64,000 bases of DNA from Guptibacillus hwajinpoensis (GTDB lineage: Bacteria; Bacillota; Bacilli; Bacillales; Guptibacillaceae), in assembly GCF_001039475.1 (NCBI RefSeq), contig NZ_LELK01000004.1:1343086-1407085 (forward strand), given 5' to 3'. Below the pieces are notes generated by a model, which had not been told where the DNA came from, ran no database searches, and was given only the letters and a program-made list of their open reading frames with translations. Position numbers and translations under genes: made by a program. Of the stretch, positions 1-64,000 are shown piece after piece (the first letter of the stretch is position 1; each line of letters begins with the position of its first letter).

Positions 1-13
1 AAGCAAAAAATCT

Positions 14-66
14 TGCGGGGTCTTCGGACTCATGCTGTTCCCGCAGGAGTCTACGTATGTTGGCTA
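14..66. repeat. Partial GC-rich interspersed repeat, inverted relative to the copy at 226-324
   Basis: Read on the minus strand, this stretch gives an ACTCCTGCGGG block followed about 25 bases later by ACCCCGCA, the same blocks found on the plus strand at 235-270. It therefore looks like a truncated, inverted relative of the fuller element downstream. No ORF crosses it. The spacing and outer stem are not preserved, so it is probably a degenerate copy. Confidence 0.5.
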
Positions 67-225
67 CGCTAAGGTCTTACTCTTAACATTCATTATTCGC
101 GATTTCCTTCATGTATTTTAGTTTTGTCCCAGCCTCTTTTTTACGCTTTTTTCTAAAGGTTTTTTTCTAAAAGATTGTTGCTTTTGAAAAAGTTTTAAAG
201 ACAACACTTAGCAAATTGGAGCGTA

Positions 226-324
226 AGGTGCTCGACTCCTGCGGGACTAGCGGGACAGGTGAGACCCCGCAGGAGCGTAAGCGACGAGGAGGCTTACCGC
301 CCGCCCCGCGGAAAGCGAGCACCT
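226..324. repeat. Structured interspersed repeat with three-way-junction symmetry
   Basis: The element is closed by a 9-bp inverted repeat, AGGTGCTCG at 226-234 and CGAGCACCT at 316-324. Inside it are two further inverted repeats: CTCCTGCGGG/CCCGCAGGAG (236-245/266-275) and GTAAGC/GCTTAC (277-282/292-297). As RNA or single-stranded DNA it could fold as a three-way junction. It is far more GC-rich than its surroundings and has no plausible ORF. From memory, very similar CTCCTGCGGG...CCGCGGAAAGCGAG sequences recur between genes of many Bacillaceae. It ends about 70 bases before the tRNA promoter. Confidence 0.7.
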
Positions 325-393
325 GGAGCGGAAATTAACCACTAATCTAATAACAACAATATCTACGAAAAGAGCCTTTTTTTAAAACAACTA

Positions 394-422
394 TTGACTT
401 TGCAAGTACCATTCGATATATT
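394..422 (+). promoter_or_regulatory. Sigma-A-type promoter of the tRNA-Arg gene
   Basis: TTGACT at 394-399 and TATATT at 417-422 are separated by exactly 17 bases. The tRNA starts 48 bases after the -10 element, leaving a short 5' leader for processing. Confidence 0.6.
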
Positions 423-470
423 TATATTTGTCGCTGCGCGGCAGTAATACATAGATTATACATTCGTTTT

Positions 471-547
471 GTCCCAGTAGCTCAGCAGGATAGAGCAACA
501 GCCTTCTAAGCTGTGGGTCGGGAGTTCGAATCTCTCCTGGGACACCA
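471..547 (+). tRNA. tRNA-Arg (anticodon TCT)
   Basis: The acceptor arms GTCCCAG and CTGGGAC pair perfectly. The D-arm GCTC/GAGC, the anticodon arm ACAGC-CTTCTAA-GCTGT and the T-arm GGGAG-TTCGAAT-CTCTC are all complete. The anticodon in the loop is TCT, which reads AGA/AGG arginine codons. The discriminator A is followed by an encoded CCA at 545-547. It is a single tRNA gene with its own promoter and terminator. Confidence 0.97.
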
Positions 548-561
548 TAATATTTTAATCC

Positions 562-593
562 AAAGACATTTATCAATTTGATAGATGTCTTTT
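562..593 (+). terminator. Rho-independent terminator after tRNA-Arg
   Basis: An inverted repeat (AAGACAT...ATGTCTT, extended by TATCAA/TTGATA) is followed by a run of six T. It lies about 15 bases past the tRNA CCA end. Confidence 0.8.
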
Positions 594-795
594 TTGATTT
601 TCTTCCTAATCATAAGAGATAACCGGCTTTTTCAAACATAATAAAAATCTAGGTGAGATGTACAAAAAAAGAGAGGGGCATGCTTCAGCTTGAGTTTACA
701 TGTGGATACTGATAAACTGATAGCTAATCGTAGCTGCGCCTTTCCTGCTGTAAACTCTTTTAATAGAGAATATAAGAGAGTGGAGCGATTACGTC

Positions 796-1824
796 ATGGA
801 TAAAGAAAAGCAAGAGCGGAAAATAGTATATTTTCCAAATGTGGCAGGCAAACTTGTCGAAAAAGGAATGGCAGCACTAAAAGCAAAACAAATAAAAGAA
901 GCGCATGAACATTTCAGTCAGCTTCTTGAAATCGAACCAGATCACCCGCAGGGGCATTTTGGGATGGTGCTCAGTCTGGTTGAAATGGGAGATTTAATCG
1001 AAGCATCTGAACGCTGTGAAACAATGATGCAGCAAGGTATCGGGGACTATTATGACATTTTTCAAGTATACATATCGATATTGGTTCAGCTTGGAAAGTA
1101 TCAGAAAGTGGTTACGATGATTGAAGCGGTATTACAAGAAAATCAGCTTCCGTCGAACATTGCGGAATCGCTCTACCAACTGCTGCATTTCAGCAGACAA
1201 ATGACAAATTATGATCTTGATTCCCATGATGAGTATGACGCTGTTCAAGAAGAGGATACGGACAAGCTAATTGCTTATCTAGAAAGCGATAAGACGGAGA
1301 AACAGTGGCTGGCAATACAGAAGTTAGGCGCTGCAGATGAGAAAAAGTCAATCCCCGTTTACCTTACATATTTGAATGAAACAAACAAAGATCCTCTTTT
1401 GAAAAGCCTAGTTCTACAAGTGCTAAGAGAAAAAGAGTTGGATCAAGAAGTCGTCGTACATAAATTTGGTAGAGAAATTACTGTGAATCCCTCTCATCTA
1501 AAAGATATCTTTTTACAAGACTTCTCCTTGAGTGTGAAGTCGAAACTGTCTGACGTAGTCGAACAGAAAAACCCAGCTCTTTTTGAGATGTGTATGCAAA
1601 TTTGGTGGCACTATCTTTTCGCCATTTCTCCTTTCGAAGCTGAACCTACGAATAGTTCTGTCTGGGCAGCAGCAGTTCATAAAGTAGCTTCAGATATGAA
1701 CGGGGAAGAGATCACTAATGAGGAACTACGCATGCATTATGAAGTCAAATCGTCGGAGTTCGAAGTAGCTGCAAATCGTATCAAGAACATAGAAAATCAG
1801 CCGTTCTACCGTCCCTTTGAATAG
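796..1824 (+). CDS. ysoA: Tetratricopeptide-repeat protein, YsoA-like
   Basis: This 342-residue soluble protein opens with a TPR-like helical repeat: 'AALKAKQIKEAHEHFSQLL' followed by 'PDHPQGHFGMVLSLVEMGD', roughly residues 25-75. The rest is helical and acidic, without membrane segments or a signal peptide. Its place immediately upstream of tig matches B. subtilis ysoA, a TPR protein of about the same length and unknown role. The start is the ATG preceded by GTGGAG. The protein probably mediates protein-protein contacts; no catalytic motif is visible. The upstream gap (594-795) has no clear promoter. Confidence 0.8.
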   Translation: MDKEKQERKIVYFPNVAGKLVEKGMAALKAKQIKEAHEHFSQLLEIEPDHPQGHFGMVLSLVEMGDLIEASERCETMMQQGIGDYYDIFQVYISILVQLGKYQKVVTMIEAVLQENQLPSNIAESLYQLLHFSRQMTNYDLDSHDEYDAVQEEDTDKLIAYLESDKTEKQWLAIQKLGAADEKKSIPVYLTYLNETNKDPLLKSLVLQVLREKELDQEVVVHKFGREITVNPSHLKDIFLQDFSLSVKSKLSDVVEQKNPALFEMCMQIWWHYLFAISPFEAEPTNSSVWAAAVHKVASDMNGEEITNEELRMHYEVKSSEFEVAANRIKNIENQPFYRPFE

Positions 1825-1918
1825 AAATAAATGGAAAGTCGATGTTTTTACTTGCGATTAAGAGAAATCATCGATAAGCTGTACTATGGCAAAACGGTTT
1901 GCAATCATGCCGTATGTG

Positions 1919-1946
1919 TTGAAAACCGGCTGTTCTATGTTATAAT
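1919..1946 (+). promoter_or_regulatory. Sigma-A promoter of tig
   Basis: TTGAAA at 1919-1924 and TATAAT at 1941-1946 are 16 bases apart. This lies in the 260-base gap before trigger factor and is the only good match there. It implies an mRNA leader of about 130 bases. Confidence 0.6.
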
Positions 1947-2084
1947 ACAATAGTTGCAAACCCATATTTACTAGTAAAAGAGACCGTTTGAAAGATAGTA
2001 GACGCTTTTATACTCCAAAAAGTGTCATCTTAATTAAACGCTCGATTAGTGGAAATATATTTAATTGTTGGAGGTAATGTGTAA

Positions 2085-3377
2085 ATGACTGCAAAATGGG
2101 AAAAGCTTGAAGGTAACCAGGGCGTCCTTACAGTTGAAGTTGACGCTACTGAGGTAAATACTGCGCTTGATGAAGCGTTCAAAAAAGTTGTTAAACAGGT
2201 AAACGTACCTGGATTCCGTAAAGGTAAAATGCCACGTTCTCTTTTCGAAAAACGTTTTGGTGTAGAATCTCTTTATCAAGATGCTCTTGATATCATTCTT
2301 CCTAAAGCATATTCGGAAGCTATTGACGAATCTGGTATTGAGCCAGTTGATCGTCCAGAAGTTGACGTTGAGCAAATGGAAAAAGGTCAAAACTTGATCT
2401 TCAAAGCAACTGTAACAGTTAAGCCTGAAGTTAAGCTTGGCGAATACAAAGGTCTTGAAGTTGAAGAACAAGATACAAACGTATCAGATGAAGAAGTAGA
2501 AGCAGAGCTTAAATCTCTTCAAGAAAAGCAAGCTGAGCTTGTTGTTGTTGAAGACGGAGAGCTTCAAGAAGGCGATACAGCAGTTATCGACTTTGAAGGC
2601 TTCCTTGGTGAAGAACCATTCGAAGGTGGAAAAGGTGAAAACTATTCACTAGAAATCGGTTCAAACACATTTATTCCTGGATTTGAAGAGCAATTGATTG
2701 GTGAGAAAGCTGGCGCTGAGAAGGAAGTAACAGTTACTTTCCCTGAAGAGTACCATGCTGAAAATCTTGCTGGACAAGAAGCGAAGTTCCAGGTGAAAAT
2801 TCACGACATTAAGCGTAAAGAGCTTCCAGAGCTTGACGATGAGTTTGCTAAAGATGTAAACGAAGAAGTCGAATCACTTGATGAGCTTAAGAAGACAACG
2901 AAAGAAAATCTTGAGAAGCAAAAAGCAGAAGATGCTGATGTTCAAAAGAAAGACGCGTTGATTGAAAAAGCTGCTGAAAACAGTGAGATTGATCTTCCAT
3001 CTGCAATGGTAGATGCAGAAGTAGACCGCATGCTTCAAGAATTTGAACAGCGTCTACAACAACAAGGTATGAACCTTGAAATGTACTACCAGTTCTCTGG
3101 ACAAGATGAGAAAGCACTTCGCGAACAAATGCAAGAAGACGGTGAAAAGCGCGTGCGCACGAACTTGACTCTTGAAGCGATTGCTGACGCTGAGAATGTG
3201 GAAGTTTCTGAAGAAGAAGTAAATGAAGAACTTTCCAAAATGGCTGCTATGTACAACATGGAAGAAGAACAAATTCGTTCAATGCTAACAATGCAGGGTG
3301 GCACTGATGCACTTAAAGGTGACCTTCGCGTTCGTAAAGCGATCGATGTACTTGTAGATAACAGCAAAAAAGCTTAA
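2085..3377 (+). CDS. tig: Trigger factor, ribosome-associated chaperone and peptidyl-prolyl isomerase
   Basis: The 430-residue product has the usual trigger-factor length and layout. The N-terminal ribosome-binding domain carries the '[19 protein letters not shown]' signature near residue 45, which docks on ribosomal protein L23. An FKBP-type PPIase domain covers about residues 150-245 ('[20 protein letters not shown]'), followed by the helical substrate-cradling C-terminal domain. It binds nascent chains at the ribosome exit in the cytoplasm. A strong GGAGGTAA site precedes the ATG. The gene has its own promoter and terminator, so it appears monocistronic. The next gene, clpX, is also its neighbour in most Firmicutes. 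Confidence 0.97.
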
Positions 3378-3401
3378 TAGAAGCTATTATTGGCTTATTT
3401 G

Positions 3402-3431
3402 AAACAAGGCGCTTAATTGCGCCTTGTTTTT
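3402..3431 (+). terminator. Rho-independent terminator of tig
   Basis: AAACAAGGCGC and GCGCCTTGTTT flank the loop TTAATT, and the stem runs into a T tract. It begins 25 bases after the tig stop. Confidence 0.9.
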
Positions 3432-3547
3432 ACAAAAAGAAGTAGTAATGAAATCATTTAAATTAGCTAAACATAGTAGTAGGACAAATACTCTATACAT
3501 AATAAGCTTTCAAAGAGTCGTTTTACTTCGTATCCTTTTGAGTTATG

Positions 3548-3556
3548 TGATACAAT
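3548..3556 (+). promoter_or_regulatory. Possible extended -10 promoter for clpX
   Basis: TGATACAAT gives a TGn-extended -10 element (TACAAT at 3551-3556) about 150 bases before clpX. No convincing -35 box is seen at the right spacing. Nothing else was recognised in the 272-base gap between the tig terminator and clpX. Confidence 0.35.
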
Positions 3557-3703
3557 TTCAATACATAAATAGGATAAGAAACCAGTGGTGAATGCCCGTT
3601 AGGATTGCTTAATAAGTGATGGTTAGTTCGAATGCGCTAACTTAGTTCCTTTGCAGATAGACCTACTCGGATTTCATCGAGATCAACGGTTAGGGGTGAA
3701 TTC

Positions 3704-4978
3704 ATGTTTAAATTTAACGACGAAAAAGGACAATTAAAATGTTCTTTCTGTGGCAAAACACAGGATCAAGTACGAAAGTTAGTTGCAGGACCAGGTGTAT
3801 ATATCTGTGATGAATGTATTGAGCTTTGTACTGAAATTGTAGAAGAAGAACTTGGAACTGAAGAAGAGGTTGATTTCAAAGAAGTACCGAAACCTCATGA
3901 AATTTGCCAAATTCTTGATGACTATGTCATTGGTCAAGAAAAAGCGAAAAAGTCTCTATCTGTTGCGGTTTACAATCACTACAAGCGTATTAACGCTTCA
4001 GGTAAACCAGACGATGTAGAACTTGCAAAGAGTAACATTGCTTTAATTGGTCCAACAGGAAGCGGTAAAACCCTTCTTGCTCAAACACTTGCTAGAATTT
4101 TGAACGTGCCTTTCGCGATAGCGGATGCTACCTCATTAACTGAAGCGGGTTATGTTGGTGAGGATGTTGAGAATATTCTTCTTAAACTCATCCAAGCAGC
4201 AGATTACGATGTAGAAAAAGCTGAAAAAGGTATTATTTACATCGATGAGATCGATAAAGTGGCGCGTAAGTCTGAAAATCCTTCTATTACACGTGATGTG
4301 TCGGGTGAAGGTGTTCAGCAGGCTTTACTTAAAATTCTTGAAGGTACAACGGCAAGCGTTCCTCCTCAAGGTGGACGTAAGCATCCTCATCAAGAATTTA
4401 TCCAAATTGATACGACGAACATTCTTTTCATTTGCGGTGGTGCATTTGATGGAATTGAACAAATCATTAAACGTCGTCTTGGTAAGAAAATCATTGGTTT
4501 CAGTGGTGAAGCGAAACAGGAAGATCTTAAACCAGGAGAATATTTAGGGAAAGTACTTCCAGAGGATTTACTTCGCTTTGGACTTATTCCTGAATTCATC
4601 GGTCGTCTTCCAGTTATCGGAAGCCTTGAGCCACTTGATGAAGAAGCATTGGTTGAAATTCTTACAAAGCCTAAAAACGCTCTTGTTAAACAATACCAAA
4701 AGCTTCTAGAGCTTGATGACGTAGAACTTGAATTTGAAGATGATGCTCTTGTTGAAATTGCTAAACAGGCTATCGAAAGAAAGACGGGTGCACGAGGACT
4801 TCGTTCTATTATTGAAGGCATTATGCTTGATGTAATGTACGATCTCCCATCTCGTGATGAGATCAAAAAATGCGTGCTTACAGCTTCAACTGTAAGTGAG
4901 AAATCAACCCCGCGCTTGATTTTAGAAGATGGTTCTGTCATTGATGAAGATAAGAAATCACCAAAGGAAAGTGCATAA
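3704..4978 (+). CDS. clpX: ClpX, ATPase/unfoldase subunit of the ClpXP protease
   Basis: The 424-residue protein begins with the ClpX zinc-binding domain ('CSFCGK' and 'CDECIELC', residues 13-41), which binds adaptors and substrates. An AAA+ module follows with Walker A 'GPTGSGKT' (about 117-124), Walker B 'IIYIDEIDK' and the C-terminal D2 small domain. The IGF-type loop that docks onto ClpP is visible as 'IIGFSGEAK'. It unfolds tagged proteins and feeds them to ClpP, which is encoded elsewhere. The start ATG follows GGGGTG. A perfect hairpin terminator ends the gene, separating it from lonB. Confidence 0.97.
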
Positions 4979-4984
4979 ATAATG

Positions 4985-5016
4985 AAACCAATCACCTGCA
5001 GGTGATTGGTTTTTTT
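4985..5016 (+). terminator. Rho-independent terminator of clpX
   Basis: AACCAATCACC and GGTGATTGGTT pair perfectly around a TGCA loop and are followed by a T run. The stem starts 8 bases after the clpX stop. Confidence 0.92.
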
Positions 5017-5050
5017 ATATTCTTTTGTTGGATTCAATTATGAATTTCCG

Positions 5051-5080
5051 GTTTATGGAACCATACCTCAGGAGATACTA
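5051..5080 (+). promoter_or_regulatory. Sigma-F (forespore) promoter of lonB
   Basis: GTTTA at 5051-5055 and GGAGATACTA at 5071-5080 are separated by 15 bases. This matches the sigma-F consensus GYWTA-N15-GGNRANANTW at every defined position. It lies 33 bases before the lonB start. Sigma-F control of lonB is established in B. subtilis. Confidence 0.8.
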
Positions 5081-5112
5081 AGGCTATTGATAAATCTCCA
5101 GGAGGTACGAGT

Positions 5113-6774
5113 ATGAATTGGACAGGCATTGCGTTAGCGATACAGTTGTTTTTTGGAATTGTCATAGGATTGTATTTCTGGAACTTGCTTCGTAATCAGC
5201 GAACCCAGAAAGTTTCTATAGATAAAGAATCCCGAAAAGAAATGGAGCACTTAAGACGACTGCGGAGTATTTCCCTAAGTGAGCCACTTTCAGAGCGCAT
5301 TAGACCTACTGGTTTCTCGGAAATCGTGGGTCAAGAAGAGGGGATCCGTACTCTACGAGCGGCTATTTGCGGACCAAATCCTCAACATGTCATTATTTAT
5401 GGTCCACCTGGGGTCGGGAAAACGGCTGCAGCTAGGCTTGTACTTGAAGAAGCAAAGCGTAATCGCGGAACGCCTTTTAAACAAGCAGCCGTCTTCGTTG
5501 AATTGGACGCTACGACTGCGAGATTTGATGAAAGAGGAATTGCAGATCCACTCATTGGGTCTGTTCATGATCCCATTTATCAAGGTGCAGGTGCTATGGG
5601 GCAAGCTGGTATTCCTCAACCGAAACAAGGTGCTGTAACAAATGCCCATGGAGGAATTCTTTTTATTGATGAAATTGGAGAGCTTCACCCAATTCAAATG
5701 AACAAGCTTCTAAAGGTGCTCGAAGATCGAAAGGTTTATCTAGAAAGTGCTTATTACAATGAAGAGAACTCGAATATTCCAACACATATTCATGATATAT
5801 TCCAAAATGGATTACCTGCCGATTTCAGAATGATCGGAGCTACAACAAGGACACCTGATGATATACCTCCTGCCATTCGTTCTAGATGCATGGAAGTTTA
5901 CTTCAGGGAGCTAAGTCAGGGCGAAATTGCTAAGATTGCAACGAGAGCTGCTAAAAAGCTTAATCTTACGTTAGATGAGGAAGGTATTGAGCGAGTTAGC
6001 CGATATGCAAGAAATGGGCGGGAAGCTGTAAATTTGATGCAAATTGCCGCAGGTCTTGCAATCACGGAGAGTAGGGGAAGCATTACTGCAGCTGATATGG
6101 AATGGGTCATTCATGCGAGCAGGCTATCGCCTAGACCTGAAAGGAAAATTCCACTTCACCCAAGTACAGGTCTCGTAAATGGCTTAGCTGTTTATGGACC
6201 GAATACAGGAGCCTTACTTGAAATTGAAGTAACAGCAGTTAAGGCCGATAAGGAAGGAACTGTTACGATTACTGGTATTGTGGAGGAAGAAAGTATTGGT
6301 AATCAATCAAAGTCAATTCGAAGAAAAAGCCTAGCAAAATCCTCGGTAGAAAATGTGATGACCGTTCTAAAGGCGATGGGTATTCCAGCTGACTCTTATC
6401 ATCTACATATCAACTTCCCAGGTGGTGTTCCGGTCGATGGTCCTTCAGCAGGCGTTGCAATTGCAACAGGTATTTATTCTGCTATTAAAGGAAGCCCTGT
6501 TAGTAACAAGATAGCTATGACTGGTGAGGTCAGCATCCACGGCTTCGTTAAACCAGTAGGTGGTGTGTTTGCAAAGGTAACAGCTGCTCGTGATGCCGGT
6601 GCAGAACTTGCATTAATTCCAGAAGAGAATAACGAAGAGATGCTTAAAATAATTAAAGGGATTAAGGTTGTACCCGTTAAGCATTTATCTGAGGTATTTG
6701 ATGCAGCATTTCTTCTTGGAAAACAGCAGGAATATCCATCTATAGTGATGGGAAAATCCCAGCCTGGTAGTTAA
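5113..6774 (+). CDS. lonB: LonB, forespore ATP-dependent protease
   Basis: This 553-residue protein is a membrane-anchored Lon-type protease. A single N-terminal transmembrane helix covers about residues 5-25, followed by an AAA+ domain with Walker A 'GPPGVGKT' (near residue 97) and Walker B 'GGILFIDEIGEL'. The C-terminal serine-lysine protease domain has 'DGPSAGVAIATG' (catalytic Ser) and the Lys in 'HGFVKPVGGVFAK'. Length and layout match B. subtilis LonB. The start ATG follows AGGAGG. The sigma-F promoter and intervening terminator suggest it is transcribed apart from clpX, in the forespore. Confidence 0.95.
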   Translation: MNWTGIALAIQLFFGIVIGLYFWNLLRNQRTQKVSIDKESRKEMEHLRRLRSISLSEPLSERIRPTGFSEIVGQEEGIRTLRAAICGPNPQHVIIYGPPGVGKTAAARLVLEEAKRNRGTPFKQAAVFVELDATTARFDERGIADPLIGSVHDPIYQGAGAMGQAGIPQPKQGAVTNAHGGILFIDEIGELHPIQMNKLLKVLEDRKVYLESAYYNEENSNIPTHIHDIFQNGLPADFRMIGATTRTPDDIPPAIRSRCMEVYFRELSQGEIAKIATRAAKKLNLTLDEEGIERVSRYARNGREAVNLMQIAAGLAITESRGSITAADMEWVIHASRLSPRPERKIPLHPSTGLVNGLAVYGPNTGALLEIEVTAVKADKEGTVTITGIVEEESIGNQSKSIRRKSLAKSSVENVMTVLKAMGIPADSYHLHINFPGGVPVDGPSAGVAIATGIYSAIKGSPVSNKIAMTGEVSIHGFVKPVGGVFAKVTAARDAGAELALIPEENNEEMLKIIKGIKVVPVKHLSEVFDAAFLLGKQQEYPSIVMGKSQPGS

Positions 6775-6789
6775 AGGGCGGGATTTTCT
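6752..6789 (+). terminator. Terminator-like hairpin overlapping the lonB stop
   Basis: GAAAATCCC (6752-6760) pairs with GGGATTTTC (6780-6788), with an inner GCC/GGC pairing. The stem begins inside the last lonB codons. The T tract is short, so termination may be partial. Confidence 0.55.
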
Positions 6790-6829
6790 TTATGAAGCAA
6801 AGTTTTTTGCGAGTTTGGACAGGGAAGAT

Positions 6830-6859
6830 TAGACAAGTGGAAGATAGTTAGGATACAAT
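6830..6859 (+). promoter_or_regulatory. Sigma-A promoter of lonA
   Basis: TAGACA at 6830-6835 and TACAAT at 6854-6859 are 18 bases apart, about 85 bases before the lonA start. Confidence 0.5.
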
Positions 6860-6945
6860 GAAGTACAACTTATTAACTAGTTAAGCTCAGGATTTCTGCG
6901 AGTTAAAATAAGGTTTTTATAGTTTGTTGTCTGGAGGTGCCATGA

Positions 6946-9267
6946 TTGAAAAATGAACATAAAACATTGCCATTACTACCATTACGAGGATTGCTAGTAT
7001 ATCCATCCATGGTTCTTCATCTTGATGTTGGACGAGATAAATCTGTTCAAGCACTGGAGAAGGTTATGATGGAAGATCAACAAATCTTCCTCTCTACACA
7101 AAAAGAAGTAGAAACGGAGACACCAGAAGTAGAAGATATTTACGAAATCGGTACACTTGCAACCGTTAAGCAAATGCTTAAGCTACCAAATGGTACAATT
7201 AGAGTACTTGTTGAAGGTCTTCACCGTGGCAAAATCGTTGAGTTTAAAGATACAGAGGAATTCTATGAAGTAGAAATCGAGCAGGTTGATGAGAGCGATG
7301 AGCGGAGCGTTGAAGAAGAAGCATTAATGCGAACGGTTCTAGATTTATTTGAACAATACATTAAAGTTTCTAAGAAGGTAACGGCTGAAACCTTTGCTTC
7401 TGTAAGTGATATTGAGCAACCAGGACGGTTGGCAGATATTATCGCATCACATCTTTCATTGAAGATACGTCAGAAGCAAGAAATTCTTGAAACGTATAAT
7501 TCAGAAGAACGGTTAAATAAGCTCATCGAAATTCTTCAAAATGAGAAAGACGTTATTGATCTTGAGAAGAAGATTGGACAAAGAGTAAAGCGTTCTATGG
7601 AAAAAACCCAGAAAGAATATTATCTTCGTGAACAAATGAAGGCGATTCAGAAAGAGCTAGGAGAAAAAGAAGGTAAAACTGGTGAAATTTCATCTTTGAA
7701 AGAGAAGATTGAAGAAGCAGATATGCCTCTGAATGTCCAAGAAATGGCTTATAAAGAGCTTGATCGATATGAGAAGATTCCACAAAGCTCTGCTGAGAGT
7801 TCCGTAATCCGGAACTACATCGATTGGTTGATTCAAATTCCTTGGTCGAAAGAAACTGAAGACAACCTTGATATCAATCATGCGGAAAAAATATTAAATG
7901 AAGATCATTACGGTCTTGAGAATGTAAAAGAACGTGTTCTTGAATACCTTGCTGTGCAACAGCTAACGAAATCGCTTAAGGGACCAATTCTATGTCTTGT
8001 AGGACCACCAGGAGTAGGGAAAACGTCACTTGCACGATCAGTAGCTCGCTCTATTGGACGTGAATTTGTCCGTATATCACTAGGTGGTGTGCGTGATGAG
8101 GCTGAAATCCGCGGTCATAGACGAACATATGTAGGTGCTATGCCTGGTCGAATCATTCGTGGAATGAAAAAAGCAGGAACGGTTAACCCTGTATTTCTAC
8201 TAGATGAAATCGATAAAATGTCCAACGATTTCAGAGGCGATCCATCTTCGGCCATGCTTGAAGTACTTGATCCACAGCAAAACAATACGTTTAGCGATCA
8301 TTACATCGAAGAACCCTATGATCTATCGAAAGTTATGTTTGTAACTACAGCCAACAGTCTTGGAACAATTCCTGAGCCGCTTCTTGATCGAATGGAAGTT
8401 ATTCGCATTGCTGGTTATACGGAAATAGAGAAAGTGAATATTGCGAAGAACTATCTAATGCCAAGACAACTGGAAGAGCATGGTTTAAGTAAAGGCAATC
8501 TCCAAATGAGAGATGAAAGCCTCTATAAACTTGTGAGACACTATACAAGAGAAGCTGGCGTTCGTAATTTAGAGCGGCAAATCGCCACTGTTTGTCGAAA
8601 AGCAACTAAATTAATTGTATCAGGAAAGAAAAAACGTGTTATTGTAACAGAGTCTATGCTAGAAGAATTACTAGGACATCCGAAGTTCCGCTATGGTGAA
8701 GCAGAGAAAGAAGATCAAATTGGAACGGCTACGGGTCTTGCTTATACAACAGCAGGTGGAGATACGCTCGCAATTGAAGTCTCCTTATCACCTGGAAAAG
8801 GGAAATTGATCTTAACAGGTAAGCTCGGAGACGTCATGAAAGAATCTGCTCAGGCTGCTTTTAGTTATATTCGATCAAAGTCAGAAGAACTTTCAATTGA
8901 TCCAAGTTTCCATGAAACGAACGATATTCACATTCATGTGCCTGAAGGGGCTACACCTAAAGATGGTCCTTCTGCAGGTATTACCATTGCAACAGCTCTA
9001 GTATCCGCATTAACTGGTAAGGCTGTTCGAAGAGATGTCGGAATGACAGGTGAAATCACTCTTCGTGGACGGGTCCTTCCAATTGGTGGACTGAAAGAAA
9101 AGTCATTAAGTGCTCATCGTGCTGGATTGACGACAATTATAATGCCGAAAGAAAATGAAAAAGATCTGGATGATATTCCAGAAAGCATACGCAAAGATTT
9201 AACCTTCCTTCCAGTTTCACATTTGGATGAAGTGTTAAAAACCGCACTTGTGGGGGAGAATAAATGA
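6946..9267 (+). CDS. lonA: LonA, general ATP-dependent protease La
   Basis: The 773-residue protein has the full Lon architecture. The N-terminal LAN substrate-recognition domain begins '[20 protein letters not shown]', then a helical linker, then AAA+ with Walker A 'GPPGVGKT' (about 350-357). The protease domain has the catalytic Ser in '[13 protein letters not shown]' and Lys in '[14 protein letters not shown]'. It degrades misfolded and regulatory proteins in the cytoplasm. The chosen start is TTG, 6 bases after GGAGGTG. An ATG four bases upstream in another frame opens only a four-codon mini-ORF ending at TGA. The gene overlaps engB by 4 bases. Confidence 0.96.
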
Positions 9268-9845
9268 AAGTAACAAAATCAGATTTTATTATCAGCGCAG
9301 TTAAACCGGAGCAATATCCTATAGATGGACTACCTGAAATCGGACTAGCTGGTAGATCGAACGTAGGTAAATCATCTTTAATTAACACGCTGATTAATCG
9401 CAAGAACCTTGCCAGAACTTCTCAAAGGCCTGGTAAAACGCAAACTCTCAATTTCTATTTGATCAACGAGATTTTATACTTTGTCGACGTTCCAGGATAT
9501 GGCTTCGCAAAGGTTTCTAAGAAAGAAAGAGAATCCTGGGGCAAAATGATTGAAACGTATTTAACTGACCGAGATCAGTTGAAAGCTGTTATTCAAATCG
9601 TTGACTTAAGACACTCACCTTCAAACGACGATGTTGTTATGTACGATTGGTTAAAGCATTATGAAATTCCTGTCATCGTAGTGGCAACAAAATCTGACAA
9701 GATACCAAAAGGAAAATGGGGTAAACATCTTAAAGTTGTTAGTCAAACGCTTAAGATCGAACCCACCGATAAGCTCGTAACGTTCTCCTCTCACACTGGA
9801 CAGGGCAAAGAGGAAGTATGGAGTGCTATTAAATCTTACCTATAA
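9264..9845 (+). CDS. engB: EngB (YsxC), ribosome-assembly GTPase
   Basis: This 193-residue TrmE-Era-EngA-EngB-Septin-like GTPase has the G1 loop 'GRSNVGKSS', G3 'DVPGYG' and G4 'TKSDK'. The family acts late in 50S subunit assembly and is essential in B. subtilis, where it is called YsxC. It overlaps the lonA stop by 4 bases (ATGA), indicating translational coupling. A strong terminator follows. Confidence 0.96.
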
Positions 9846-9853
9846 AGTCCTTT

Positions 9854-9882
9854 AGACCGGCACAAGTGCTGGTCTTTTTTTA
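9854..9882 (+). terminator. Rho-independent terminator of lonA-engB
   Basis: AGACCGGCAC and GTGCTGGTCT pair with one wobble and are followed by eight T. Confidence 0.9.
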
Positions 9883-10038
9883 TACTGTGATTTGTTTTGA
9901 TTATTCAGAAAAATGACGTTTTTAAATCCCTTTTTAAGGGAATAGAATAAAAGGCTAGTAAACAGAAGGATAAGCTTGCTCAGTCTGCCTCATGCCTGTA
10001 AATGCTTAAATAGGGGGTGTAATAGAAGTCATAAAGAA

Positions 10039-10068
10039 TTGATCGAAATGTCAAAATATTGGTATTAT
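10039..10068 (+). promoter_or_regulatory. Promoter of the amino-acid ABC operon
   Basis: TTGATC at 10039-10044 and TATTAT at 10063-10068 are 18 bases apart, with a TGn extension before the -10. No riboswitch or T-box structure was recognised in the 284-base gap after engB. Confidence 0.45.
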
Positions 10069-10129
10069 AGTAATATCGCAGTTTACATAATCTTAACTGC
10101 ATGAAAGAAAAGTCGTTTAAGGGGGACAT

Positions 10130-10948
10130 GTGAAGATGAAAAAGAAATGGAGTTTTCTTACCGCATTAATGTTAACGTTTGTTCTTGTTCTTACTGCATG
10201 TGGTGGAAATGAGTCTTCTAGTGGGTCTGAAGGATCTGAAGAATCTGATGGTCTAGAGCTTACAGAAGATGGTAAATTCAGTTATGTTGTGTCAGGGGAG
10301 TTTCCTCCTTTTAGTACCGTTGATGAAAACGGTGATCTTGACGGTTTTGACGTTGCAGTAGGTAAAGCTATTGCAGAAAAAATAGGACTTGAACCAGCAG
10401 TTGAGAAATTCAAATTTAGTGGTATGGTTTCAGCTATTCAATCAGGACGATATGATGCGGCCGTAGCTAGTCATACGATTACAGATGAGCGTAAAGAAGC
10501 GGTCAACTTTAGTGAACCTTACTATTATTCAGGCCCCGTGCTCTATGTACAGCCTGGAAGTGACATTACGAGTGTAGAAGATCTTTCTGATAAAGATGTA
10601 GCTGTTTCAAAAGGCTCCACTTACGAGAAATCAGCACAGGAATATACAGATAAAATTTCGAATTATGACAGTGATCAGACTGCTCTTCGTGCATTGAGCG
10701 AAGGAAAGCACGATGCTGTTATTACAGATGACATTACTGGTAAACAAGCAATTGAAGAAGGATTTAAGATCGAAAAAGTAGAGCAACTTGGTACTAGTGA
10801 ACAGGCCGTTGCAATTAAGAAGGAAAATGCTAACCTTCTTGAAGCTGTAAATAAGGCGTTGCAGGAACTGAAGGAAGATGGAACGCTTAAAGAACTTAGT
10901 GAGGAATACATCAAAGTAGACATCACCCAGAATCCTGACAGCGAGTAA
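10130..10948 (+). CDS. Amino-acid ABC transporter substrate-binding lipoprotein
   Basis: This 272-residue extracellular binding protein has a basic, hydrophobic signal sequence ending in the lipobox 'LTAC'|GG, so the mature protein should be lipid-anchored at Cys. A Ser/Glu-rich linker leads to a family-3 (SBP_bac_3) domain with 'GEFPPFSTVDENGDLDGFDVAVGKAIAEKIGL'-type features: the segment starting 'GEFPPFS' and the 'GFDVAVGKAIAE' motif. Polar amino acids are the usual ligands, but specificity cannot be read here. The start may be the GTG given or the ATG at 10136; both lie near AAGGGGG. It heads an operon with a permease and ATPase. Confidence 0.9.
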   Translation: MKMKKKWSFLTALMLTFVLVLTACGGNESSSGSEGSEESDGLELTEDGKFSYVVSGEFPPFSTVDENGDLDGFDVAVGKAIAEKIGLEPAVEKFKFSGMVSAIQSGRYDAAVASHTITDERKEAVNFSEPYYYSGPVLYVQPGSDITSVEDLSDKDVAVSKGSTYEKSAQEYTDKISNYDSDQTALRALSEGKHDAVITDDITGKQAIEEGFKIEKVEQLGTSEQAVAIKKENANLLEAVNKALQELKEDGTLKELSEEYIKVDITQNPDSE

Positions 10949-10950
10949 GG

Positions 10951-10985
10951 AAAAGGAATGTGTGCTTTTGCGCACATTCCTTTTT
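10951..10985 (+). terminator. Intercistronic terminator/attenuator within the ABC operon
   Basis: A stem of about 15 bp (GGAATGTG.../...CACATTCC, with one wobble) has a TTTT loop and ends in five T. It lies between the binding-protein gene and the permease gene, where partial termination would leave excess binding protein. Confidence 0.85.
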
Positions 10986-11015
10986 AACCTATGCTACAGA
11001 ACTCTAAGGAGCTGA

Positions 11016-11681
11016 TTGCACTTGCCAACTTTTGGTCATTTTATAGAGACATTATTAAATAGCTATCCTGTATTTTTTGAAGGACTATGGCTAACGATAC
11101 GAGTTACATTCGTATCGGTACTAATTGCCGTTTTTATTGGACTCTTCTTTGCCTTATTTAAGATTTCACAATCTAAGATACTAAACTGGATTGCGAACAT
11201 ATACATTGCGGTTATTCGAGGGACTCCTCTTATCGTCCAAATTTTCATTTTCTATTTTGGATTAACTGAATTTAATATTCCGAAATTCTGGGCAGCATCA
11301 ATTGGACTAGCCTTACATAATGGTGCTTATATAGCAGAGATTTTCCGAGGATCGATTCAATCGATTGATAAAGGTCAAATGGAAGCAGGGCGTTCTCTTG
11401 GAATGAGTCATACGCTTGCTATGAGACGAATTATTTTGCCACAGGCGTTTCGAAGAGCACTGCCACCGCTTGGGAACCAGTTTATTATCGGTCTAAAAGA
11501 TTCTTCCCTAGCTGCATTCATCGCACTCCCAGAGCTGTTCAGCGTGGCAACAACGCAGGGGGCAAGGACGTTTGATGAAATGACGTACCTACTCATTGTC
11601 GCTGTATATTATCTCGTTCTTGTTCTAATCTTTACGCTACTTGTTAACCTGCTTGAAAAAAGATTATCCGCTAGTGATTAA
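11016..11681 (+). CDS. Amino-acid ABC transporter permease
   Basis: This 221-residue membrane protein has about five transmembrane segments. It carries the His/Glu/Gln-type permease EAA loop 'EIFRGSIQSIDKGQMEAGRS' around residues 107-126, which docks on the ATPase. It belongs to the HisM/GlnP family (BPD_transp_1). The start is a TTG after AAGGAG; a second TTG six bases on is equally spaced, so the N-terminus is uncertain by two residues. It lies between the substrate-binding protein and the ATPase of the same importer. Confidence 0.92.
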   Translation: MHLPTFGHFIETLLNSYPVFFEGLWLTIRVTFVSVLIAVFIGLFFALFKISQSKILNWIANIYIAVIRGTPLIVQIFIFYFGLTEFNIPKFWAASIGLALHNGAYIAEIFRGSIQSIDKGQMEAGRSLGMSHTLAMRRIILPQAFRRALPPLGNQFIIGLKDSSLAAFIALPELFSVATTQGARTFDEMTYLLIVAVYYLVLVLIFTLLVNLLEKRLSASD

Positions 11682-11702
11682 GAGATAAGAGAGGTGCTAT
11701 GT

Positions 11703-12443
11703 ATGGGAGAAAAAGCAGAAATGATTCGAGTAGAGAAACTGAATAAATCCTTCGGTGATCTTCATGTTCTCAAAGATATTGACCTTGAAGTAAATGAAAG
11801 TGATGTTGTTGTTTTAATTGGAGCGAGTGGTTCTGGGAAGAGCACGTTACTCCGCTGCATGAACTTTCTTGAAATCAAAAACAGCGGCAATGTTATTATC
11901 GAAGGGGAGACCATTGATCCTAAGAATAATGATCTTAACAAAGTAAGGCAGCGAGTAGGAATGGTGTTTCAACATTTCAATCTGTTTCCTCACAAATCAG
12001 TATTGGATAATGTTATTGAAGCACCGCTTACCGTTAAGAAATTGAAACGTGCAGATGCTGTGAAAGAAGGGAAAGAACTACTTGCCAAAGTAGGGCTTGC
12101 TGACAAAGCAGATGTTTATCCTAATAAACTCTCAGGAGGACAGAAGCAGCGTGTAGCAATTGCTCGGTCACTAGCTATGAAGCCAGATATCATGTTGTTT
12201 GATGAGCCAACATCAGCACTAGATCCTGAACTTGTTGGTGAAGTGCTCTCGACTATGAAGTCATTAGCCAAAGAGGGAATGACTATGGTGGTGGTAACGC
12301 ATGAAATGGGATTTGCTCGAGAAGTAGGTGACTGGGTTGTTTATATGCACGATGGTAGGATTGTTGAGAAAGGTCATCCGAATGATATCTTCAATGAGCC
12401 TAAGGAGCAGCGCACACAGGACTTTTTAAGTTCTATCCTATAG
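11703..12443 (+). CDS. Amino-acid ABC transporter ATP-binding protein
   Basis: The 246-residue ATPase shows Walker A 'GASGSGKST', the Q-loop '[10 protein letters not shown]', signature 'LSGGQKQR', Walker B '[14 protein letters not shown]' and H-loop 'VTHEM'. This is the GlnQ/HisP type that energises polar amino-acid uptake. A GTG nine bases upstream overlaps the GAGAGG ribosome site, so the ATG 8 bases after that site is preferred. A strong bidirectional terminator follows. Confidence 0.93.
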
Positions 12444-12477
12444 AAAAAGTAAGGAGCAATTGCTCCTTACTTTTTTT
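12444..12477. terminator. Bidirectional terminator between the ABC operon and the convergent ysxD-like gene
   Basis: AAAAAGTAAGGAGCA and TGCTCCTTACTTTTT form a perfect inverted repeat with A and T tracts on both sides. It serves converging transcripts and overlaps the last codons of the minus-strand gene. Confidence 0.9.
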
Positions 12478-12943
12478 TCATTACTAGATAAATACCTACT
12501 GCAATTAAAGCGACAGGCCAGAAATTCCCAACGAAAGAAAATGTAGTCGCAAGCCATGTTTCAAGACCTGTATAGAGAAGTTCGATAATAGATATAGCAA
12601 GCAAGATAAGCCCTGGAATAAGTCCACTCTTTTTGGTTTTATAATATGTCACTAGGTAGGCTGCACTTAATAGTAATGTGTACATTCCCCAGCTTTGTGG
12701 CCATATGGCTAGTTTGTTAACAAAATAAAGGTGAAGGCCAAGTCCAAGAAGGAGTACACCTGGGAATAACATAGGCCCTTCTTTTGAAATGAAGCCCTGG
12801 ATAATCATAGCTGCGCCAATAACAATTAAAATCACTTGCCAGTTCATTAACTGATCTGAATAAGGTAAGCTGAGTGTTTGAAAAAGATAATAAAGTCCAA
12901 TCGCGATAAATAATACTCCTGGAAAAACACTTTGACGTTTCAA
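12467..12943 (-). CDS. ysxD: Multi-pass membrane protein, YsxD-like
   Basis: This 158-residue protein has about six hydrophobic helices and a short basic C-terminus ('LVMKKK'). Two stretches resemble the LiaI/LiaF transmembrane repeat ('FPGVLFIAIGLYYLF' and 'FPGVLLLGLGLHLYF'). The start is a TTG (MKRQSVFPG...) 7 bases after AGGAGG; the longer reading would run through the ribosome site. Its position between engB and hemA suggests B. subtilis ysxD, an integral membrane protein of unknown function. That orthology rests on position, length and topology only. Confidence 0.6.
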   Translation of the reverse strand: MKRQSVFPGVLFIAIGLYYLFQTLSLPYSDQLMNWQVILIVIGAAMIIQGFISKEGPMLFPGVLLLGLGLHLYFVNKLAIWPQSWGMYTLLLSAAYLVTYYKTKKSGLIPGLILLAISIIELLYTGLETWLATTFSFVGNFWPVALIAVGIYLVMKKK

Positions 12944-13090
12944 TTCAAATCCTCCTAATGTCAAAAAAACTCATTTTTTGCTATACAATTGATTTTCTGG
13001 TACATTAATAGTTGTATGACTACTAATAATATACAAAGAAAATACTTTATTCATCATATCATAATTGCTTTCATAGTCTGTTCACATTTA

Positions 13091-13122
13091 TTGACTCTGT
13101 GAGTTTTATCACATGTTAGAAT
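13091..13122 (+). promoter_or_regulatory. Possible promoter of the hem operon
   Basis: TTGACT at 13091-13096 and a TGn-extended TAGAAT at 13114-13122 precede hemA. The 20-base spacing is long, so the extended -10 may act alone. No clear PerR box was seen, although hemA is PerR-controlled in B. subtilis. Confidence 0.35.
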
Positions 13123-13178
13123 AAAGGTAGACGATAGTTATAAAAGAGGAATTGCTAACAATTTTTGGGGGTGGAACG

Positions 13179-14552
13179 ATGCACATCCTGGTCGTAGGGT
13201 TGAACCACAAAACAGCCCCTGTTGAAATACGAGAGAAACTTTCATTTCAGGAGAACGATCTGCCTGAAGCTTTAGATAAGTTGCGTCACTCTAAAAGTAT
13301 TCTAGAAGCTGTTGTTCTGTCGACATGTAACCGTACAGAGTTATATGTAGTAGCAGATCAGCTTCATACAGGGAGATATTATTCAAAGGCCTTTCTATCT
13401 GAGTGGTTTGGAATCGAAAAAGAAGAATTCTCACCATATCTTGTTATTCGTGAAAATGATGCTGCAACGGAACATCTTTACCGTGTAGCCTCAGGACTCG
13501 ACTCACTTGTTATTGGTGAAACGCAAATACTAGGACAAGTTCGAGATGCATTCTTACTTGCACAAGAGTCGCAAACAACTGGTACAATTTTCAATCAGCT
13601 GTTCAAACAAGCGGTAACGCTTGCGAAGCGCTCTCATTCTGAAACGGAAATTGGGGAGAATGCAGTTTCAGTGAGTTATGCGGCTGTTGAACTAGCGAAG
13701 AAGATTTTTGGTGGACTTCAAAACAAACACGTTGTGATTCTTGGCGCCGGTAAAATGGGGGAGCTAACAGCAAAACATCTCCAAAGTAACGGTGTAGATC
13801 AAGTAACGGTTGTTAACCGAACGCTTGAAAAAGCAACAGAACTAGCTTCACGGTTTAATGGACAGGCTCGTTCGATGGATGAGGTCAATACTGCTCTTCT
13901 TGATGCGGATATTTTAATCAGTTCAACCGGGTCTACAAATTACGTTTTGACAGAAGATAATGTTAAACCATTGCTCAAAAAGCGCAGAGGTCGACCATTA
14001 TTTATGGTGGATATCGCAGTACCAAGAGATTTAGATCCATCGTTAAACAACATGGATTCGGTTTTCTTGTACGATATTGATGATCTTGAGGGAATTGTCG
14101 AAACAAACATTGCAGAGCGTATGAAAGAGGCAGAGAAGATCGAGCTAATGATTGAGGAAGATCTTGTTCAGTTCAGAGAGTGGCTTAATACACTTGGAGT
14201 TGTTCCTATGATTACAGCTCTTCGCTCTAAAGCTTTATCAATTCAAGCTGAAACGATGAAAAGCATCGAACGTAAGCTTCCGGATCTATCTGATCGAGAA
14301 CGCAAAGTATTAAGCAAACATACGAAAAGCATAGTGAACCAGCTGCTACGTGATCCTATTGTTCGAGTAAAGGAAATGGCTGCAGAGCCAAATGCTGAAG
14401 AGTCGCTTGAAATTTTCACCAAAATCTTTGCGATTGAGGAAGAGATTGAAAGAGAACTTCATAAGCAGCGAGTGAAGGAGAACGAAGAGAAAAGACAGCA
14501 TGAATCCGTTAACTACTCCCCTTTATTACAGGCATCGCAGTTGCGCTCCTAG
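13179..14552 (+). CDS. hemA: Glutamyl-tRNA reductase
   Basis: The 457-residue enzyme reduces glutamyl-tRNA(Glu) to glutamate-1-semialdehyde with NADPH, the first step of the C5 haem pathway. The catalytic cysteine is in '[10 protein letters not shown]' (near residue 50), the NADPH-binding loop is '[16 protein letters not shown]', and the C-terminal dimerisation helices are present. The ATG after GGGGGTGG gives the canonical '[21 protein letters not shown]'-type start (first residues [14 protein letters not shown]). It heads the hemAXCDBL operon. Confidence 0.96.
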
Positions 14553-14569
14553 GAGAGGAGACATGAGTT

Positions 14570-15397
14570 GTGACGAACGCCAGCTGGCTTTATGATATAA
14601 CAATTTTACTTTATTCTCTTAGTGTATTGGGATATTTCATTGATTTCTTGCAAAACAACCGGAGAGCAAATCAGTTTGCTTTCTGGTTGCTTTCTATTGT
14701 CTGGGTGCTACAAACAGCCTTTCTAGTTATGCAAATTATTGAGATTGGCGGATTCCCGATTTTAACACCTTTTGAAGGGTTATTTTTTTATGCGTGGGTA
14801 ATTGTATCGCTCTCGCTACTTATTAATTGGTTTTTCAGAGTCGACTTTTTTGTTTTCTTTGCAAATGTACTCGGTTTCAGTATTATGGCCATCAACCTGT
14901 TTGCAACGAGAGAACAGGCTTCTAGTTTGCTGACAGAACAGTTAATGTCTGAGCTTTCGATCATTCATATTACAATGGCGTTTCTATCTTATGGGGCATT
15001 TTCGCTATCATTTATCTTCTCCGTAATGTATTTGATTGTCTATCAAATGCTTAAAGGTAAAAAGTGGAGCAAGCGTTTGAGAAGGTTTGGCGATTTATCT
15101 CAGCTCGAAAAGCTATCGTATTTATGTAGTGTTCTAGGTGTTCCTCTTCTGCTACTAAGTCTAATTCTAGGAATTGTTTGGGCTCTGTTAAAAGTTGATC
15201 AATTTAGCTTACTGGATTCCAAAGTTATTATTTCATTTTTCGTGCTCATCGCGTATAGCACGTACTTATATCAAAAAGTTGCCAGAGATATGGAAGGAAA
15301 GTCACTTGCTATGTGGAACATTGCCGCGTTTCTAATTGTCTTGGTAAATGTGTTCTTCTCCGGTACGTTCTCTGACTTCCATTTCTGGTATGTCTAA
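14570..15397 (+). CDS. hemX: HemX, membrane protein controlling HemA level (CcsA-like fold)
   Basis: This 275-residue protein has about eight transmembrane helices and belongs to the cytochrome-c assembly (CcsA/HemX) family. The family-type tryptophan-rich stretch is degenerate. In B. subtilis HemX lowers the steady-state level of HemA; that role is inferred here from synteny. The start is GTG, 9 bases after AGGAG, and the gene begins 17 bases past the hemA stop. Confidence 0.9.
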   Translation: MTNASWLYDITILLYSLSVLGYFIDFLQNNRRANQFAFWLLSIVWVLQTAFLVMQIIEIGGFPILTPFEGLFFYAWVIVSLSLLINWFFRVDFFVFFANVLGFSIMAINLFATREQASSLLTEQLMSELSIIHITMAFLSYGAFSLSFIFSVMYLIVYQMLKGKKWSKRLRRFGDLSQLEKLSYLCSVLGVPLLLLSLILGIVWALLKVDQFSLLDSKVIISFFVLIAYSTYLYQKVARDMEGKSLAMWNIAAFLIVLVNVFFSGTFSDFHFWYV

Positions 15398-15424
15398 GAA
15401 ACACCAAAGGTTGGAGGAAAAATC

Positions 15425-16357
15425 ATGCGGAAAATCATTGTTGGTTCAAGAAGAAGTAAACTTGCTATCACCCAAACAAAATGGGTTATCAGCAAACTAA
15501 AGGAGTTAAACCCTGGGTTTGATTTTGAAATAAAAGAAATTGTTACACGTGGTGATCAGATACTAGACGTTACTCTTTCTAAGGTAGGCGGAAAAGGTCT
15601 TTTTGTTAAAGAAATTGAAGATGCTATGTTAAAAGGTGAGATTGACATGGCTGTTCATAGTATGAAGGATATGCCGTCCGTTCTTCCTGAAGGTCTTACA
15701 ATTGGTTGTATTCCTGAACGTGAAGATTATAGAGACGTTATTATATCTGAATCTAAGAAAACGTTTAGAGAACTTCCTGAGGGTGCGATTATTGGAACAA
15801 GTAGTCTAAGGCGTGGTGCTCAGCTGAAAGCGATTCGTCCGGATGTTGAGATTAAGTGGATACGCGGGAATATTGACACACGTATTCGTAAACTGACAGA
15901 TGAAGATTATGATGCAATCGTGTTAGCAGCTGCAGGTCTTCACCGTATGGGATGGTCTAAAGAGGTTGTAACGGAATATCTAGATCCTGATCTTTGTGTA
16001 CCAGCTGTTGGCCAGGGTGCTCTTTCAATTGAATGTCGTGAGAGTGACGATGAATTGCTTGGCATCCTTGACAAATTGAATGATGACGTTACGAAAAAAA
16101 CGGTTCTCGCAGAGCGATCATTTCTTCACACACTTGAGGGAGGATGTCAGGTTCCAATTGCAGGACACGCGATTCTTCATGATGACGATTCAGTAACTGT
16201 AACTGGTCTAGTAGGTGAACCGGATGGCTCCATTATTATTAAAGAGATGGAGTCTGGGAATGATCCTATAGAGGTTGGCCATACGCTTGCGCTTAAAATG
16301 AAAGAACAAGGTGCTAAAGATATTCTCGATCGTGTGAAAGAAGATCTAGATCAATGA
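15425..16357 (+). CDS. hemC: Porphobilinogen deaminase (hydroxymethylbilane synthase)
   Basis: The 310-residue enzyme joins four porphobilinogen molecules into hydroxymethylbilane. The N-terminus '[18 protein letters not shown]', the substrate loop 'VHSMKDMP' and the cofactor-attachment cysteine in '[13 protein letters not shown]' are all present. The ATG follows GGAGGAAA. The stop overlaps the start of hemD. Confidence 0.96.
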
Positions 16358-17109
16358 TGTCTCCGCTCTCAGGGAAGCGTGTATTAGTCACGAGAGCTCG
16401 GGAGCAGGCAGCGGCTTTCACGAAATTAATTAACGAACGTGGAGGGCTTTCTGTTGAAATCCCTCTTATTTCTTTCGAACCTCGGAATGACATTCTAAAG
16501 TCGATTGAAGTAGAAAAGTACCACTGGATTCTTTTTACTAGTGCGAACGGTGTTAGATTCTTCTTTCAACACTCAACCTTACCAAAAAACAGTAAAGTTG
16601 GTGCAGTAGGAACGAAAACAGCGAAGGTGCTTGAGAAGTATGGTGTTCAAATTGATCTTCTGCCAGAGGACTTCATCGCAGAAGGACTAGTTGCGGCGAT
16701 GTCTAGATATACTTTCACAGGAGAGAAGATTCTACTTCCTAGGGGGAATCTTGGTCGTGATGAACTTCCTGAGCAGTTAAGTGAATTAGGGTATGACGTA
16801 ACTGATTTACCTATCTATAATACGGTGATTCCTCAAGGTTCAGGAGCGGCGCTGGAAAAAGTAGCTGATGAACAGGCGTTGGATGTCATAACGTTCACAT
16901 CTTCTTCAACGGTTCATCACTTTATGCAGCTTCTTGAAGCGAAGAATTTGAAAGATCGGTTTAAAGGGATCACAATAGTAGTAATAGGGCCCATCACAGC
17001 AGAAACGCTACTGTCCTATGGTTTTCATCCCCATGTCGTACCAGAAAAATATACAATTGAAGGGATGCTCGAAAGTCTCGAGCAGTACTTTCAACAATTG
17101 GGAGGATAA
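16354..17109 (+). CDS. hemD: Uroporphyrinogen-III synthase
   Basis: This 251-residue bilobed enzyme closes and rearranges hydroxymethylbilane into uroporphyrinogen III. The family is poorly conserved. Visible signatures are the N-terminal '[12 protein letters not shown]', '[13 protein letters not shown]' and the C-terminal '[12 protein letters not shown]'. It overlaps hemC by 4 bases; the second ATG at 16357 is an alternative start. Position within the hem operon supports the call. Confidence 0.92.
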
Positions 17110-17114
17110 CAACA

Positions 17115-18092
17115 ATGGAAAAAGGCAACTTTCGCCGTCATCGTCGCTTAAGACGCTCAGATTCAATGAGATCTCTCGTTAGAGAGACGTATTTACATAA
17201 AGAAGATTTAATCTATCCGATTTTTGCTGTAGAGGAAGACAATGTGAAACGTGAAATCGCATCTATGCCAGGTGTTTATCATTATTCACTTGATCGCTTA
17301 AATGAAGAAGTAAGAGAAGTTGTTGATCTAGGAATTCAGTCTATCATGATGTTTGGCGTACCGGATCACAAGGATGCAGTAGGCTCGGAAGCATACTGTG
17401 ATACAGGTATTGTTCAGCGCGCTATTAAGCAAATTAAAGAAGAGTTTCCTGATCTAACCGTTATTGCGGATACATGTCTCTGTCAGTATACCGACCATGG
17501 TCATTGTGGTGTCATTGAAGACGGTTATGTGCAAAATGACCAATCTCTAGATTTGTTAACACAAACGGCCGTTTCTCAAGCCAAAGCTGGTGCTGATATG
17601 ATTGCTCCATCGAATATGATGGATGGATTTGTTTCAGCTATACGAAAGGGACTTGATGAAGCAGGGTTTGTAGATGTTCCAATCATGAGCTACGCTGTTA
17701 AATTCTCTTCAGCATTCTATGGTCCATTCCGTGATGCTGCTCATAGTACACCACAATTTGGTGATCGTAAAACGTATCAGATGGATCCTGCCAATCGTCT
17801 TGAAGCGATTAGAGAAGCTGAAAGCGACATTGAAGAAGGTGCAGACTTCTTAATGGTGAAACCTGCTCTAGCCTATCTTGATATCATCCGTGAACTGAAA
17901 GACCGTTTTCCACTTCCAATGGTTGCATATAACGTTAGTGGGGAATACGCAATGATAAAAGCAGCAAGTCAAAACGGTTGGCTTAATGAGGAAGAAGTTG
18001 TACTCGAAAAGCTTACTAGTATGAAACGAGCAGGAGCAGATCTTATTATTACGTATTTTGCAAAAGATGCTGCTCGCATGCTTAATCAATAG
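17115..18092 (+). CDS. hemB: Delta-aminolevulinic acid dehydratase (porphobilinogen synthase)
   Basis: The 325-residue enzyme condenses two 5-aminolevulinate molecules. The zinc-site cysteine cluster '[13 protein letters not shown]' (near residue 120) marks it as a Zn-type enzyme. The two Schiff-base lysines lie in '[16 protein letters not shown]' and '[12 protein letters not shown]'. GGAGG ends hemD and serves as the ribosome site, with 5 bases between the genes. Confidence 0.96.
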
Positions 18093-18116
18093 CATAATTC
18101 GAAAGGGGCATAACGA

Positions 18117-19403
18117 ATGGGTAACTATAGTCGTTCGAAAGAAGCGTTTAAGGAAGCATCTAAAGTAATGCCTGGCGGAGTAAATAGCCCAGTGAGAGCA
18201 TTTAAATCTGTTGGTATGGATCCTGTTTTTATGGAAAAAGGAAAAGGATCTAAGATTTACGATATCGATCAAAACGAATACATCGATTACGTCCTATCAT
18301 ATGGACCTCTTATTCTAGGTCATGCAGATGATCAAGTAGTCGAAAAACTGAAAAGTGTAACAGAGCTAGGGACAAGTTTTGGCGCACCGAGTACTTATGA
18401 AACGAAACTAGCCGAACTAGTGATTGAGCGAGTTCCATCAATTGAAATCGTTCGAATGGTGAATTCAGGAACAGAGGCGACAATGAGTGCTTTGCGCCTT
18501 GCAAGAGGGTATACAGGACGAAATAAAATCCTTAAGTTCGAGGGTTGCTATCACGGTCATGGAGATTCTCTTCTCATTAAAGCTGGCTCCGGTGTTGCTA
18601 CATTAGGTCTACCTGACAGCCCAGGTGTACCTGAAGGTGTTGCTCAAAACACGATTACCGTGCCGTATAATGATCTTGAGAGCCTTCGCTATGCGTTCAA
18701 TGAATTTGGAGATGACATTGCAGGCGTCATTATTGAACCGGTTGCAGGAAACATGGGCGTTGTTCCACCACAGCCTGGATATCTTGAAGAAATTCGAAAA
18801 ATCACAGAAGATAATGGTACATTACTTATTTTTGATGAAGTAATGACTGGATTCCGTGTTGGATATAACTGTGCACAGGGCCATTATAATGTAACGCCTG
18901 ATCTAACTTGCCTCGGTAAAGTAATTGGTGGTGGACTTCCTGTAGGTGCCTATGGTGGTAAAAAGGAAATCATGGACCATATTGCTCCGAACGGTCCAAT
19001 TTATCAAGCAGGTACACTAAGCGGAAATCCTCTTGCAATGACAGCAGGATACGAAACTCTGGCTCAATTAACACCTGAAAGTTATGAGGAGTTTGAACGA
19101 AAAGCAGAGCGTCTCGGAGAAGGATTATCTAAGGCTGCAGCTAAATACAACATTCCACATACAGTTAATCGTGCAGGATCAATGGTCGGTTTCTTCTTTA
19201 CAGATAAAGATGTTATCAATTTTGAGACAGCATCATCTTCTAATTTAGAGCACTTTACAGCCTATTTTAAAGAAATGCTGGATCAAGGTATTTCCCTTCC
19301 TCCATCGCAATTTGAAGGAATGTTCTTATCAACGGCTCATTCTGAACACGACATTGATGAAACAATTGCAGCTGCTGAAGCAGCGTTCTCTAAGCTAGTA
19401 TAA
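18117..19403 (+). CDS. hemL: Glutamate-1-semialdehyde 2,1-aminomutase
   Basis: This 428-residue class-III PLP aminotransferase converts glutamate-1-semialdehyde to 5-aminolevulinate, completing the HemA reaction. It shows '[16 protein letters not shown]', '[16 protein letters not shown]', the cofactor Asp in '[12 protein letters not shown]' and the PLP lysine in '[16 protein letters not shown]'. It is the last gene of the hem operon and is followed by a strong terminator. Confidence 0.96.
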
Positions 19404-19409
19404 ATCAAT

Positions 19410-19446
19410 AAAAAGCTGTCAGCCTACTGTGCTGACAGCTTTTTTT
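19410..19446 (+). terminator. Terminator of the hem operon
   Basis: AAAGCTGTCAGC and GCTGACAGCTTT pair perfectly around CTACTGT and are followed by a T run. It begins 7 bases after the hemL stop. Confidence 0.93.
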
Positions 19447-19494
19447 CTTTGGTGTTTTGTTAGCGTTGTTTCATTACTTTCTAAATTGAATTAG

Positions 19495-19522
19495 ACATAT
19501 TTCTTCGAATAGTTCATACATG
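19495..19522 (+). promoter_or_regulatory. Candidate sigma-E promoter of spoVID
   Basis: ACATATT (19495-19501) contains the ATA core of the sigma-E -35. Thirteen bases later CATACATG (19515-19522) matches CATACANT except at the last base. B. subtilis spoVID is known to be sigma-E dependent. Confidence 0.55.
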
Positions 19523-19559
19523 TGTAATGTATGGATAATGTTTGAAAGGAGGAGAAAGC

Positions 19560-20594
19560 ATGCCTGAAGGCTCATATTTGCATTTCTCCGTGGAGGAGCA
19601 GGTCTGGTTAAAGAAAGGACAGGAAGTTGAAGAGGTGTTGTCCATCTCCCTAGATCCTGAAATTTCAATTGAAGAGTACGAGGACTATGTTGCCGTTAAG
19701 GGGTGTTTATACCTTTCAGGAGAGTATCTTCAACGTGACTACAATGATGATAGCGATGAACCTGAAAATGAGGCATCTGCTTATCGCTCCATTCATGAAG
19801 TTCATGTTCGAGAAGATGGTACAGCATCAATCGGTCACCGTTTCCCTGTCGATATAACGATCCCTGCAAGTAGAGTTAGAAGCTTAGATGAAATCTATGT
19901 AACGGTTGATACGTTTGATTATACGTTGAACGAAACGAACTGTCTTCAGTTGAAAGCGGATATTTCTATTAGTGGCATTCAAGGTGACGAGAAACGATCT
20001 GAGTATGAGACGTACAGTGAAGAAAATGATTCAGTTGATGAGAATGTAGAAGCGGATAGTGATGAGACGGAAGAAACGGAAGAAACTGTTTGGGAGAATG
20101 ATGTGAAGTACGTCGATGATCGTGAAGAGGAATCTTCGGATTTTGCTCACCAGTTACGATCACCTCAGGTTGATATGAGGGCTAAGGCAGAGCGCTATCT
20201 AGCGAATCTTTTGGATCAAGAAAATTATGAAGAAGGTCAAGAACCAACTTATGACTTTCTAACAAGAATGGCTAGACAAATAGAGGATTCAAATTTCTAT
20301 CCTTCTGAACAACCTGCAATGGAAGAACCAAACAACTACGATGATGTGGAAGAAGATACTGTGGAAAAACCGCAGCGCAGCCGTGAAGAAAACGCACTTT
20401 ATTTGACGAGTATGCTTACAAAGGAAGAAGAACAGTTCTCGAGAATGAAAATGTGCATCATTCAGCCTGGAGATTCATTAACAGAAATTGCAGAGCGCTA
20501 CCGTGTACTCCCAAGTCACCTTGCTCGAGTGAATAGACTTGAGGAAGATGAAGTGAAAGAAGGTCAGATCTTATATATTCCTGTAAACCGCTAG
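19560..20594 (+). CDS. spoVID: SpoVID, coat morphogenetic protein with C-terminal LysM
   Basis: The 344-residue protein starts 'MPEGSYLHFSVEEQVWLKKGQEV', here given only as MPEGSYLHFSVEEQVW, the conserved SpoVID N-terminal domain (about 1-135). A long acidic Glu/Asp-rich linker follows (about 140-290), and a LysM domain ends the protein ('CIIQPGDSLTEIAERY'). It drives encasement of the spore surface in the mother cell and partners with SafA, encoded at 50905. It is much shorter than the B. subtilis protein (about 575 residues), chiefly through a shorter linker. The start is the ATG after AGGAGG; the longer reading runs through the ribosome site. Confidence 0.92.
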   Translation: MPEGSYLHFSVEEQVWLKKGQEVEEVLSISLDPEISIEEYEDYVAVKGCLYLSGEYLQRDYNDDSDEPENEASAYRSIHEVHVREDGTASIGHRFPVDITIPASRVRSLDEIYVTVDTFDYTLNETNCLQLKADISISGIQGDEKRSEYETYSEENDSVDENVEADSDETEETEETVWENDVKYVDDREEESSDFAHQLRSPQVDMRAKAERYLANLLDQENYEEGQEPTYDFLTRMARQIEDSNFYPSEQPAMEEPNNYDDVEEDTVEKPQRSREENALYLTSMLTKEEEQFSRMKMCIIQPGDSLTEIAERYRVLPSHLARVNRLEEDEVKEGQILYIPVNR

Positions 20595-20612
20595 CAATTT
20601 GATTTAGTTCAA

Positions 20613-20635
20613 CCCCACCCCAAAGAAGGGTGGGG
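20613..20635 (+). other. Intercistronic stem-loop without T tract
   Basis: CCCCACCC and GGGTGGGG pair perfectly around CAAAGAA just after spoVID. No T run follows, so it is not a typical terminator. It sits directly before the AAAGGGG ribosome site of the next gene and could stabilise the upstream mRNA or compete for that site. Confidence 0.6.
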
Positions 20636-20652
20636 GTAAAGGGGCAGTGGAA

Positions 20653-21531
20653 ATGGATGTTGCAGATTTATTAGGAAAGGAATTTGGGTTCGAACAAGTA
20701 AGTTTGTTGGATGAACCAAAAACAGTATTAACCAATGTCGGCAAAAAAAAGTTAACATACTGGCGGGAGCGGGATTTGCTTGAGTATCATCTCAACTTCC
20801 GTGACCGCTTTTTTTCTCAATATGGTATTCTATGTAATCGTATGATTCGTACGCTAGACGGAGACGGCTATGTTCAGTATGGTGATTTCTACATCACAGT
20901 GCACGATTTGGTTGAAGAATGTTATGCAGAAGATCTCTATCCTGAAATGAAAGGTTACTTGTTAGCGGCTCTGGTTGGCACAGCTAAAGAGACTCCTTGT
21001 TCACCTCAATACGCTTATTCTTCTACATTTCCTTATAGAGAAACGTTAACAGCGCTCGCTTCGATAAAGCTATTGTATCCAAAAAGTTATACGCTCCTCG
21101 TTAATCTAATTCCAGAAGTTAAAAAAAGACTATTAGTCGATCAACCCAATATTCTCCCTCCTGCTCCATATGGAGGGTATCGTTTAAAAAGAGTGATGGG
21201 ACAGATTTTCTTCGAAGCATCTGATGCAGTACCACTACCGGCGTACAAATGGATCGTTAATGAGATACAGTTTTGGTTCAAAACGATGGAAACTGAGAGT
21301 TTTGTTAAAAGCTTTAGTGCATTAATAAATGGCGTTGATGATGAAATGCAAGCTTATATTATTCAAAGTGTCATTGAACCGTGGGAGTGGCGATCGTGTA
21401 TTCTCGCTCTCCAACAAGGAAGTCACTCTGATCAAAAAATTAAACAGTTTCAAGAAGAGTGGGAAGCGACCAGGAATATTATTGATACACTACAGCTCTC
21501 CATTTCAGACAGGAGGGTTTCCTATGAGTGA
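20653..21531 (+). CDS. Unrecognised protein between spoVID and ysxE
   Basis: I do not recognise this 292-residue protein with confidence. It is soluble, with no signal peptide or membrane helix. The pattern 'RMIRTLDGDGYVQYGDFYITVHDLVEE' region (residues about 66-92, key residues T-x-D-G and a Y-G-D-F-Y strand) faintly resembles the N-lobe of CotS/YutH-type coat kinases, but no catalytic HGD/DFE motif is seen. The ATG 8 bases after AAAGGGG is preferred over a GTG too close to that site. It overlaps ysxE by 8 bases, so it is translationally coupled. Context suggests a mother-cell coat role; this is inference. B. subtilis has no gene here, to my recollection. Confidence 0.75.
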   Translation: MDVADLLGKEFGFEQVSLLDEPKTVLTNVGKKKLTYWRERDLLEYHLNFRDRFFSQYGILCNRMIRTLDGDGYVQYGDFYITVHDLVEECYAEDLYPEMKGYLLAALVGTAKETPCSPQYAYSSTFPYRETLTALASIKLLYPKSYTLLVNLIPEVKKRLLVDQPNILPPAPYGGYRLKRVMGQIFFEASDAVPLPAYKWIVNEIQFWFKTMETESFVKSFSALINGVDDEMQAYIIQSVIEPWEWRSCILALQQGSHSDQKIKQFQEEWEATRNIIDTLQLSISDRRVSYE

Positions 21532-22489
21532 CCCAGCGCTATTATTTCAATATGATTTGTATCCTAATCAGGTTGTGAAACAAGGAAAGGTGACGCGGAT
21601 AGAGACAGAAAGAGGAACTTTTGCCTTAAAAGAGACAAAGCTTAGTAAGGAACAAATGGACTTTATGATCTATCTTGAGGAGCGGTTTAAAGAGCTTCAT
21701 TACGAGGGATATGTACCAATCGTTAGAACAAAGTACGGAGATTCATTCGTTTTAATGGAGGATAGGGTAGCTTATTTGACACCATGGGTTGAAGAGGATA
21801 GGGGTAACCCTGCTCAGAAAGAAGAACGAATGGTTCAAACACTTGCTGAATTACATGGATATACAGCGAAGGAACAGGCTTTTTCTGAAGAAGTTATTAA
21901 ACAATCCTATCAGAAAATGATTTTTCTACGGGAAAGTCGTCAGTTCGAGATGGAGAAGTATATGAGTCAAGTTGAGAAACGAATCTACCTTTCGCCGTTC
22001 GAACTATCTTTTGTGAGTCAGTTTCATCAACTAATGAAGTACTGTGATTTAGCTAGAAAAAGATTGGATGATTGGTATGAGCAGGTCATCGAAGCGAAGC
22101 GATACCGAAGCGTACTATGTCATGGTAAATGCTCTCCTTCTCATTTTGTTACTGTAGAAGGAAAAGGGTATTTTATCAATTTCGAACGATCCGTTACGGA
22201 TACTCCTGTGCGAGATCTCGCTTACTTTGTACGCTCATCCATCAAGCCATTTCAATATAATCCGGCAACAACCACCGCACATCTCGCTCAATACGAAGAT
22301 CAATTTGCACTATATGATGAAGAAAAAGAACTGCTAGCAAGTTACTTATATTTTCCTGAGACAATTTTCAATAGCGTTACATTGTTTAGCGAGAATCGGC
22401 AGGAGTGGTCTCATATAAAGCACGTCCGACTTTTAACGAAAAAAATAGAAGTGATGAATGGGATAAGCAATGTCTTACAATCACTTTAA
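21524..22489 (+). CDS. ysxE: YsxE, CotS-family spore coat kinase-fold protein
   Basis: This 321-residue protein belongs to the CotS/YutH/YsxE branch of the aminoglycoside-phosphotransferase-like fold. The lysine strand is 'GTFALKETKL' and the catalytic-loop equivalent is 'LCHGKCSPSHFV', where the usual HGD-x-x-x-x-N is altered to HGK. The metal-site equivalent is 'FINFERSVTDTPVRDLAYF'. These changes suggest a pseudokinase. B. subtilis YsxE is a coat protein encoded beside spoVID. The start is the ATG 6 bases after AGGAGGG; the stop overlaps the converging small gene by 4 bases. Confidence 0.85.
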   Translation: MSDPALLFQYDLYPNQVVKQGKVTRIETERGTFALKETKLSKEQMDFMIYLEERFKELHYEGYVPIVRTKYGDSFVLMEDRVAYLTPWVEEDRGNPAQKEERMVQTLAELHGYTAKEQAFSEEVIKQSYQKMIFLRESRQFEMEKYMSQVEKRIYLSPFELSFVSQFHQLMKYCDLARKRLDDWYEQVIEAKRYRSVLCHGKCSPSHFVTVEGKGYFINFERSVTDTPVRDLAYFVRSSIKPFQYNPATTTAHLAQYEDQFALYDEEKELLASYLYFPETIFNSVTLFSENRQEWSHIKHVRLLTKKIEVMNGISNVLQSL

Positions 22490-22686
22490 ATCCACTCGAA
22501 GTAAAAGCACACTTCTAATGCTACAAGAATCATAAGTATTAATACGTCAACTGAAGTTGGAAATAGAATTGTTCGTATGGTCTGAAAGATAATGAACGGT
22601 GGTACGAACTGTGCAAATAGATCTCTAAACTTATAAACTGCTGGAGGCAGCTGATAGCGATTCATTCCTCCAAATCGTTTTTTCAT
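22486..22686 (-). CDS. Small membrane protein of unknown function
   Basis: This 66-residue protein has a basic N-terminus ('MKKRFGGMNRYQLPPAV') and one or two hydrophobic segments in its C-terminal half. I do not recognise a family. By position between ysxE and valS and by length it could be B. subtilis YszA, but that is from memory and unproven. The ATG 7 bases after AAGGGG is preferred over two upstream ATGs. It is convergent with ysxE and has no terminator of its own. Confidence 0.6.
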   Translation of the reverse strand: MKKRFGGMNRYQLPPAVYKFRDLFAQFVPPFIIFQTIRTILFPTSVDVLILMILVALEVCFYFEWI

Positions 22687-22798
22687 GTTCATTCCCCTTC
22701 GCATTGGACTATTCACTCTTAGCGTATGTTCAGTAAGGAAATTGGGTGATTAGGTTGTGTGAAGACTGGCTATGATAAGAAAAAGGGCTTTAAGTATC

Positions 22799-22827
22799 TT
22801 GACGGTAGTGAATCAAAAAGGTAAACT
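22799..22827 (+). promoter_or_regulatory. Promoter of the valS T-box leader
   Basis: TTGACG (22799-22804) and TAAACT (22822-22827) are 17 bases apart, just before the T-box stem I. A second possible -10, TATACA at 22831-22836, has no matching -35. Confidence 0.5.
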
Positions 22828-22849
22828 TGATATACAAATAGTCGACAGG

Positions 22850-23092
22850 CAAAGATAGGGAGTAGTAGAATGTGACCCCTTCAGAGAGAGAAGTCATTTG
22901 CTGAAAGATTTCTCAGGATTAGAGCATTCGAAGTCGCCCTTGAGCTGTTTCTCTGAACGTGTAGTAGGAGAGACCGGTAAACCCGTTATTCGAATGAAGC
23001 GTACAGCTAAACGCTTATTTAGCTGTAAATAAAGGTGGTACCGCGAAAAAACTTCTTTCGTCCTTTTCCTAAGGATGGAAGAAGTTTTTTTG
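22850..23092 (+). promoter_or_regulatory. T-box riboswitch of valS (specifier GTC)
   Basis: The T-box sequence AAAGGTGGTACCGCG lies at 23031-23045 and is followed by a terminator stem (ACTTCTT...AAGAAGT) ending in seven T at about 23092. Stem I is visible from about 22855. The specifier context GAA-GTC-GCC-CTTGAG places the codon GTC (valine) at 22933-22935. Uncharged tRNA-Val pairs with this codon and stabilises the antiterminator, so valS is expressed when valine is scarce. This leader accounts for the roughly 490 bases between the small membrane gene and valS. Confidence 0.93.
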
Positions 23093-23177
23093 TTGTCTTT
23101 AGGTTTTAAACGTACCATGATTGACGGGAGATCCGGATTATTGTCTGAGACTTATTGAATGGAAAGGGAGATAGGCT

Positions 23178-25820
23178 ATGGCGAATAAAGAATTAACAAT
23201 GCCGACGAAATACGATCCGAAGGCAACTGAGCAGAAATGGTATCCCTATTGGGTAGATGGAAAGTTCTTTGAAGCAACAGGAGATAAGAAGAAGGATCCT
23301 TATACAATTGTTATTCCTCCACCTAACGTAACGGGTAAGCTTCACCTTGGTCATGCTTGGGATACAACACTTCAGGACATTCTTTCCCGTGTGAAGCGGA
23401 TGCAAGGATACGATGTTCTCTGGCTTCCGGGAATGGACCATGCCGGCATTGCTACACAAGCGAAAGTAGAAGGCAAACTTCGCGAGGAAGGCACATCTCG
23501 TTATGATCTTGGTCGCGAGAAATTCCTTGAGAAATCGTGGGAATGGAAAGAAGAGTATGCAGATTTTATTCGGAGTCAGTGGGCGAAGCTAGGTTTGTCC
23601 CTAGATTACTCAAGAGAACGCTTTACACTTGATGATGGTCTTTCAAGCGCCGTTCGTGAAGTATTTGTTAAGCTATATGAAAAAGGGCTTATTTACCGCG
23701 GGGAGTACATTATTAACTGGGATCCACAAACAAAAACGGCTCTTTCAGATATCGAAGTTATTCACCAGGAAGTAACAGGTCACTTCTATCATATGCGTTA
23801 TCCTCTTGCAGATGGTTCAGGTTCAATTGAGATTGCAACGACTCGTCCTGAAACCATGCTTGGAGATTCAGGGATTGCGGTTCACCCTAAAGATGAGCGT
23901 TACAAGCATCTGATCGGAAAGAAAGCAATCTTGCCGATTGTTGGTCGTGAAATTGAAATCGTAGCTGATGATTACGTTGATCGAGAGTTCGGTTCTGGTG
24001 CTGTTAAGATTACACCAGCTCATGATCCAAATGACTTTGAAATTGGTAATCGTCATAACCTTGAACGTATCCTAGTTATGAATGAAGATGGATCAATGAA
24101 TGAGAATGCAGATAAGTACCAAGGCATGGATCGATTCGAATGCCGTAAGCAACTTGTGAAAGATTTACAAGAAGCGGGAACGCTCTTCAAAATCGAAGAG
24201 CATATTCATTCAGTTGGTCATTCTGAGCGAAGCGGTGCAGTTGTAGAACCGTATCTTTCAACACAATGGTTCGTTAAAATGGGCCCACTGGCAGAGCAGG
24301 CAATTGAACTTCAAAAATCTGAAGATAAGGTTCAATTTGTACCTGATCGTTTCGAGAAAACGTACTTGAATTGGATTGAGAATATTCGTGATTGGTGTAT
24401 TTCACGTCAACTTTGGTGGGGCCATCGAATCCCAGCTTGGCACCATAAAGAAACAGGTGAGATCCACGTTGGACTTGAAGAACCTTCTGACATCGAGAAC
24501 TGGGAACAGGATGAAGATGTTCTTGATACTTGGTTCAGCTCAGCTCTATGGCCTTTCTCTACGATGGGTTGGCCAGATGAAGAGGCAGCTGATTTTAATC
24601 GTTACTATCCGACGAATGTACTCGTAACTGGCTACGACATTATTTATTTCTGGGTAGCTCGTATGATCTTCCAGGGAATCGAGTTTACAGATCAACGTCC
24701 ATTCAATGACGTTCTCATTCATGGCCTCGTTCGTGATTCTGAAGGTCGTAAGATGAGTAAATCTCTCGGTAACGGTGTCGATCCGATGGATGTAATTGAA
24801 AAGTACGGTGCAGATTCACTTCGCTTCTTCCTATCAACAGGTTCATCACCTGGTCAAGATCTTCGTTTCTATTGGGAGAAGGTTGAATCGACTTGGAACT
24901 TCGCTAATAAAATTTGGAACGCATCCCGTTTTGCCCTTATGAATATGGACGGGATGACGTATGATGAACTAGATTTAACTGGTGAGAAATCAACTGCAGA
25001 TAAATGGATCCTCACACGATTGAACAATACTGTAGAGCAGGTAACTCGTCTTATTAATAACTATGAATTTGGTGAAGTTGGTCGTTACCTTTATAACTTT
25101 ATCTGGGATGATTTCTGTGACTGGTATATTGAAATGGCGAAGCTACCGCTATACGGAGAAGATGAAGCTGCGAAGAAGACTACGCGTTCTGTTCTTGCAT
25201 ATGTACTTGATCAAACGATGCGTCTCCTTCATCCGTTTATGCCTTACCTCACAGAAGAAATTTGGCAGCACCTTCCACACGAAGGTGAATCCATTACAGT
25301 TGCAAGCTGGCCTGTGAAGCAGGAAGAGCTTGATTTCCCTGAAGCTGCAGCAGATATGGCTCTTCTTACTGAAATCATTCGTTCTGTTCGTAACATTCGA
25401 GCTGAAATGAATGTAGCACCAAGTAAGCCAATCGAGTTACGCATTAAGCCTAAATCAGAGGAAGCTCAAAAGCAGTTGGAGCAAAACAGTCAGTATATTG
25501 AACGTTTCTGTAATCCTGAAACATTAACGATTTCTGCTGATCTTCAGGCACCAGAGAAATCAATGACAGCAGTCGTATCTGGAGCAGAATTATTCTTACC
25601 ACTTGAAGGTTTAATTAACATCGACGAAGAAATCGAACGCCTTCACGGTGAATTGAAGAAGTTGGATTCTGAAGTTGATCGTGTTCAGAAGAAACTTGCG
25701 AATGAAAGATTTATTAGCAAGGCTCCTGAAAAAGTGGTTGAAGAAGAACGTGCTAAAGAAAAGGATTACCTTGAAAGAAGAAGTAACGTAGAAGCTCGTA
25801 TTAAAGAATTGAAAAAATAA
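23178..25820 (+). CDS. valS: Valyl-tRNA synthetase
   Basis: This 880-residue class-I synthetase has the HIGH-type motif in '[16 protein letters not shown]' (about 48-63) and 'KMSKSLGN' (about 525-532). It also has the CP1 editing domain ('[18 protein letters not shown]'), the anticodon-binding helical domain and a C-terminal coiled coil of about 65 residues that is typical of ValRS. It charges tRNA-Val in the cytoplasm. The start ATG follows AAAGGGAG. Expression is gated by the T-box leader; a terminator separates it from folC. Confidence 0.97.
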
Positions 25821-25823
25821 GCA

Positions 25824-25862
25824 AAAGACGAATCTCTTATGATAGAGATTCGTCTTCTTTTA
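25824..25862 (+). terminator. Terminator between valS and folC
   Basis: AAGACGAATCTCT and AGAGATTCGTCTT pair perfectly around TATGAT and are followed by CTTTT. It lies close before folC, so readthrough may still feed that gene. Confidence 0.85.
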
Positions 25863-25880
25863 AGAATAGGAGTGAAGTAG

Positions 25881-27176
25881 ATGTTTCAATCATATGATGA
25901 AGCTGTCGATTGGATTCATGACTTACTTAATCATGGCATTAAACCTGGTTTAGAGCGAATGGAGTGGATGCTTGAGCAACTGGGAAATCCTGAACGTCGT
26001 TTGAAAACTATCCATGTGGGCGGTACGAATGGAAAAGGATCAACTGTAACCTACATGCGTACGGTATTAGAGGAAGCGGGTTATGAAGTGGGGACATTTA
26101 CTTCCCCTTATATTGAGACATTTACAGAACGAATCGCAATCAATGGTCAGCCGATAAGTGAAGAAGATTTGATTGACCTTTGTAATCGTGTAAAACCGAT
26201 TGTTGAAATAGCTGCAGCATCACCTCTTGGCTCCCCAACCGAATTTGAGGTTATTACAGTAATTTCTCTACTATATTTTGGTACAGTTTCTTATCCAGAT
26301 CTTGTTGTTATGGAAGTTGGCTTAGGGGGGCGATTTGATTCAACGAATGTAATCCACCCGCTCGTCTCTGTTATTACAAACGTCGGATATGACCATACAC
26401 ATATTCTAGGAAGTGACATTAAACAGATTGCATATGAAAAGGCGGGGATTATTAAATCTGGCGTTACACTTATCACTACTGCAGAAAAAGAAGAAGTCTT
26501 AACACTTTTATCTGAAACAGCAAGGATGAAAAACGCAAAAATCTATCGGTTAACGAATGAATTTGATGTAAAACATCTGACTAGTGCAGACGAGGGAGAG
26601 CATTTTCAATTCACTTCTCCATTTGGATCGATTGAGAATTTAGTTATTGAAATGAAAGGCGAGCATCAAGTGAAAAATGCCGCGGCTGCTCTTATGGCAC
26701 TTGACTATCTACGGGTATTTTACGGAATTCACTTAGAGAAGGAAATGATTCAACGCGGTCTGAAGAGAGCAAGCTGGCCTGGAAGATTTGAAGCGTTACA
26801 ACAGGAGCCTTTAGTGATCGTAGACGGTGCTCATAATCCTGAAGGCGTTGAAAGTCTTTCGAATACCCTTCAGAATCATTATAGCGAAAAGCGCATCCAC
26901 GTTGTTTTCAGTGCTCTAGGAGACAAAGACATTGAGTCAATGCTTCAACCACTCTATCCTATTGTCGAATCACTTACGTTCACTACATTTGATTTCCCAC
27001 GTGCGGTTAAGGCGCGATCGCTATATGATCGGTCTACGTTTAAAGAGAAATCATTCTATGAGAATTGGAATGATGCCATTCAAACCGTTTTTGACCGAAC
27101 GAGCAAAGAAGATCTCATCATCATTACGGGTTCACTCTATTTCGTTTCGGAAATACGGAATTATCTAAAAAATTAG
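25881..27176 (+). CDS. folC: Folylpolyglutamate/dihydrofolate synthase
   Basis: The 431-residue Mur-ligase-like enzyme adds glutamate to folates. The P-loop is 'HVGGTNGKGSTV' (about 47-58). The family motif 'VVMEVGLGGRFDSTN' and the C-terminal domain entry 'VIVDGAHNPEGVESL' are present. The start ATG follows AGGAGTGA. No separate promoter is evident, so it may be transcribed with valS through the terminator. Confidence 0.95.
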   Translation: MFQSYDEAVDWIHDLLNHGIKPGLERMEWMLEQLGNPERRLKTIHVGGTNGKGSTVTYMRTVLEEAGYEVGTFTSPYIETFTERIAINGQPISEEDLIDLCNRVKPIVEIAAASPLGSPTEFEVITVISLLYFGTVSYPDLVVMEVGLGGRFDSTNVIHPLVSVITNVGYDHTHILGSDIKQIAYEKAGIIKSGVTLITTAEKEEVLTLLSETARMKNAKIYRLTNEFDVKHLTSADEGEHFQFTSPFGSIENLVIEMKGEHQVKNAAAALMALDYLRVFYGIHLEKEMIQRGLKRASWPGRFEALQQEPLVIVDGAHNPEGVESLSNTLQNHYSEKRIHVVFSALGDKDIESMLQPLYPIVESLTFTTFDFPRAVKARSLYDRSTFKEKSFYENWNDAIQTVFDRTSKEDLIIITGSLYFVSEIRNYLKN

Positions 27177-27285
27177 AATAAAAATGAAAAAGCTAGGACT
27201 TTCACGCTATTTTTTGCTAAAATAAACGTAACCATAACGGATATGGAAAATTATTCTTCTAAAGAGAAGACGGAGGGGGAAGCAA

Positions 27286-29001
27286 TTGACTGCAATAATG
27301 AATCGCTATGTTTGGATTGTCTGGCTATTGTTCTGGCCACCACTCATTTTTGCAACGTTCTATTTCTTTCCCCCTGACTTAACGAATAACCTTGCTGATG
27401 TTTTTGCGCTGTTTGGCCTGCTTGCAGTTGTGGCAATGATGCCGATTAATGTAAAGGGAACCGATCTTTTCTTTATACAAGGTATTTCTCTTGCTGTGTT
27501 TCTGAGGTATGGGTTATTAGTCGAAACCATACTTACCCAGCTAGCGATCTTAGTTTTTCTCTTAAATCTTCGTGTAACAAAGCATGATAGTCATCGCTAT
27601 CCTGTGAATATGATGATGTTTTTGCTCGTGTCGCTTACTTCAGGTGGACTTTTCTATTTAATGGGTGGCTCCACGGGAGAGTTCTCAGGAAATGCGGTTA
27701 CACAGCTTTTACCATCAATGGTGTATGTATTCTCCCTTATCTTTGTAAATCAAATCTTACTTCACTTTTTAAGAATCTACATCTATAAAGAGAAAAACAC
27801 CAAATTCTTCGGAAAAGATATGCTGTGGGAAGCAATTACAACTGCTGTCACGTTACCAGTTGGATTTCTTCTTTACATGTTACATACATACCTCGGAACC
27901 ATTGCGATCTTCTTTGTTGGCGTTCCATTTATTCTTGCTTCTTTAATGCTTAGATTGTATTATTCAAGCCGTAAAGTAAATGACTTGCTACAAAAAACGA
28001 GCGAAATTGGTCAACAAATCACTCAATCGCTTGATACAGATGAAATACTGCATTTGTTCTTAAACGAAGTAACAGATATGTTTGTTGTACATGATGCGTA
28101 TATTATGGATGCTGAACACGTAAAGAAGCTAACCGTTATCAAGAGCTTTAAACAGGGCAGAGGCGTAATTGCCTGTCCGAAAGAGAACGATTTTGCTTTC
28201 GAAGAGGGTATTAGTTCAAGGGTTTGGAGAAGCGGAAGAAGTAGATTATATACGCGGCGTTCTCAGTGGAGAAACCTTACGACAGGGGTTTTACCGAAGT
28301 CCGCGAACTCTGTTATCTCAGTTCCAATGAAACGGAATAAGAATGTAGTCGGCATCATTACACTAACGACGAATAAAGTTCGCTCATATGAAAAGCATCA
28401 TATCCTCGTGTTACAAATTCTGGCCAATTATCTTGCAGTAGCCATTGAGAATGCCAAGAACTATGAAGAGACGAAAAGGCGAAGTGAACGTTGTCCGTTA
28501 ACAAGTTTATACAATTACCGATTCTTCGGGGAATTGTTAGATGAGAAATACAAACGTTTTGATGAACGCCCTGATCCGTTTTCTATCATTCTTCTAGATC
28601 TGGATCATTTTAAGAAAGTGAATGATACATTCGGACACCATAGTGGCAATGAGGTACTGATTGGGCTTGCGAACCGACTTGTTGAAGAAGTCGGTGATCG
28701 TGGAACAGTAGCGAGATTCGGTGGAGAAGAATTCATTCTCTTGCTCGAAAACCATTCTCATGAACAAAGCCTACAAGTTGCAGAAGATCTCCGCTGTGCA
28801 ATCGCGGATCGTCCATTTGAAATCTTTAATGATCTTGAAAATGGGAATCGACAGGTTATCTACATCACCGCTAGTATTGGAGTAGCAACCGCGCCTAATC
28901 AAGGTGAAGATACTCAGACATTGATTCGTAACGCTGACCGTGCGATGTATACTGGTGCAAAGCAGCGGGGGAGAAATCGAGTTGCGAGTTATGTAGGATG
29001 A
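27286..29001 (+). CDS. Membrane GAF-GGDEF protein, probable diguanylate cyclase
   Basis: The 571-residue protein has about six or seven N-terminal transmembrane helices (to about residue 225), a GAF domain (about 245-390) and a GGDEF domain. The active-site loop is GGEEF at residues 479-483, with the metal Asp in 'IILLDLDHFKKVND'. The I-site RxxD usually found five residues before GGEEF is absent (GDRG there). The conserved Asp of the D-x-LT turn is replaced by Cys403 ('RCPLTSLYN'). It would make cyclic di-GMP. The start is TTG, 6 bases after GGAGGGGG. It precedes the pilus remnants, a setting that suggests surface or motility control (inference). Confidence 0.88.
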   Translation: MTAIMNRYVWIVWLLFWPPLIFATFYFFPPDLTNNLADVFALFGLLAVVAMMPINVKGTDLFFIQGISLAVFLRYGLLVETILTQLAILVFLLNLRVTKHDSHRYPVNMMMFLLVSLTSGGLFYLMGGSTGEFSGNAVTQLLPSMVYVFSLIFVNQILLHFLRIYIYKEKNTKFFGKDMLWEAITTAVTLPVGFLLYMLHTYLGTIAIFFVGVPFILASLMLRLYYSSRKVNDLLQKTSEIGQQITQSLDTDEILHLFLNEVTDMFVVHDAYIMDAEHVKKLTVIKSFKQGRGVIACPKENDFAFEEGISSRVWRSGRSRLYTRRSQWRNLTTGVLPKSANSVISVPMKRNKNVVGIITLTTNKVRSYEKHHILVLQILANYLAVAIENAKNYEETKRRSERCPLTSLYNYRFFGELLDEKYKRFDERPDPFSIILLDLDHFKKVNDTFGHHSGNEVLIGLANRLVEEVGDRGTVARFGGEEFILLLENHSHEQSLQVAEDLRCAIADRPFEIFNDLENGNRQVIYITASIGVATAPNQGEDTQTLIRNADRAMYTGAKQRGRNRVASYVG

Positions 29002-29002
29002 C

Positions 29003-29043
29003 GAAAACCCGCTCTTCACAGAAGGTGAGGAGCGGGTTTTTAA
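29003..29043. terminator. Terminator of the GGDEF gene
   Basis: AAAACCCGCTC and GAGCGGGTTTT pair around a loop of about 15 bases, ending in TTTTT. The A tract on the other side means it could also stop the converging pilin remnant. Confidence 0.85.
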
Positions 29044-29052
29044 TAGTGGAAT

Positions 29053-29384
29053 TTACTTTTTCGTACGATTGAGTGGGACTGGGTCTGAGATGACTTTAAT
29101 GATTGATTCCTGAGGCTTCAATTCTAAGTATATGTTAACGATATAAGGGTTGTATGTGATCTGTAGGCGAGAAGGCTCATTTTTTTGATAGATAGGTAGC
29201 TGAAAATAGGTAGAATTATATTTTTGATATTGATTGCTGCTAGGATTAGAAGTTTTAGCTTTCCTTTTAACGGTTGCTTAAAAAGGGTTGAAGTTAATAG
29301 TGTAAGTGAAACGAGAATTTCAATGAGTGTGAAACCTTTATCATTTTGAAGCACTGATCTGGACCCCCAATATGAAACAAACAT
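29053..29384 (-). pseudogene. Frameshifted type IV prepilin-like gene
   Basis: Read from 29384 on the minus strand, the N-terminus carries a classical prepilin cleavage motif, 'NDKGFTLIEILVSLTLL', with cleavage expected at G|F. After about residue 35 this frame loses sense. Another frame, open from about 29273, continues as '...SNQYQKYNSTYFQLPIY...' to 'DPVPLNRTKK' and a stop at 29053. That second part reads like the C-terminal domain of a minor pilin. The simplest reading is a pilin gene broken by a frameshift or small deletion near 29275. It points towards the terminator of the GGDEF gene and away from the prepilin peptidase. Confidence 0.65.
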
Positions 29385-29658
29385 TGTTAATAAATAGTGT
29401 TTTTTCCAATTTCATAATACTATAATACAATAAACCACATATAATTCTTTTTATATTGAATTTTTTTAAATTTTTATTGGGGAGGTGTAAAGCTAGTACA
29501 ATATGTATTGTTGTTTTTATAGGTGAAGGTTTGCTTTTACTTATTATTACGCTTATTCCTTCAACAGTTATCTGAAGCTCCAGTAAAGATAGAGCCAGAA
29601 AAACATTACCTACCGATGAAATTAATCTATTAAACTATTTGGAAGAAGGATAAAACAT
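29385..29658. other. AT-rich gap before the prepilin peptidase
   Basis: This 274-base stretch has a TATAAT at about 29421 and no credible intact gene. Two short plus-strand frames give pilus-like or coiled scraps, such as 'GEGLLLLIITLIPSTVI' and 'LSEAPVKIEPEKHYLPM'. They are too short to assign and may be debris of deleted pilus genes. Confidence 0.4.
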
Positions 29659-30414
29659 ATGATCGTTGTATTGCATAGTTATTTATTTCTAGTTGGTCTT
29701 GCGCTTGGGTCTTTTTATAATGTTGTAGGTCATAGGGTACCAATCAAACGATCGATTGTGGCTCCTCGCTCATCCTGCCCAAACTGTAAGCGGGAACTTT
29801 CAGCGTTAGAACTCATTCCGGTTTTCTCTTATTTAGTCCAGCGTGGGAAATGCAAAGGGTGTTCATCAAGAATCTCTCCTATCTATGCAACTAACGAATT
29901 TGTGACCGCATGTCTTTTTACGATAACACCGTTTTTGGTAGGATGGTCAAAAGAATTGCTGATCTCATATGGATTGATTTCCCTTCTCGTTATTGTGTTT
30001 GTATCTGATATTTTATATATGCTGATTCCTGATAAAGTTCTATTGTTTTTTACAGCTTACTTTATCGTAGCAAGAATCATTGTTCCAATGAACCCATGGT
30101 ATAGCCCTTTAATTGGAGCAACTGCTGGTTTCTTACTACTTTTACTCATTGCTGTTATCAGTAAAGGCGGAATGGGTGGAGGGGATATCAAGCTGTTTGC
30201 CGTGCTAGGTCTTATATTTGGGTTTCAAGAAATACTGCTTGTTTTCTTCTTTTCAACACTTTGCGGATCGATTATTGGTATTGCTGCTTTACTCAGTGGA
30301 AAAGTGAAACGAAAGCAGCACATTCCGTTTGGTCCATCAATCGCTCTAGGTGCAATTATTACTTATTTTTATGCTAAACCAATCATAGACTGGTATTTTA
30401 GTTTTCTGTCATGA
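29659..30414 (+). CDS. comC: Prepilin peptidase (type IV leader peptidase / N-methyltransferase), ComC/PilD-like
   Basis: The 251-residue membrane aspartyl protease cleaves prepilins and methylates the new N-terminus. The cytoplasmic zinc loop has two CxxC pairs ('CPNC' and 'CKGC'). One catalytic Asp lies in 'VSDILYMLIPDKV' and the other in 'GMGGGDIKLF'. About seven membrane helices follow the usual A24 order, so the enzyme looks intact. Position between folC and spoIIB matches B. subtilis comC, where it processes ComGC pilins for DNA uptake. The ATG follows GGAAGAAGGA. Confidence 0.92.
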   Translation: MIVVLHSYLFLVGLALGSFYNVVGHRVPIKRSIVAPRSSCPNCKRELSALELIPVFSYLVQRGKCKGCSSRISPIYATNEFVTACLFTITPFLVGWSKELLISYGLISLLVIVFVSDILYMLIPDKVLLFFTAYFIVARIIVPMNPWYSPLIGATAGFLLLLLIAVISKGGMGGGDIKLFAVLGLIFGFQEILLVFFFSTLCGSIIGIAALLSGKVKRKQHIPFGPSIALGAIITYFYAKPIIDWYFSFLS

Positions 30415-31090
30415 TGGAGGGAATGGATGATGGGTTTTTTCGTTTTAAGCCACAATCAAAACAAATTAGTATGATTTTGCCTGATCACGTGATCAGAATG
30501 GTTGATCTATCTCATTGGACAATAGAAATTCGTTCTTACCATGAACGATTTCTTCCTGAAGGAATTATTCGTGATAGAAAAGTAATCGAACGAGATACCC
30601 TTTCTGTCATTTTAGAAGAGTGTGTAGAAGAATGGGGAATTAAAGGGAAGAGAGTTGTGTTTCTAGTTCCTGATACCTATCTTGTCCTAAGAAACGAGAA
30701 GATCCCTCTTTCGGTTGCTGATGAAGATATTAAAGGTTACCTTTACCTTGAAATTGGCACAAGTATTATGCTTCCTTTCAAAGATCCCGTGTTCGATTAT
30801 GAATTAATTGGACAAAAGAGTGAACATAAAGAAATTCTTCTTTTTGCAGCTCCTGAAGAAATCGTTAATGATCTACCTTCCTTACTTGAGTCCGTTTCCC
30901 TTCATCTGGAAGCAGCTGATGTTACCGCACTATCCCTTTATAGACTATACTATCTTATCGATCAAATTGACTCACAAAAGTCAACGCTTCTCATTCATTG
31001 TGTTATTAAGGAAATAAATGTAATTATGTTGTTGCTTATAAAGAAAACCCTCTTTATAAGACGGTAACAGACGAAGAAGCGAAAGAGTAG
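30411..31090 (+). pseudogene. Truncated, frameshifted pilM-like gene
   Basis: The open frame gives 218 residues beginning in an overlap with comC. Its N-terminal part ('MVDLSHWTIEIRSYHERFLPEG', key features V-D-L and the conserved E-R-F-L-P-E-G turn) resembles PilM, the actin-like type IV pilus assembly protein. Near 31020 the frame degenerates into hydrophobic nonsense. The frame shifted by two bases instead gives 'NYVVAYKENPLYKTVTDEE' up to a stop at 31088. Even joined, the protein would be about 225 residues, against about 300-350 for PilM. PilN and PilO partners are missing. The gene therefore appears to be a relic. Confidence 0.7.
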
Positions 31091-31108
31091 TTTCTTCTAT
31101 AGTGTATA

Positions 31109-31140
31109 AGAGAAGCTTCTATTATAAAGGCTTCTTTTTT
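31109..31140 (+). terminator. Terminator after comC-pilM remnant
   Basis: AGAAGC (31111-31116) and GCTTCT (31130-31135) flank an AT-rich loop and are followed by a T run. Confidence 0.65.
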
Positions 31141-31246
31141 GTGATTAGCTGTTAGTAGAACAAGCACTCAAATCTAGTAGTTTCTGTTCTAGCATTTTCC
31201 CTCATTTCATAGACTATAATACAAGCCGGTATCAAGGAGGATGGTT

Positions 31247-32251
31247 ATGGACAGGGAGAAGCGGACCATATCAATACGGTTAAATGGGGAGGATATGAGC
31301 AAGCCCTCCAAAACACATAAAGAGGAAAGTGCTGCGGCAGAAGAAAAAGATTTTGAGTGGATTTTACCCGAGCGGCGTGATGCTAAGAAAATGGTAGAGA
31401 TTCGAAAGCGCCATATTCAAAAAAGACCTCGTCCATTATATGAACCTACGAAACGTCCGAAACTTCCGGTCGGAAGAAAAAAGAAAAAATCTTCTCTGCT
31501 GAAGGGGAAACCGGTAATTACGATAAAGAAAAAGGTAGTAGCTTCAGCTATTTTTGCTATTGTTATTGGAGTATTGTTTGGACTTAGTTTGTTGATGGTT
31601 TTCTCAGGAAACAATGTAACGCTACCTGCTAATTCTGAACCAACATCACTACCAGCTTCAACGACAGAAGCTGAGTTATCGCTTGATTTACACGTCGTTC
31701 AATCAGGAGCTTACGAAACAGAAGATGCTGCGAAGGAATTTCAGTTGAAATTTAAAGAAGAAGGATTTCCTGCTACTATTTTCAAGGGAGAAAAGTACTA
31801 TTTATTGATCGGCATTTCTCCTTCAGTTGAAGGACAAGATGCTCTTGGGAGCTATTTTGAAAGTAAGGGACAGGATGTTTACAAAAAGGTTTGGTCAGTA
31901 GATGGAAAAGGCACTTCAGTAGATCCTGAGTTGGCGCAGCATATTCAAGAAGGAAGAGATCTTCTTGAAGAGCTAACAGAACTTGATCTAGCAGCACTAT
32001 CCGATAATAAAGTGACGACCAAAGAAATAGAAGCAACAGCAAAATCCATTGAGAGCTGGAGTGAAAAAGGAACGAAGATGAGTGATTGGCAGAAAGACGA
32101 TTCACTACAATTCACAGAAAACTTAAATGGAGCATTGAAAGAAATCCAGGAATATACGTCTGAGGAAAAAATCTCATCGCTTTGGATCGCGCAGCAACAT
32201 TTATTAGATGGGATGTCATCTTATCAAAACGTTGTGGAAAGTATGAAATAA
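31247..32251 (+). CDS. spoIIB: SpoIIB, septal SPOR-domain protein of engulfment
   Basis: The 334-residue bitopic membrane protein has a basic cytoplasmic N-terminal region (about 1-95), one transmembrane helix ('VASAIFAIVIGVLFGLSLL') and an extracellular SPOR domain (about 145-215, 'LHVVQSGAYETEDAAKEF'). A helical tail follows. In B. subtilis SpoIIB sits between comC and maf and helps septal peptidoglycan thinning during engulfment. The ATG 6 bases after AAGGAGG is preferred over one directly abutting it. TATAAT at 31215-31220 may be its -10, without a clear -35. Confidence 0.88.
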   Translation: MDREKRTISIRLNGEDMSKPSKTHKEESAAAEEKDFEWILPERRDAKKMVEIRKRHIQKRPRPLYEPTKRPKLPVGRKKKKSSLLKGKPVITIKKKVVASAIFAIVIGVLFGLSLLMVFSGNNVTLPANSEPTSLPASTTEAELSLDLHVVQSGAYETEDAAKEFQLKFKEEGFPATIFKGEKYYLLIGISPSVEGQDALGSYFESKGQDVYKKVWSVDGKGTSVDPELAQHIQEGRDLLEELTELDLAALSDNKVTTKEIEATAKSIESWSEKGTKMSDWQKDDSLQFTENLNGALKEIQEYTSEEKISSLWIAQQHLLDGMSSYQNVVESMK

Positions 32252-32437
32252 TCAGATATTTGCGGAGAGAATCAATTAAGGGTAGGATAAGGAAGGGGGA
32301 CTACCCTCCTTTATGATTGTGATGAAACGAATGTAAAATAGAAAAATTAACATTAACAAATTTATTCTGTATGCACATACATGAACGAAGTATGACGAAA
32401 ATTGTAAAGGAACGTCAGAAAAATAAATTGTGGAAAG

Positions 32438-32472
32438 AAAAGGGATTTGATAAGCTGTTATCAAGCCCTTTT
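32438..32472 (+). other. Long hairpin upstream of maf
   Basis: AAAAGGG-A-TTTGATAA and TTATCAA-G-CCCTTTT pair around GCTG, with one internal mismatch. The arm ends in TTTT, so it could act as a terminator for transcripts from spoIIB. It lies 36 bases before maf. Confidence 0.6.
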
Positions 32473-32508
32473 CCCACTTGTGAATCATTTACAAAAAAGG
32501 GTGGTATT

Positions 32509-33087
32509 ATGAAGCGCCTCGTGTTAGCCTCTGGATCTCCGCGAAGAAAAGAACTTCTAGAGCAAATGAATCTCCATTTTGACATTATCGTTAGTGGTTT
32601 TGAAGAACATCTCTCTTTATCTGTTCCTCCTGCTGAACTTGTGAAACAGCTTGCCTATGGTAAAGCAAACGATGTATATGCTAACCAATCAGAGCGAGTT
32701 GTCATTGGAGCTGATACTGTTGTTACACTTGATCGCAATGTTCTTGGAAAGCCAGAGAGCAGAGAGCATGCGAGGCAGATGCTTAGAGCACTTTCTGGTC
32801 GGACTCACATTGTTTATTCAGGTGTTGCCATTCTTTCACATGACAAGAAAGTTGAATTTTATGAAGCAACTGAGGTTACATTCTGGGAGTTAACAGATGA
32901 AGAAATTGAGACTTATCTCAATACAGGAGAGTCTTTTGACAAAGCTGGAGGTTATGGCATACAGGGTTTCGGTGCCGCCTTTGTGAAACGTATTCATGGT
33001 GATTATTACAGTGTGGTAGGGCTTCCGATTGCTAGAACGCTAAGAGAACTTAAGGCGTTTGGCATAGTTCCGGAGATTCAGCATTAG
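32509..33087 (+). CDS. maf: Maf, nucleoside-triphosphate pyrophosphatase
   Basis: This 192-residue protein starts 'MKRLVLASGSPRRKELLEQM', the Maf signature containing S-x-S-P-R-R. It also has 'VIGADTVVTLD' and 'DKAGGYGIQGFGA'. Maf enzymes hydrolyse dTTP/UTP or modified nucleotides and are linked to septum formation and competence in B. subtilis. The ATG after AGGGTGG is used; the longer upstream reading lacks Maf homology and includes the hairpin. Confidence 0.94.
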   Translation: MKRLVLASGSPRRKELLEQMNLHFDIIVSGFEEHLSLSVPPAELVKQLAYGKANDVYANQSERVVIGADTVVTLDRNVLGKPESREHARQMLRALSGRTHIVYSGVAILSHDKKVEFYEATEVTFWELTDEEIETYLNTGESFDKAGGYGIQGFGAAFVKRIHGDYYSVVGLPIARTLRELKAFGIVPEIQH

Positions 33088-33118
33088 TCAGGCATGGAGA
33101 TGAATCCAGGGAGGAAGC

Positions 33119-33811
33119 GTGTTGCTGAAAACACCTTTAATGATTCGTGATTATCCTGAAGAAGAGCGTCCGAGAGAGCGTCTGATGAAGGACGGTCCTG
33201 AAACGTTATCCAATCAAGAATTATTGGCAATTATCCTCAGGACAGGAACGAAAAAGGAGTCTGTCCTTCAGCTTTCGTATCGCATTATCCAGAACTTTGA
33301 AGGACTCAAGCTTCTAAAAGATGCAAGTATTGAAGAGTTAACTTCCCTTAATGGCGTTGGAACTGCGAAAGCAGTACAGCTTATCGCAGCTATGGAGCTA
33401 GGGAGACGAGTTAGCCGCCTTCAATTAGAAGAGAGATATACGATTCGTTCACCTGAAGATGGTGCGAACTATGTGATGGAAGATATGCGTTTTCTCTCAC
33501 AAGAACACTTTGTTTGCTTATACTTAAATACGAAGAATCAGGTGTTACATCGTCAGACCGTCTTTGTTGGTAGTTTGAATGCGTCGATTGTGCACCCGCG
33601 TGAAGTTTTTCGAGAAGCTTTTAGGCGCTCGGCTGCTTCATTGATTTGTTTTCACAACCATCCAAGTGGTGATCCTACACCGAGTAGAGAAGATATTGAA
33701 GTTACAAAACGTCTCGCGGAATGTGGGAAGATGCTTGGTATAGATATGCTTGATCACATTATCATCGGAGATCAAAAGTTTATTAGTTTAAAAGAAAAGG
33801 GTTACGTGTAA
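33119..33811 (+). CDS. radC: RadC-family protein (JAMM/MPN+ domain)
   Basis: The 230-residue protein has an N-terminal helix-hairpin-helix region ('SLNGVGTAKAVQLIAAMELGRR') and a C-terminal JAMM-type domain with the metal motif 'HNHPSGDPTPSREDI'. Despite its name, a repair role is doubtful; the fold suggests a metallohydrolase. The start is GTG close to GGGAGG; a TTG three bases later is an alternative. It precedes mreB as in most Bacilli. Confidence 0.94.
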   Translation: MLLKTPLMIRDYPEEERPRERLMKDGPETLSNQELLAIILRTGTKKESVLQLSYRIIQNFEGLKLLKDASIEELTSLNGVGTAKAVQLIAAMELGRRVSRLQLEERYTIRSPEDGANYVMEDMRFLSQEHFVCLYLNTKNQVLHRQTVFVGSLNASIVHPREVFREAFRRSAASLICFHNHPSGDPTPSREDIEVTKRLAECGKMLGIDMLDHIIIGDQKFISLKEKGYV

Positions 33812-33913
33812 AAAGCACAACGGATAGCACGTTTTCCCACTACCGTTTTCAATACTGATGCAGTATAATCATATTTATGAGTTTTGGTTGAACTGAAGGG
33901 AGATTTAACATAA

Positions 33914-34951
33914 ATGTTTGGTGGATTTTCAAGAGATATGGGAATAGATTTAGGTACAGCTAATACGTTGGCATATGTAAAAGGTAAAGGTGTCGTTGTA
34001 AGGGAGCCTTCTGTCGTTGCGCTTCGAACAGATACTGGTTCAATTGAGGCAGTTGGTAATGACGCAAAGAATATGATTGGTCGAACACCGGGAAATATTG
34101 TTGCGCTTCGTCCAATGAAAGATGGAGTCATTGCTGATTTCGAAACGACTGCGACAATGCTGAAGTATTTCATTCAACAAGCACAGAAAAACCGCTCCGT
34201 CTTTGCGCGAAAGCCAAATGTCATGGTTTGTGTCCCTTCTGGAATTACGGCTGTTGAGAAAAGAGCAGTAGAAGATGCTACGCGTCAGGCAGGCGCGCGT
34301 GAACCTTATACGATTGAGGAACCATTTGCAGCTGCAATTGGTGCTGATTTACCAGTTTGGGAGCCTACTGGTAGTATGGTTGTAGATATTGGTGGAGGTA
34401 CGACAGAAGTTGCAATTATATCTCTAGGAGGTATTGTAACGAGCGAATCAATTCGTATTGCTGGTGATGAAATGGACGAGTCCATTATTCAATATGTGAA
34501 GAAAACGTATAACTTGATGATCGGTGAACGCACAGCTGAGCAACTTAAGCTTGAAATTGGTTCAGCAGGAACGACTGAAGGAATCGAAGCGATGGATATT
34601 CGTGGACGCGATCTTGTAACAGGTCTACCGAAGACTATTAGCGTGTCTGCTGATGAAGTATCTGGTGCTCTTCGTGACACAGTGAATAGTATTATTGAAG
34701 CTGTTAAAGTAACACTTGAGAAGACTCCTCCAGAACTAGCTGCAGATATTATGGACCGTGGAATTGTACTAACTGGCGGAGGCGCTTTACTACGAAACCT
34801 TGATCAGGTGATTAGTGATGAAACAAAAATGCCTGTTATTGTAGCTGAAAATCCGCTTGAGTGTGTTGCTATTGGCACAGGGCGTGCGCTAGAAAATATT
34901 CATCTGTTTAAATCTAGAGCTGGTATTACTTCCCGCTCAAAACAGAAGTAG
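33914..34951 (+). CDS. mreB: MreB, actin-like cell-shape protein
   Basis: This 345-residue actin homologue shows phosphate 1 '[17 protein letters not shown]', phosphate 2 '[19 protein letters not shown]' and the adenosine motif '[15 protein letters not shown]'. It polymerises under the membrane and guides lateral wall synthesis with MreC and MreD. A TATAAT at 33864-33869 in the preceding 102-base gap may be a promoter -10, with no strong -35. Confidence 0.97.
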
Positions 34952-34967
34952 TTAGAAGGTGTAAGGC

Positions 34968-35846
34968 ATGCCACAATTTTTCTCAAATAAACGACTAGTT
35001 GTTCTACTTGTTAGTATAATTATTCTCGTTGCTCTCATTGGAACATCGATGAAAGAGCGTAATGCTCTTACGATGCCTGAGCAATTCTTTAAGGATTCAG
35101 TTGGCTGGATTCAGTCAATCTTTTATAAACCCGCTAATTCAGTAGCGGGTTTATTTGAGAGTATTGGTGATATGAAGGACATGTACGAGGAGAATGAGCT
35201 CCTTAAGTCCAGACTCAATGAATTTGTAGCTTTATCTGAAGAATTGAAAACTGTTAAGAAAGAAAATGAAGAATTAAAAGGCGAGCTTAACATTGAACCG
35301 TCTACAGGTTTGTCTGATTATCAGACGTTCCATGCAAATATGATTGCTCGTTCACCTGATCGATGGAACGATTTACTCACTATTGATAAAGGGAAGCAAG
35401 ATGGGGTACAAGTTAATATGGCAGTTGCTACTCCAAGTGGTCTTATTGGGAAAGTGAAAAACGTTCAGCCATTTTCTTCTACTGTTCAGCTTGTAAGTGA
35501 TGTTGACAGAACAAACCGAATTGCTGCAATGACACAGGAAGATAAGAATGTGTTTGGTACAATAGAAGGATATGATACTGAGAAAAAAGTTCTTTTATTC
35601 TCAAAGATACCTGTAGATATTAAGGTGGAAAAAGGTCAGACCGTCATAACGGCCGGAAATGGTGGGATTTTCCCTCGTGGGATCGTCATTGGTGAAATTG
35701 TAGATGTAGAAACAGATAATGTAGGTACAACACAGACGGCTCATGTTAAACCTGCAGCTGATTTGTATGACATTAATAACGTTATGGTGATTGAACGTGG
35801 AGCACAAAATGTAGTACCTGATAATGGAGAAGGTGAAGAGGAATGA
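34968..35846 (+). CDS. mreC: MreC, rod-shape-determining protein
   Basis: The 292-residue bitopic protein has an N-terminal transmembrane helix (about 9-26), a coiled coil (about 70-105) and the extracytoplasmic beta domain ('ARSPDRWNDLLTIDKGKQDGV'). It bridges MreB with wall synthases. It follows mreB by 16 bases and overlaps mreD by 4 (ATGA). Confidence 0.95.
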   Translation: MPQFFSNKRLVVLLVSIIILVALIGTSMKERNALTMPEQFFKDSVGWIQSIFYKPANSVAGLFESIGDMKDMYEENELLKSRLNEFVALSEELKTVKKENEELKGELNIEPSTGLSDYQTFHANMIARSPDRWNDLLTIDKGKQDGVQVNMAVATPSGLIGKVKNVQPFSSTVQLVSDVDRTNRIAAMTQEDKNVFGTIEGYDTEKKVLLFSKIPVDIKVEKGQTVITAGNGGIFPRGIVIGEIVDVETDNVGTTQTAHVKPAADLYDINNVMVIERGAQNVVPDNGEGEEE

Positions 35847-36388
35847 AGCGCTTTCTTCTCATTGGTACTCTTTTCGTTCTTTTTTTAATCGAAGGAACTG
35901 TCTTTCAAGTGTTTGCACCTGAGCACTACGGATTCGATTTTCAGCTCATCCCACGTTTTGTCACGGTAATTGTTGTTATGATTGGCATGATCATGAGTCC
36001 TGCATATGGCGTTATTTATGGGATCGGATTTGGACTCTTACATGATTTGATTTATACAGACCTTGTCGGTGTGTATATGTTCGGAATCTCAGTTGCCGCC
36101 TACATAATTGGTTATTTATCAAAGGTTTTTCAACTAAATTGGTTTACGGTGCTTATACTTGGACTACTCGGCTTCTCGTTGGTTGAATTCTATGTATATG
36201 AACTTTTTTCATTAATTAACGTAACGGATCTATCATTTCATTCCTTTTTCTATGACCGTTATTTACCGTCGTTGATTCTTAATGGTGTTTTTCTACTTAT
36301 CGTTTACTATCCTGTGAAGCAGTTATTGGAAGAATTATCTGAAAGCCGTAGACAAGAAAATCAGGCCAAAAGAAGGAATTTCCTTTAG
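35843..36388 (+). CDS. mreD: MreD, rod-shape-determining membrane protein
   Basis: This 181-residue protein has about five transmembrane helices, including 'GVIYGIGFGLLHDLIYTDLVGVY', whose core G-x-x-x-G-L-L-x-D is typical of MreD. It completes the MreBCD complex and overlaps mreC by 4 bases. A basic tail follows the last helix. Confidence 0.93.
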   Translation: MKRFLLIGTLFVLFLIEGTVFQVFAPEHYGFDFQLIPRFVTVIVVMIGMIMSPAYGVIYGIGFGLLHDLIYTDLVGVYMFGISVAAYIIGYLSKVFQLNWFTVLILGLLGFSLVEFYVYELFSLINVTDLSFHSFFYDRYLPSLILNGVFLLIVYYPVKQLLEELSESRRQENQAKRRNFL

Positions 36389-36423
36389 CAGCGTTGAATT
36401 ATTCTATGTTGAGGTGAATCAAA

Positions 36424-37107
36424 TTGTCTATGGCACAAAAGCAAACACAGCAGTTTGTCACGATTAAAGGGACGAAAGATGGCTTGAATCTGATTTTAGA
36501 CGATTCCTGCGCTTTTCGTGATGTTATAAATGAATTAGATGAAAAGCTTTCTGCCCGTCATATCCAGCAGACGGAAGGAAATGTGATCACCGTTACATTA
36601 AAACTGGGAAATCGGTATTTAACAAGTGATCAAGAAGAGACACTTCGAGCAATGATACAATCAAAGCAGAACCTTGAAGTGGATCGTATTGATTCAAATG
36701 TGATTTCACGTGAAGAAGCAGAAGAAGAGCGCAAACGAACAACAGTTACATCTGTAACAAGGACAGTTCGTTCAGGACAGGTTCTTGAAGTGGAAGGTGA
36801 CCTTCTTTTAATTGGAGATGTGAATCCTGGTGGTACAGTAAAAGCAGCAGGTAATATCTTCATAATGGGATCACTTCGTGGAATTGCACATGCTGGCGCG
36901 AATGGGAATATGAACGCTGTCATTACAGCAGCTGTTATGAAACCCTCGCAGCTCAAGGTTGCTGAACTAATCAGCAGGCCTCCTGATCAAGCGGGTACCG
37001 CGATTCATGAAGCAGAATGTGCATTTGTCAGAGATGGTTATTCTGAAATTAGCGTAGATCGTATTCAAGTACTAACTAAAGTTAGACCGAATTTGACAAG
37101 GTTGTAG
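36424..37107 (+). CDS. minC: MinC, septum-site inhibitor
   Basis: The 227-residue protein has an N-terminal FtsZ-inhibiting domain and a C-terminal beta-helix domain ('LLIGDVNPGGTVKAAGNIFIMG') that dimerises and binds MinD. The start is TTG, 7 bases after GAGGTG; an ATG two codons later is less well spaced. minC continues the mre operon towards minD. Confidence 0.95.
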   Translation: MSMAQKQTQQFVTIKGTKDGLNLILDDSCAFRDVINELDEKLSARHIQQTEGNVITVTLKLGNRYLTSDQEETLRAMIQSKQNLEVDRIDSNVISREEAEEERKRTTVTSVTRTVRSGQVLEVEGDLLLIGDVNPGGTVKAAGNIFIMGSLRGIAHAGANGNMNAVITAAVMKPSQLKVAELISRPPDQAGTAIHEAECAFVRDGYSEISVDRIQVLTKVRPNLTRL

Positions 37108-37126
37108 ACAGAAAGGGGAATGTTGT

Positions 37127-37927
37127 GTGGGAGACGCTATCGTCATTACTTCCGGAAAAGGTGGTGTGGGTAAAACCACAACGACAGCAAACATCGGAAC
37201 AGCTCTTGCACTATCGGGGAAGAAAGTATGTCTGGTGGATACGGATATTGGACTACGAAACCTCGATGTTGTCATGGGACTCGAGAATCGCATCATCTAT
37301 GACCTCGTCGATGTAGCGGAGGAAAGATGCCGCCTTCATCAGGCTTTAATTAAAGATAAACGGTTTGAAGCTCTTTATATGCTTCCGGCAGCACAGACGA
37401 AAGATAAGTCTGCTGTGCAGCCAGAGCAGATGAAGAGAATCATTGATGAACTAAAGCAGGACTATGATTACGTATTAATTGATTGTCCTGCAGGTATTGA
37501 ACAAGGATTTAAAAATGCGATTGCAGGGGCAGATAAATCAGTTGTGGTTACAACACCTGAAACGTCAGCCGTGCGTGATGCTGATCGCATCATTGGTCTT
37601 CTTGAGAAAGAAGAGAATATTGAAGCACCAAAGCTAGTCGTGAATCGGATACGAAATCATATGATGGAAAGCGGAGAAATGCTAGACGTCGATGAGATTG
37701 TTTCGATCCTTGCTATTGATTTGCTTGGTATTGTAGGAGATGACGATACCGTTATACGGGCATCAAATAAAGGAGAGCCAATTGCTCTTGACCCTAGCTC
37801 TAAAGCATCCATTGCTTACCGTAATATTGCGCGTAGAATTCTCGGTGAGTCAGTTCCTCTTCTTTCGCTTCAAGAAGAAAAAGGCATGTTTACGAAAATG
37901 AAAAAGTTTTTTGGGATGCGTTCATAA
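37127..37927 (+). CDS. minD: MinD, membrane ATPase of division-site selection
   Basis: This 266-residue ParA/MinD ATPase carries the deviant Walker A 'SGKGGVGKTTTTANIG' at residues 9-24. The C-terminal amphipathic membrane-targeting helix is 'GMFTKMKKFFGMRS'. It recruits MinC to the membrane. The start is GTG after AAAGGGGAA. A terminator follows directly. Confidence 0.96.
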   Translation: MGDAIVITSGKGGVGKTTTTANIGTALALSGKKVCLVDTDIGLRNLDVVMGLENRIIYDLVDVAEERCRLHQALIKDKRFEALYMLPAAQTKDKSAVQPEQMKRIIDELKQDYDYVLIDCPAGIEQGFKNAIAGADKSVVVTTPETSAVRDADRIIGLLEKEENIEAPKLVVNRIRNHMMESGEMLDVDEIVSILAIDLLGIVGDDDTVIRASNKGEPIALDPSSKASIAYRNIARRILGESVPLLSLQEEKGMFTKMKKFFGMRS

Positions 37928-37953
37928 TCTCGGCCATTAGGCCGGGATTTTTT
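37926..37953 (+). terminator. Terminator of the mre-min operon
   Basis: AATCTCGGCC and GGCCGGGATT pair with one wobble around ATTA and end in six T. Confidence 0.88.
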
Positions 37954-38006
37954 ATTTGGTTTTCTATATGATCGAACTCAATGCTCACCATAATCGCATA
38001 CAGAAG

Positions 38007-38035
38007 ACATAACTCTTCCGGACAAGTCATAAACT
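38007..38035 (+). promoter_or_regulatory. Candidate sigma-E promoter of spoIVFA-spoIVFB
   Basis: ACATAAC (38007-38013) has the ATA core of a sigma-E -35. Fourteen bases later CATAAACT (38028-38035) matches the -10 CATACANT except at one base. The spoIVF operon is sigma-E dependent in B. subtilis. Confidence 0.55.
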
Positions 38036-38066
38036 GAATACTACTTATAGGAAGGAAGGGTGAGCA

Positions 38067-38810
38067 ATGGGGAACGATCTGGATGAGATTCGGAAAAGAC
38101 TCAATTCTAGAAAAAAACAGCGCCAACCTGCACGCTCTGTAGTGCGCACTGATGGAGTGATTGATAAAGTTTCTTCTTCCTCTTTTCAAGGTGCAGAGGT
38201 GAAAGTACATCCGCTATTTAACAAACAAAGTTTTTTAATTCGGTCTATGATTGCTGCTTGTTTATTTCTAAGTGTTGGGATTCTTTTTAAAGTAGATAGT
38301 GAGCGGGCTGCCCCAGTTCAGGGGTACGTATCAGATTTAATGGTAGAAGATTTTCAATTTGCAACAGTAAAAGATTGGTATGAAGGGAAGTTTGGGAACC
38401 CAGTTGCACTCTTTCCGACTGCTCCAGAATTAGAAACTGCTGGGGAAAAGCCTGTCTATGCGCTACCTGCTAGTGGAAGGGTTCTAGAGAATTTTGAGAC
38501 CACTGGGAAAGGAATTATGGTGGAAACCGTATTAAGTTCAGAGGTAGAAGCCATTAATACTGGGGTTGTCACATATGCGGGTAATAAAGAGGGTACTGGT
38601 CAAACGGTAGTCGTTCAGCATACCGATGGGAGCGAGTCGTGGTATGGAATGCTTGAGTCAATCGACGTAGCTCTTTACGATTTTGTGCAAACGAAGGACA
38701 AACTTGGAAGTGTGATGAACTCTGAGGATGGGGAAACAGGGACCTTCTATTTTGCTATCAAAAAGAACGAAGCCTTTATTGACCCTCTTCAAGTCGTACC
38801 AATTGAATAA
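38067..38810 (+). CDS. spoIVFA: SpoIVFA, regulator of the SpoIVFB protease
   Basis: The 247-residue protein has a basic cytoplasmic N-terminus and one transmembrane helix (about 54-72, 'MIAACLFLSVGILF'). A C-terminal degenerate LytM/M23-like domain carries 'GVVTYAGNKEGTGQTVVVQHTDG'-type features, here key residues Y-A-G and V-V-V-Q-H. It anchors SpoIVFB and BofA in the outer forespore membrane and holds pro-sigma-K processing until the forespore signal. It overlaps spoIVFB by one base (TAATG). Confidence 0.92.
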   Translation: MGNDLDEIRKRLNSRKKQRQPARSVVRTDGVIDKVSSSSFQGAEVKVHPLFNKQSFLIRSMIAACLFLSVGILFKVDSERAAPVQGYVSDLMVEDFQFATVKDWYEGKFGNPVALFPTAPELETAGEKPVYALPASGRVLENFETTGKGIMVETVLSSEVEAINTGVVTYAGNKEGTGQTVVVQHTDGSESWYGMLESIDVALYDFVQTKDKLGSVMNSEDGETGTFYFAIKKNEAFIDPLQVVPIE

Positions 38811-39634
38811 TGTTTCGTCTCATAACAATCCATCCATTGTTCTGGATGACAATAGGACTATCGGTTCTAACAGGAAGATTTAGAGAAATGCTGCTGCTGT
38901 TTGCCGTTGTACTGATTCATGAAGTAGGTCATGCAACAGCAGCTCGTTACTTCGGGTGGCGCGTTAATGAAATCATTCTGCTGCCATTTGGTGGTGTTGC
39001 AGTTGTTGATGAACACGGGAATCGTCCATTAAAGGAAGAGTTAATCGTTATTCTAGCAGGACCAGTCCAACATATCTGGATGATGGGGATCGGAACGCTT
39101 TTTCATTATATGGGGCTATGGCATGATATGTATGAACTTTTTATGCTTCATAACATGATGGTTCTTCTATTTAACTTACTACCAATCTGGCCACTGGATG
39201 GTGGAAAGTTGCTATTTCTCTTCTATACATCGATATATCCTTTCAAAGCTGCTCACCGAGCAATGCTTCGTTCTTCCTTGTTGTTTCTTCTGATTCTGGT
39301 CGTGTTGACAGTGAGCATCTTTCCCATTCATCTGAACTTATGGATGGTTATTCTGTTTTTGTGTGTTGCTCATTTCAAAGAGTGGAAACATCACCAATAC
39401 ATTTATCTCAGGTTTTTGCTTGAACGATATTCTAAGAAATATGATGGAGCGAATCAAGTTCTTACGGTTATGCCAGAGATGAAATTAAATGACATTCTAG
39501 CTACTTTTTCAAGAGGGAGACATTATCAGATTTTTATACAGAACTTGAATGTCAAAACGGACGAACAGGAATTACTAGAAGCGTACTTTAAGAAAAATCA
39601 AATTGGGTGTGCAGTTGGCTCGTTATTTCTGTAG
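38810..39634 (+). CDS. spoIVFB: SpoIVFB, site-2-type intramembrane metalloprotease
   Basis: This 274-residue multi-pass membrane protease has the zinc motif 'LIHEVGHATAARYFG' (HExxH) and the third-ligand motif 'NLLPIWPLDGGKL' (NPxxxxDG type). A C-terminal CBS-like domain follows the membrane core. It cleaves pro-sigma-K in the mother cell during engulfment-linked signalling. BofC, encoded at 55388, belongs to the same checkpoint. Confidence 0.95.
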   Translation: MFRLITIHPLFWMTIGLSVLTGRFREMLLLFAVVLIHEVGHATAARYFGWRVNEIILLPFGGVAVVDEHGNRPLKEELIVILAGPVQHIWMMGIGTLFHYMGLWHDMYELFMLHNMMVLLFNLLPIWPLDGGKLLFLFYTSIYPFKAAHRAMLRSSLLFLLILVVLTVSIFPIHLNLWMVILFLCVAHFKEWKHHQYIYLRFLLERYSKKYDGANQVLTVMPEMKLNDILATFSRGRHYQIFIQNLNVKTDEQELLEAYFKKNQIGCAVGSLFL

Positions 39635-39666
39635 AATAGAGAAAAACGGGCAAAAGGAGAACGTGT

Positions 39667-40815
39667 ATGCAGTTAATTGTCCTTGAAAAGAAAGAGTGGC
39701 GAGCAGCCGCAATTGAAATAGATAACGAAATAACCGATATTTGGGTTGATCGAGTAGATCGTAATAAGCTAGAACCAGGTGATGTGATTCTTGGAAAAGT
39801 GTCTGACGTTTTGGACGAAAAAAGCGCTGCATTCATTTCTCTTGGAAAAGGAAAGCCGGGGTTACTTAATGGAAGTGAACTAGCTCTTGCTCAATATCAA
39901 AAGACAGCCGGAGGAGTGCGACCGGCTGTTTCTGATTGTCTTGAGGAAGGGCAGGCTATACTTGTTCAGGTGAAGCATCAGGGTGTTGATCGTAAAGGCC
40001 CAATTATAACAGAGTTAGTAACGTTCACTGGAGAGACGCTTGTTTATATGCCTTATGCAGGTTATTCAGCGGTTTCAAAGCAGCTTTCTTCAAGAAGAGA
40101 GGAGCTACTCGCTTTTGCCGAAAAGAATTGTATAGAACAGGAAGGTTTAATATTTAGAACAAGCGCAGGTTACGTAGATGAAGAGAAATTGTATTCCGAG
40201 CTTCTAGATCATCGAGAAGAATGGCAGCGTTTGTTGGAGAAAGCGTCTACGAAGCGAGCTCCACTTATGATTAAGAAAGCAAAAGGTTTAAGTGAGCAGA
40301 TCAGTAAGCTCTTTCCACTTCAGCGTGTAACAAGTATTGTGTCAAATTCGACTTCTGCTATGGAAGAATTTCTGCCTTTTCTAAATAGGAATGTGCATGT
40401 AACAGTAGGTCCAGATGAAGTAAGTAAAGTAGAAGAGACAATAGCGAGTATGGAGAAAACGATTAAAATTGGGAAAGCTAACGTTCATATCGAAGAAACA
40501 AATGCTTTAACAGCTATTGATGTAGATACGGCCGGAGCAAAATACGTGACGAAGAACCAAACGCATTATGAAGTGAACGTCTTAGCTATTGAAGAAATCA
40601 CAAGACAGCTAAGACTACGTAACATAGGTGGCTTAATTGTCGTAGACTTTCTTCGAGTGGACAAGCAAGATCAACGTAAGCTGCTTACGTTACTCAGAAA
40701 CAAGGAAAAAGAAGATCCCCGTTTGAAAGTGGGGGGTTTTACTAATCTCGGTCTTTTTGAAATGCAAAGGAAAAAGGCTGGTCTACCGCTTAGCTCTCTT
40801 ATAAGTAAACTGTAA
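39667..40815 (+). CDS. Short RNase E/G-family protein lacking the Zn-link
   Basis: This 382-residue protein has an S1 domain near the N-terminus ('GDVILGKVSDVLDEKSAAFISLG') and the RNase E/G catalytic core; the S1 key features are V-I-L-G-K-V and A-A-F-I-S-L-G. Catalytic-type residues Asp285 ('AIDVDTAG') and Asp327 ('VVDFLRV') are spaced as in E. coli RNase E (D303, D346). However, the residue matching N305 is Asp287. The protein stops at 'GLFEMQRKKAGLPLSSL', just before where the CPxC Zn-link would lie, and no remnant follows. It is a naturally short or truncated RNase G relative; activity is uncertain. It follows spoIVFB and precedes rplU. Confidence 0.82.
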   Translation: MQLIVLEKKEWRAAAIEIDNEITDIWVDRVDRNKLEPGDVILGKVSDVLDEKSAAFISLGKGKPGLLNGSELALAQYQKTAGGVRPAVSDCLEEGQAILVQVKHQGVDRKGPIITELVTFTGETLVYMPYAGYSAVSKQLSSRREELLAFAEKNCIEQEGLIFRTSAGYVDEEKLYSELLDHREEWQRLLEKASTKRAPLMIKKAKGLSEQISKLFPLQRVTSIVSNSTSAMEEFLPFLNRNVHVTVGPDEVSKVEETIASMEKTIKIGKANVHIEETNALTAIDVDTAGAKYVTKNQTHYEVNVLAIEEITRQLRLRNIGGLIVVDFLRVDKQDQRKLLTLLRNKEKEDPRLKVGGFTNLGLFEMQRKKAGLPLSSLISKL

Positions 40816-40836
40816 AAAGAAGTAGTATATATTACA

Positions 40837-40866
40837 TTGACACGAGAATTTTAGCTGTGGTATGAT
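40837..40866 (+). promoter_or_regulatory. Sigma-A promoter of the rplU operon
   Basis: TTGACA (40837-40842) and a TGn-extended TATGAT (40861-40866) are 18 bases apart. It begins just after the RNase gene and fits the high expression needed for ribosomal proteins. Confidence 0.75.
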
Positions 40867-40867
40867 T

Positions 40868-40976
40868 TAGTGGTTAGTTCGTTTGGAAGCACCCAAAGAG
40901 CTACAACCGCTCAAGAACAGGTTTTTAAGCTAGTTTCTAGCACCTGCAATGGCGAGTCTTAGTATTAGAGGAGGTG
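40868..40976 (+). ncRNA. L21 leader (rplU autoregulatory 5' UTR)
   Basis: A leader of about 110 bases between a strong promoter and rplU has several short complementary segments (for example AGGTTTTTAAGCTAG near 40919 and CTAGCACCTGC near 40938). Bacillales are known to carry a structured L21 leader at this position that is proposed to mediate feedback by L21. I assign it by position, length and foldability, not by a covariance search. Confidence 0.55.
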
Positions 40977-40982
40977 CACGTA

Positions 40983-41291
40983 ATGTACGCAATTATTGAA
41001 ACTGGTGGTAAACAAATCAAGGTTACTGAAGGTCAAGAAATCTACATCGAGCTTCTAAATACTGAAGCTGGTGAAACGGTTACTTTTGACCGTGTGCTAA
41101 TGGTAGGTGGAGATGACATTAAAGTTGGTTCTCCAATGCTAGATGGCGCTACTGTAACTGGTAAAGTTGACAAGCACGGCAAAGGTAAGAAAATCACGGT
41201 TTATAAATATAAGCCTAAGAAAAACTACCGTCGTAAGCAAGGACACCGTCAACCTTACACTAAAGTAGTTATCGACAAAATTAACGCTTAA
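40983..41291 (+). CDS. rplU: 50S ribosomal protein L21
   Basis: The 102-residue protein begins '[20 protein letters not shown]', typical of L21, and ends with the basic '[19 protein letters not shown]'. The ATG at 40983 after GAGGAGG is the conserved start; an in-frame ATG-like start upstream adds only residues from the leader. It opens the rplU-prp-rpmA operon. Confidence 0.97.
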
Positions 41292-41302
41292 GGATATCAA
41301 CG

Positions 41303-41635
41303 ATGATACGTTTCAACTTGAAGCGCGATTCTGACAATCGCATTATTTCCTTTTCCCTATCTGGACACGCTGAATCTGGCCCATACGGCTATGATTTAGT
41401 ATGCGCAGGTGTTTCTGCCGTGTCGATTGGAACTGTGAACGCGATTGAATCCCTTTGCGATGTACATCTCATAGTTGACATGGAGGATGAAGGTGGCTAT
41501 CTCAGCTGTACCGTTCCAGCTCGTCTGAATCAGCGTACAGATGAGAATATCCAACTTCTCCTTCAAGGAATGGAAGTTTCCATTTCATCTATTGCCGAGG
41601 AATACGGCAAGCATATCCAAATTACTCACACATAG
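41303..41635 (+). CDS. prp: Prp, cysteine protease that trims ribosomal protein L27
   Basis: This 110-residue protein (YsxB) has the catalytic dyad His22 in 'SGHAESG' and Cys34 in '[11 protein letters not shown]', at the same positions as in the characterised S. aureus Prp. It removes the N-terminal extension of L27, which is encoded directly downstream. The short intergenic gaps (11 and 13 bases) indicate co-translation with rplU and rpmA. Confidence 0.95.
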
Positions 41636-41648
41636 GAGGTGGGACAAT

Positions 41649-41939
41649 ATGTTGAAAATGAATCTACAGTTTTTCGCATCGAAAAAGGGTGTAGGTAGTA
41701 CAAAAAACGGCCGTGATTCAATCTCCAAGCGTCTTGGCGCGAAGAGCGCAGACGGCGAGTTCGTATCCGGCGGTTCAATTCTTTTCCGTCAACGCGGAAC
41801 TAAGATCTACCCTGGAGCAAACGTTGGCCGCGGTGGAGACGACACTCTATATGCAAAAATCGATGGCGTCGTTAAATTCGAGCGTCTTGGACGTGACCGT
41901 AAACAAGTAAGTGTATATCCAGTTGCCAAAGAAGCATAA
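41649..41939 (+). CDS. rpmA: 50S ribosomal protein L27 (precursor with Prp-cleaved extension)
   Basis: The 96-residue precursor begins '[19 protein letters not shown]'. The 'LQFFA'|S motif is the Prp cleavage site seen in Firmicutes L27, so the mature protein starts at Ser. Its N-terminal arm then reaches the peptidyl-transferase centre. The ATG after AGGAGGTG is used; a longer open reading runs back into prp. A strong terminator follows. Confidence 0.97.
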
Positions 41940-41949
41940 GCAGCTTAAG

Positions 41950-41980
41950 AAAAACTCTAACCGAACGGTTAGAGTTTTTT
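41950..41980 (+). terminator. Terminator of rplU-prp-rpmA
   Basis: AAACTCTAACCG and CGGTTAGAGTTT pair perfectly around AA and are followed by a T run. Confidence 0.93.
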
Positions 41981-42080
41981 GATATAATGGTTTATATGGA
42001 TTGGACAAATGACGATGCACAATTAATTCGCATAAGATTGTTTTCTTTTAGGGGAAGTAACATACAGAAATTATAGTTAT

Positions 42081-42089
42081 TGTTATAAT
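42081..42089 (+). promoter_or_regulatory. Extended -10 promoter of spo0B-obg
   Basis: TGTTATAAT is a TGn-extended consensus -10 located 34 bases before spo0B. No good -35 box is seen 17 bases upstream. A second TGATATAAT lies near 41980, overlapping the rpmA terminator. Confidence 0.5.
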
Positions 42090-42122
42090 GAAGGAAATGG
42101 TTAAAGCATTGGGAGTGCAATT

Positions 42123-42656
42123 ATGGCTAAAAAGTGGAATACCTTTGATGTTCTGCGCCATTCACGTCATGATTGGTTAAATCGTTTGCAGTTGATCAAA
42201 GGCAACCTTGCACTGGATCACGTAGACAGGGCAAAGGAAATTATCGAAGAAATTATTATCCAGTCGAGACAGGAAGCAAAATTATCGAATTTAAATGCTC
42301 CGAAACTTGCAGAATATATATTAACGTTTAACTGGTGTAACCATTTATTTCAGTTGGATTTTGAAGTGATCGGAGACGAGTATGATATTTCCGCTTATGA
42401 AGTTGATGTAGTTGAGTTACTAACTCAATGTACTAAAGTGCTTGATGCAATGGTAGAAATACCTGAAGATCACCACTTGCTATTGACGCTTCAGTTGTAC
42501 CATGAAGAAATTCATCTTGTTCTAGATTTTCAAGGTGAAGTTTCCGATCAAAACAAGCTCAAGCTGGCGTTCGAAAATACTGATGTAAAAAGCGCTAAAT
42601 TGATTGAATTAGAGCAGAATAATCAGGAGCTAGTTAGCACGTTTTTGATTAAATGA
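42123..42656 (+). CDS. spo0B: Spo0B, sporulation phosphorelay phosphotransferase
   Basis: The 177-residue protein has the phosphorylatable histidine in 'SRHDWLNRLQLIKGNLAL' (His16), in the helical hairpin that dimerises into a four-helix bundle. A degenerate kinase-like C-terminal domain follows. It passes phosphate from Spo0F to Spo0A. Its position between rpmA and obg is the usual one in Bacillus. Nine bases separate it from obg. Confidence 0.93.
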   Translation: MAKKWNTFDVLRHSRHDWLNRLQLIKGNLALDHVDRAKEIIEEIIIQSRQEAKLSNLNAPKLAEYILTFNWCNHLFQLDFEVIGDEYDISAYEVDVVELLTQCTKVLDAMVEIPEDHHLLLTLQLYHEEIHLVLDFQGEVSDQNKLKLAFENTDVKSAKLIELEQNNQELVSTFLIK

Positions 42657-42665
42657 GGTGAAAGA

Positions 42666-43949
42666 ATGTTTGTAGATCAGGTCAAAGTATTTGTAAAAGC
42701 AGGCGATGGCGGTAACGGTATGGTTGCATTCCGTCGTGAGAAGTATGTACCAGATGGTGGTCCAGCAGGTGGAGACGGAGGAAAGGGCGCAAGCGTCATT
42801 TTCGAAGTAGAAGAAGGTCTTCGTACGCTGATGGACTTTCGTTACAATCGTCATTTTAAAGCCAAAACGGGTGAGCATGGCCGCTCAAAGAATCAGCACG
42901 GGCGTAACTCAGAGGATATGGTTGTTAAGGTTCCGCCTGGTACAATTGTTTCCAATGCAGAAACCGGAGAAGTGATTGCTGATTTAACGGAGCATGGTCA
43001 AAGAGCTACAGTTGCACGCGGTGGTCGCGGTGGTCGAGGAAATTCTCGTTTTGCTTCACCATCAAACCCTGCTCCAGAGCTTTCGGAGAATGGAGAGCCT
43101 GGGGAAGAGAAAGATGTGACGCTCGAACTTAAAGTTCTTGCTGACGTAGGCCTAGTTGGATTCCCTAGTGTAGGTAAATCAACGCTTCTTTCTGTTGTAT
43201 CTGCAGCTAAGCCAAAAATCGCTGCCTACCACTTTACAACGATTGCACCAAATCTAGGTGTGGTTGATACGAAAGATGGTCGTAGCTTCGTGATGGCGGA
43301 TCTTCCAGGACTAATTGAAGGCGCACATGAGGGTGTGGGACTTGGACATCAGTTCCTTCGCCATATCGAGCGTACGCGTGTAATCGTACACGTGATTGAT
43401 ATGTCCGGCATGGAAGGTCGCGATCCTTACGAGGATTATCTGAAAATCAATGATGAGTTAAAGCAGTATAAGATGCGTCTAATGGAGCGTCCACAAATTA
43501 TTGTGGCAAATAAAATGGACCTTCCAGATTCTGCAGAAAATCTTGAAATCTTTAAAGAGAAACTTGAAGAAGATTACCCAATTTATCCTATTTCTGCTGT
43601 AACACGTCAAGGTGTACAGGAAGTCTTGTTTGAAATTGCGGACAAGCTTGAAACAACGCCTGAATTCCCTCTTGATGAAGATAAAGAAGAAGAAACGCGC
43701 GTGATGTATCGTCATGAAAAAGGTGCACCAGAATTCTTTGTAACGCGTGATAGTGATGGGACATTCGTTGTCAATGGGCCTCGAATTGAAAAGCTATTTA
43801 AGATGACAGACTTTAACCGAGAAGACAACGTCAAAAGATTCGCGCAACAAATGCGTAGCTTAGGAATTGATGATGCGCTAAGAGAGCGTGGAGCTGAAGA
43901 TGGAGACGCGGTTCGGATTCTGGAATTCGAATTTGAGTTCGTAGACTGA
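42666..43949 (+). CDS. obg: Obg (CgtA), ribosome-associated essential GTPase
   Basis: This 427-residue protein has the glycine-rich Obg fold ('[19 protein letters not shown]' and '[10 protein letters not shown]'), then the GTPase domain with G1 '[10 protein letters not shown]', G3 'DLPGLIEGA' and G4 'NKMDLP'. A C-terminal OCT domain completes it. It acts in 50S assembly and in B. subtilis is needed for Spo0A activation and the stress response, matching its pairing with spo0B. Confidence 0.97.
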
Positions 43950-43958
43950 TGAACGGAG

Positions 43959-43990
43959 AAGACTGTCCTTAAGAGAGGGCGGTCTTTTTT
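43959..43990 (+). terminator. Terminator of spo0B-obg
   Basis: AAGACTGTCCTT and AGGGCGGTCTT pair with wobbles around a short loop and end in six T. Confidence 0.85.
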
Positions 43991-44069
43991 GTCATTACAT
44001 ACAATGTGAAGCGAAATCCATCTGATATTAAGTGGCCAGTAGCTGGCTATGATTGAGGTGAGGGGAAGA

Positions 44070-44519
44070 ATGAGCAAAGAAGACAAGAATTTCTATCTCG
44101 TTCGTGAAGATGTATTATCGGACTCAATGTTGAAGACGCTTGAGGCTAAGCTGCTTCTTGAAAGCGGATCGGTTGAGTCAGTCAGAGAAGCGATTGATCA
44201 GGTTGGGGTCAGTCGAAGTGCTTTTTACAAATACCGTGATACTATTTTGCCTTTCCATACTATGATAATTGAACAGATTGTCACGCTTTCAGTTCATCTA
44301 GAAGATCGTTCTGGAGCACTTTCGCGGGTACTTAGCACGGTGGCTTCGCTCGGTTGCAATTTACTGACAATTAACCAGACGATTCCCCTCCAGGGCTATG
44401 CGACGGTTATTTTAACAATGGAAATTGGCGAATCAAACCTTAAACTAAGCAGTTTACTGGAGAGAATAAAAGAAATTGAAGCAGTAAGCAATGCTGAAAT
44501 TATCGGATCTGGAGCATAG
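44070..44519 (+). CDS. pheB: ACT-domain protein PheB
   Basis: The 149-residue protein starts 'MSKEDKNFYLVREDVL', has a helix-turn-helix-like segment ('EAIDQVGVSRSAFYKYRD') and an ACT domain in its C-terminal half ('LSVHLEDRSGALSRVLSTVA'). It lies just upstream of pheA as in B. subtilis (pheB/yszB) and probably senses an aromatic amino acid. The ATG after GAGGTGAGGGG is preferred to one seven codons upstream. Confidence 0.9.
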   Translation: MSKEDKNFYLVREDVLSDSMLKTLEAKLLLESGSVESVREAIDQVGVSRSAFYKYRDTILPFHTMIIEQIVTLSVHLEDRSGALSRVLSTVASLGCNLLTINQTIPLQGYATVILTMEIGESNLKLSSLLERIKEIEAVSNAEIIGSGA

Positions 44520-44528
44520 GGGGAGAAG

Positions 44529-45395
44529 ATGGATACTCACAAAAAAATAGGATTTCTAGGACCTGAAGGAACATTCACAGAAATTGCTACAAAAACACTT
44601 TTTCAAGAGGAAGAACGAACCCCATTTGCGACGATACGCGCTTGCCTGGAAGCTGTAGAAAATGGGGAAGTTGATTATGGTGTTGTTCCACTAGAGAACA
44701 CCATTGAAGGATCTGTTAACATGACGCTTGATCTTCTCTCACAACAGGTGTCGCTGCCAATTGTTGGAGAGCTTGTTTTACCAATTCGACAGCACTTATT
44801 AATCCATCCTGACCAGAGTGATTGGAAACGCGTGAAGCGTGTTCTGTCACATCCTCATGCCATTGCACAATGTCACATATTTCTTCAGAAGGAACTACCA
44901 GAAGCTGAACTTAGCAACGCAGCATCAACAAGTGCAGCTGCTGAATATGTTCAGAATGAAGGGAATTTAGAGCAAGCTGCTATAGGAAATGAACTTGCAG
45001 CTGAGAAATACGGATTAACGATTGCGAAATCCAACATCCATGACACAGAAGACAACGATACGCGCTTTCTCGTTCTGCATAGAACCCCAAAGGCTCTTCC
45101 GCGTACACCGTTATTTAGAGAAGACCGTGTTACATATAAAATTATACTTCCATCAGACTATCCAGGAGCTCTGCATCAAGTACTAGCCGCATTTGCTTGG
45201 CGTAACCTTAACTTAACGAAGATTGAGTCAAGGCCGATGAAGACTGGACTAGGTAATTATTTCTTTATCATTGACGTTGAGCGGCCGAACCGTGATATTC
45301 TTCTGAAAGGCGTTATGGAAGAAATACAAGCCCTTGGAATTGGGATCTCTGTGCTTGGCGAGTATCCTTGTTTTGTTGTTAATGGACAAAATTAG
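44529..45395 (+). CDS. pheA: Prephenate dehydratase
   Basis: This 288-residue enzyme converts prephenate to phenylpyruvate for phenylalanine synthesis. It opens 'IGFLGPEGTFTEIATKTLF', has the catalytic 'EDNDTRFLVL' motif (Thr-Arg-Phe) and a C-terminal ACT regulatory domain with 'LTKIESRPMKTGLGNYFFIID'-type features, here key residues E-S-R-P. It is co-transcribed with pheB, 9 bases apart. Confidence 0.96.
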   Translation: MDTHKKIGFLGPEGTFTEIATKTLFQEEERTPFATIRACLEAVENGEVDYGVVPLENTIEGSVNMTLDLLSQQVSLPIVGELVLPIRQHLLIHPDQSDWKRVKRVLSHPHAIAQCHIFLQKELPEAELSNAASTSAAAEYVQNEGNLEQAAIGNELAAEKYGLTIAKSNIHDTEDNDTRFLVLHRTPKALPRTPLFREDRVTYKIILPSDYPGALHQVLAAFAWRNLNLTKIESRPMKTGLGNYFFIIDVERPNRDILLKGVMEEIQALGIGISVLGEYPCFVVNGQN

Positions 45396-45406
45396 CAGGT
45401 ACATAA

Positions 45407-45440
45407 GAAAGAACGACGGGATATCCCGTCGTTCTTTTTT
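45407..45440. terminator. Bidirectional terminator between pheA and niaR
   Basis: AAAGAACGACGGGAT and ATCCCGTCGTTCTTT form a perfect palindrome with T and A tracts on both sides. It serves the converging pheA and niaR transcripts. Confidence 0.92.
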
Positions 45441-45986
45441 CTAATCTTGATTTAGAAGAAATCCTTGATCCTTTAATGCACGACAAACGGCTTCAATCTG
45501 TGATTGGGAGCTTGCTTCAATGGTATGAAGATGTACACCTGAAGTGAGTTCGGAGAGAAGTGATGCATTCGTTACTGAGAGCTTTGAAAGAAATTGATCA
45601 GCTTCAAGACGATTACTTACGAAAAGGGATGCGGTAAGGTCTCCGTAAAGAGGATGCTCGACTGTAACGTCTTTAACCGTACCTCCGTTATCAACAATTG
45701 TATATAGTTCATTTTTTGTGTCTTCTGGTGAGTGCTGACAGGCGATTACCCGTTCTAATCGTAGTTCTTTTCTCTCTGCATTAAATAGGATATACCCTTG
45801 TGAGGTAGCAATAATCGGTTCATTTCGTGCTTTTAATAATGAAATATCCTGTACGATAATCTGTCGGCTTACGTTTGTTCGCTTAGATAAATCACTACCA
45901 GTTAATGGTTTATCGCTCTCTTTTAACCATTGTAATATAAGTAGTCTCCTGTTTTCTCCAAGTATTTTTGCTCCATCTTGTCCCAT
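45441..45986 (-). CDS. niaR: NiaR (YrxA), niacin-responsive repressor of NAD synthesis
   Basis: This 181-residue regulator has an N-terminal HTH_11 domain ('KPLTGSDLSKRTNVSRQIIVQD') and a C-terminal 3H domain with the metal-ligand histidines in 'ACQHSPED', 'VEHPLYGDL' and 'GVHLHTIE'. With nicotinic acid bound it represses NAD-synthesis genes. It lies downstream of nifS on the same strand and opposite nadBCA, beside a recognisable operator at 47207-47229. Confidence 0.94.
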   Translation of the reverse strand: MGQDGAKILGENRRLLILQWLKESDKPLTGSDLSKRTNVSRQIIVQDISLLKARNEPIIATSQGYILFNAERKELRLERVIACQHSPEDTKNELYTIVDNGGTVKDVTVEHPLYGDLTASLFVSNRLEADQFLSKLSVTNASLLSELTSGVHLHTIEASSQSQIEAVCRALKDQGFLLNQD

Positions 45987-46026
45987 TCTAGACGACCCCT
46001 TTCCTTTGCCACAATGTGTATCCCTA

Positions 46027-47157
46027 TTATATCTTTATTGCGGAACAGCGTGTAAGGATTTCTTGAAAAACGTCTATCGTTTTTTTAAGATCCTTTTCAG
46101 TCGTTTCTCTTCCGAAACTAATTCTGACCAGCTCACGTGCTTCGTCCTCTGTACGTCCCATAGAAAGGAGCGTCTTCGACGGTTTTTGTTGTCCTACTGA
46201 GCAAGCAGAGCCAGTAGATACCGCTATACCTTTTCGATTGAATTCGAGCATTGCATATTGCCCTTCTAGTCCTTTAATACGAATGCCAACAATATGTGGT
46301 AATCCCGTTTGCTTCTGGCCTTCGATTACAATATTCGGATGAACGATTCCGTTCAGGAGGTAGGTTCGTAAGTTCTGTAGCCTTTTTTGCTCAGATTCCA
46401 AGCGTTCGAATGTTTCTTCTACCGCAGCAGTGAACGAGCAAATGCCAGGAAGATTGATGGTACCAGGTCTAAATCCTTTCTCGTGGATCGTTCCAGGAAT
46501 TACAGGATCCCACGAAATTGAAGGATTGATATAACACGCACCAACTCCCTTTGGACCATGAAGTTTGTGAGAGGAGATCGAAAGTGCGGAGATGTTCATT
46601 TTTTGCACATCAATTGGTATTTTCCCATACGTTTGAACAGCATCAGTATGAAACAGGATGTTGCGTCTATAAAGTTCTCTCCCAATCTCTTCGAGCGGCT
46701 GTGTTGATCCGATTTCACTGTTTCCACTTGCAACCGATACGAGAATGGTATCCTCGCATATCGCTTCTAACAAACGCTCAGTCTCTATTCTACCTTCGTG
46801 GTTATATGTGAGGTAGCTAACTCGATATCCTTCTTTTTCTAGTTTTGCAAAAGTATTTAGAACTGATGAGTGTTCACCTTCTACAGTAATGAGATGTCCT
46901 TTTGGATAGCGTTTGATGAGGCTTGTTAATGCGAGTATATTTGCCTCAGTTCCCCCGGAGGTGAAATACACACCAGATGGATCTCCGTTTACATGTGTTG
47001 CAATAGTAGTTCGTGCTATTTCAAGTAGCTGAGCGGCAGTTGTACCAGCATCATGTAAACTCTGGGTGTTAGCGAAGTATTCTCTCGCTGTTTTTGTATA
47101 AGTCATCATTGCCCGATCTGACATGGGGGTAGAAGCTGCATAATCTAAATAGATCAT
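46027..47157 (-). CDS. nifS: Cysteine desulfurase NifS for NadA iron-sulfur cluster
   Basis: The 376-residue class-V PLP enzyme begins 'MIYLDYAASTPMSDRAMM'. The PLP lysine is in 'SISSHKLHGPKGVGA' and the catalytic cysteine in 'STGSACSVGQQKPSK'. It supplies sulfur for the quinolinate synthase cluster. It is transcribed divergently from nadB, with niaR 40 bases downstream. The promoter -35 TTGACA (minus strand, 47214-47219) lies inside the NiaR box. Confidence 0.94.
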   Translation of the reverse strand: MIYLDYAASTPMSDRAMMTYTKTAREYFANTQSLHDAGTTAAQLLEIARTTIATHVNGDPSGVYFTSGGTEANILALTSLIKRYPKGHLITVEGEHSSVLNTFAKLEKEGYRVSYLTYNHEGRIETERLLEAICEDTILVSVASGNSEIGSTQPLEEIGRELYRRNILFHTDAVQTYGKIPIDVQKMNISALSISSHKLHGPKGVGACYINPSISWDPVIPGTIHEKGFRPGTINLPGICSFTAAVEETFERLESEQKRLQNLRTYLLNGIVHPNIVIEGQKQTGLPHIVGIRIKGLEGQYAMLEFNRKGIAVSTGSACSVGQQKPSKTLLSMGRTEDEARELVRISFGRETTEKDLKKTIDVFQEILTRCSAIKI

Positions 47158-47206
47158 TTTAATCTCCTTCTATTTTCGGTCTTGTTATTTATTTAAATAT
47201 ATGTAA

Positions 47207-47229
47207 ATATAGGTGTCAAGACACATGTT
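47207..47229. promoter_or_regulatory. NiaR operator between nifS and nadB
   Basis: The inverted repeat GTGTC-AA-GACAC (47213-47224), extended by ATAG and ATGT flanks, matches the NiaR-box form known from Bacillales NAD genes. On the minus strand it contains TTGACA, with TTAAAT 17 bases beyond, so bound repressor would block the nifS-niaR promoter. It lies about 55 bases before nadB. Confidence 0.8.
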
Positions 47230-47279
47230 AAGTTAATGGCTAGTTTGTTTCAATATGGAGAAGTGAGAGAAGGGGTTTC

Positions 47280-48818
47280 ATGGACACTGAAGTACTTGTG
47301 ATTGGTAGTGGTTTAGCAGGATTGATGGCCGCAGATCTTCTTTCAGCGGAAAAGAATGTGACGATTATCACAAAGTCTGCACTTGGTAAAAGCAATTCGC
47401 GCTTAGCGCAAGGAGGAATCGCAGCCGTCACGACAAGCGATGATCGTTGGACGCATCATTTCTTCGATACCATTCGCGCAGGCGGTTTTCACAATAATGA
47501 GGAACTAACAGAACTACTCGTAAGAAAGGGACCGCAACAAATACAGCAGCTAATCGAAATGGGTGTTCGATTCGATAGAAATGCGAATGGTCAGTATGAA
47601 AGGTGTATGGAAGGAGCGCATAGCGTACCGCGAATTCTTCATTCAGGTGGTGACGCGACTGGTAAGGAATTAGTTAACACCTTAATTAGTCGTGTGAAAG
47701 ATCGTTGCACAATTCTAGAGAATCATCTAGCTGCTGATTTACTTATCAAAGAAAATGAATGTTATGGCGCCCTTGTTATGAATGAAACAGGAGAAACGTT
47801 TACTGTATCAGCAGCTTATACAATCTTAGCAACTGGTGGAGCGGGTCAGCTTTATTCTGTGACGTCTAATGATTCTTCTGTTACAGGTGATGGGATTGCG
47901 ATGGCATACCGTGCGGGGGCTATCTTGTCGGATCTTGAGTTTATGCAATTTCATCCAACAATGTTTGCAGGCGCAGGATCAAACTCTTTTCTCATTTCCG
48001 AAGCAGTAAGAGGAGAAGGGGGCATGCTTCTAACGCGTGATGGAGAAAGACTAATGGAAGGAATTCACGATCAGCTAGAACTTGCTCCTCGTGATGTTGT
48101 GGCAAGGGAAATCGCTAAGGAAGAATCGGTTGTATATCTCGACATCTCAATGATCAAGCGATTCCATAAGCGGTTTCCGACAATCGCTAAACGATGCTAT
48201 CAGTACGGGGTAGATCTTGATAGTGGAAGGATTCCAGTAAAAGCAGGTGCGCATTTTCTAATGGGAGGCGTTGTGACGGATCGGTATGGAAGAACATCTA
48301 TTCCTGGATTGTTTGCTCTTGGTGAAGTTGCAAACACAGGTGTACATGGTGCAAACAGACTTGCAAGTAACTCGCTTTTAGAAGGAGTTGTGTTTGCGAA
48401 TGAATCCGCTCGGTGGATTATGCAATCTGATCGAAAGTGGATACCGTACTTTACAGAAAACAAGAGAATGAAAGTGTCAGAATACAGGCTTTCAATCGAT
48501 CGTTTACGAGAAGTCATGGATCGTCACGTTGGCATTAGTCGATCAAATGAGGGTCTTACAACAGGTATCAGTCAGCTTGAATGGAGAGGGAAGTTCATTG
48601 AAGCGGATACGAAAGAAGACGTTGTTCACTTTAACATGTTGCAAACGGCGTGGCTTATGTCGACTTCAGCAATAATGCGTACAGAAAGTAGAGGGGGTCA
48701 TTTTCGAGAAGATTACCCTTATCAAAAACAGCGTTTTAAGCAAAAAAGGATAATCAGGAGGATTTCACAGGATGATTGGATTGAAACTGAAGAACGATCT
48801 CGAGCAATTTTTCATTGA
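47280..48818 (+). CDS. nadB: L-aspartate oxidase
   Basis: This 512-residue FAD enzyme oxidises L-aspartate to iminoaspartate, the first step of de novo NAD synthesis. The FAD loop is 'VLVIGSGLAGLMAADLL'; 'NSRLAQGGIAAV' and the active-site region 'HFLMGGVVTDRYGRTS' are family features. The ATG follows AAGGGG. Its 3' end overlaps nadC by 47 bases. Confidence 0.95.
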   Translation: MDTEVLVIGSGLAGLMAADLLSAEKNVTIITKSALGKSNSRLAQGGIAAVTTSDDRWTHHFFDTIRAGGFHNNEELTELLVRKGPQQIQQLIEMGVRFDRNANGQYERCMEGAHSVPRILHSGGDATGKELVNTLISRVKDRCTILENHLAADLLIKENECYGALVMNETGETFTVSAAYTILATGGAGQLYSVTSNDSSVTGDGIAMAYRAGAILSDLEFMQFHPTMFAGAGSNSFLISEAVRGEGGMLLTRDGERLMEGIHDQLELAPRDVVAREIAKEESVVYLDISMIKRFHKRFPTIAKRCYQYGVDLDSGRIPVKAGAHFLMGGVVTDRYGRTSIPGLFALGEVANTGVHGANRLASNSLLEGVVFANESARWIMQSDRKWIPYFTENKRMKVSEYRLSIDRLREVMDRHVGISRSNEGLTTGISQLEWRGKFIEADTKEDVVHFNMLQTAWLMSTSAIMRTESRGGHFREDYPYQKQRFKQKRIIRRISQDDWIETEERSRAIFH

Positions 48819-49614
48819 AGATATTGGGAGTGCTGATTTGTCTAGTGAGTTATTATTTCATGCAGAACAATACGGAGAGGCTGTCTTCGTTGTGAAGGAA
48901 GATGGTGTTTTCTGTGGCAAGGAAATTATCGAAGCAGGTTTCAGTCTAATCGACAATGATCTAATCGTAGATGTTTCTATAGAAGATGGAGAATTTGTTC
49001 AAACAGAAGATGTTTTGGCAACCGTTAAAGGGCGCGTTCGAGCTATTCTGACTGGCGAACGAGTTATCCTAAATATGATTCAGCGAATGAGTGGCATCTC
49101 TACAATGACGGCAAAAGCTGTTGGAATTCTAAACAGCTCTCATACTAGAATTTGTGATACAAGGAAAACAACGCCGGGTCTTCGTATGTATGAGAAGTAT
49201 GCAGTACGGTGCGGTGGTGGATTTAATCATCGGATCACTCTTGATGGGGGCGTCATGTTAAAAGACAATCATATTGCTCAATTTGGAAGTATTGAACGAG
49301 CGGTTCGACACGTCAGAAAAAGGCTAGGTCATATGACAAAAGTAGAAGTGGAAACCAGTTCAGAGACGGATGTTTTGGATGCTGTAAAAGCTGACGTTGA
49401 TATTATTATGTTTGATAATTGCACGCCATTGGAAGCAGCTGGATATTGTAAATTAGTACCTAATCGAATAATTACTGAAGCATCAGGTGGCATTACACTT
49501 CAGAATTTGGCATCTTATGCGGACGTTGGTGTGGATTACATATCGCTTGGTTGCATAACCCATTCTGTGAAAAGTCTTGATATAAGTGTACGGATGAAGG
49601 GAGTAGAAGAATGA
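48772..49614 (+). CDS. nadC: Nicotinate-nucleotide pyrophosphorylase (quinolinate phosphoribosyltransferase)
   Basis: The 280-residue enzyme makes nicotinate mononucleotide from quinolinate and PRPP. Signatures are '[21 protein letters not shown]', shown here by its key residues E-R and R-M-S-G-I-A/S-T, and '[11 protein letters not shown]'. The ATG follows AGGAGG, and the start lies within the end of nadB. It overlaps nadA by 4 bases. Confidence 0.95.
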
Positions 49615-50714
49615 GTATTCTAGATGCGCTTACAATGACAAATGGCCTGCCTAGTCACTATAAGGAGTTAAAAGAAGAGGAAATGGTGAAACGAATACAG
49701 GCAATTAAGAAAGAAATGGGAGACAGGTTGTATCTACCTGCTCATCACTACCAAAAAGACGAGGTCGTTCAATTTGCTGATGACACCGGCGATTCTCTGC
49801 AGCTTGCGCAATTAGCTGCCCTTAACAAAGAAGCTGAAGCAATTGTGTTTTGCGGAGTGCATTTCATGGCAGAAACGGCTGATATTTTGACCGAAGATAA
49901 TCAAATCGTTATTCTACCAGATATGCGAGCCGGCTGTTCAATGGCGGATATGGCTACCATTTATCAAACAGAGCGTGCCTGGGATCAGCTCATTGCTTTA
50001 TTTGGGGATACTATTCTTCCGCTTACTTACGTAAATTCAACAGCTGCTATCAAGGCATTTGTAGGGAAGTACGGTGGTGCGACGGTCACTTCTTCTAATG
50101 CGACGGCAATGGTAGAGTGGGCATTCACAAATAAAGAGCGCATTCTCTTTTTACCAGATCAACACCTTGGTAGAAATACGGCGTACGAACTTGGCGTTCC
50201 ACTAGAAGCGATGGCGATTTGGGATCCCATTACGGACACCCTTGAATACGATGGAAAATATGAAGACGTGAAAGTGATATTATGGAAAGGACATTGTTCT
50301 GTTCACGAAAAGTTCACTTTGCAAAATATAGCTGATGTACGAGATAAGTACAGCGAGATGAATGTTATTGTTCATCCTGAATGTAGTTTTGAGGTAGTAG
50401 AAGCGTCTGACTATTCAGGTTCAACAAAAATGATTATTGAAACAATCGAACAAGCGAAGAGCGGATCGAAATGGGCGATAGGAACAGAAATGAATTTAGT
50501 TAATCGTATTATACAGCAGCATCCTGATAAAACCATCGTATCGTTAAACCCTAATATGTGTCCATGTCTTACGATGAATCGAATTGATCTACCACATTTA
50601 TTATGGGCGTTAGAAGAGGTTTATGAGGGAAGACAAACTAATCGTATAAAAGTGGACTCTGAAATAAGTCAGTATGCAACAAGAGCATTGGAACGAATGC
50701 TACAAAGAGTCTAA
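49611..50714 (+). CDS. nadA: Quinolinate synthase
   Basis: This 367-residue [4Fe-4S] enzyme condenses iminoaspartate with dihydroxyacetone phosphate. Cluster-type cysteines are in '[11 protein letters not shown]', 'HPECSFEVV' and 'NMCPCLTMN', and the substrate region '[16 protein letters not shown]' is intact. It completes the nadBCA operon. NifS, opposite, is expected to build its cluster. Confidence 0.95.
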
Positions 50715-50718
50715 ATGA

Positions 50719-50749
50719 AGAATCAGACAGCTTGTCTGATTCTTTTTTT
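50719..50749 (+). terminator. Terminator of nadBCA
   Basis: AGAATCAGACAG and the near-complement GTCTGATTCT flank a short loop and run into seven T. Confidence 0.9.
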
Positions 50750-50848
50750 GTGTTTAATAGCAAGGAAGGCATACATAGGGATTGAATTCCTCGCATATTA
50801 ATGTGATGATATTTGCCTTTAAAAAAGGTAGCAATCTGCCCAGTCACG

Positions 50849-50856
50849 CATACACT
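50849..50856 (+). promoter_or_regulatory. Candidate sigma-E -10 element of safA
   Basis: CATACACT matches the sigma-E -10 consensus CATACANT perfectly, 48 bases before the safA start. The -35 position is poorly matched. B. subtilis safA is sigma-E dependent. Confidence 0.45.
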
Positions 50857-50904
50857 GTACTGAATTTCATTGTACTGATATTGTACAGGAGGGAGTTTTT
50901 TAGC

Positions 50905-52836
50905 TTGAAAATACATGTCGTTCAAAAAGGCGATACTTTATGGAAAATCGCTAAAAAATATGGTGTGGATTTTGAACAACTGAAAGCTGTTAATACGCAG
51001 CTCAAGAATCCGGATATGATTATGCCAGGGATGAAAGTGAAGATTCCATCGGGCGGAGTGCCTGTTAAAAAGAAAGAAATGCAAATCAAAGAAATGAAGA
51101 AAGAAATGCCAAAGAAAAAAGAAGCACCTATGATGAAACCGAAAGAAAAGCCATCAATTAATATGCCTATTAATAATGAATTAAATATGGGTTTAAACAT
51201 GAACATGAATATGAGTCCTACAGAAGAAAAACCTAAAAAGGTTAAACCAAAAGCAGTGGAAAAGAAAACAAAGCCTGTTGAAAAGAAAGCTGAAGCAAAA
51301 AAACCTGCACAAAAGAAACCTGTAGAAAAAGCAAAAGGGAAGGCTGAGAACTTATTCTATCCAATGAAAGATGAAGAAGTACTAAGCGAATTTGAATCCT
51401 CTTCTATGGAAATGCCACCTCCACCAGCAATGCCAAATCAAGGTTACCCAGGAACTGTTGGTGGCGTTCAAGGATATGCGGACAAAGGTAATAACGGCTA
51501 TCCTGGTTATCCAAATTCAGTAGGGGGAGCTCATATGGGTTACCCTAATAATCAAAACGTAGCAGGTGCTTATGATGGCTATGGAAACAAAGGGTATCCT
51601 GGCTATCCAGGGTCTGTAGCTGGAACACAAGATTATGGGAATGGTTATCCAAATCAAAACGTAGCAGGTGCTTACCAGGATTATGGAAACAAGGGCAATA
51701 ATGGTTATCCTAACTCTGTAGCCGGAGCAGCGATGAACAATTATGGTCACAAAGGGCAAGACAACTCAGATGTAGCAGGAGCAAGTTCTGGTAATCAGGG
51801 CTACGGTGGGATGCCTGGTTATCCAGGGTCTGTAGCAGGAGCACAAGATTATGGAAACGGTTATCCAAATCAGAATGTAGCAGGGGCTCATCAAGGATAT
51901 GGTAACAATGGTTACCCAGGATCTGTAGCAGGAGCACAAGGATATGGAAACAGCTATCCTAATCAAAATGTAGCAGGCGCCTATCAAGGATATGGAGACA
52001 AAGGAAACAACGGTTATCCTGGTTCCGTAGCCGGAGCAGAGATGAATCAGTATGGTCATAAAGGGGAAGAAAGCCCGGATGTAGCAGGAGCGAGTTATGG
52101 TAATGGCTATCCAAATCAAAATGTAGCCGGTGCTTATCAAGGTTATGGGAACAAAGAAAACAATGGTTATCCTGGCTCTGTAGCAGGAGCAGAGATGAAT
52201 CAGTATGGTCAAAAAGATGAAAGCTCGAGTGTAGCGGGAGCAAGTTATGATAACAAAGGATATGGTGGAATGCCTGGCTCCGTAGCTGGAGCACAAGATT
52301 ATGGAAATGGTTATCCAAACCAGAACGTAGCAGGAGCTTATGAAGGATATGGAAATAAAGGTAACAACGGATATCCGGGATCAGTTGCAGGAGCTTCTGG
52401 CGGCTATCCTCAGCAAATGAATATGGGTTATCCAGGAAATGTAGCGGGAGCCTCAATGAATGGTTATGGTAATCCTGGTTATCCCAGTGATGTAGCAGGA
52501 GCATCAATGCATAACCATGGTAACCCAGGCTATCCAGGAAATGTAGCAGGAATGCAATCACCGTATGCTCATAAAGGAAATGAGGAATATCCGGAAGCAA
52601 TAATGGGTGCATATGCAAACAGTCCCAACCAAAATGTAGGCGGTATGATGATGCCATACCCAAATCAACCAATGGTATCACCGTATCACCAGCAAGATTG
52701 CGGGTGTGGTGGAAACCAGGTATCACCGTATCAGCAAATGCCTCACTACGCTAACCCGGGTTATGTACAGGGAGCCAATAAAGCACCAATGATGGATTAC
52801 ATGGGTATGGAAAGCAGTTATGCAGAATCACGTTAG
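50905..52836 (+). CDS. safA: SafA-like LysM coat morphogenetic protein with long repeat region
   Basis: The 643-residue protein has an N-terminal LysM domain (residues 1-46, 'IHVVQKGDTLWKIAKKYG') that targets the spore cortex. A Lys/Glu/Met/Pro-rich region follows (about 50-155), then a long Gly-Tyr-Asn-Pro region (about 180-600) built on alternating 'GYPNQNVAGAYQGYGN' and 'GYPGSVAGA' modules; VAGA occurs 18 times. The tail has 'QQDCGCGG', possibly for cross-linking. It resembles SafA of B. subtilis (387 residues) and the longer ExsA of B. cereus. SafA organises the inner coat and works with SpoVID. The TTG, 9 bases after AGGAGGGAG, is the start. Confidence 0.9.
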   Translation: MKIHVVQKGDTLWKIAKKYGVDFEQLKAVNTQLKNPDMIMPGMKVKIPSGGVPVKKKEMQIKEMKKEMPKKKEAPMMKPKEKPSINMPINNELNMGLNMNMNMSPTEEKPKKVKPKAVEKKTKPVEKKAEAKKPAQKKPVEKAKGKAENLFYPMKDEEVLSEFESSSMEMPPPPAMPNQGYPGTVGGVQGYADKGNNGYPGYPNSVGGAHMGYPNNQNVAGAYDGYGNKGYPGYPGSVAGTQDYGNGYPNQNVAGAYQDYGNKGNNGYPNSVAGAAMNNYGHKGQDNSDVAGASSGNQGYGGMPGYPGSVAGAQDYGNGYPNQNVAGAHQGYGNNGYPGSVAGAQGYGNSYPNQNVAGAYQGYGDKGNNGYPGSVAGAEMNQYGHKGEESPDVAGASYGNGYPNQNVAGAYQGYGNKENNGYPGSVAGAEMNQYGQKDESSSVAGASYDNKGYGGMPGSVAGAQDYGNGYPNQNVAGAYEGYGNKGNNGYPGSVAGASGGYPQQMNMGYPGNVAGASMNGYGNPGYPSDVAGASMHNHGNPGYPGNVAGMQSPYAHKGNEEYPEAIMGAYANSPNQNVGGMMMPYPNQPMVSPYHQQDCGCGGNQVSPYQQMPHYANPGYVQGANKAPMMDYMGMESSYAESR

Positions 52837-53728
52837 AACAGAAAAGGACGGAATCCTGAAGGGGATCCGTCCTTTTTTCCATCAAATAAAATGCATCAAA
52901 CCTTTCGTTTTTGAGGGAACCTATTCTAATGGGTTTAAAGTCATTATTAAAGGCGCTCTTAATCGAGAAGTTCTCATCAAGCAGATCGAACTTTCGATGT
53001 GTTGTCCATCTTCATTCGTTACTTTTATCCCATTTGTTGATGGTGACTGGGTGAAGGAAAGTAACGCTGTTTACTGGGCTTGTATGGAATTTATGCCAGG
53101 AAGAAGTCTCTTTTATTCAGTTAAGGAAGAGCGTCAGCTGGCGCTTGAAAAGGTTGCTCAATTCCATGAGGAAACAACAGGTCACCAATTCCGAAACATA
53201 CCTACTATGTCACTTAAACAAAAATGGACGAACCGTTTACTACGTTTTACAAGCTCTTTGCAACCAGAGCTGTTTTCAGCAGAACAAAACTCCCTTTTAA
53301 AGAGATATACGAAGATTGGTGAAGATGTTCTTCGGCAAATGAACGTCGATGACCTAGAAAAGGAAGCTTTTCAAAACGGTGACATCGTTCATGGTGATCC
53401 TGCACATCATAATTTTATCTTTCATCACCATAGCCTTTTGTTAATTGATGGAGATTTAGCAGTACATGCACCAAAGGAATACGATTATTTACAGATGTTA
53501 AACAGGATGCTTCCTTATTGTAGCTGGTCGCTTGATGAATGGGTAAACAATCAAATTCCCGCTTTAAATTATTGCTTTACGAATCCATCCCTTCGTCGCT
53601 TACTTGCTTATCCGGCTGACTTTTACCGTGAATGGTTAATGGAACCTAGTGGAAGAAGCCAGTTGTTGACCAAAACGATGGAACAAGACGCCGATCGAAC
53701 CGCGTTTATGAAATTAGTTCTTCAATAG
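52820..53728 (+). CDS. CotS-like phosphotransferase-fold protein downstream of safA
   Basis: This 302-residue protein has an aminoglycoside-phosphotransferase-like fold. The N-lobe lysine strand is 'GFKVIIKGAL', the catalytic loop 'GDIVHGDPAHHNFIF' is complete (H-G-D-x-x-x-x-N) and the metal site is 'LLIDGDLAVHAPKEYDY' (I-D-x-D). Unlike YsxE it could be an active kinase. The ATG lies in the last 17 bases of safA with a weak GGAAAG site, and a terminator-like hairpin (52842-52878) falls within its first codons. No later in-frame start keeps the N-lobe. It is probably a coat-associated protein. Confidence 0.8.
   Translation: MQNHVRTEKDGILKGIRPFFHQIKCIKPFVFEGTYSNGFKVIIKGALNREVLIKQIELSMCCPSSFVTFIPFVDGDWVKESNAVYWACMEFMPGRSLFYSVKEERQLALEKVAQFHEETTGHQFRNIPTMSLKQKWTNRLLRFTSSLQPELFSAEQNSLLKRYTKIGEDVLRQMNVDDLEKEAFQNGDIVHGDPAHHNFIFHHHSLLLIDGDLAVHAPKEYDYLQMLNRMLPYCSWSLDEWVNNQIPALNYCFTNPSLRRLLAYPADFYREWLMEPSGRSQLLTKTMEQDADRTAFMKLVLQ
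52842..52878 (+). terminator. Hairpin and T run after safA, inside the next gene's start
   Basis: AAAAGGACGGA-A-TCC pairs with GGATCCGTCCTTTT, with one bulged A, and six T follow. It starts 6 bases after the safA stop but lies within codons 8-20 of the kinase-like gene, so termination would limit that gene's expression. Confidence 0.8.
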
Positions 53729-53767
53729 GTACCAGCCTTGCCTAGATATAACAGATTAAAATAGACG

Positions 53768-53803
53768 ACCTCCTGACATTCTAATGATGAAAGGAGGTTT
53801 TTA
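53768..53803 (+). other. Hairpin sequestering the coxA ribosome site / terminator
   Basis: ACCTCCT (53768-53774) is the exact complement of AGGAGGT (53792-53798), the only ribosome site of coxA. TTTTT follows directly. The structure could terminate upstream transcripts and also hide the ribosome site in readthrough RNA. Confidence 0.6.
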
Positions 53804-53806
53804 AAT

Positions 53807-54433
53807 ATGAGAAAATCAATTCTTACGCTTTCAACGATGATGATTGCAGGTGGGCTTATCGGTTGTACCGCTGATGATGAAGCAATGGATACACGTTACA
53901 ACGATTCCAGTCGTCCAATTGGCTATTACACGAGCGAAGATAATAATGGTGACTACCGTGAAGGCGCAGTTACCGATATGATTGACCGTGACTATGCGAA
54001 TGGTGTAAAAGCTCCAGATAAGGAGCAAATGGATCGACGAAACGGAATGAATGGTCCTGGATATATGAGAACAGATGATAACTATTCAGGGTATGATAAT
54101 GAGCTCTCAAATCGTCTTTCTGACCGTATTGAGAAGTTGAAGAACGTTGAAGATGCTCGCGTAATTGTCTACGGTGACCAAATTATGATTGCTGTTGATA
54201 CGAATGATCGAAACGATGCAGACGTTAAAGACAGCGTTCGTAGTGAAGTTGCAAAGGTGACGAAGCAGAAGAACATTTCCATTTCTACTGATGAAGATGT
54301 TTTCGGACGTATGGGCGATGTGAATAATCGTCTCGAAGATGGAAATGGTTTTGAAGAAGTTCAATCTGATGTTAATGGGATTCTAAATGACATCGGTAAT
54401 GCAGCGAAGCGCCCGTTTGAAAACAACAAATAA
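53807..54433 (+). CDS. coxA: YhcN/YlaJ-family sporulation lipoprotein, CoxA-like
   Basis: The 208-residue protein has a lipoprotein signal ('MMIAGGLIGC'|T, lipid on Cys20). An Asp/Asn/Gly-rich region follows, then the YhcN/YlaJ domain (about 100-190, 'LSDRIEKLKNVEDARVIVYGD'), whose core is V-x-x-A-x-V-I/V-V. Position after safA matches B. subtilis coxA (yrbB), a spore cortex protein. The family is found in the forespore membrane. A clear terminator follows. Confidence 0.8.
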   Translation: MRKSILTLSTMMIAGGLIGCTADDEAMDTRYNDSSRPIGYYTSEDNNGDYREGAVTDMIDRDYANGVKAPDKEQMDRRNGMNGPGYMRTDDNYSGYDNELSNRLSDRIEKLKNVEDARVIVYGDQIMIAVDTNDRNDADVKDSVRSEVAKVTKQKNISISTDEDVFGRMGDVNNRLEDGNGFEEVQSDVNGILNDIGNAAKRPFENNK

Positions 54434-54442
54434 CCTCATACA

Positions 54443-54470
54443 AAAAGAGCAGGCAAATGCCTGCTCTTTT
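54443..54470 (+). terminator. Terminator of coxA
   Basis: AAAAGAGCAGGCA and TGCCTGCTCTTTT pair perfectly around AA. The trailing T tract is the arm itself. Confidence 0.88.
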
Positions 54471-54550
54471 ACATATGCGTGTCTCTTTTCTGCCATTCAT
54501 CTCCTATGCTATAGTTGGAAAATAAGCGAAGTGGAAAGGAGACATTTGAG

Positions 54551-55300
54551 ATGGCAGGACATTCAAAGTGGAAAAATATACAGCGTAGGAAAAATGCACA
54601 AGATGCGAAGCGCGGCAAAGTATTTATGAAATTAGCGAAAGAAATATTTGTAGCTGCGAGAAGTGGAGGAGGCGACCCGGAAACAAATCCTTCCCTAAGA
54701 TTAGCAGTGGACAAAGCGAAATCGGCCAATATGCCGAATGAGAATATTGACCGTGCCATTAAAAAGGCCACCGGTGACCTTGATGGCGTTCAATATGAGA
54801 ACGTTACTTATGAAGGTTATGGTCCAGGTGGTGCAGCGATTATGGTAAATCTACTAACAGATAACAAAAATCGTGCAGCAGCAGATGTGCGTCATGCGTT
54901 TAGTAAAAATAATGGCAACATGGGTGAAAATGGCTGTGTGTCATTTCTTTTTAGTCGAAGAGGATCACTCGTCATTGATCGTTCAGAAATAAACCTCAAC
55001 GAAGATGAACTCATGCTTCAGGTTATTGAAGCGGGAGCGGAAGAGATGGAAACACATGAAGAATCATTTGAAATTTATACAGATCCACAGGAATTCCAAA
55101 ATGTGAAAAACCTATTGGAGGAAAGTGATATTCATTTTGTTTCAGCTGAAGTTACGATGCTACCTGAAACGTATACACACTTAGAAGAGCAAGATGGAGA
55201 GAATATGCTCAAGCTTCTAGATATGCTCGAAGATAATGACGACGTTCAAGATGTTTACCACAACGCAGATATTGATGATGACGTATATAACCAGATGTAA
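54551..55300 (+). CDS. yrbC: YebC/PmpR-family protein, YrbC-like
   Basis: The 249-residue protein begins '[20 protein letters not shown]', the YebC-family signature, and has the acidic second and third domains ('[19 protein letters not shown]'). The family was annotated as transcription regulators; recent work links YebC proteins to translation of difficult peptides. The ATG after GGAGACATTTGAG is conserved; the longer reading adds unrelated residues. Confidence 0.94.
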
Positions 55301-55387
55301 TTTGTTATCGGTATGCATAATTGTTTTTCATATGGGGACGCTAACGAAATCAACTTCTTTATAATGGAAGAAAGGTGACTAAAGCGA

Positions 55388-55933
55388 ATGAAAAACCTTT
55401 ATCCGATTATTTGGTTAGTGCTTCTCATGACCATCGGCGGGGCTTCAGTGTTAGCTAATGAAGCAAATGGTATTCGTACAGAAAACAGTAAAGTCTCTAT
55501 ACAGCATGAAGTGAACGGACCACTTGAGGTTGAGGTCATTCTTAGGACGAACTATGCGGATGGCGTTTCAACGAAGCAGACTGTGAATGAAACAATATGG
55601 GCCATGGAAGATTTCTGGAGTGAATATGCGAACTGGCAACTTGTCGACCAAGAAGAGGGACGAATGATTTTTGAGCGAAACATTGAAGATATATCTCCTG
55701 CCAGTAAAGAAAGTGGCCACTTCGGACTAACAGAAGATGGGATCCTTTCTATTTTTGATGGTAGCCCATCAGATGAAAAAGTGATTCAAACGTTTTTTCA
55801 AATCGATGTTGGCAAACTCGAAAGCTCAAGACGTGAACAATTGATGGATGGAATTCCAGTTGAGTCATGGTATCACTTTGAAAGCATGCTACAAACATTT
55901 TATAAGGTGAAAAAAGCGAAACCTGTCCAATGA
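55388..55933 (+). CDS. bofC: BofC, inhibitor in the sigma-K checkpoint
   Basis: This 181-residue secreted protein has an N-terminal signal segment ('LYPIIWLVLLMTIGGASVLA') and the two BofC domains; the second contains 'GILSIFDGSPSDEKVIQTFFQ', key residues F-D-G-x-P. In B. subtilis BofC is made in the forespore under sigma-G and restrains SpoIVB, which signals to the SpoIVFA/FB complex encoded upstream here. A terminator follows directly. I did not find a convincing sigma-G promoter by eye. Confidence 0.9.
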   Translation: MKNLYPIIWLVLLMTIGGASVLANEANGIRTENSKVSIQHEVNGPLEVEVILRTNYADGVSTKQTVNETIWAMEDFWSEYANWQLVDQEEGRMIFERNIEDISPASKESGHFGLTEDGILSIFDGSPSDEKVIQTFFQIDVGKLESSRREQLMDGIPVESWYHFESMLQTFYKVKKAKPVQ

Positions 55934-55945
55934 GGACAGGTTTTT
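55919..55945 (+). terminator. Terminator of bofC
   Basis: AAACCTGTCC and GGACAGGTTT pair perfectly around AATGA, which contains the bofC stop, and a T run follows. Confidence 0.9.
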
Positions 55946-55967
55946 GTGTGTCAGGGTCTGCATAGAG

Positions 55968-56893
55968 GATCGCTTTACCATTCAAAACGAACACAAAGAA
56001 CGTGTACGTTTTGAATGCTTCCAGTACCTTTCGGGTCTTAACGGTCGTTTCCGCTTTTCTGATCTAGCTACAGCGACCAGGTCCTCGAACGCTTCACCTT
56101 ACGACCTGAACACAAAGGACGTGTTCATTTCGTAAGGCTCCAGCGTTTTTCGGACCTAACCGGTCGCTTCCGCTTTATTGATCCAGCTGCAGCGACCAGG
56201 TCCTCGAACGCTTCACCTTACGACCTGAACACAAAGGACGTGTTCATTTCGTAAGGCTCCAGCGTTTTTCGGACCTAACCGGTCGCTTCCGCTTTATTGA
56301 TCCAGCTGCAGCGACCAGGTCCTCGAACGCTTCACCTTACGACCTGAACACAAAGGACGTGTTCATTTCGTAAGGCTCCAGCGTTTTTCGGACCTAACCG
56401 GTCGCTTCCGCTTTATTGATCCAGCTGCAGCGACCAGGTCCTCGAACGCTTCACCTTACGACCTGAACACAAAGGACGTGTTCATTTCGTAAGGCTCCAG
56501 CGTTTTTCGGACCTAACCGGTCGCTTCCGCTTTATTGATCCAGCTGCAGCGACCAGGTCCTCGAACGCTTCACCTTACGACCTGAACACAAAGGACGTGT
56601 TCATTTCGTAAGGCTCCAGCGTTTTTCGGACCTAACCGGTCGCTTCCGCTTTATTGATCCAGCTGCAGCGACCAGGTCCTCGAACGCTTCACCTTACGAC
56701 CTGAACACAAAGGACGTGTTCATTTCGTAAGGCTCCAGCGTTTTTCGGACCTAACCGGTCGCTTCCGCTTTATTGATCCAGCTGCAGCGACCAGACCCTC
56801 GGTCACTTCAGCATTCAACCCGAACACAAAAAGCGTGTTCGTTTTGAATGCTTCCAGTGCCTGCCGGGTCTTAACGGTCGCTTCCGCTTTTCG
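55968..56893. repeat. Tandem array of eight 119-bp structured units
   Basis: The motif CACAAA recurs at 55992, 56111, 56230, 56349, 56468, 56587, 56706 and 56825, exactly 119 bases apart. The six central units look identical by eye; the first and last differ. Each unit holds two inverted repeats. Stem A is CTTACGA...GAACAC/GTGTTC...TCGTAAG in central units and CATTCAA...AACAC/GTGT...TTGAATG in the end units. Stem B is GGACCT-aacc-GGTCGCT/AGCGACC-AGGTCC. No credible ORF spans it. It fills the roughly 1-kb gap between bofC and ruvA. From memory, related CTTCCGCTTT/CTAGCT repeats occur in other Bacillaceae. Confidence 0.95.
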
Positions 56894-56902
56894 TTGATAC
56901 TA

Positions 56903-56911
56903 TGGTAGAAT
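56903..56911 (+). promoter_or_regulatory. Possible extended -10 promoter of ruvA
   Basis: TGGTAGAAT is a TGn-extended -10 that begins 10 bases after the repeat array. Any -35 would fall inside the last repeat unit (CCGCTT region), where no consensus is seen. Confidence 0.4.
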
Positions 56912-56958
56912 GTAGAGATAGAAATACATGTTCGTATGTATGTGGGGGAGAGAGAGCT

Positions 56959-57561
56959 TTGATTGAATATATTAAGGGCACGGTTGAATATATTGATACG
57001 GAGTATATTGTAGTAGAGTCGAATGCTATTGGATATAAAATATATTGTGGTAATCCTTTTGAGTTTCAGAAGTATCGAAATCAGTCGATTCAAATTTTTA
57101 CTCATCATTACGTAAGGGAAGATTTAATCGCGCTTTATGGGTTTCCTACTCGTGAGGAGCGACTATTATTTGAAAAGCTGTTAAACGTTTCAGGTATAGG
57201 TCCAAAAGGAGCTGTCGCTATTCTGGCTACTGGAGAGCCTAATAAAGTTGTCAGTGCTATTGAAATGGAAGACGAGAAGTTTCTTACGAAGTTTCCTGGA
57301 GTTGGGAAGAAAACAGCAAGACAAATCATTCTTGACTTAAAAGGAAAGTTAAAAGGATTTGGGGAACCAACTGAAGGGCTGTTTGCTGCAGAAGAAAGTA
57401 CCGAAGAGGGTTCTCATGAACTCGATGAAGCGATTGAAGCACTTAAGGCGCTAGGCTATGCAGAGCGCGAAATTAAGAAAATTAAGCCAAAGCTAGATGG
57501 TGAAGTTCTAACAACAGATCAATACATTAAAAAAGCACTTCAGCTTATGCTGAAGCAATAA
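56959..57561 (+). CDS. ruvA: RuvA, Holliday-junction binding subunit
   Basis: The 200-residue protein has the OB-fold start '[19 protein letters not shown]', two helix-hairpin-helix motifs ('[14 protein letters not shown]' and '[17 protein letters not shown]') and a C-terminal RuvB-binding domain. The TTG, 9 bases after GGGGGAG, gives the normal length; the upstream extension lacks similarity. It is paired with ruvB, 12 bases downstream. Confidence 0.95.
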
Positions 57562-57573
57562 GGGGGGAGTAGA

Positions 57574-58572
57574 GTGGAAGATCGAATTCTATCAGGAGAG
57601 CAGGTCGGTGATGACTCATCCGTAGAATATAGCCTCCGTCCTCAACGTTTAAGTCAGTACATTGGACAAGAAAAGGTGAAACGTAACCTTGAAGTGTTTA
57701 TTGAAGCAGCAAGAATGCGAAATGAACCGTTAGATCATGTGCTACTTTATGGACCACCAGGTCTCGGTAAAACAACGCTTTCTGCCATTATTGCAAACGA
57801 GATGGAAGTGAACTTAAGAACAACATCAGGACCAGCTATTGAACGCCCAGGTGATCTTGCAGCCATTCTTACTGCGCTTGAGCCTGGAGATGTTCTATTT
57901 ATTGATGAGATTCATCGTTTACCTCGTAGTGTTGAAGAAGTGCTATATCCTGCGATGGAAGATTATTGTCTTGACATTGTTATCGGTAAAGGTGAGACAG
58001 CGCGCTCGGTGCGTCTTGATCTGCCTCCATTTACACTCGTCGGAGCAACAACTAGAGCAGGTCTTTTAACGGCTCCTTTACGAGATCGTTTTGGCGTGTT
58101 AAGTCGTCTCGAGTATTACCTTGAAGATGAGCTCCAAACAATCGTCATGCGAACAGCGGATATTTTTGAAGTGGAGATGGAAGAATCAGCGGCAGTTGAG
58201 CTTGCTCGAAGATCACGCGGAACGCCTCGTATCGCCAACCGCTTACTTAAACGAGTGCGAGATTTTGCTCAGGTGAAGGGAGATGGCGTTATTTCTCTTT
58301 CACTTGCTTCTCAGGCGCTGGAAATGATGCAGGTAGATCCGCTTGGACTTGACCATATTGATCATAAGCTTTTACTAGCAATTATTGAAAAGTTTCGTGG
58401 TGGCCCTGTAGGTCTAGATACGATTGCAGCTACAATAGGTGAAGAAAGTCATACAATTGAAGATGTATATGAGCCGTACCTTCTCCAAATCGGGTTCTTG
58501 CAACGAACGCCTCGAGGTAGAATGGTAACGCACCAGGTTTATCATCATTTTAATTTGGAGGTGCCTGAATAA
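57574..58572 (+). CDS. ruvB: RuvB, Holliday-junction branch-migration motor
   Basis: The 332-residue AAA+ ATPase has Walker A '[12 protein letters not shown]', Walker B '[11 protein letters not shown]', sensor '[20 protein letters not shown]' and a C-terminal winged helix ('[11 protein letters not shown]') that binds DNA. The start is GTG after GGGGGGAG. It drives branch migration with RuvA. Confidence 0.97.
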
Positions 58573-58574
58573 GG

Positions 58575-58772
58575 ATGGGCATATCTAAATTATTTATTGT
58601 CCTAGGAATTTCCTTTCTATTCATTGGGGTACTCTGGTCTTTTATCGGTAAATTACCGGGTGACATTGTAATCAGGAGGGGAAACACAACTTTCTTTTTC
58701 CCAATCGTAACGTCAATCGTTGTAAGTATTGTGCTAACCCTCATTTTCTTTATTATCGGTAAGTTTCGATAA
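58575..58772 (+). CDS. Small DUF2905-family membrane protein
   Basis: This 65-residue protein has two transmembrane helices around the conserved loop 'GKLPGDIVIRRGNTTFFFP', diagnostic of DUF2905. Its function is unknown. It begins 2 bases after ruvB; its GGAGGTG site lies inside the end of ruvB, so it is translationally coupled. A ruvB-DUF2905-queA order is common in Firmicutes. Confidence 0.9.
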   Translation: MGISKLFIVLGISFLFIGVLWSFIGKLPGDIVIRRGNTTFFFPIVTSIVVSIVLTLIFFIIGKFR

Positions 58773-58855
58773 AAGCAGTGGTGAAAACGGTTAGGGTGGG
58801 ATAACAGAAGTAGCTGTGGTAAAATCATTTAAGTTGAACTATTAGAAGGACAGTG

Positions 58856-61050
<2,195 letters not shown>

Positions 61051-61088
61051 TTTATAGATGCGTCACTTTTAGAAAGGGGGGAAAGAGT

Positions 61089-61361
61089 ATGGGTTCAACA
61101 TTAATGAATTTAATTCCGCTACTACTTATGTTTGCGATTTTCTATTTCCTATTGATACGTCCTCAACAAAAGCGCCAAAAGAAAACAAGAGAAATGCAGG
61201 CAAGCCTAGAAAAAGGCAATAAGGTTGTTACTATTGGTGGTATGCATGGCATTATTGATGCAATGGATGAAGGTACAATTACAATCCGCACAACTGACGG
61301 TACAAAGATGGTGTTTGACCGAGCGGCAATCCGTGAATCAATCACTGAGAATACGAAGTAA
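61089..61361 (+). CDS. yajC: YajC, Sec translocon accessory protein
   Basis: This 90-residue protein has one N-terminal transmembrane helix ('LIPLLLMFAIFYFLLIRP') and a conserved 'GNKVVTIGGMHGIIDAMDE' beta region, key residues G-x-x-V-x-T-x-G-G. YajC associates with SecDF. It is the last gene of the queA-tgt-yajC run (yrbF in B. subtilis). The start follows AAAGGGGGG. Confidence 0.94.
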   Translation: MGSTLMNLIPLLLMFAIFYFLLIRPQQKRQKKTREMQASLEKGNKVVTIGGMHGIIDAMDEGTITIRTTDGTKMVFDRAAIRESITENTK

Positions 61362-61369
61362 TACATGCA

Positions 61370-61398
61370 AAAGAGCGTCCTCGCGGGCGCTCTTTTCA
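61370..61398. terminator. Terminator between yajC and the convergent yrzE
   Basis: AAAAGAGCGTCC and GGGCGCTCTTTT pair with one wobble around TCGC. It has A and T tracts on the two sides, so it can serve both directions. Confidence 0.88.
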
Positions 61399-61401
61399 TA
61401 T

Positions 61402-61791
61402 TTAGGCTTCTCTATGACTTTCACCTTTTAGATTAACACCGATAATGGATCCTAGAATACAAACCAGTCCATATCCTCCATGGTAGAGGAGTTGTTCAGC
61501 ATTCATACTCACTCGATATCCAAGGTACTGAATAAGGAAAAGAAGGATTATATACATACACGCTGTTCCTACACCGAGCAACCACCCGCGCTCCCCACCC
61601 TTTCCACCTGCAATTAATCCACCTATGAAAAAGGCGATAACAGACCCAACAATAATAAAAGGACTAATACCTTGTTGTGATACAGAAGTGAATCTAAGAA
61701 TTAGTGATAATAACACGCTTGTTGCTAATACAATGACGACGATAGTGAGTAACCCTGATCCCATACTTGAGAGTGCATGCTTAGACCTCAT
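61402..61791 (-). CDS. yrzE: TIGR04086/YrzE-family membrane protein
   Basis: The 129-residue protein has four transmembrane helices, including the glycine-rich 'FIIVGSVIAFFIGGLIAGGKGG' region, key residues F-x-G-G-x-x-A-G. The TIGR04086 family is found in Firmicutes and has no known function. In B. subtilis yrzE lies next to yajC (yrbF), as here. It is transcribed against yajC. Confidence 0.82.
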   Translation of the reverse strand: MRSKHALSSMGSGLLTIVVIVLATSVLLSLILRFTSVSQQGISPFIIVGSVIAFFIGGLIAGGKGGERGWLLGVGTACMYIILLFLIQYLGYRVSMNAEQLLYHGGYGLVCILGSIIGVNLKGESHREA

Positions 61792-61918
61792 CTTACTCCC
61801 CCTTTATATGAATGGTTTGTACATTCTATTCATTGTGTTATGAAATAGAAGTCCAATCATGAATTAGGACAGCTCGTCATACGATGTTAGAAAAGGGACA
61901 GGGAAGGGGCAGCAGGGA

Positions 61919-63208
61919 TTGGAAATGATCATTGCACTTACCATATTTGTTCTTGCATATGTTGGGATCATCACTGAAAAAATTAATCGAGCCCTCGTTG
62001 CCTGCGGTGGCGGGTTGTTCATGCTACTTGCCGGTATCACAACCACTGATTTAGCTTTTATGAAACATGTGGATTGGAATACCATTGCACTTCTTTTTTC
62101 AATGATGATTCTCGTGTCCATCACAAGTCAGAATGGACTATTTGAATACATTGCAATTAAGCTTGCTCAGCAAGTGAAAGGCAAGCCATTACCTCTATTA
62201 GCCGTGATTGGAACGCTTACGGCAGTTGGTTCAGCACTTCTCGACAATGTAACAACAGTCCTACTCCTAGTTCCAATTACGTTAACGCTTACCAGGATTT
62301 TAAAAGTCACAAGTCTTCCTTTCCTTATCGTCGTGATTTTATCGTCTAATATTGGAGGCACTGCTACACTAATTGGTGATCCTCCAAATATCATGATTGG
62401 TCAGGCTGTTGATCATCTTGATTTTAATGATTTTCTTTATAACCTTGCTCCCATCGTAGTTGTCATTTATGCCATCGTCATCCCGTTGCTATTGTTTTTC
62501 TATCGAAAACGCCTTAAAGTAGACAATCAACACCGTGAGTCATTACTGAGGTTAAATGCAGAAGACTATTTGAAGAGAGGTCCACTATTATATAAATCAA
62601 CTATAGTATTGTTGATGACGATATCGGGGTTTCTCCTCCATCCTATTCTTCATACAGATCTTACAAATATTGCGATGGCAGGTGCTGTCCTTCTATTGTT
62701 GTTAACGCAGAAGGAACACAAAATTGAAGAAGTATTTGAATCAATCGAGTGGGTTACGTTGTTTTTCTTTATTGGTCTTTTCATCCTTATTGGTGGATTA
62801 GAGGAAGTTGGGATTATTGACGAAATAGCAAGAGCTATTTTGCTTTATACCGATGGGGATATGCCTAAAACAGCGTTGGTCATTCTTTGGGGAGCTGGAA
62901 TTCTTTCAGCCTTTCTTGATAATATTCCCTTTGTAGCTGCGATGATTCCTGTCATAACCGAATTCTCAGGATACGGAATGACAAATCTTGACCCGCTTTG
63001 GTGGTCACTAGCACTAGGATCTTGTCTAGGTGGAAATGGTACATTAATTGGTGCATCAGCGAACGTTGTCGTAGCAGGTCTTGCATTGAAGGAAAAGCAA
63101 GAAGTTCGCTTTATTGAATTTCTCAAGATCGGTCTTCCTGTTGTGTTCATCTCCTTGATAATTAGTACCATATATATTTATTTTCGTTATTTGCTTCCCT
63201 ATTACTAA
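61919..63208 (+). CDS. ArsB/NhaD-type ion transporter
   Basis: This 429-residue membrane protein has about eleven or twelve helices. Two inverted-repeat signatures are visible: 'ALLDNVTTVLLLVPIT' with 'GGTATLIGDPPNIMIG', and 'FLDNIPFVAAMIPVI' with 'CLGGNGTLIGASANVVVAG'. These are the hallmark of the ArsB/NhaD (IT) superfamily. Substrate cannot be told; arsenite, Na+/H+ antiport or organic anions are possible. No arsR or arsC is near. The start is TTG, about 9 bases after GAAGGGG. It is absent from this position in B. subtilis as I recall. Confidence 0.88.
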   Translation: MEMIIALTIFVLAYVGIITEKINRALVACGGGLFMLLAGITTTDLAFMKHVDWNTIALLFSMMILVSITSQNGLFEYIAIKLAQQVKGKPLPLLAVIGTLTAVGSALLDNVTTVLLLVPITLTLTRILKVTSLPFLIVVILSSNIGGTATLIGDPPNIMIGQAVDHLDFNDFLYNLAPIVVVIYAIVIPLLLFFYRKRLKVDNQHRESLLRLNAEDYLKRGPLLYKSTIVLLMTISGFLLHPILHTDLTNIAMAGAVLLLLLTQKEHKIEEVFESIEWVTLFFFIGLFILIGGLEEVGIIDEIARAILLYTDGDMPKTALVILWGAGILSAFLDNIPFVAAMIPVITEFSGYGMTNLDPLWWSLALGSCLGGNGTLIGASANVVVAGLALKEKQEVRFIEFLKIGLPVVFISLIISTIYIYFRYLLPYY

Positions 63209-63299
63209 AGGGGGGCTTTTTTTATTTCCATTACCTTCCTTTATGCTGAATCAATCACATGGTCACACTAAACAAAAGAAGATGAAAGGAGGGCTCGAA

Positions 63300-63965
63300 A
63301 TGGAGTATATGACGATAATTTTGAGGACGCTTGTTCTTTACTTCTTAATCATTGTTGTGTTTCGTATTATGGGAAAGCGAGAAATTGGTCAGCTTAGTAT
63401 TCTCGACTTTGTTGTTTCGATCATGATTGCGGAACTAGCGGTAACATCAATTGAAGACCCCGGCACACCGATGGTCCGGACAATCGTTCCAATGGGTATT
63501 CTTGTGATGATTCAAATCATAATGGCGTATATTTCTCTCAAAAGTGAGAAAGTGAGAGAAATTGTCGATGGCAAACCTACTGTATTAATTGATCGAGGTA
63601 AAATTGATGAGAATGCAATGAAGAAACAGCGCTATAACTTTGACGATCTTCTTATCCAACTGAGAGAGAACAATATTGCATCTGTCTCAGACGTTGAATT
63701 TGCCATTCTCGAGCCTTCTGGAAAGCTGTCTGTTATTAAAAAGGAAGATGATACGAAGCAGAAAGATGCTGGAACTTTATTACCGTTACCACTTATTCTT
63801 GATGGTAAAGTGCAAGAAGAACACCTCGAACGAATTGGTAAGACCTCTTTATGGCTTCGTCAGGAGTTAAGAAAAGTAGGCCAGAAGGATATTAAGCTTA
63901 TTTCATACTGCTCACTTCATAAGAATGGAAGTTTTTTTATCGATATCAAGAACGAGAAAAAGTAA
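63300..63965 (+). CDS. yrbG: DUF421 membrane protein, YrbG-like
   Basis: The 221-residue protein has three N-terminal transmembrane helices and a cytoplasmic DUF421 (YetF-type) domain. Features are 'VVFRIMGKREIGQLSILDFVVSIMIAELA', key residues R-x-M-G-K-R-x-I-G-Q, and 'NIASVSDVEFAILEPSG'. Some family members affect spore germinant-receptor function. The ATG after AAAGGAGGG is used. Its position near yajC-yrzE matches B. subtilis yrbG. Confidence 0.9.
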   Translation: MEYMTIILRTLVLYFLIIVVFRIMGKREIGQLSILDFVVSIMIAELAVTSIEDPGTPMVRTIVPMGILVMIQIIMAYISLKSEKVREIVDGKPTVLIDRGKIDENAMKKQRYNFDDLLIQLRENNIASVSDVEFAILEPSGKLSVIKKEDDTKQKDAGTLLPLPLILDGKVQEEHLERIGKTSLWLRQELRKVGQKDIKLISYCSLHKNGSFFIDIKNEKK

Positions 63966-63988
63966 CCGATAGTGGTTACTTTTTTTTA
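63957..63988 (+). terminator. Terminator of yrbG
   Basis: AAAAAGTAACC and GGTTACTTTTT pair perfectly around GATAGT and end in eight T. The arm overlaps the stop codon. Confidence 0.92.
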
Positions 63989-64000
63989 GGTTCTTATGAA

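Follow-up and report, generated by a model that had tools for sequence, protein, structure and literature searches.

The bofC-ruvA tandem array of Guptibacillus hwajinpoensis read as a local stack of a dispersed palindromic repeat of the Bacillales

Described repeat families and the repeat treated here

REP, BIME and REPIN sequences are, in the available parts of two sources, dispersed intergenic palindromes that can form single-stranded hairpins, occur in local clusters and are thought to be non-autonomous (PMC3733652, PMC8049555). The same accessible portion of the first source gives REPs a length of 20-40 bp and lists RUP, NEMIS and ERIC as MITEs (PMC3733652). Stem-loop families have also been reported from Bacillus, namely Bcr1 (147-167 bp), Bant-1 and Bhal-1 (74 bp, B. 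halodurans), each described, as far as the available text goes, in tens of copies (PMC2267715). Group IIC introns, in turn, are described in the accessible part of a further source as inserting at intrinsic terminators (PMC4424553).

In the window, by which we mean the 64,000-nucleotide stretch of Guptibacillus hwajinpoensis DNA that was analysed, a head-to-tail array with a period of 119 bp sits between bofC and ruvA. We read this array as a local stack of a dispersed, non-coding palindromic repeat of the Bacillales that is REP/BIME- and MITE-like in kind. The features that place it in the broad class of dispersed extragenic palindromic repeats are its many intergenic copies and its conserved hairpin. 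It differs from the REPs of the available source in its unit of about 110 nt, as against 20-40 bp (PMC3733652), and from both REPs and REPINs in that its arm sequence varies with pairing kept and that its copies lie mostly in one orientation after terminators. By eye, no GTAG/CGTC tag is present in the unit consensus, whose ends read AGCTGC.. and ..CCGCTTT. With MITEs the repeat shares its shortness, its lack of coding capacity and its terminal inverted repeats. MITE ends are bound by sequence, whereas the outer arms here vary with two-sided change and sequence-conserved terminal inverted repeats were not found. The repeat is mostly sited at intrinsic terminators, as are group IIC introns in the text available (PMC4424553), but its unit is only about 110 nt long and the genome that carries it has no RVT_1 match. 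Bcr1, Bant-1 and Bhal-1 resemble it as stem-loop families of Bacillus with tens of copies, and the lengths of Bcr1 and Bhal-1 set these two apart by description, not by sequence, within the accessible account (PMC2267715). A likeness to integron attC sites was dropped for want of paired end boxes.

A match of the unit to a fully described family would have overturned the initial annotation. The papers that could be searched yielded no matching description, Bhal-1 being compared by description only. Similar, unnamed repeats presumably occur in other Bacillus genomes. As far as this search extends, the repeat is real, widespread and unnamed, and REP/BIME-like but failing the tests for movement by a RAYT.

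The array and its hairpin unit

By their Pfam matches, the genes around the array are yebC, bofC, ruvA and ruvB. The features of the intergenic region, with units given in the phase of the hairpin, are as follows.

55388..55933, + strand: bofC, the gene on the left (Pfam BofC_C 1e-27, BOFC_N 2e-19)
55919..55950, + strand: terminator hairpin AAACCTGTCC..GGACAGGTTTTT, overlapping the bofC stop; the array begins downstream
55968..56057, + strand: unit 1, 5'-incomplete, left outer arm missing (nhmmer match from model position 22)
56066..56176, + strand: unit 2, complete palindrome, one base from units 3-7 (R1, 121.6 bits)
56177..56184, + strand: junction spacer ATTGATCC, the same at all six complete-unit junctions
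56185..56295, + strand: unit 3, complete (R1, 122.5 bits)
56304..56414, + strand: unit 4, identical to unit 3 (R1 match and unit comparison)
56423..56533, + strand: unit 5, identical to unit 3 (R1 match and unit comparison)
56542..56652, + strand: unit 6, identical to unit 3 (R1 match and unit comparison)
56661..56771, + strand: unit 7, identical to unit 3 (R1 match and unit comparison)
56780..56890, + strand: unit 8, complete, other subtype, 37 differences over 119 bases (R1, 121 bits)
56903..56911, + strand: extended -10-like TGGTAGAAT ahead of ruvA (by eye; alike in several relatives)
56959..57561, + strand: ruvA, the gene on the right (Pfam RuvA_N, HHH_5, RuvA_C)

A tandem-repeat scan reports a period of 119 over 56042-56844, with 6.7 copies, 97% matches and 0% indels, and the units are spaced by 119 at every step, which bears out the constant period first described for this array. 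The eight units of that description resolve, in hairpin phase, into seven complete units that begin at 56066 and recur every 119 bases to 56780, together with a 5'-incomplete unit ending at 56057. Likewise, five of the six central units said to be identical are so (the second to sixth of the seven complete units), the first complete unit differing from them by a single base and the last by 37 of 119; in the phase used earlier, rows 2-6 are identical and row 7 deviates near its end. The incomplete first unit scores 48.7 bits over 55947-56057 with the covariance model R1 and by eye is of the same subtype as unit 8, and the junction that follows it differs from the ATTGATCC spacer of the other six. 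At the left border, the + strand version of the bofC terminator lies 26 nt ahead of the array (-13.8 kcal/mol), and its stem is listed at 55919-55943 on the - strand. At the right border, a consensus promoter scan before ruvA returned nothing at its threshold, and we place the ruvA start at the TTG at 56959, the mechanical reading frame opening at 56902.

The folding of the array is beyond chance. One unit folds at -52.2 kcal/mol, as against -27.7 for shuffled sequences (z -6.9; 0 of 200 shuffles as good), and both strands fold better than all 200 shuffles. Judged from single copies, the unit forms a single imperfect palindrome about 110 nt long, which opens with AGCTGC and closes with CCGCTTT; its loop and its internal loops are conserved. 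The self-complementarity that had been divided into a stem A and a stem B thus stands, but is better described as one long hairpin, stem B arising where the 3' arm of a unit pairs with the 5' arm of the unit that follows it. Several subtypes of the unit exist, here labelled A, B and C, and a single array can mix them. The covariance model R1 was built from 57 units. The two arms change together: among 42 distinct A-type units 95.6% of cells are paired, two-sided change occurs in 21 of 36 pairs, and 235 cells carry such change, as against 68 +/- 9 in shuffles. When the partner is shifted by one to three columns, A-type pairing falls to 28-46%.

Elsewhere in the window, Rfam matches are ordinary (a T-box leader at 22843-23068, an L21 leader at 40895-40969 and a tRNA at 471-544). 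A 684-aa open reading frame at 50782-52836 encodes what by eye is a LysM-like protein of spore-coat type, with degenerate YPxxVAGA-type repeats that register as tandem repeats; from its position we take it to be SafA-like.

Distribution, polarity and junctions of the repeat

The repeat is dispersed, polar in its siting and variable in its presence. A DNA query of two units has 47 matches in the G. hwajinpoensis genome, and the R1 search finds at least 94 units there (150 of 846 first-look candidates scored), which by our count among the R1 matches fall in 32 places, the bofC-ruvA array being one. The comparison with other genomes, foreseen in the initial annotation, extends this picture: units are present in 35 of the 41 genomes searched with R1 (93 candidates scored per genome), comprising all 14 of the genus (own genome included), with 47 to at least 93 units each, and, of 27 further genomes from the family and order, 21, all counts across these genomes being lower bounds. 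RuvA similarity to named records places the genus at or near Pseudalkalibacillus. Plasmid and phage collections contain no unit match at E 1e-5, and an origin from either was rejected on that ground. Within the G. hwajinpoensis genome, arrays look regionally clustered on contigs C7 and C14: among the matches listed (150 of 846 candidates scored), C7 has none at about 0.27-0.94 Mb and C14 none in its first 0.97 Mb.

In eight named relatives (L036-L043, of which L041 starts inside the array, at a contig end) the bofC-ruvA site itself has from 1 to 5 matches to the model, their subtype varying, and in P. caeni (L044) it has none. Orthologous regions were fetched for 12 loci, six of which were read by eye for empty sites; among 32 orthologous sites at these six loci, in up to six relatives, 18 are filled, one retains a right-arm remnant, and 13 are empty. 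Several empty sites at L009, L013 and L024 present a single terminator beside the opposite stop codon. At L009, for example, the empty site of the relative G003 has only AAAAGCGGCGTCC..GGACGTCGCTTTT ahead of the right gene, and the G007 site combines a truncated right arm with a similar terminator. At L010, L018 and L025 the empty sites have tens of bases or more between terminator and stop. Empty sites may never have been filled, or may have lost their units.

Polarity was assessed at 30 of the 32 places, two at contig ends being left out, with gene contexts taken from mechanical reading frames; at some loci (L018, L019, L022, L026, L095) the left frame is short or runs into the array. The frame to the left is co-oriented with the element at 27 of the 30 loci and opposite at three; a forward terminator lies within about 200 nt to the left at 20, and a reverse terminator to the right at one, the terminator of L013 having been missed by the scan because it falls inside the stretch taken as array. 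At the 15 convergent gene pairs, which show ten left and no right terminators, the right end of the element lies 0-6 nt from the opposite stop codon in ten cases and is overlapped by the opposite frame in three. Between tandem genes, the element faces with the genes in 12 of 14 cases. The 3' end of the last unit is complete at 29 of 30 loci, and at 17 the leftmost unit lacks its start, the cut falling at model position 9 or beyond; by eye, ten of the 12 loci where the leftmost HMM match begins at position 1 also show a shorter 3' remnant. Since several intact right ends have more than 40 nt before the next frame, gene constraint alone does not explain the polarity. At 22 loci of three other families (genomes G040, G023 and G033), the left frame is co-oriented in 16, a terminator lies to the left in ten and to the right in one, and in 11 the distance from the right end to an opposite stop codon is 0-6 nt; these counts omit eight G037 loci, at least three of which (L162, L174, L178) were wrongly oriented by the automatic procedure. 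The layout is thus common in part beyond the genus, and less sharp than inside it.

With the origin and dif located, arrays mostly point away from the replication origin. Replication was rejected as what sets their orientation, because in G007 and G010 several left-arm loci near the origin do not conform; for this reason gene direction seemed the better fit.

In two genus members, a single unit lies between the 23S and 5S rRNA genes of three operons (L155:2297-2407, L156:2444-2554 and L157:2274-2384, all on the - strand, with the same score in all three). Its direction is opposite to that of the operon and its distance from the 23S 3' end is about 6 nt, the two of three operons that were read agreeing in this; a link to rRNA processing is possible.

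Spacers between units are short (7-11 nt), are often repeated within a locus, and begin like their own 3' flank: over 80 spacers from 28 loci the mean matching prefix is 5.91, as against 4.20 in permuted data, a value reached in 0 of 20000 permutations. In this comparison the spacer strings of L029 and L094 were dropped as really being 3' flank, and the flank starts of the window, L031 and L012 were set by hand. A CRISPR array was rejected, the spacers not being unique. Among 45 junctions of adjacent complete units at 15 loci, identical spacers occur in different subtype contexts at one locus in 9 of 37 comparisons, and in equal contexts at different loci in 1 of 241; the nine pairs come from four loci, and seven of them from L013 and L017, which have duplicated unit pairs. 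The spacer pattern would follow from insertion that copies a short stretch of target, or from duplication that takes flank bases along; the sharing of spacers between subtypes favours insertion. No age gradient runs along the arrays: compared with the first complete unit, the last is more stable at eight of 15 loci, less stable at five and equal at two. By eye, units at L010:3115-3224, L019:3071-3180 and L011:3201-3311 are chimeric, with arms of two subtypes that switch near the conserved loop, and they fold worse than their neighbours.

How the repeat may spread

The account that we cautiously favour holds that a DNA element recognised by shape joins at hairpin-plus-T tails, a step that we infer, and is then multiplied by the host. 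A new copy would join in fixed orientation beside a hairpin with a T-rich tail, the landing site being either an intrinsic terminator or an earlier unit, at its CGCTTTT end. The element's own 3' terminus resembles this target, so that copies would stack head to tail, each junction retaining a few bases copied from the 3' flank. Single units, as the near-identical central units suggest, or unit pairs could then be multiplied by slippage or unequal exchange. The hairpin would be recognised as DNA by its shape and not by the sequence of its arms. Against the insertion step, the match between spacer and flank is also explicable by tandem duplication or by the leftover spacer of a lost unit. The lack of an age gradient, the three loci with an opposite left frame, the rRNA unit that faces its operon and the less sharp layout in other families also count against the favoured account. 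Dispersed copies, patchy orthologous sites and local amplification lend support, to the extent that sequence can, to the non-autonomous mobile or amplifying element that had been among the initial suggestions, and a function special to ruvAB, also suggested, finds no support, the same element being present beside other genes. Any benefit to the host, such as insulation or 3' end structure, is hypothetical. A bolder form of the favoured account, possible in our estimation although on balance not probable, is that the element homes one-way to the hairpin-plus-T tail of terminators, is recognised by hairpin shape and ends in a mimic of its target, such that each insertion would create the next landing site and build mosaic arrays at gene ends across the Bacillales, with neither reverse transcriptase nor Y1 transposase.

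Improbable, though the strongest of the alternatives, is that no insertion machinery is involved and that an old repeat expands, shrinks and converts through host replication slippage and recombination. Near-identical central units, the amplified unit pairs of L013 and L017 and the chimeric units near the conserved loop are all consistent with such a process, as is the failure of the Y1_Tnp and RVT_1 searches to find a mobiliser, and the empty sites could be losses. It accounts less readily for the wide variation at orthologous sites, 13 of 32 being empty, and for a locus-specific spacer common to different subtypes, which would be hard for conversion to produce through short shared ends.

We consider it unlikely that a resident Y1 (RAYT-like) transposase moves the repeat as a REPIN/REP population by acting on its hairpins in single-stranded form. 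The hairpin is kept by shape, dispersed and locally arrayed, as such a population would be, and Y1_Tnp matches occur in 37 of 41 genomes, with at least two in each of the 14 genus genomes and four, three of them in long open frames, in G. hwajinpoensis. However, no unit was found beside these four Y1 genes (about 1.5 kb on each side, six array queries; best E 0.011), and two genomes with units, G027 (28) and G026 (11), have no Y1_Tnp match; nor do G020, with one unit, and G029, with none. In these respects the repeat departs from REPIN/RAYT systems, and its unit is longer than the 20-40 bp of REPs in the source as available (PMC3733652). RAYT-moved REPINs or REPs were rejected on three counts, namely RAYT presence, RAYT-flanking copies and a short tagged REP. 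A protein at L034:1468-2061 is Y1_Tnp-like over positions 5-60 of the 121-position model only, in a frame open for 198 aa.

Comparably unlikely is a structured RNA, in which selection would act on the RNA fold of a 3' UTR or of an element resembling a terminator; a structured RNA had also been proposed at the outset. The strong fold on both strands, the siting at gene ends and the lone 23S-5S unit in three operons of two relatives speak for it; wobble pairing, which is rare on both strands, speaks against it. Alignment A1 has 12 G-T and 18 A-C among 1503 cells, and A3 (150 of 166 model matches, 139 distinct, fitted to the model's own structure) has 22 G-T (0.5%) and 42 A-C among 4304 cells, its non-paired cells being mostly neither (217 of 281). 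By comparison, of 783 pairs in 36 distinct tRNAs from fetched loci, 48 (6.1%) are G-T, a yardstick limited to ARAGORN-drawn pairs in tRNAs of mixed organisms. Because a selected RNA strand should tolerate its G-T, arms that vary together with little wobble on either strand suggest a structure kept as DNA; more broadly, the low wobble argues for a structure kept as DNA or for one arm copied from the other. The slight surplus of A-C over G-T, where A-C is wobble on the - strand, leaves some room for an RNA read from that strand. No Rfam family matches the repeat at the gathering score, weaker matches below it being taken as chance; by eye, no canonical U-tract directly follows the stem on either strand; and presence at orthologous genes is patchy.

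That the copy number is an assembly artefact is very improbable: near-identical 119-bp units and two draft-relative contigs that end in or near arrays (L106, L108) would fit it, but the same address holds 1 to 5 unit matches in the eight named relatives and multi-unit arrays also occur in two one-contig genomes. Least plausible of all is retro-insertion, whether target-primed or in the manner of a group IIC intron. It would account for the truncated 5' ends, the intact 3' ends and the targeting of terminators, and it accords with the polarity and with the terminator motifs at which group IIC introns insert according to the available text (PMC4424553), but RVT_1 (PF00078) has no match in the G. 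hwajinpoensis genome (G000) or in nine of 13 genus-mates, each with at least 56 units except G011 with 47, and an RNA copy is not expected to give locus-specific spacers. Given the carriers that lack Y1_Tnp, the absence of units beside Y1 genes and the missing RVT_1, a RAYT does not suffice as a general explanation of the spread, nor does a reverse transcriptase.

The repeat is widespread across an order of well-studied bacteria, yet it matches no Rfam family and no description in the papers that could be searched. As a hairpin repeat, it carries the warning that covarying arms alone are no proof of RNA. Its covarying arms, its mostly one-way siting at terminators and its locus-specific junctions constrain how it spreads without an obvious transposase.
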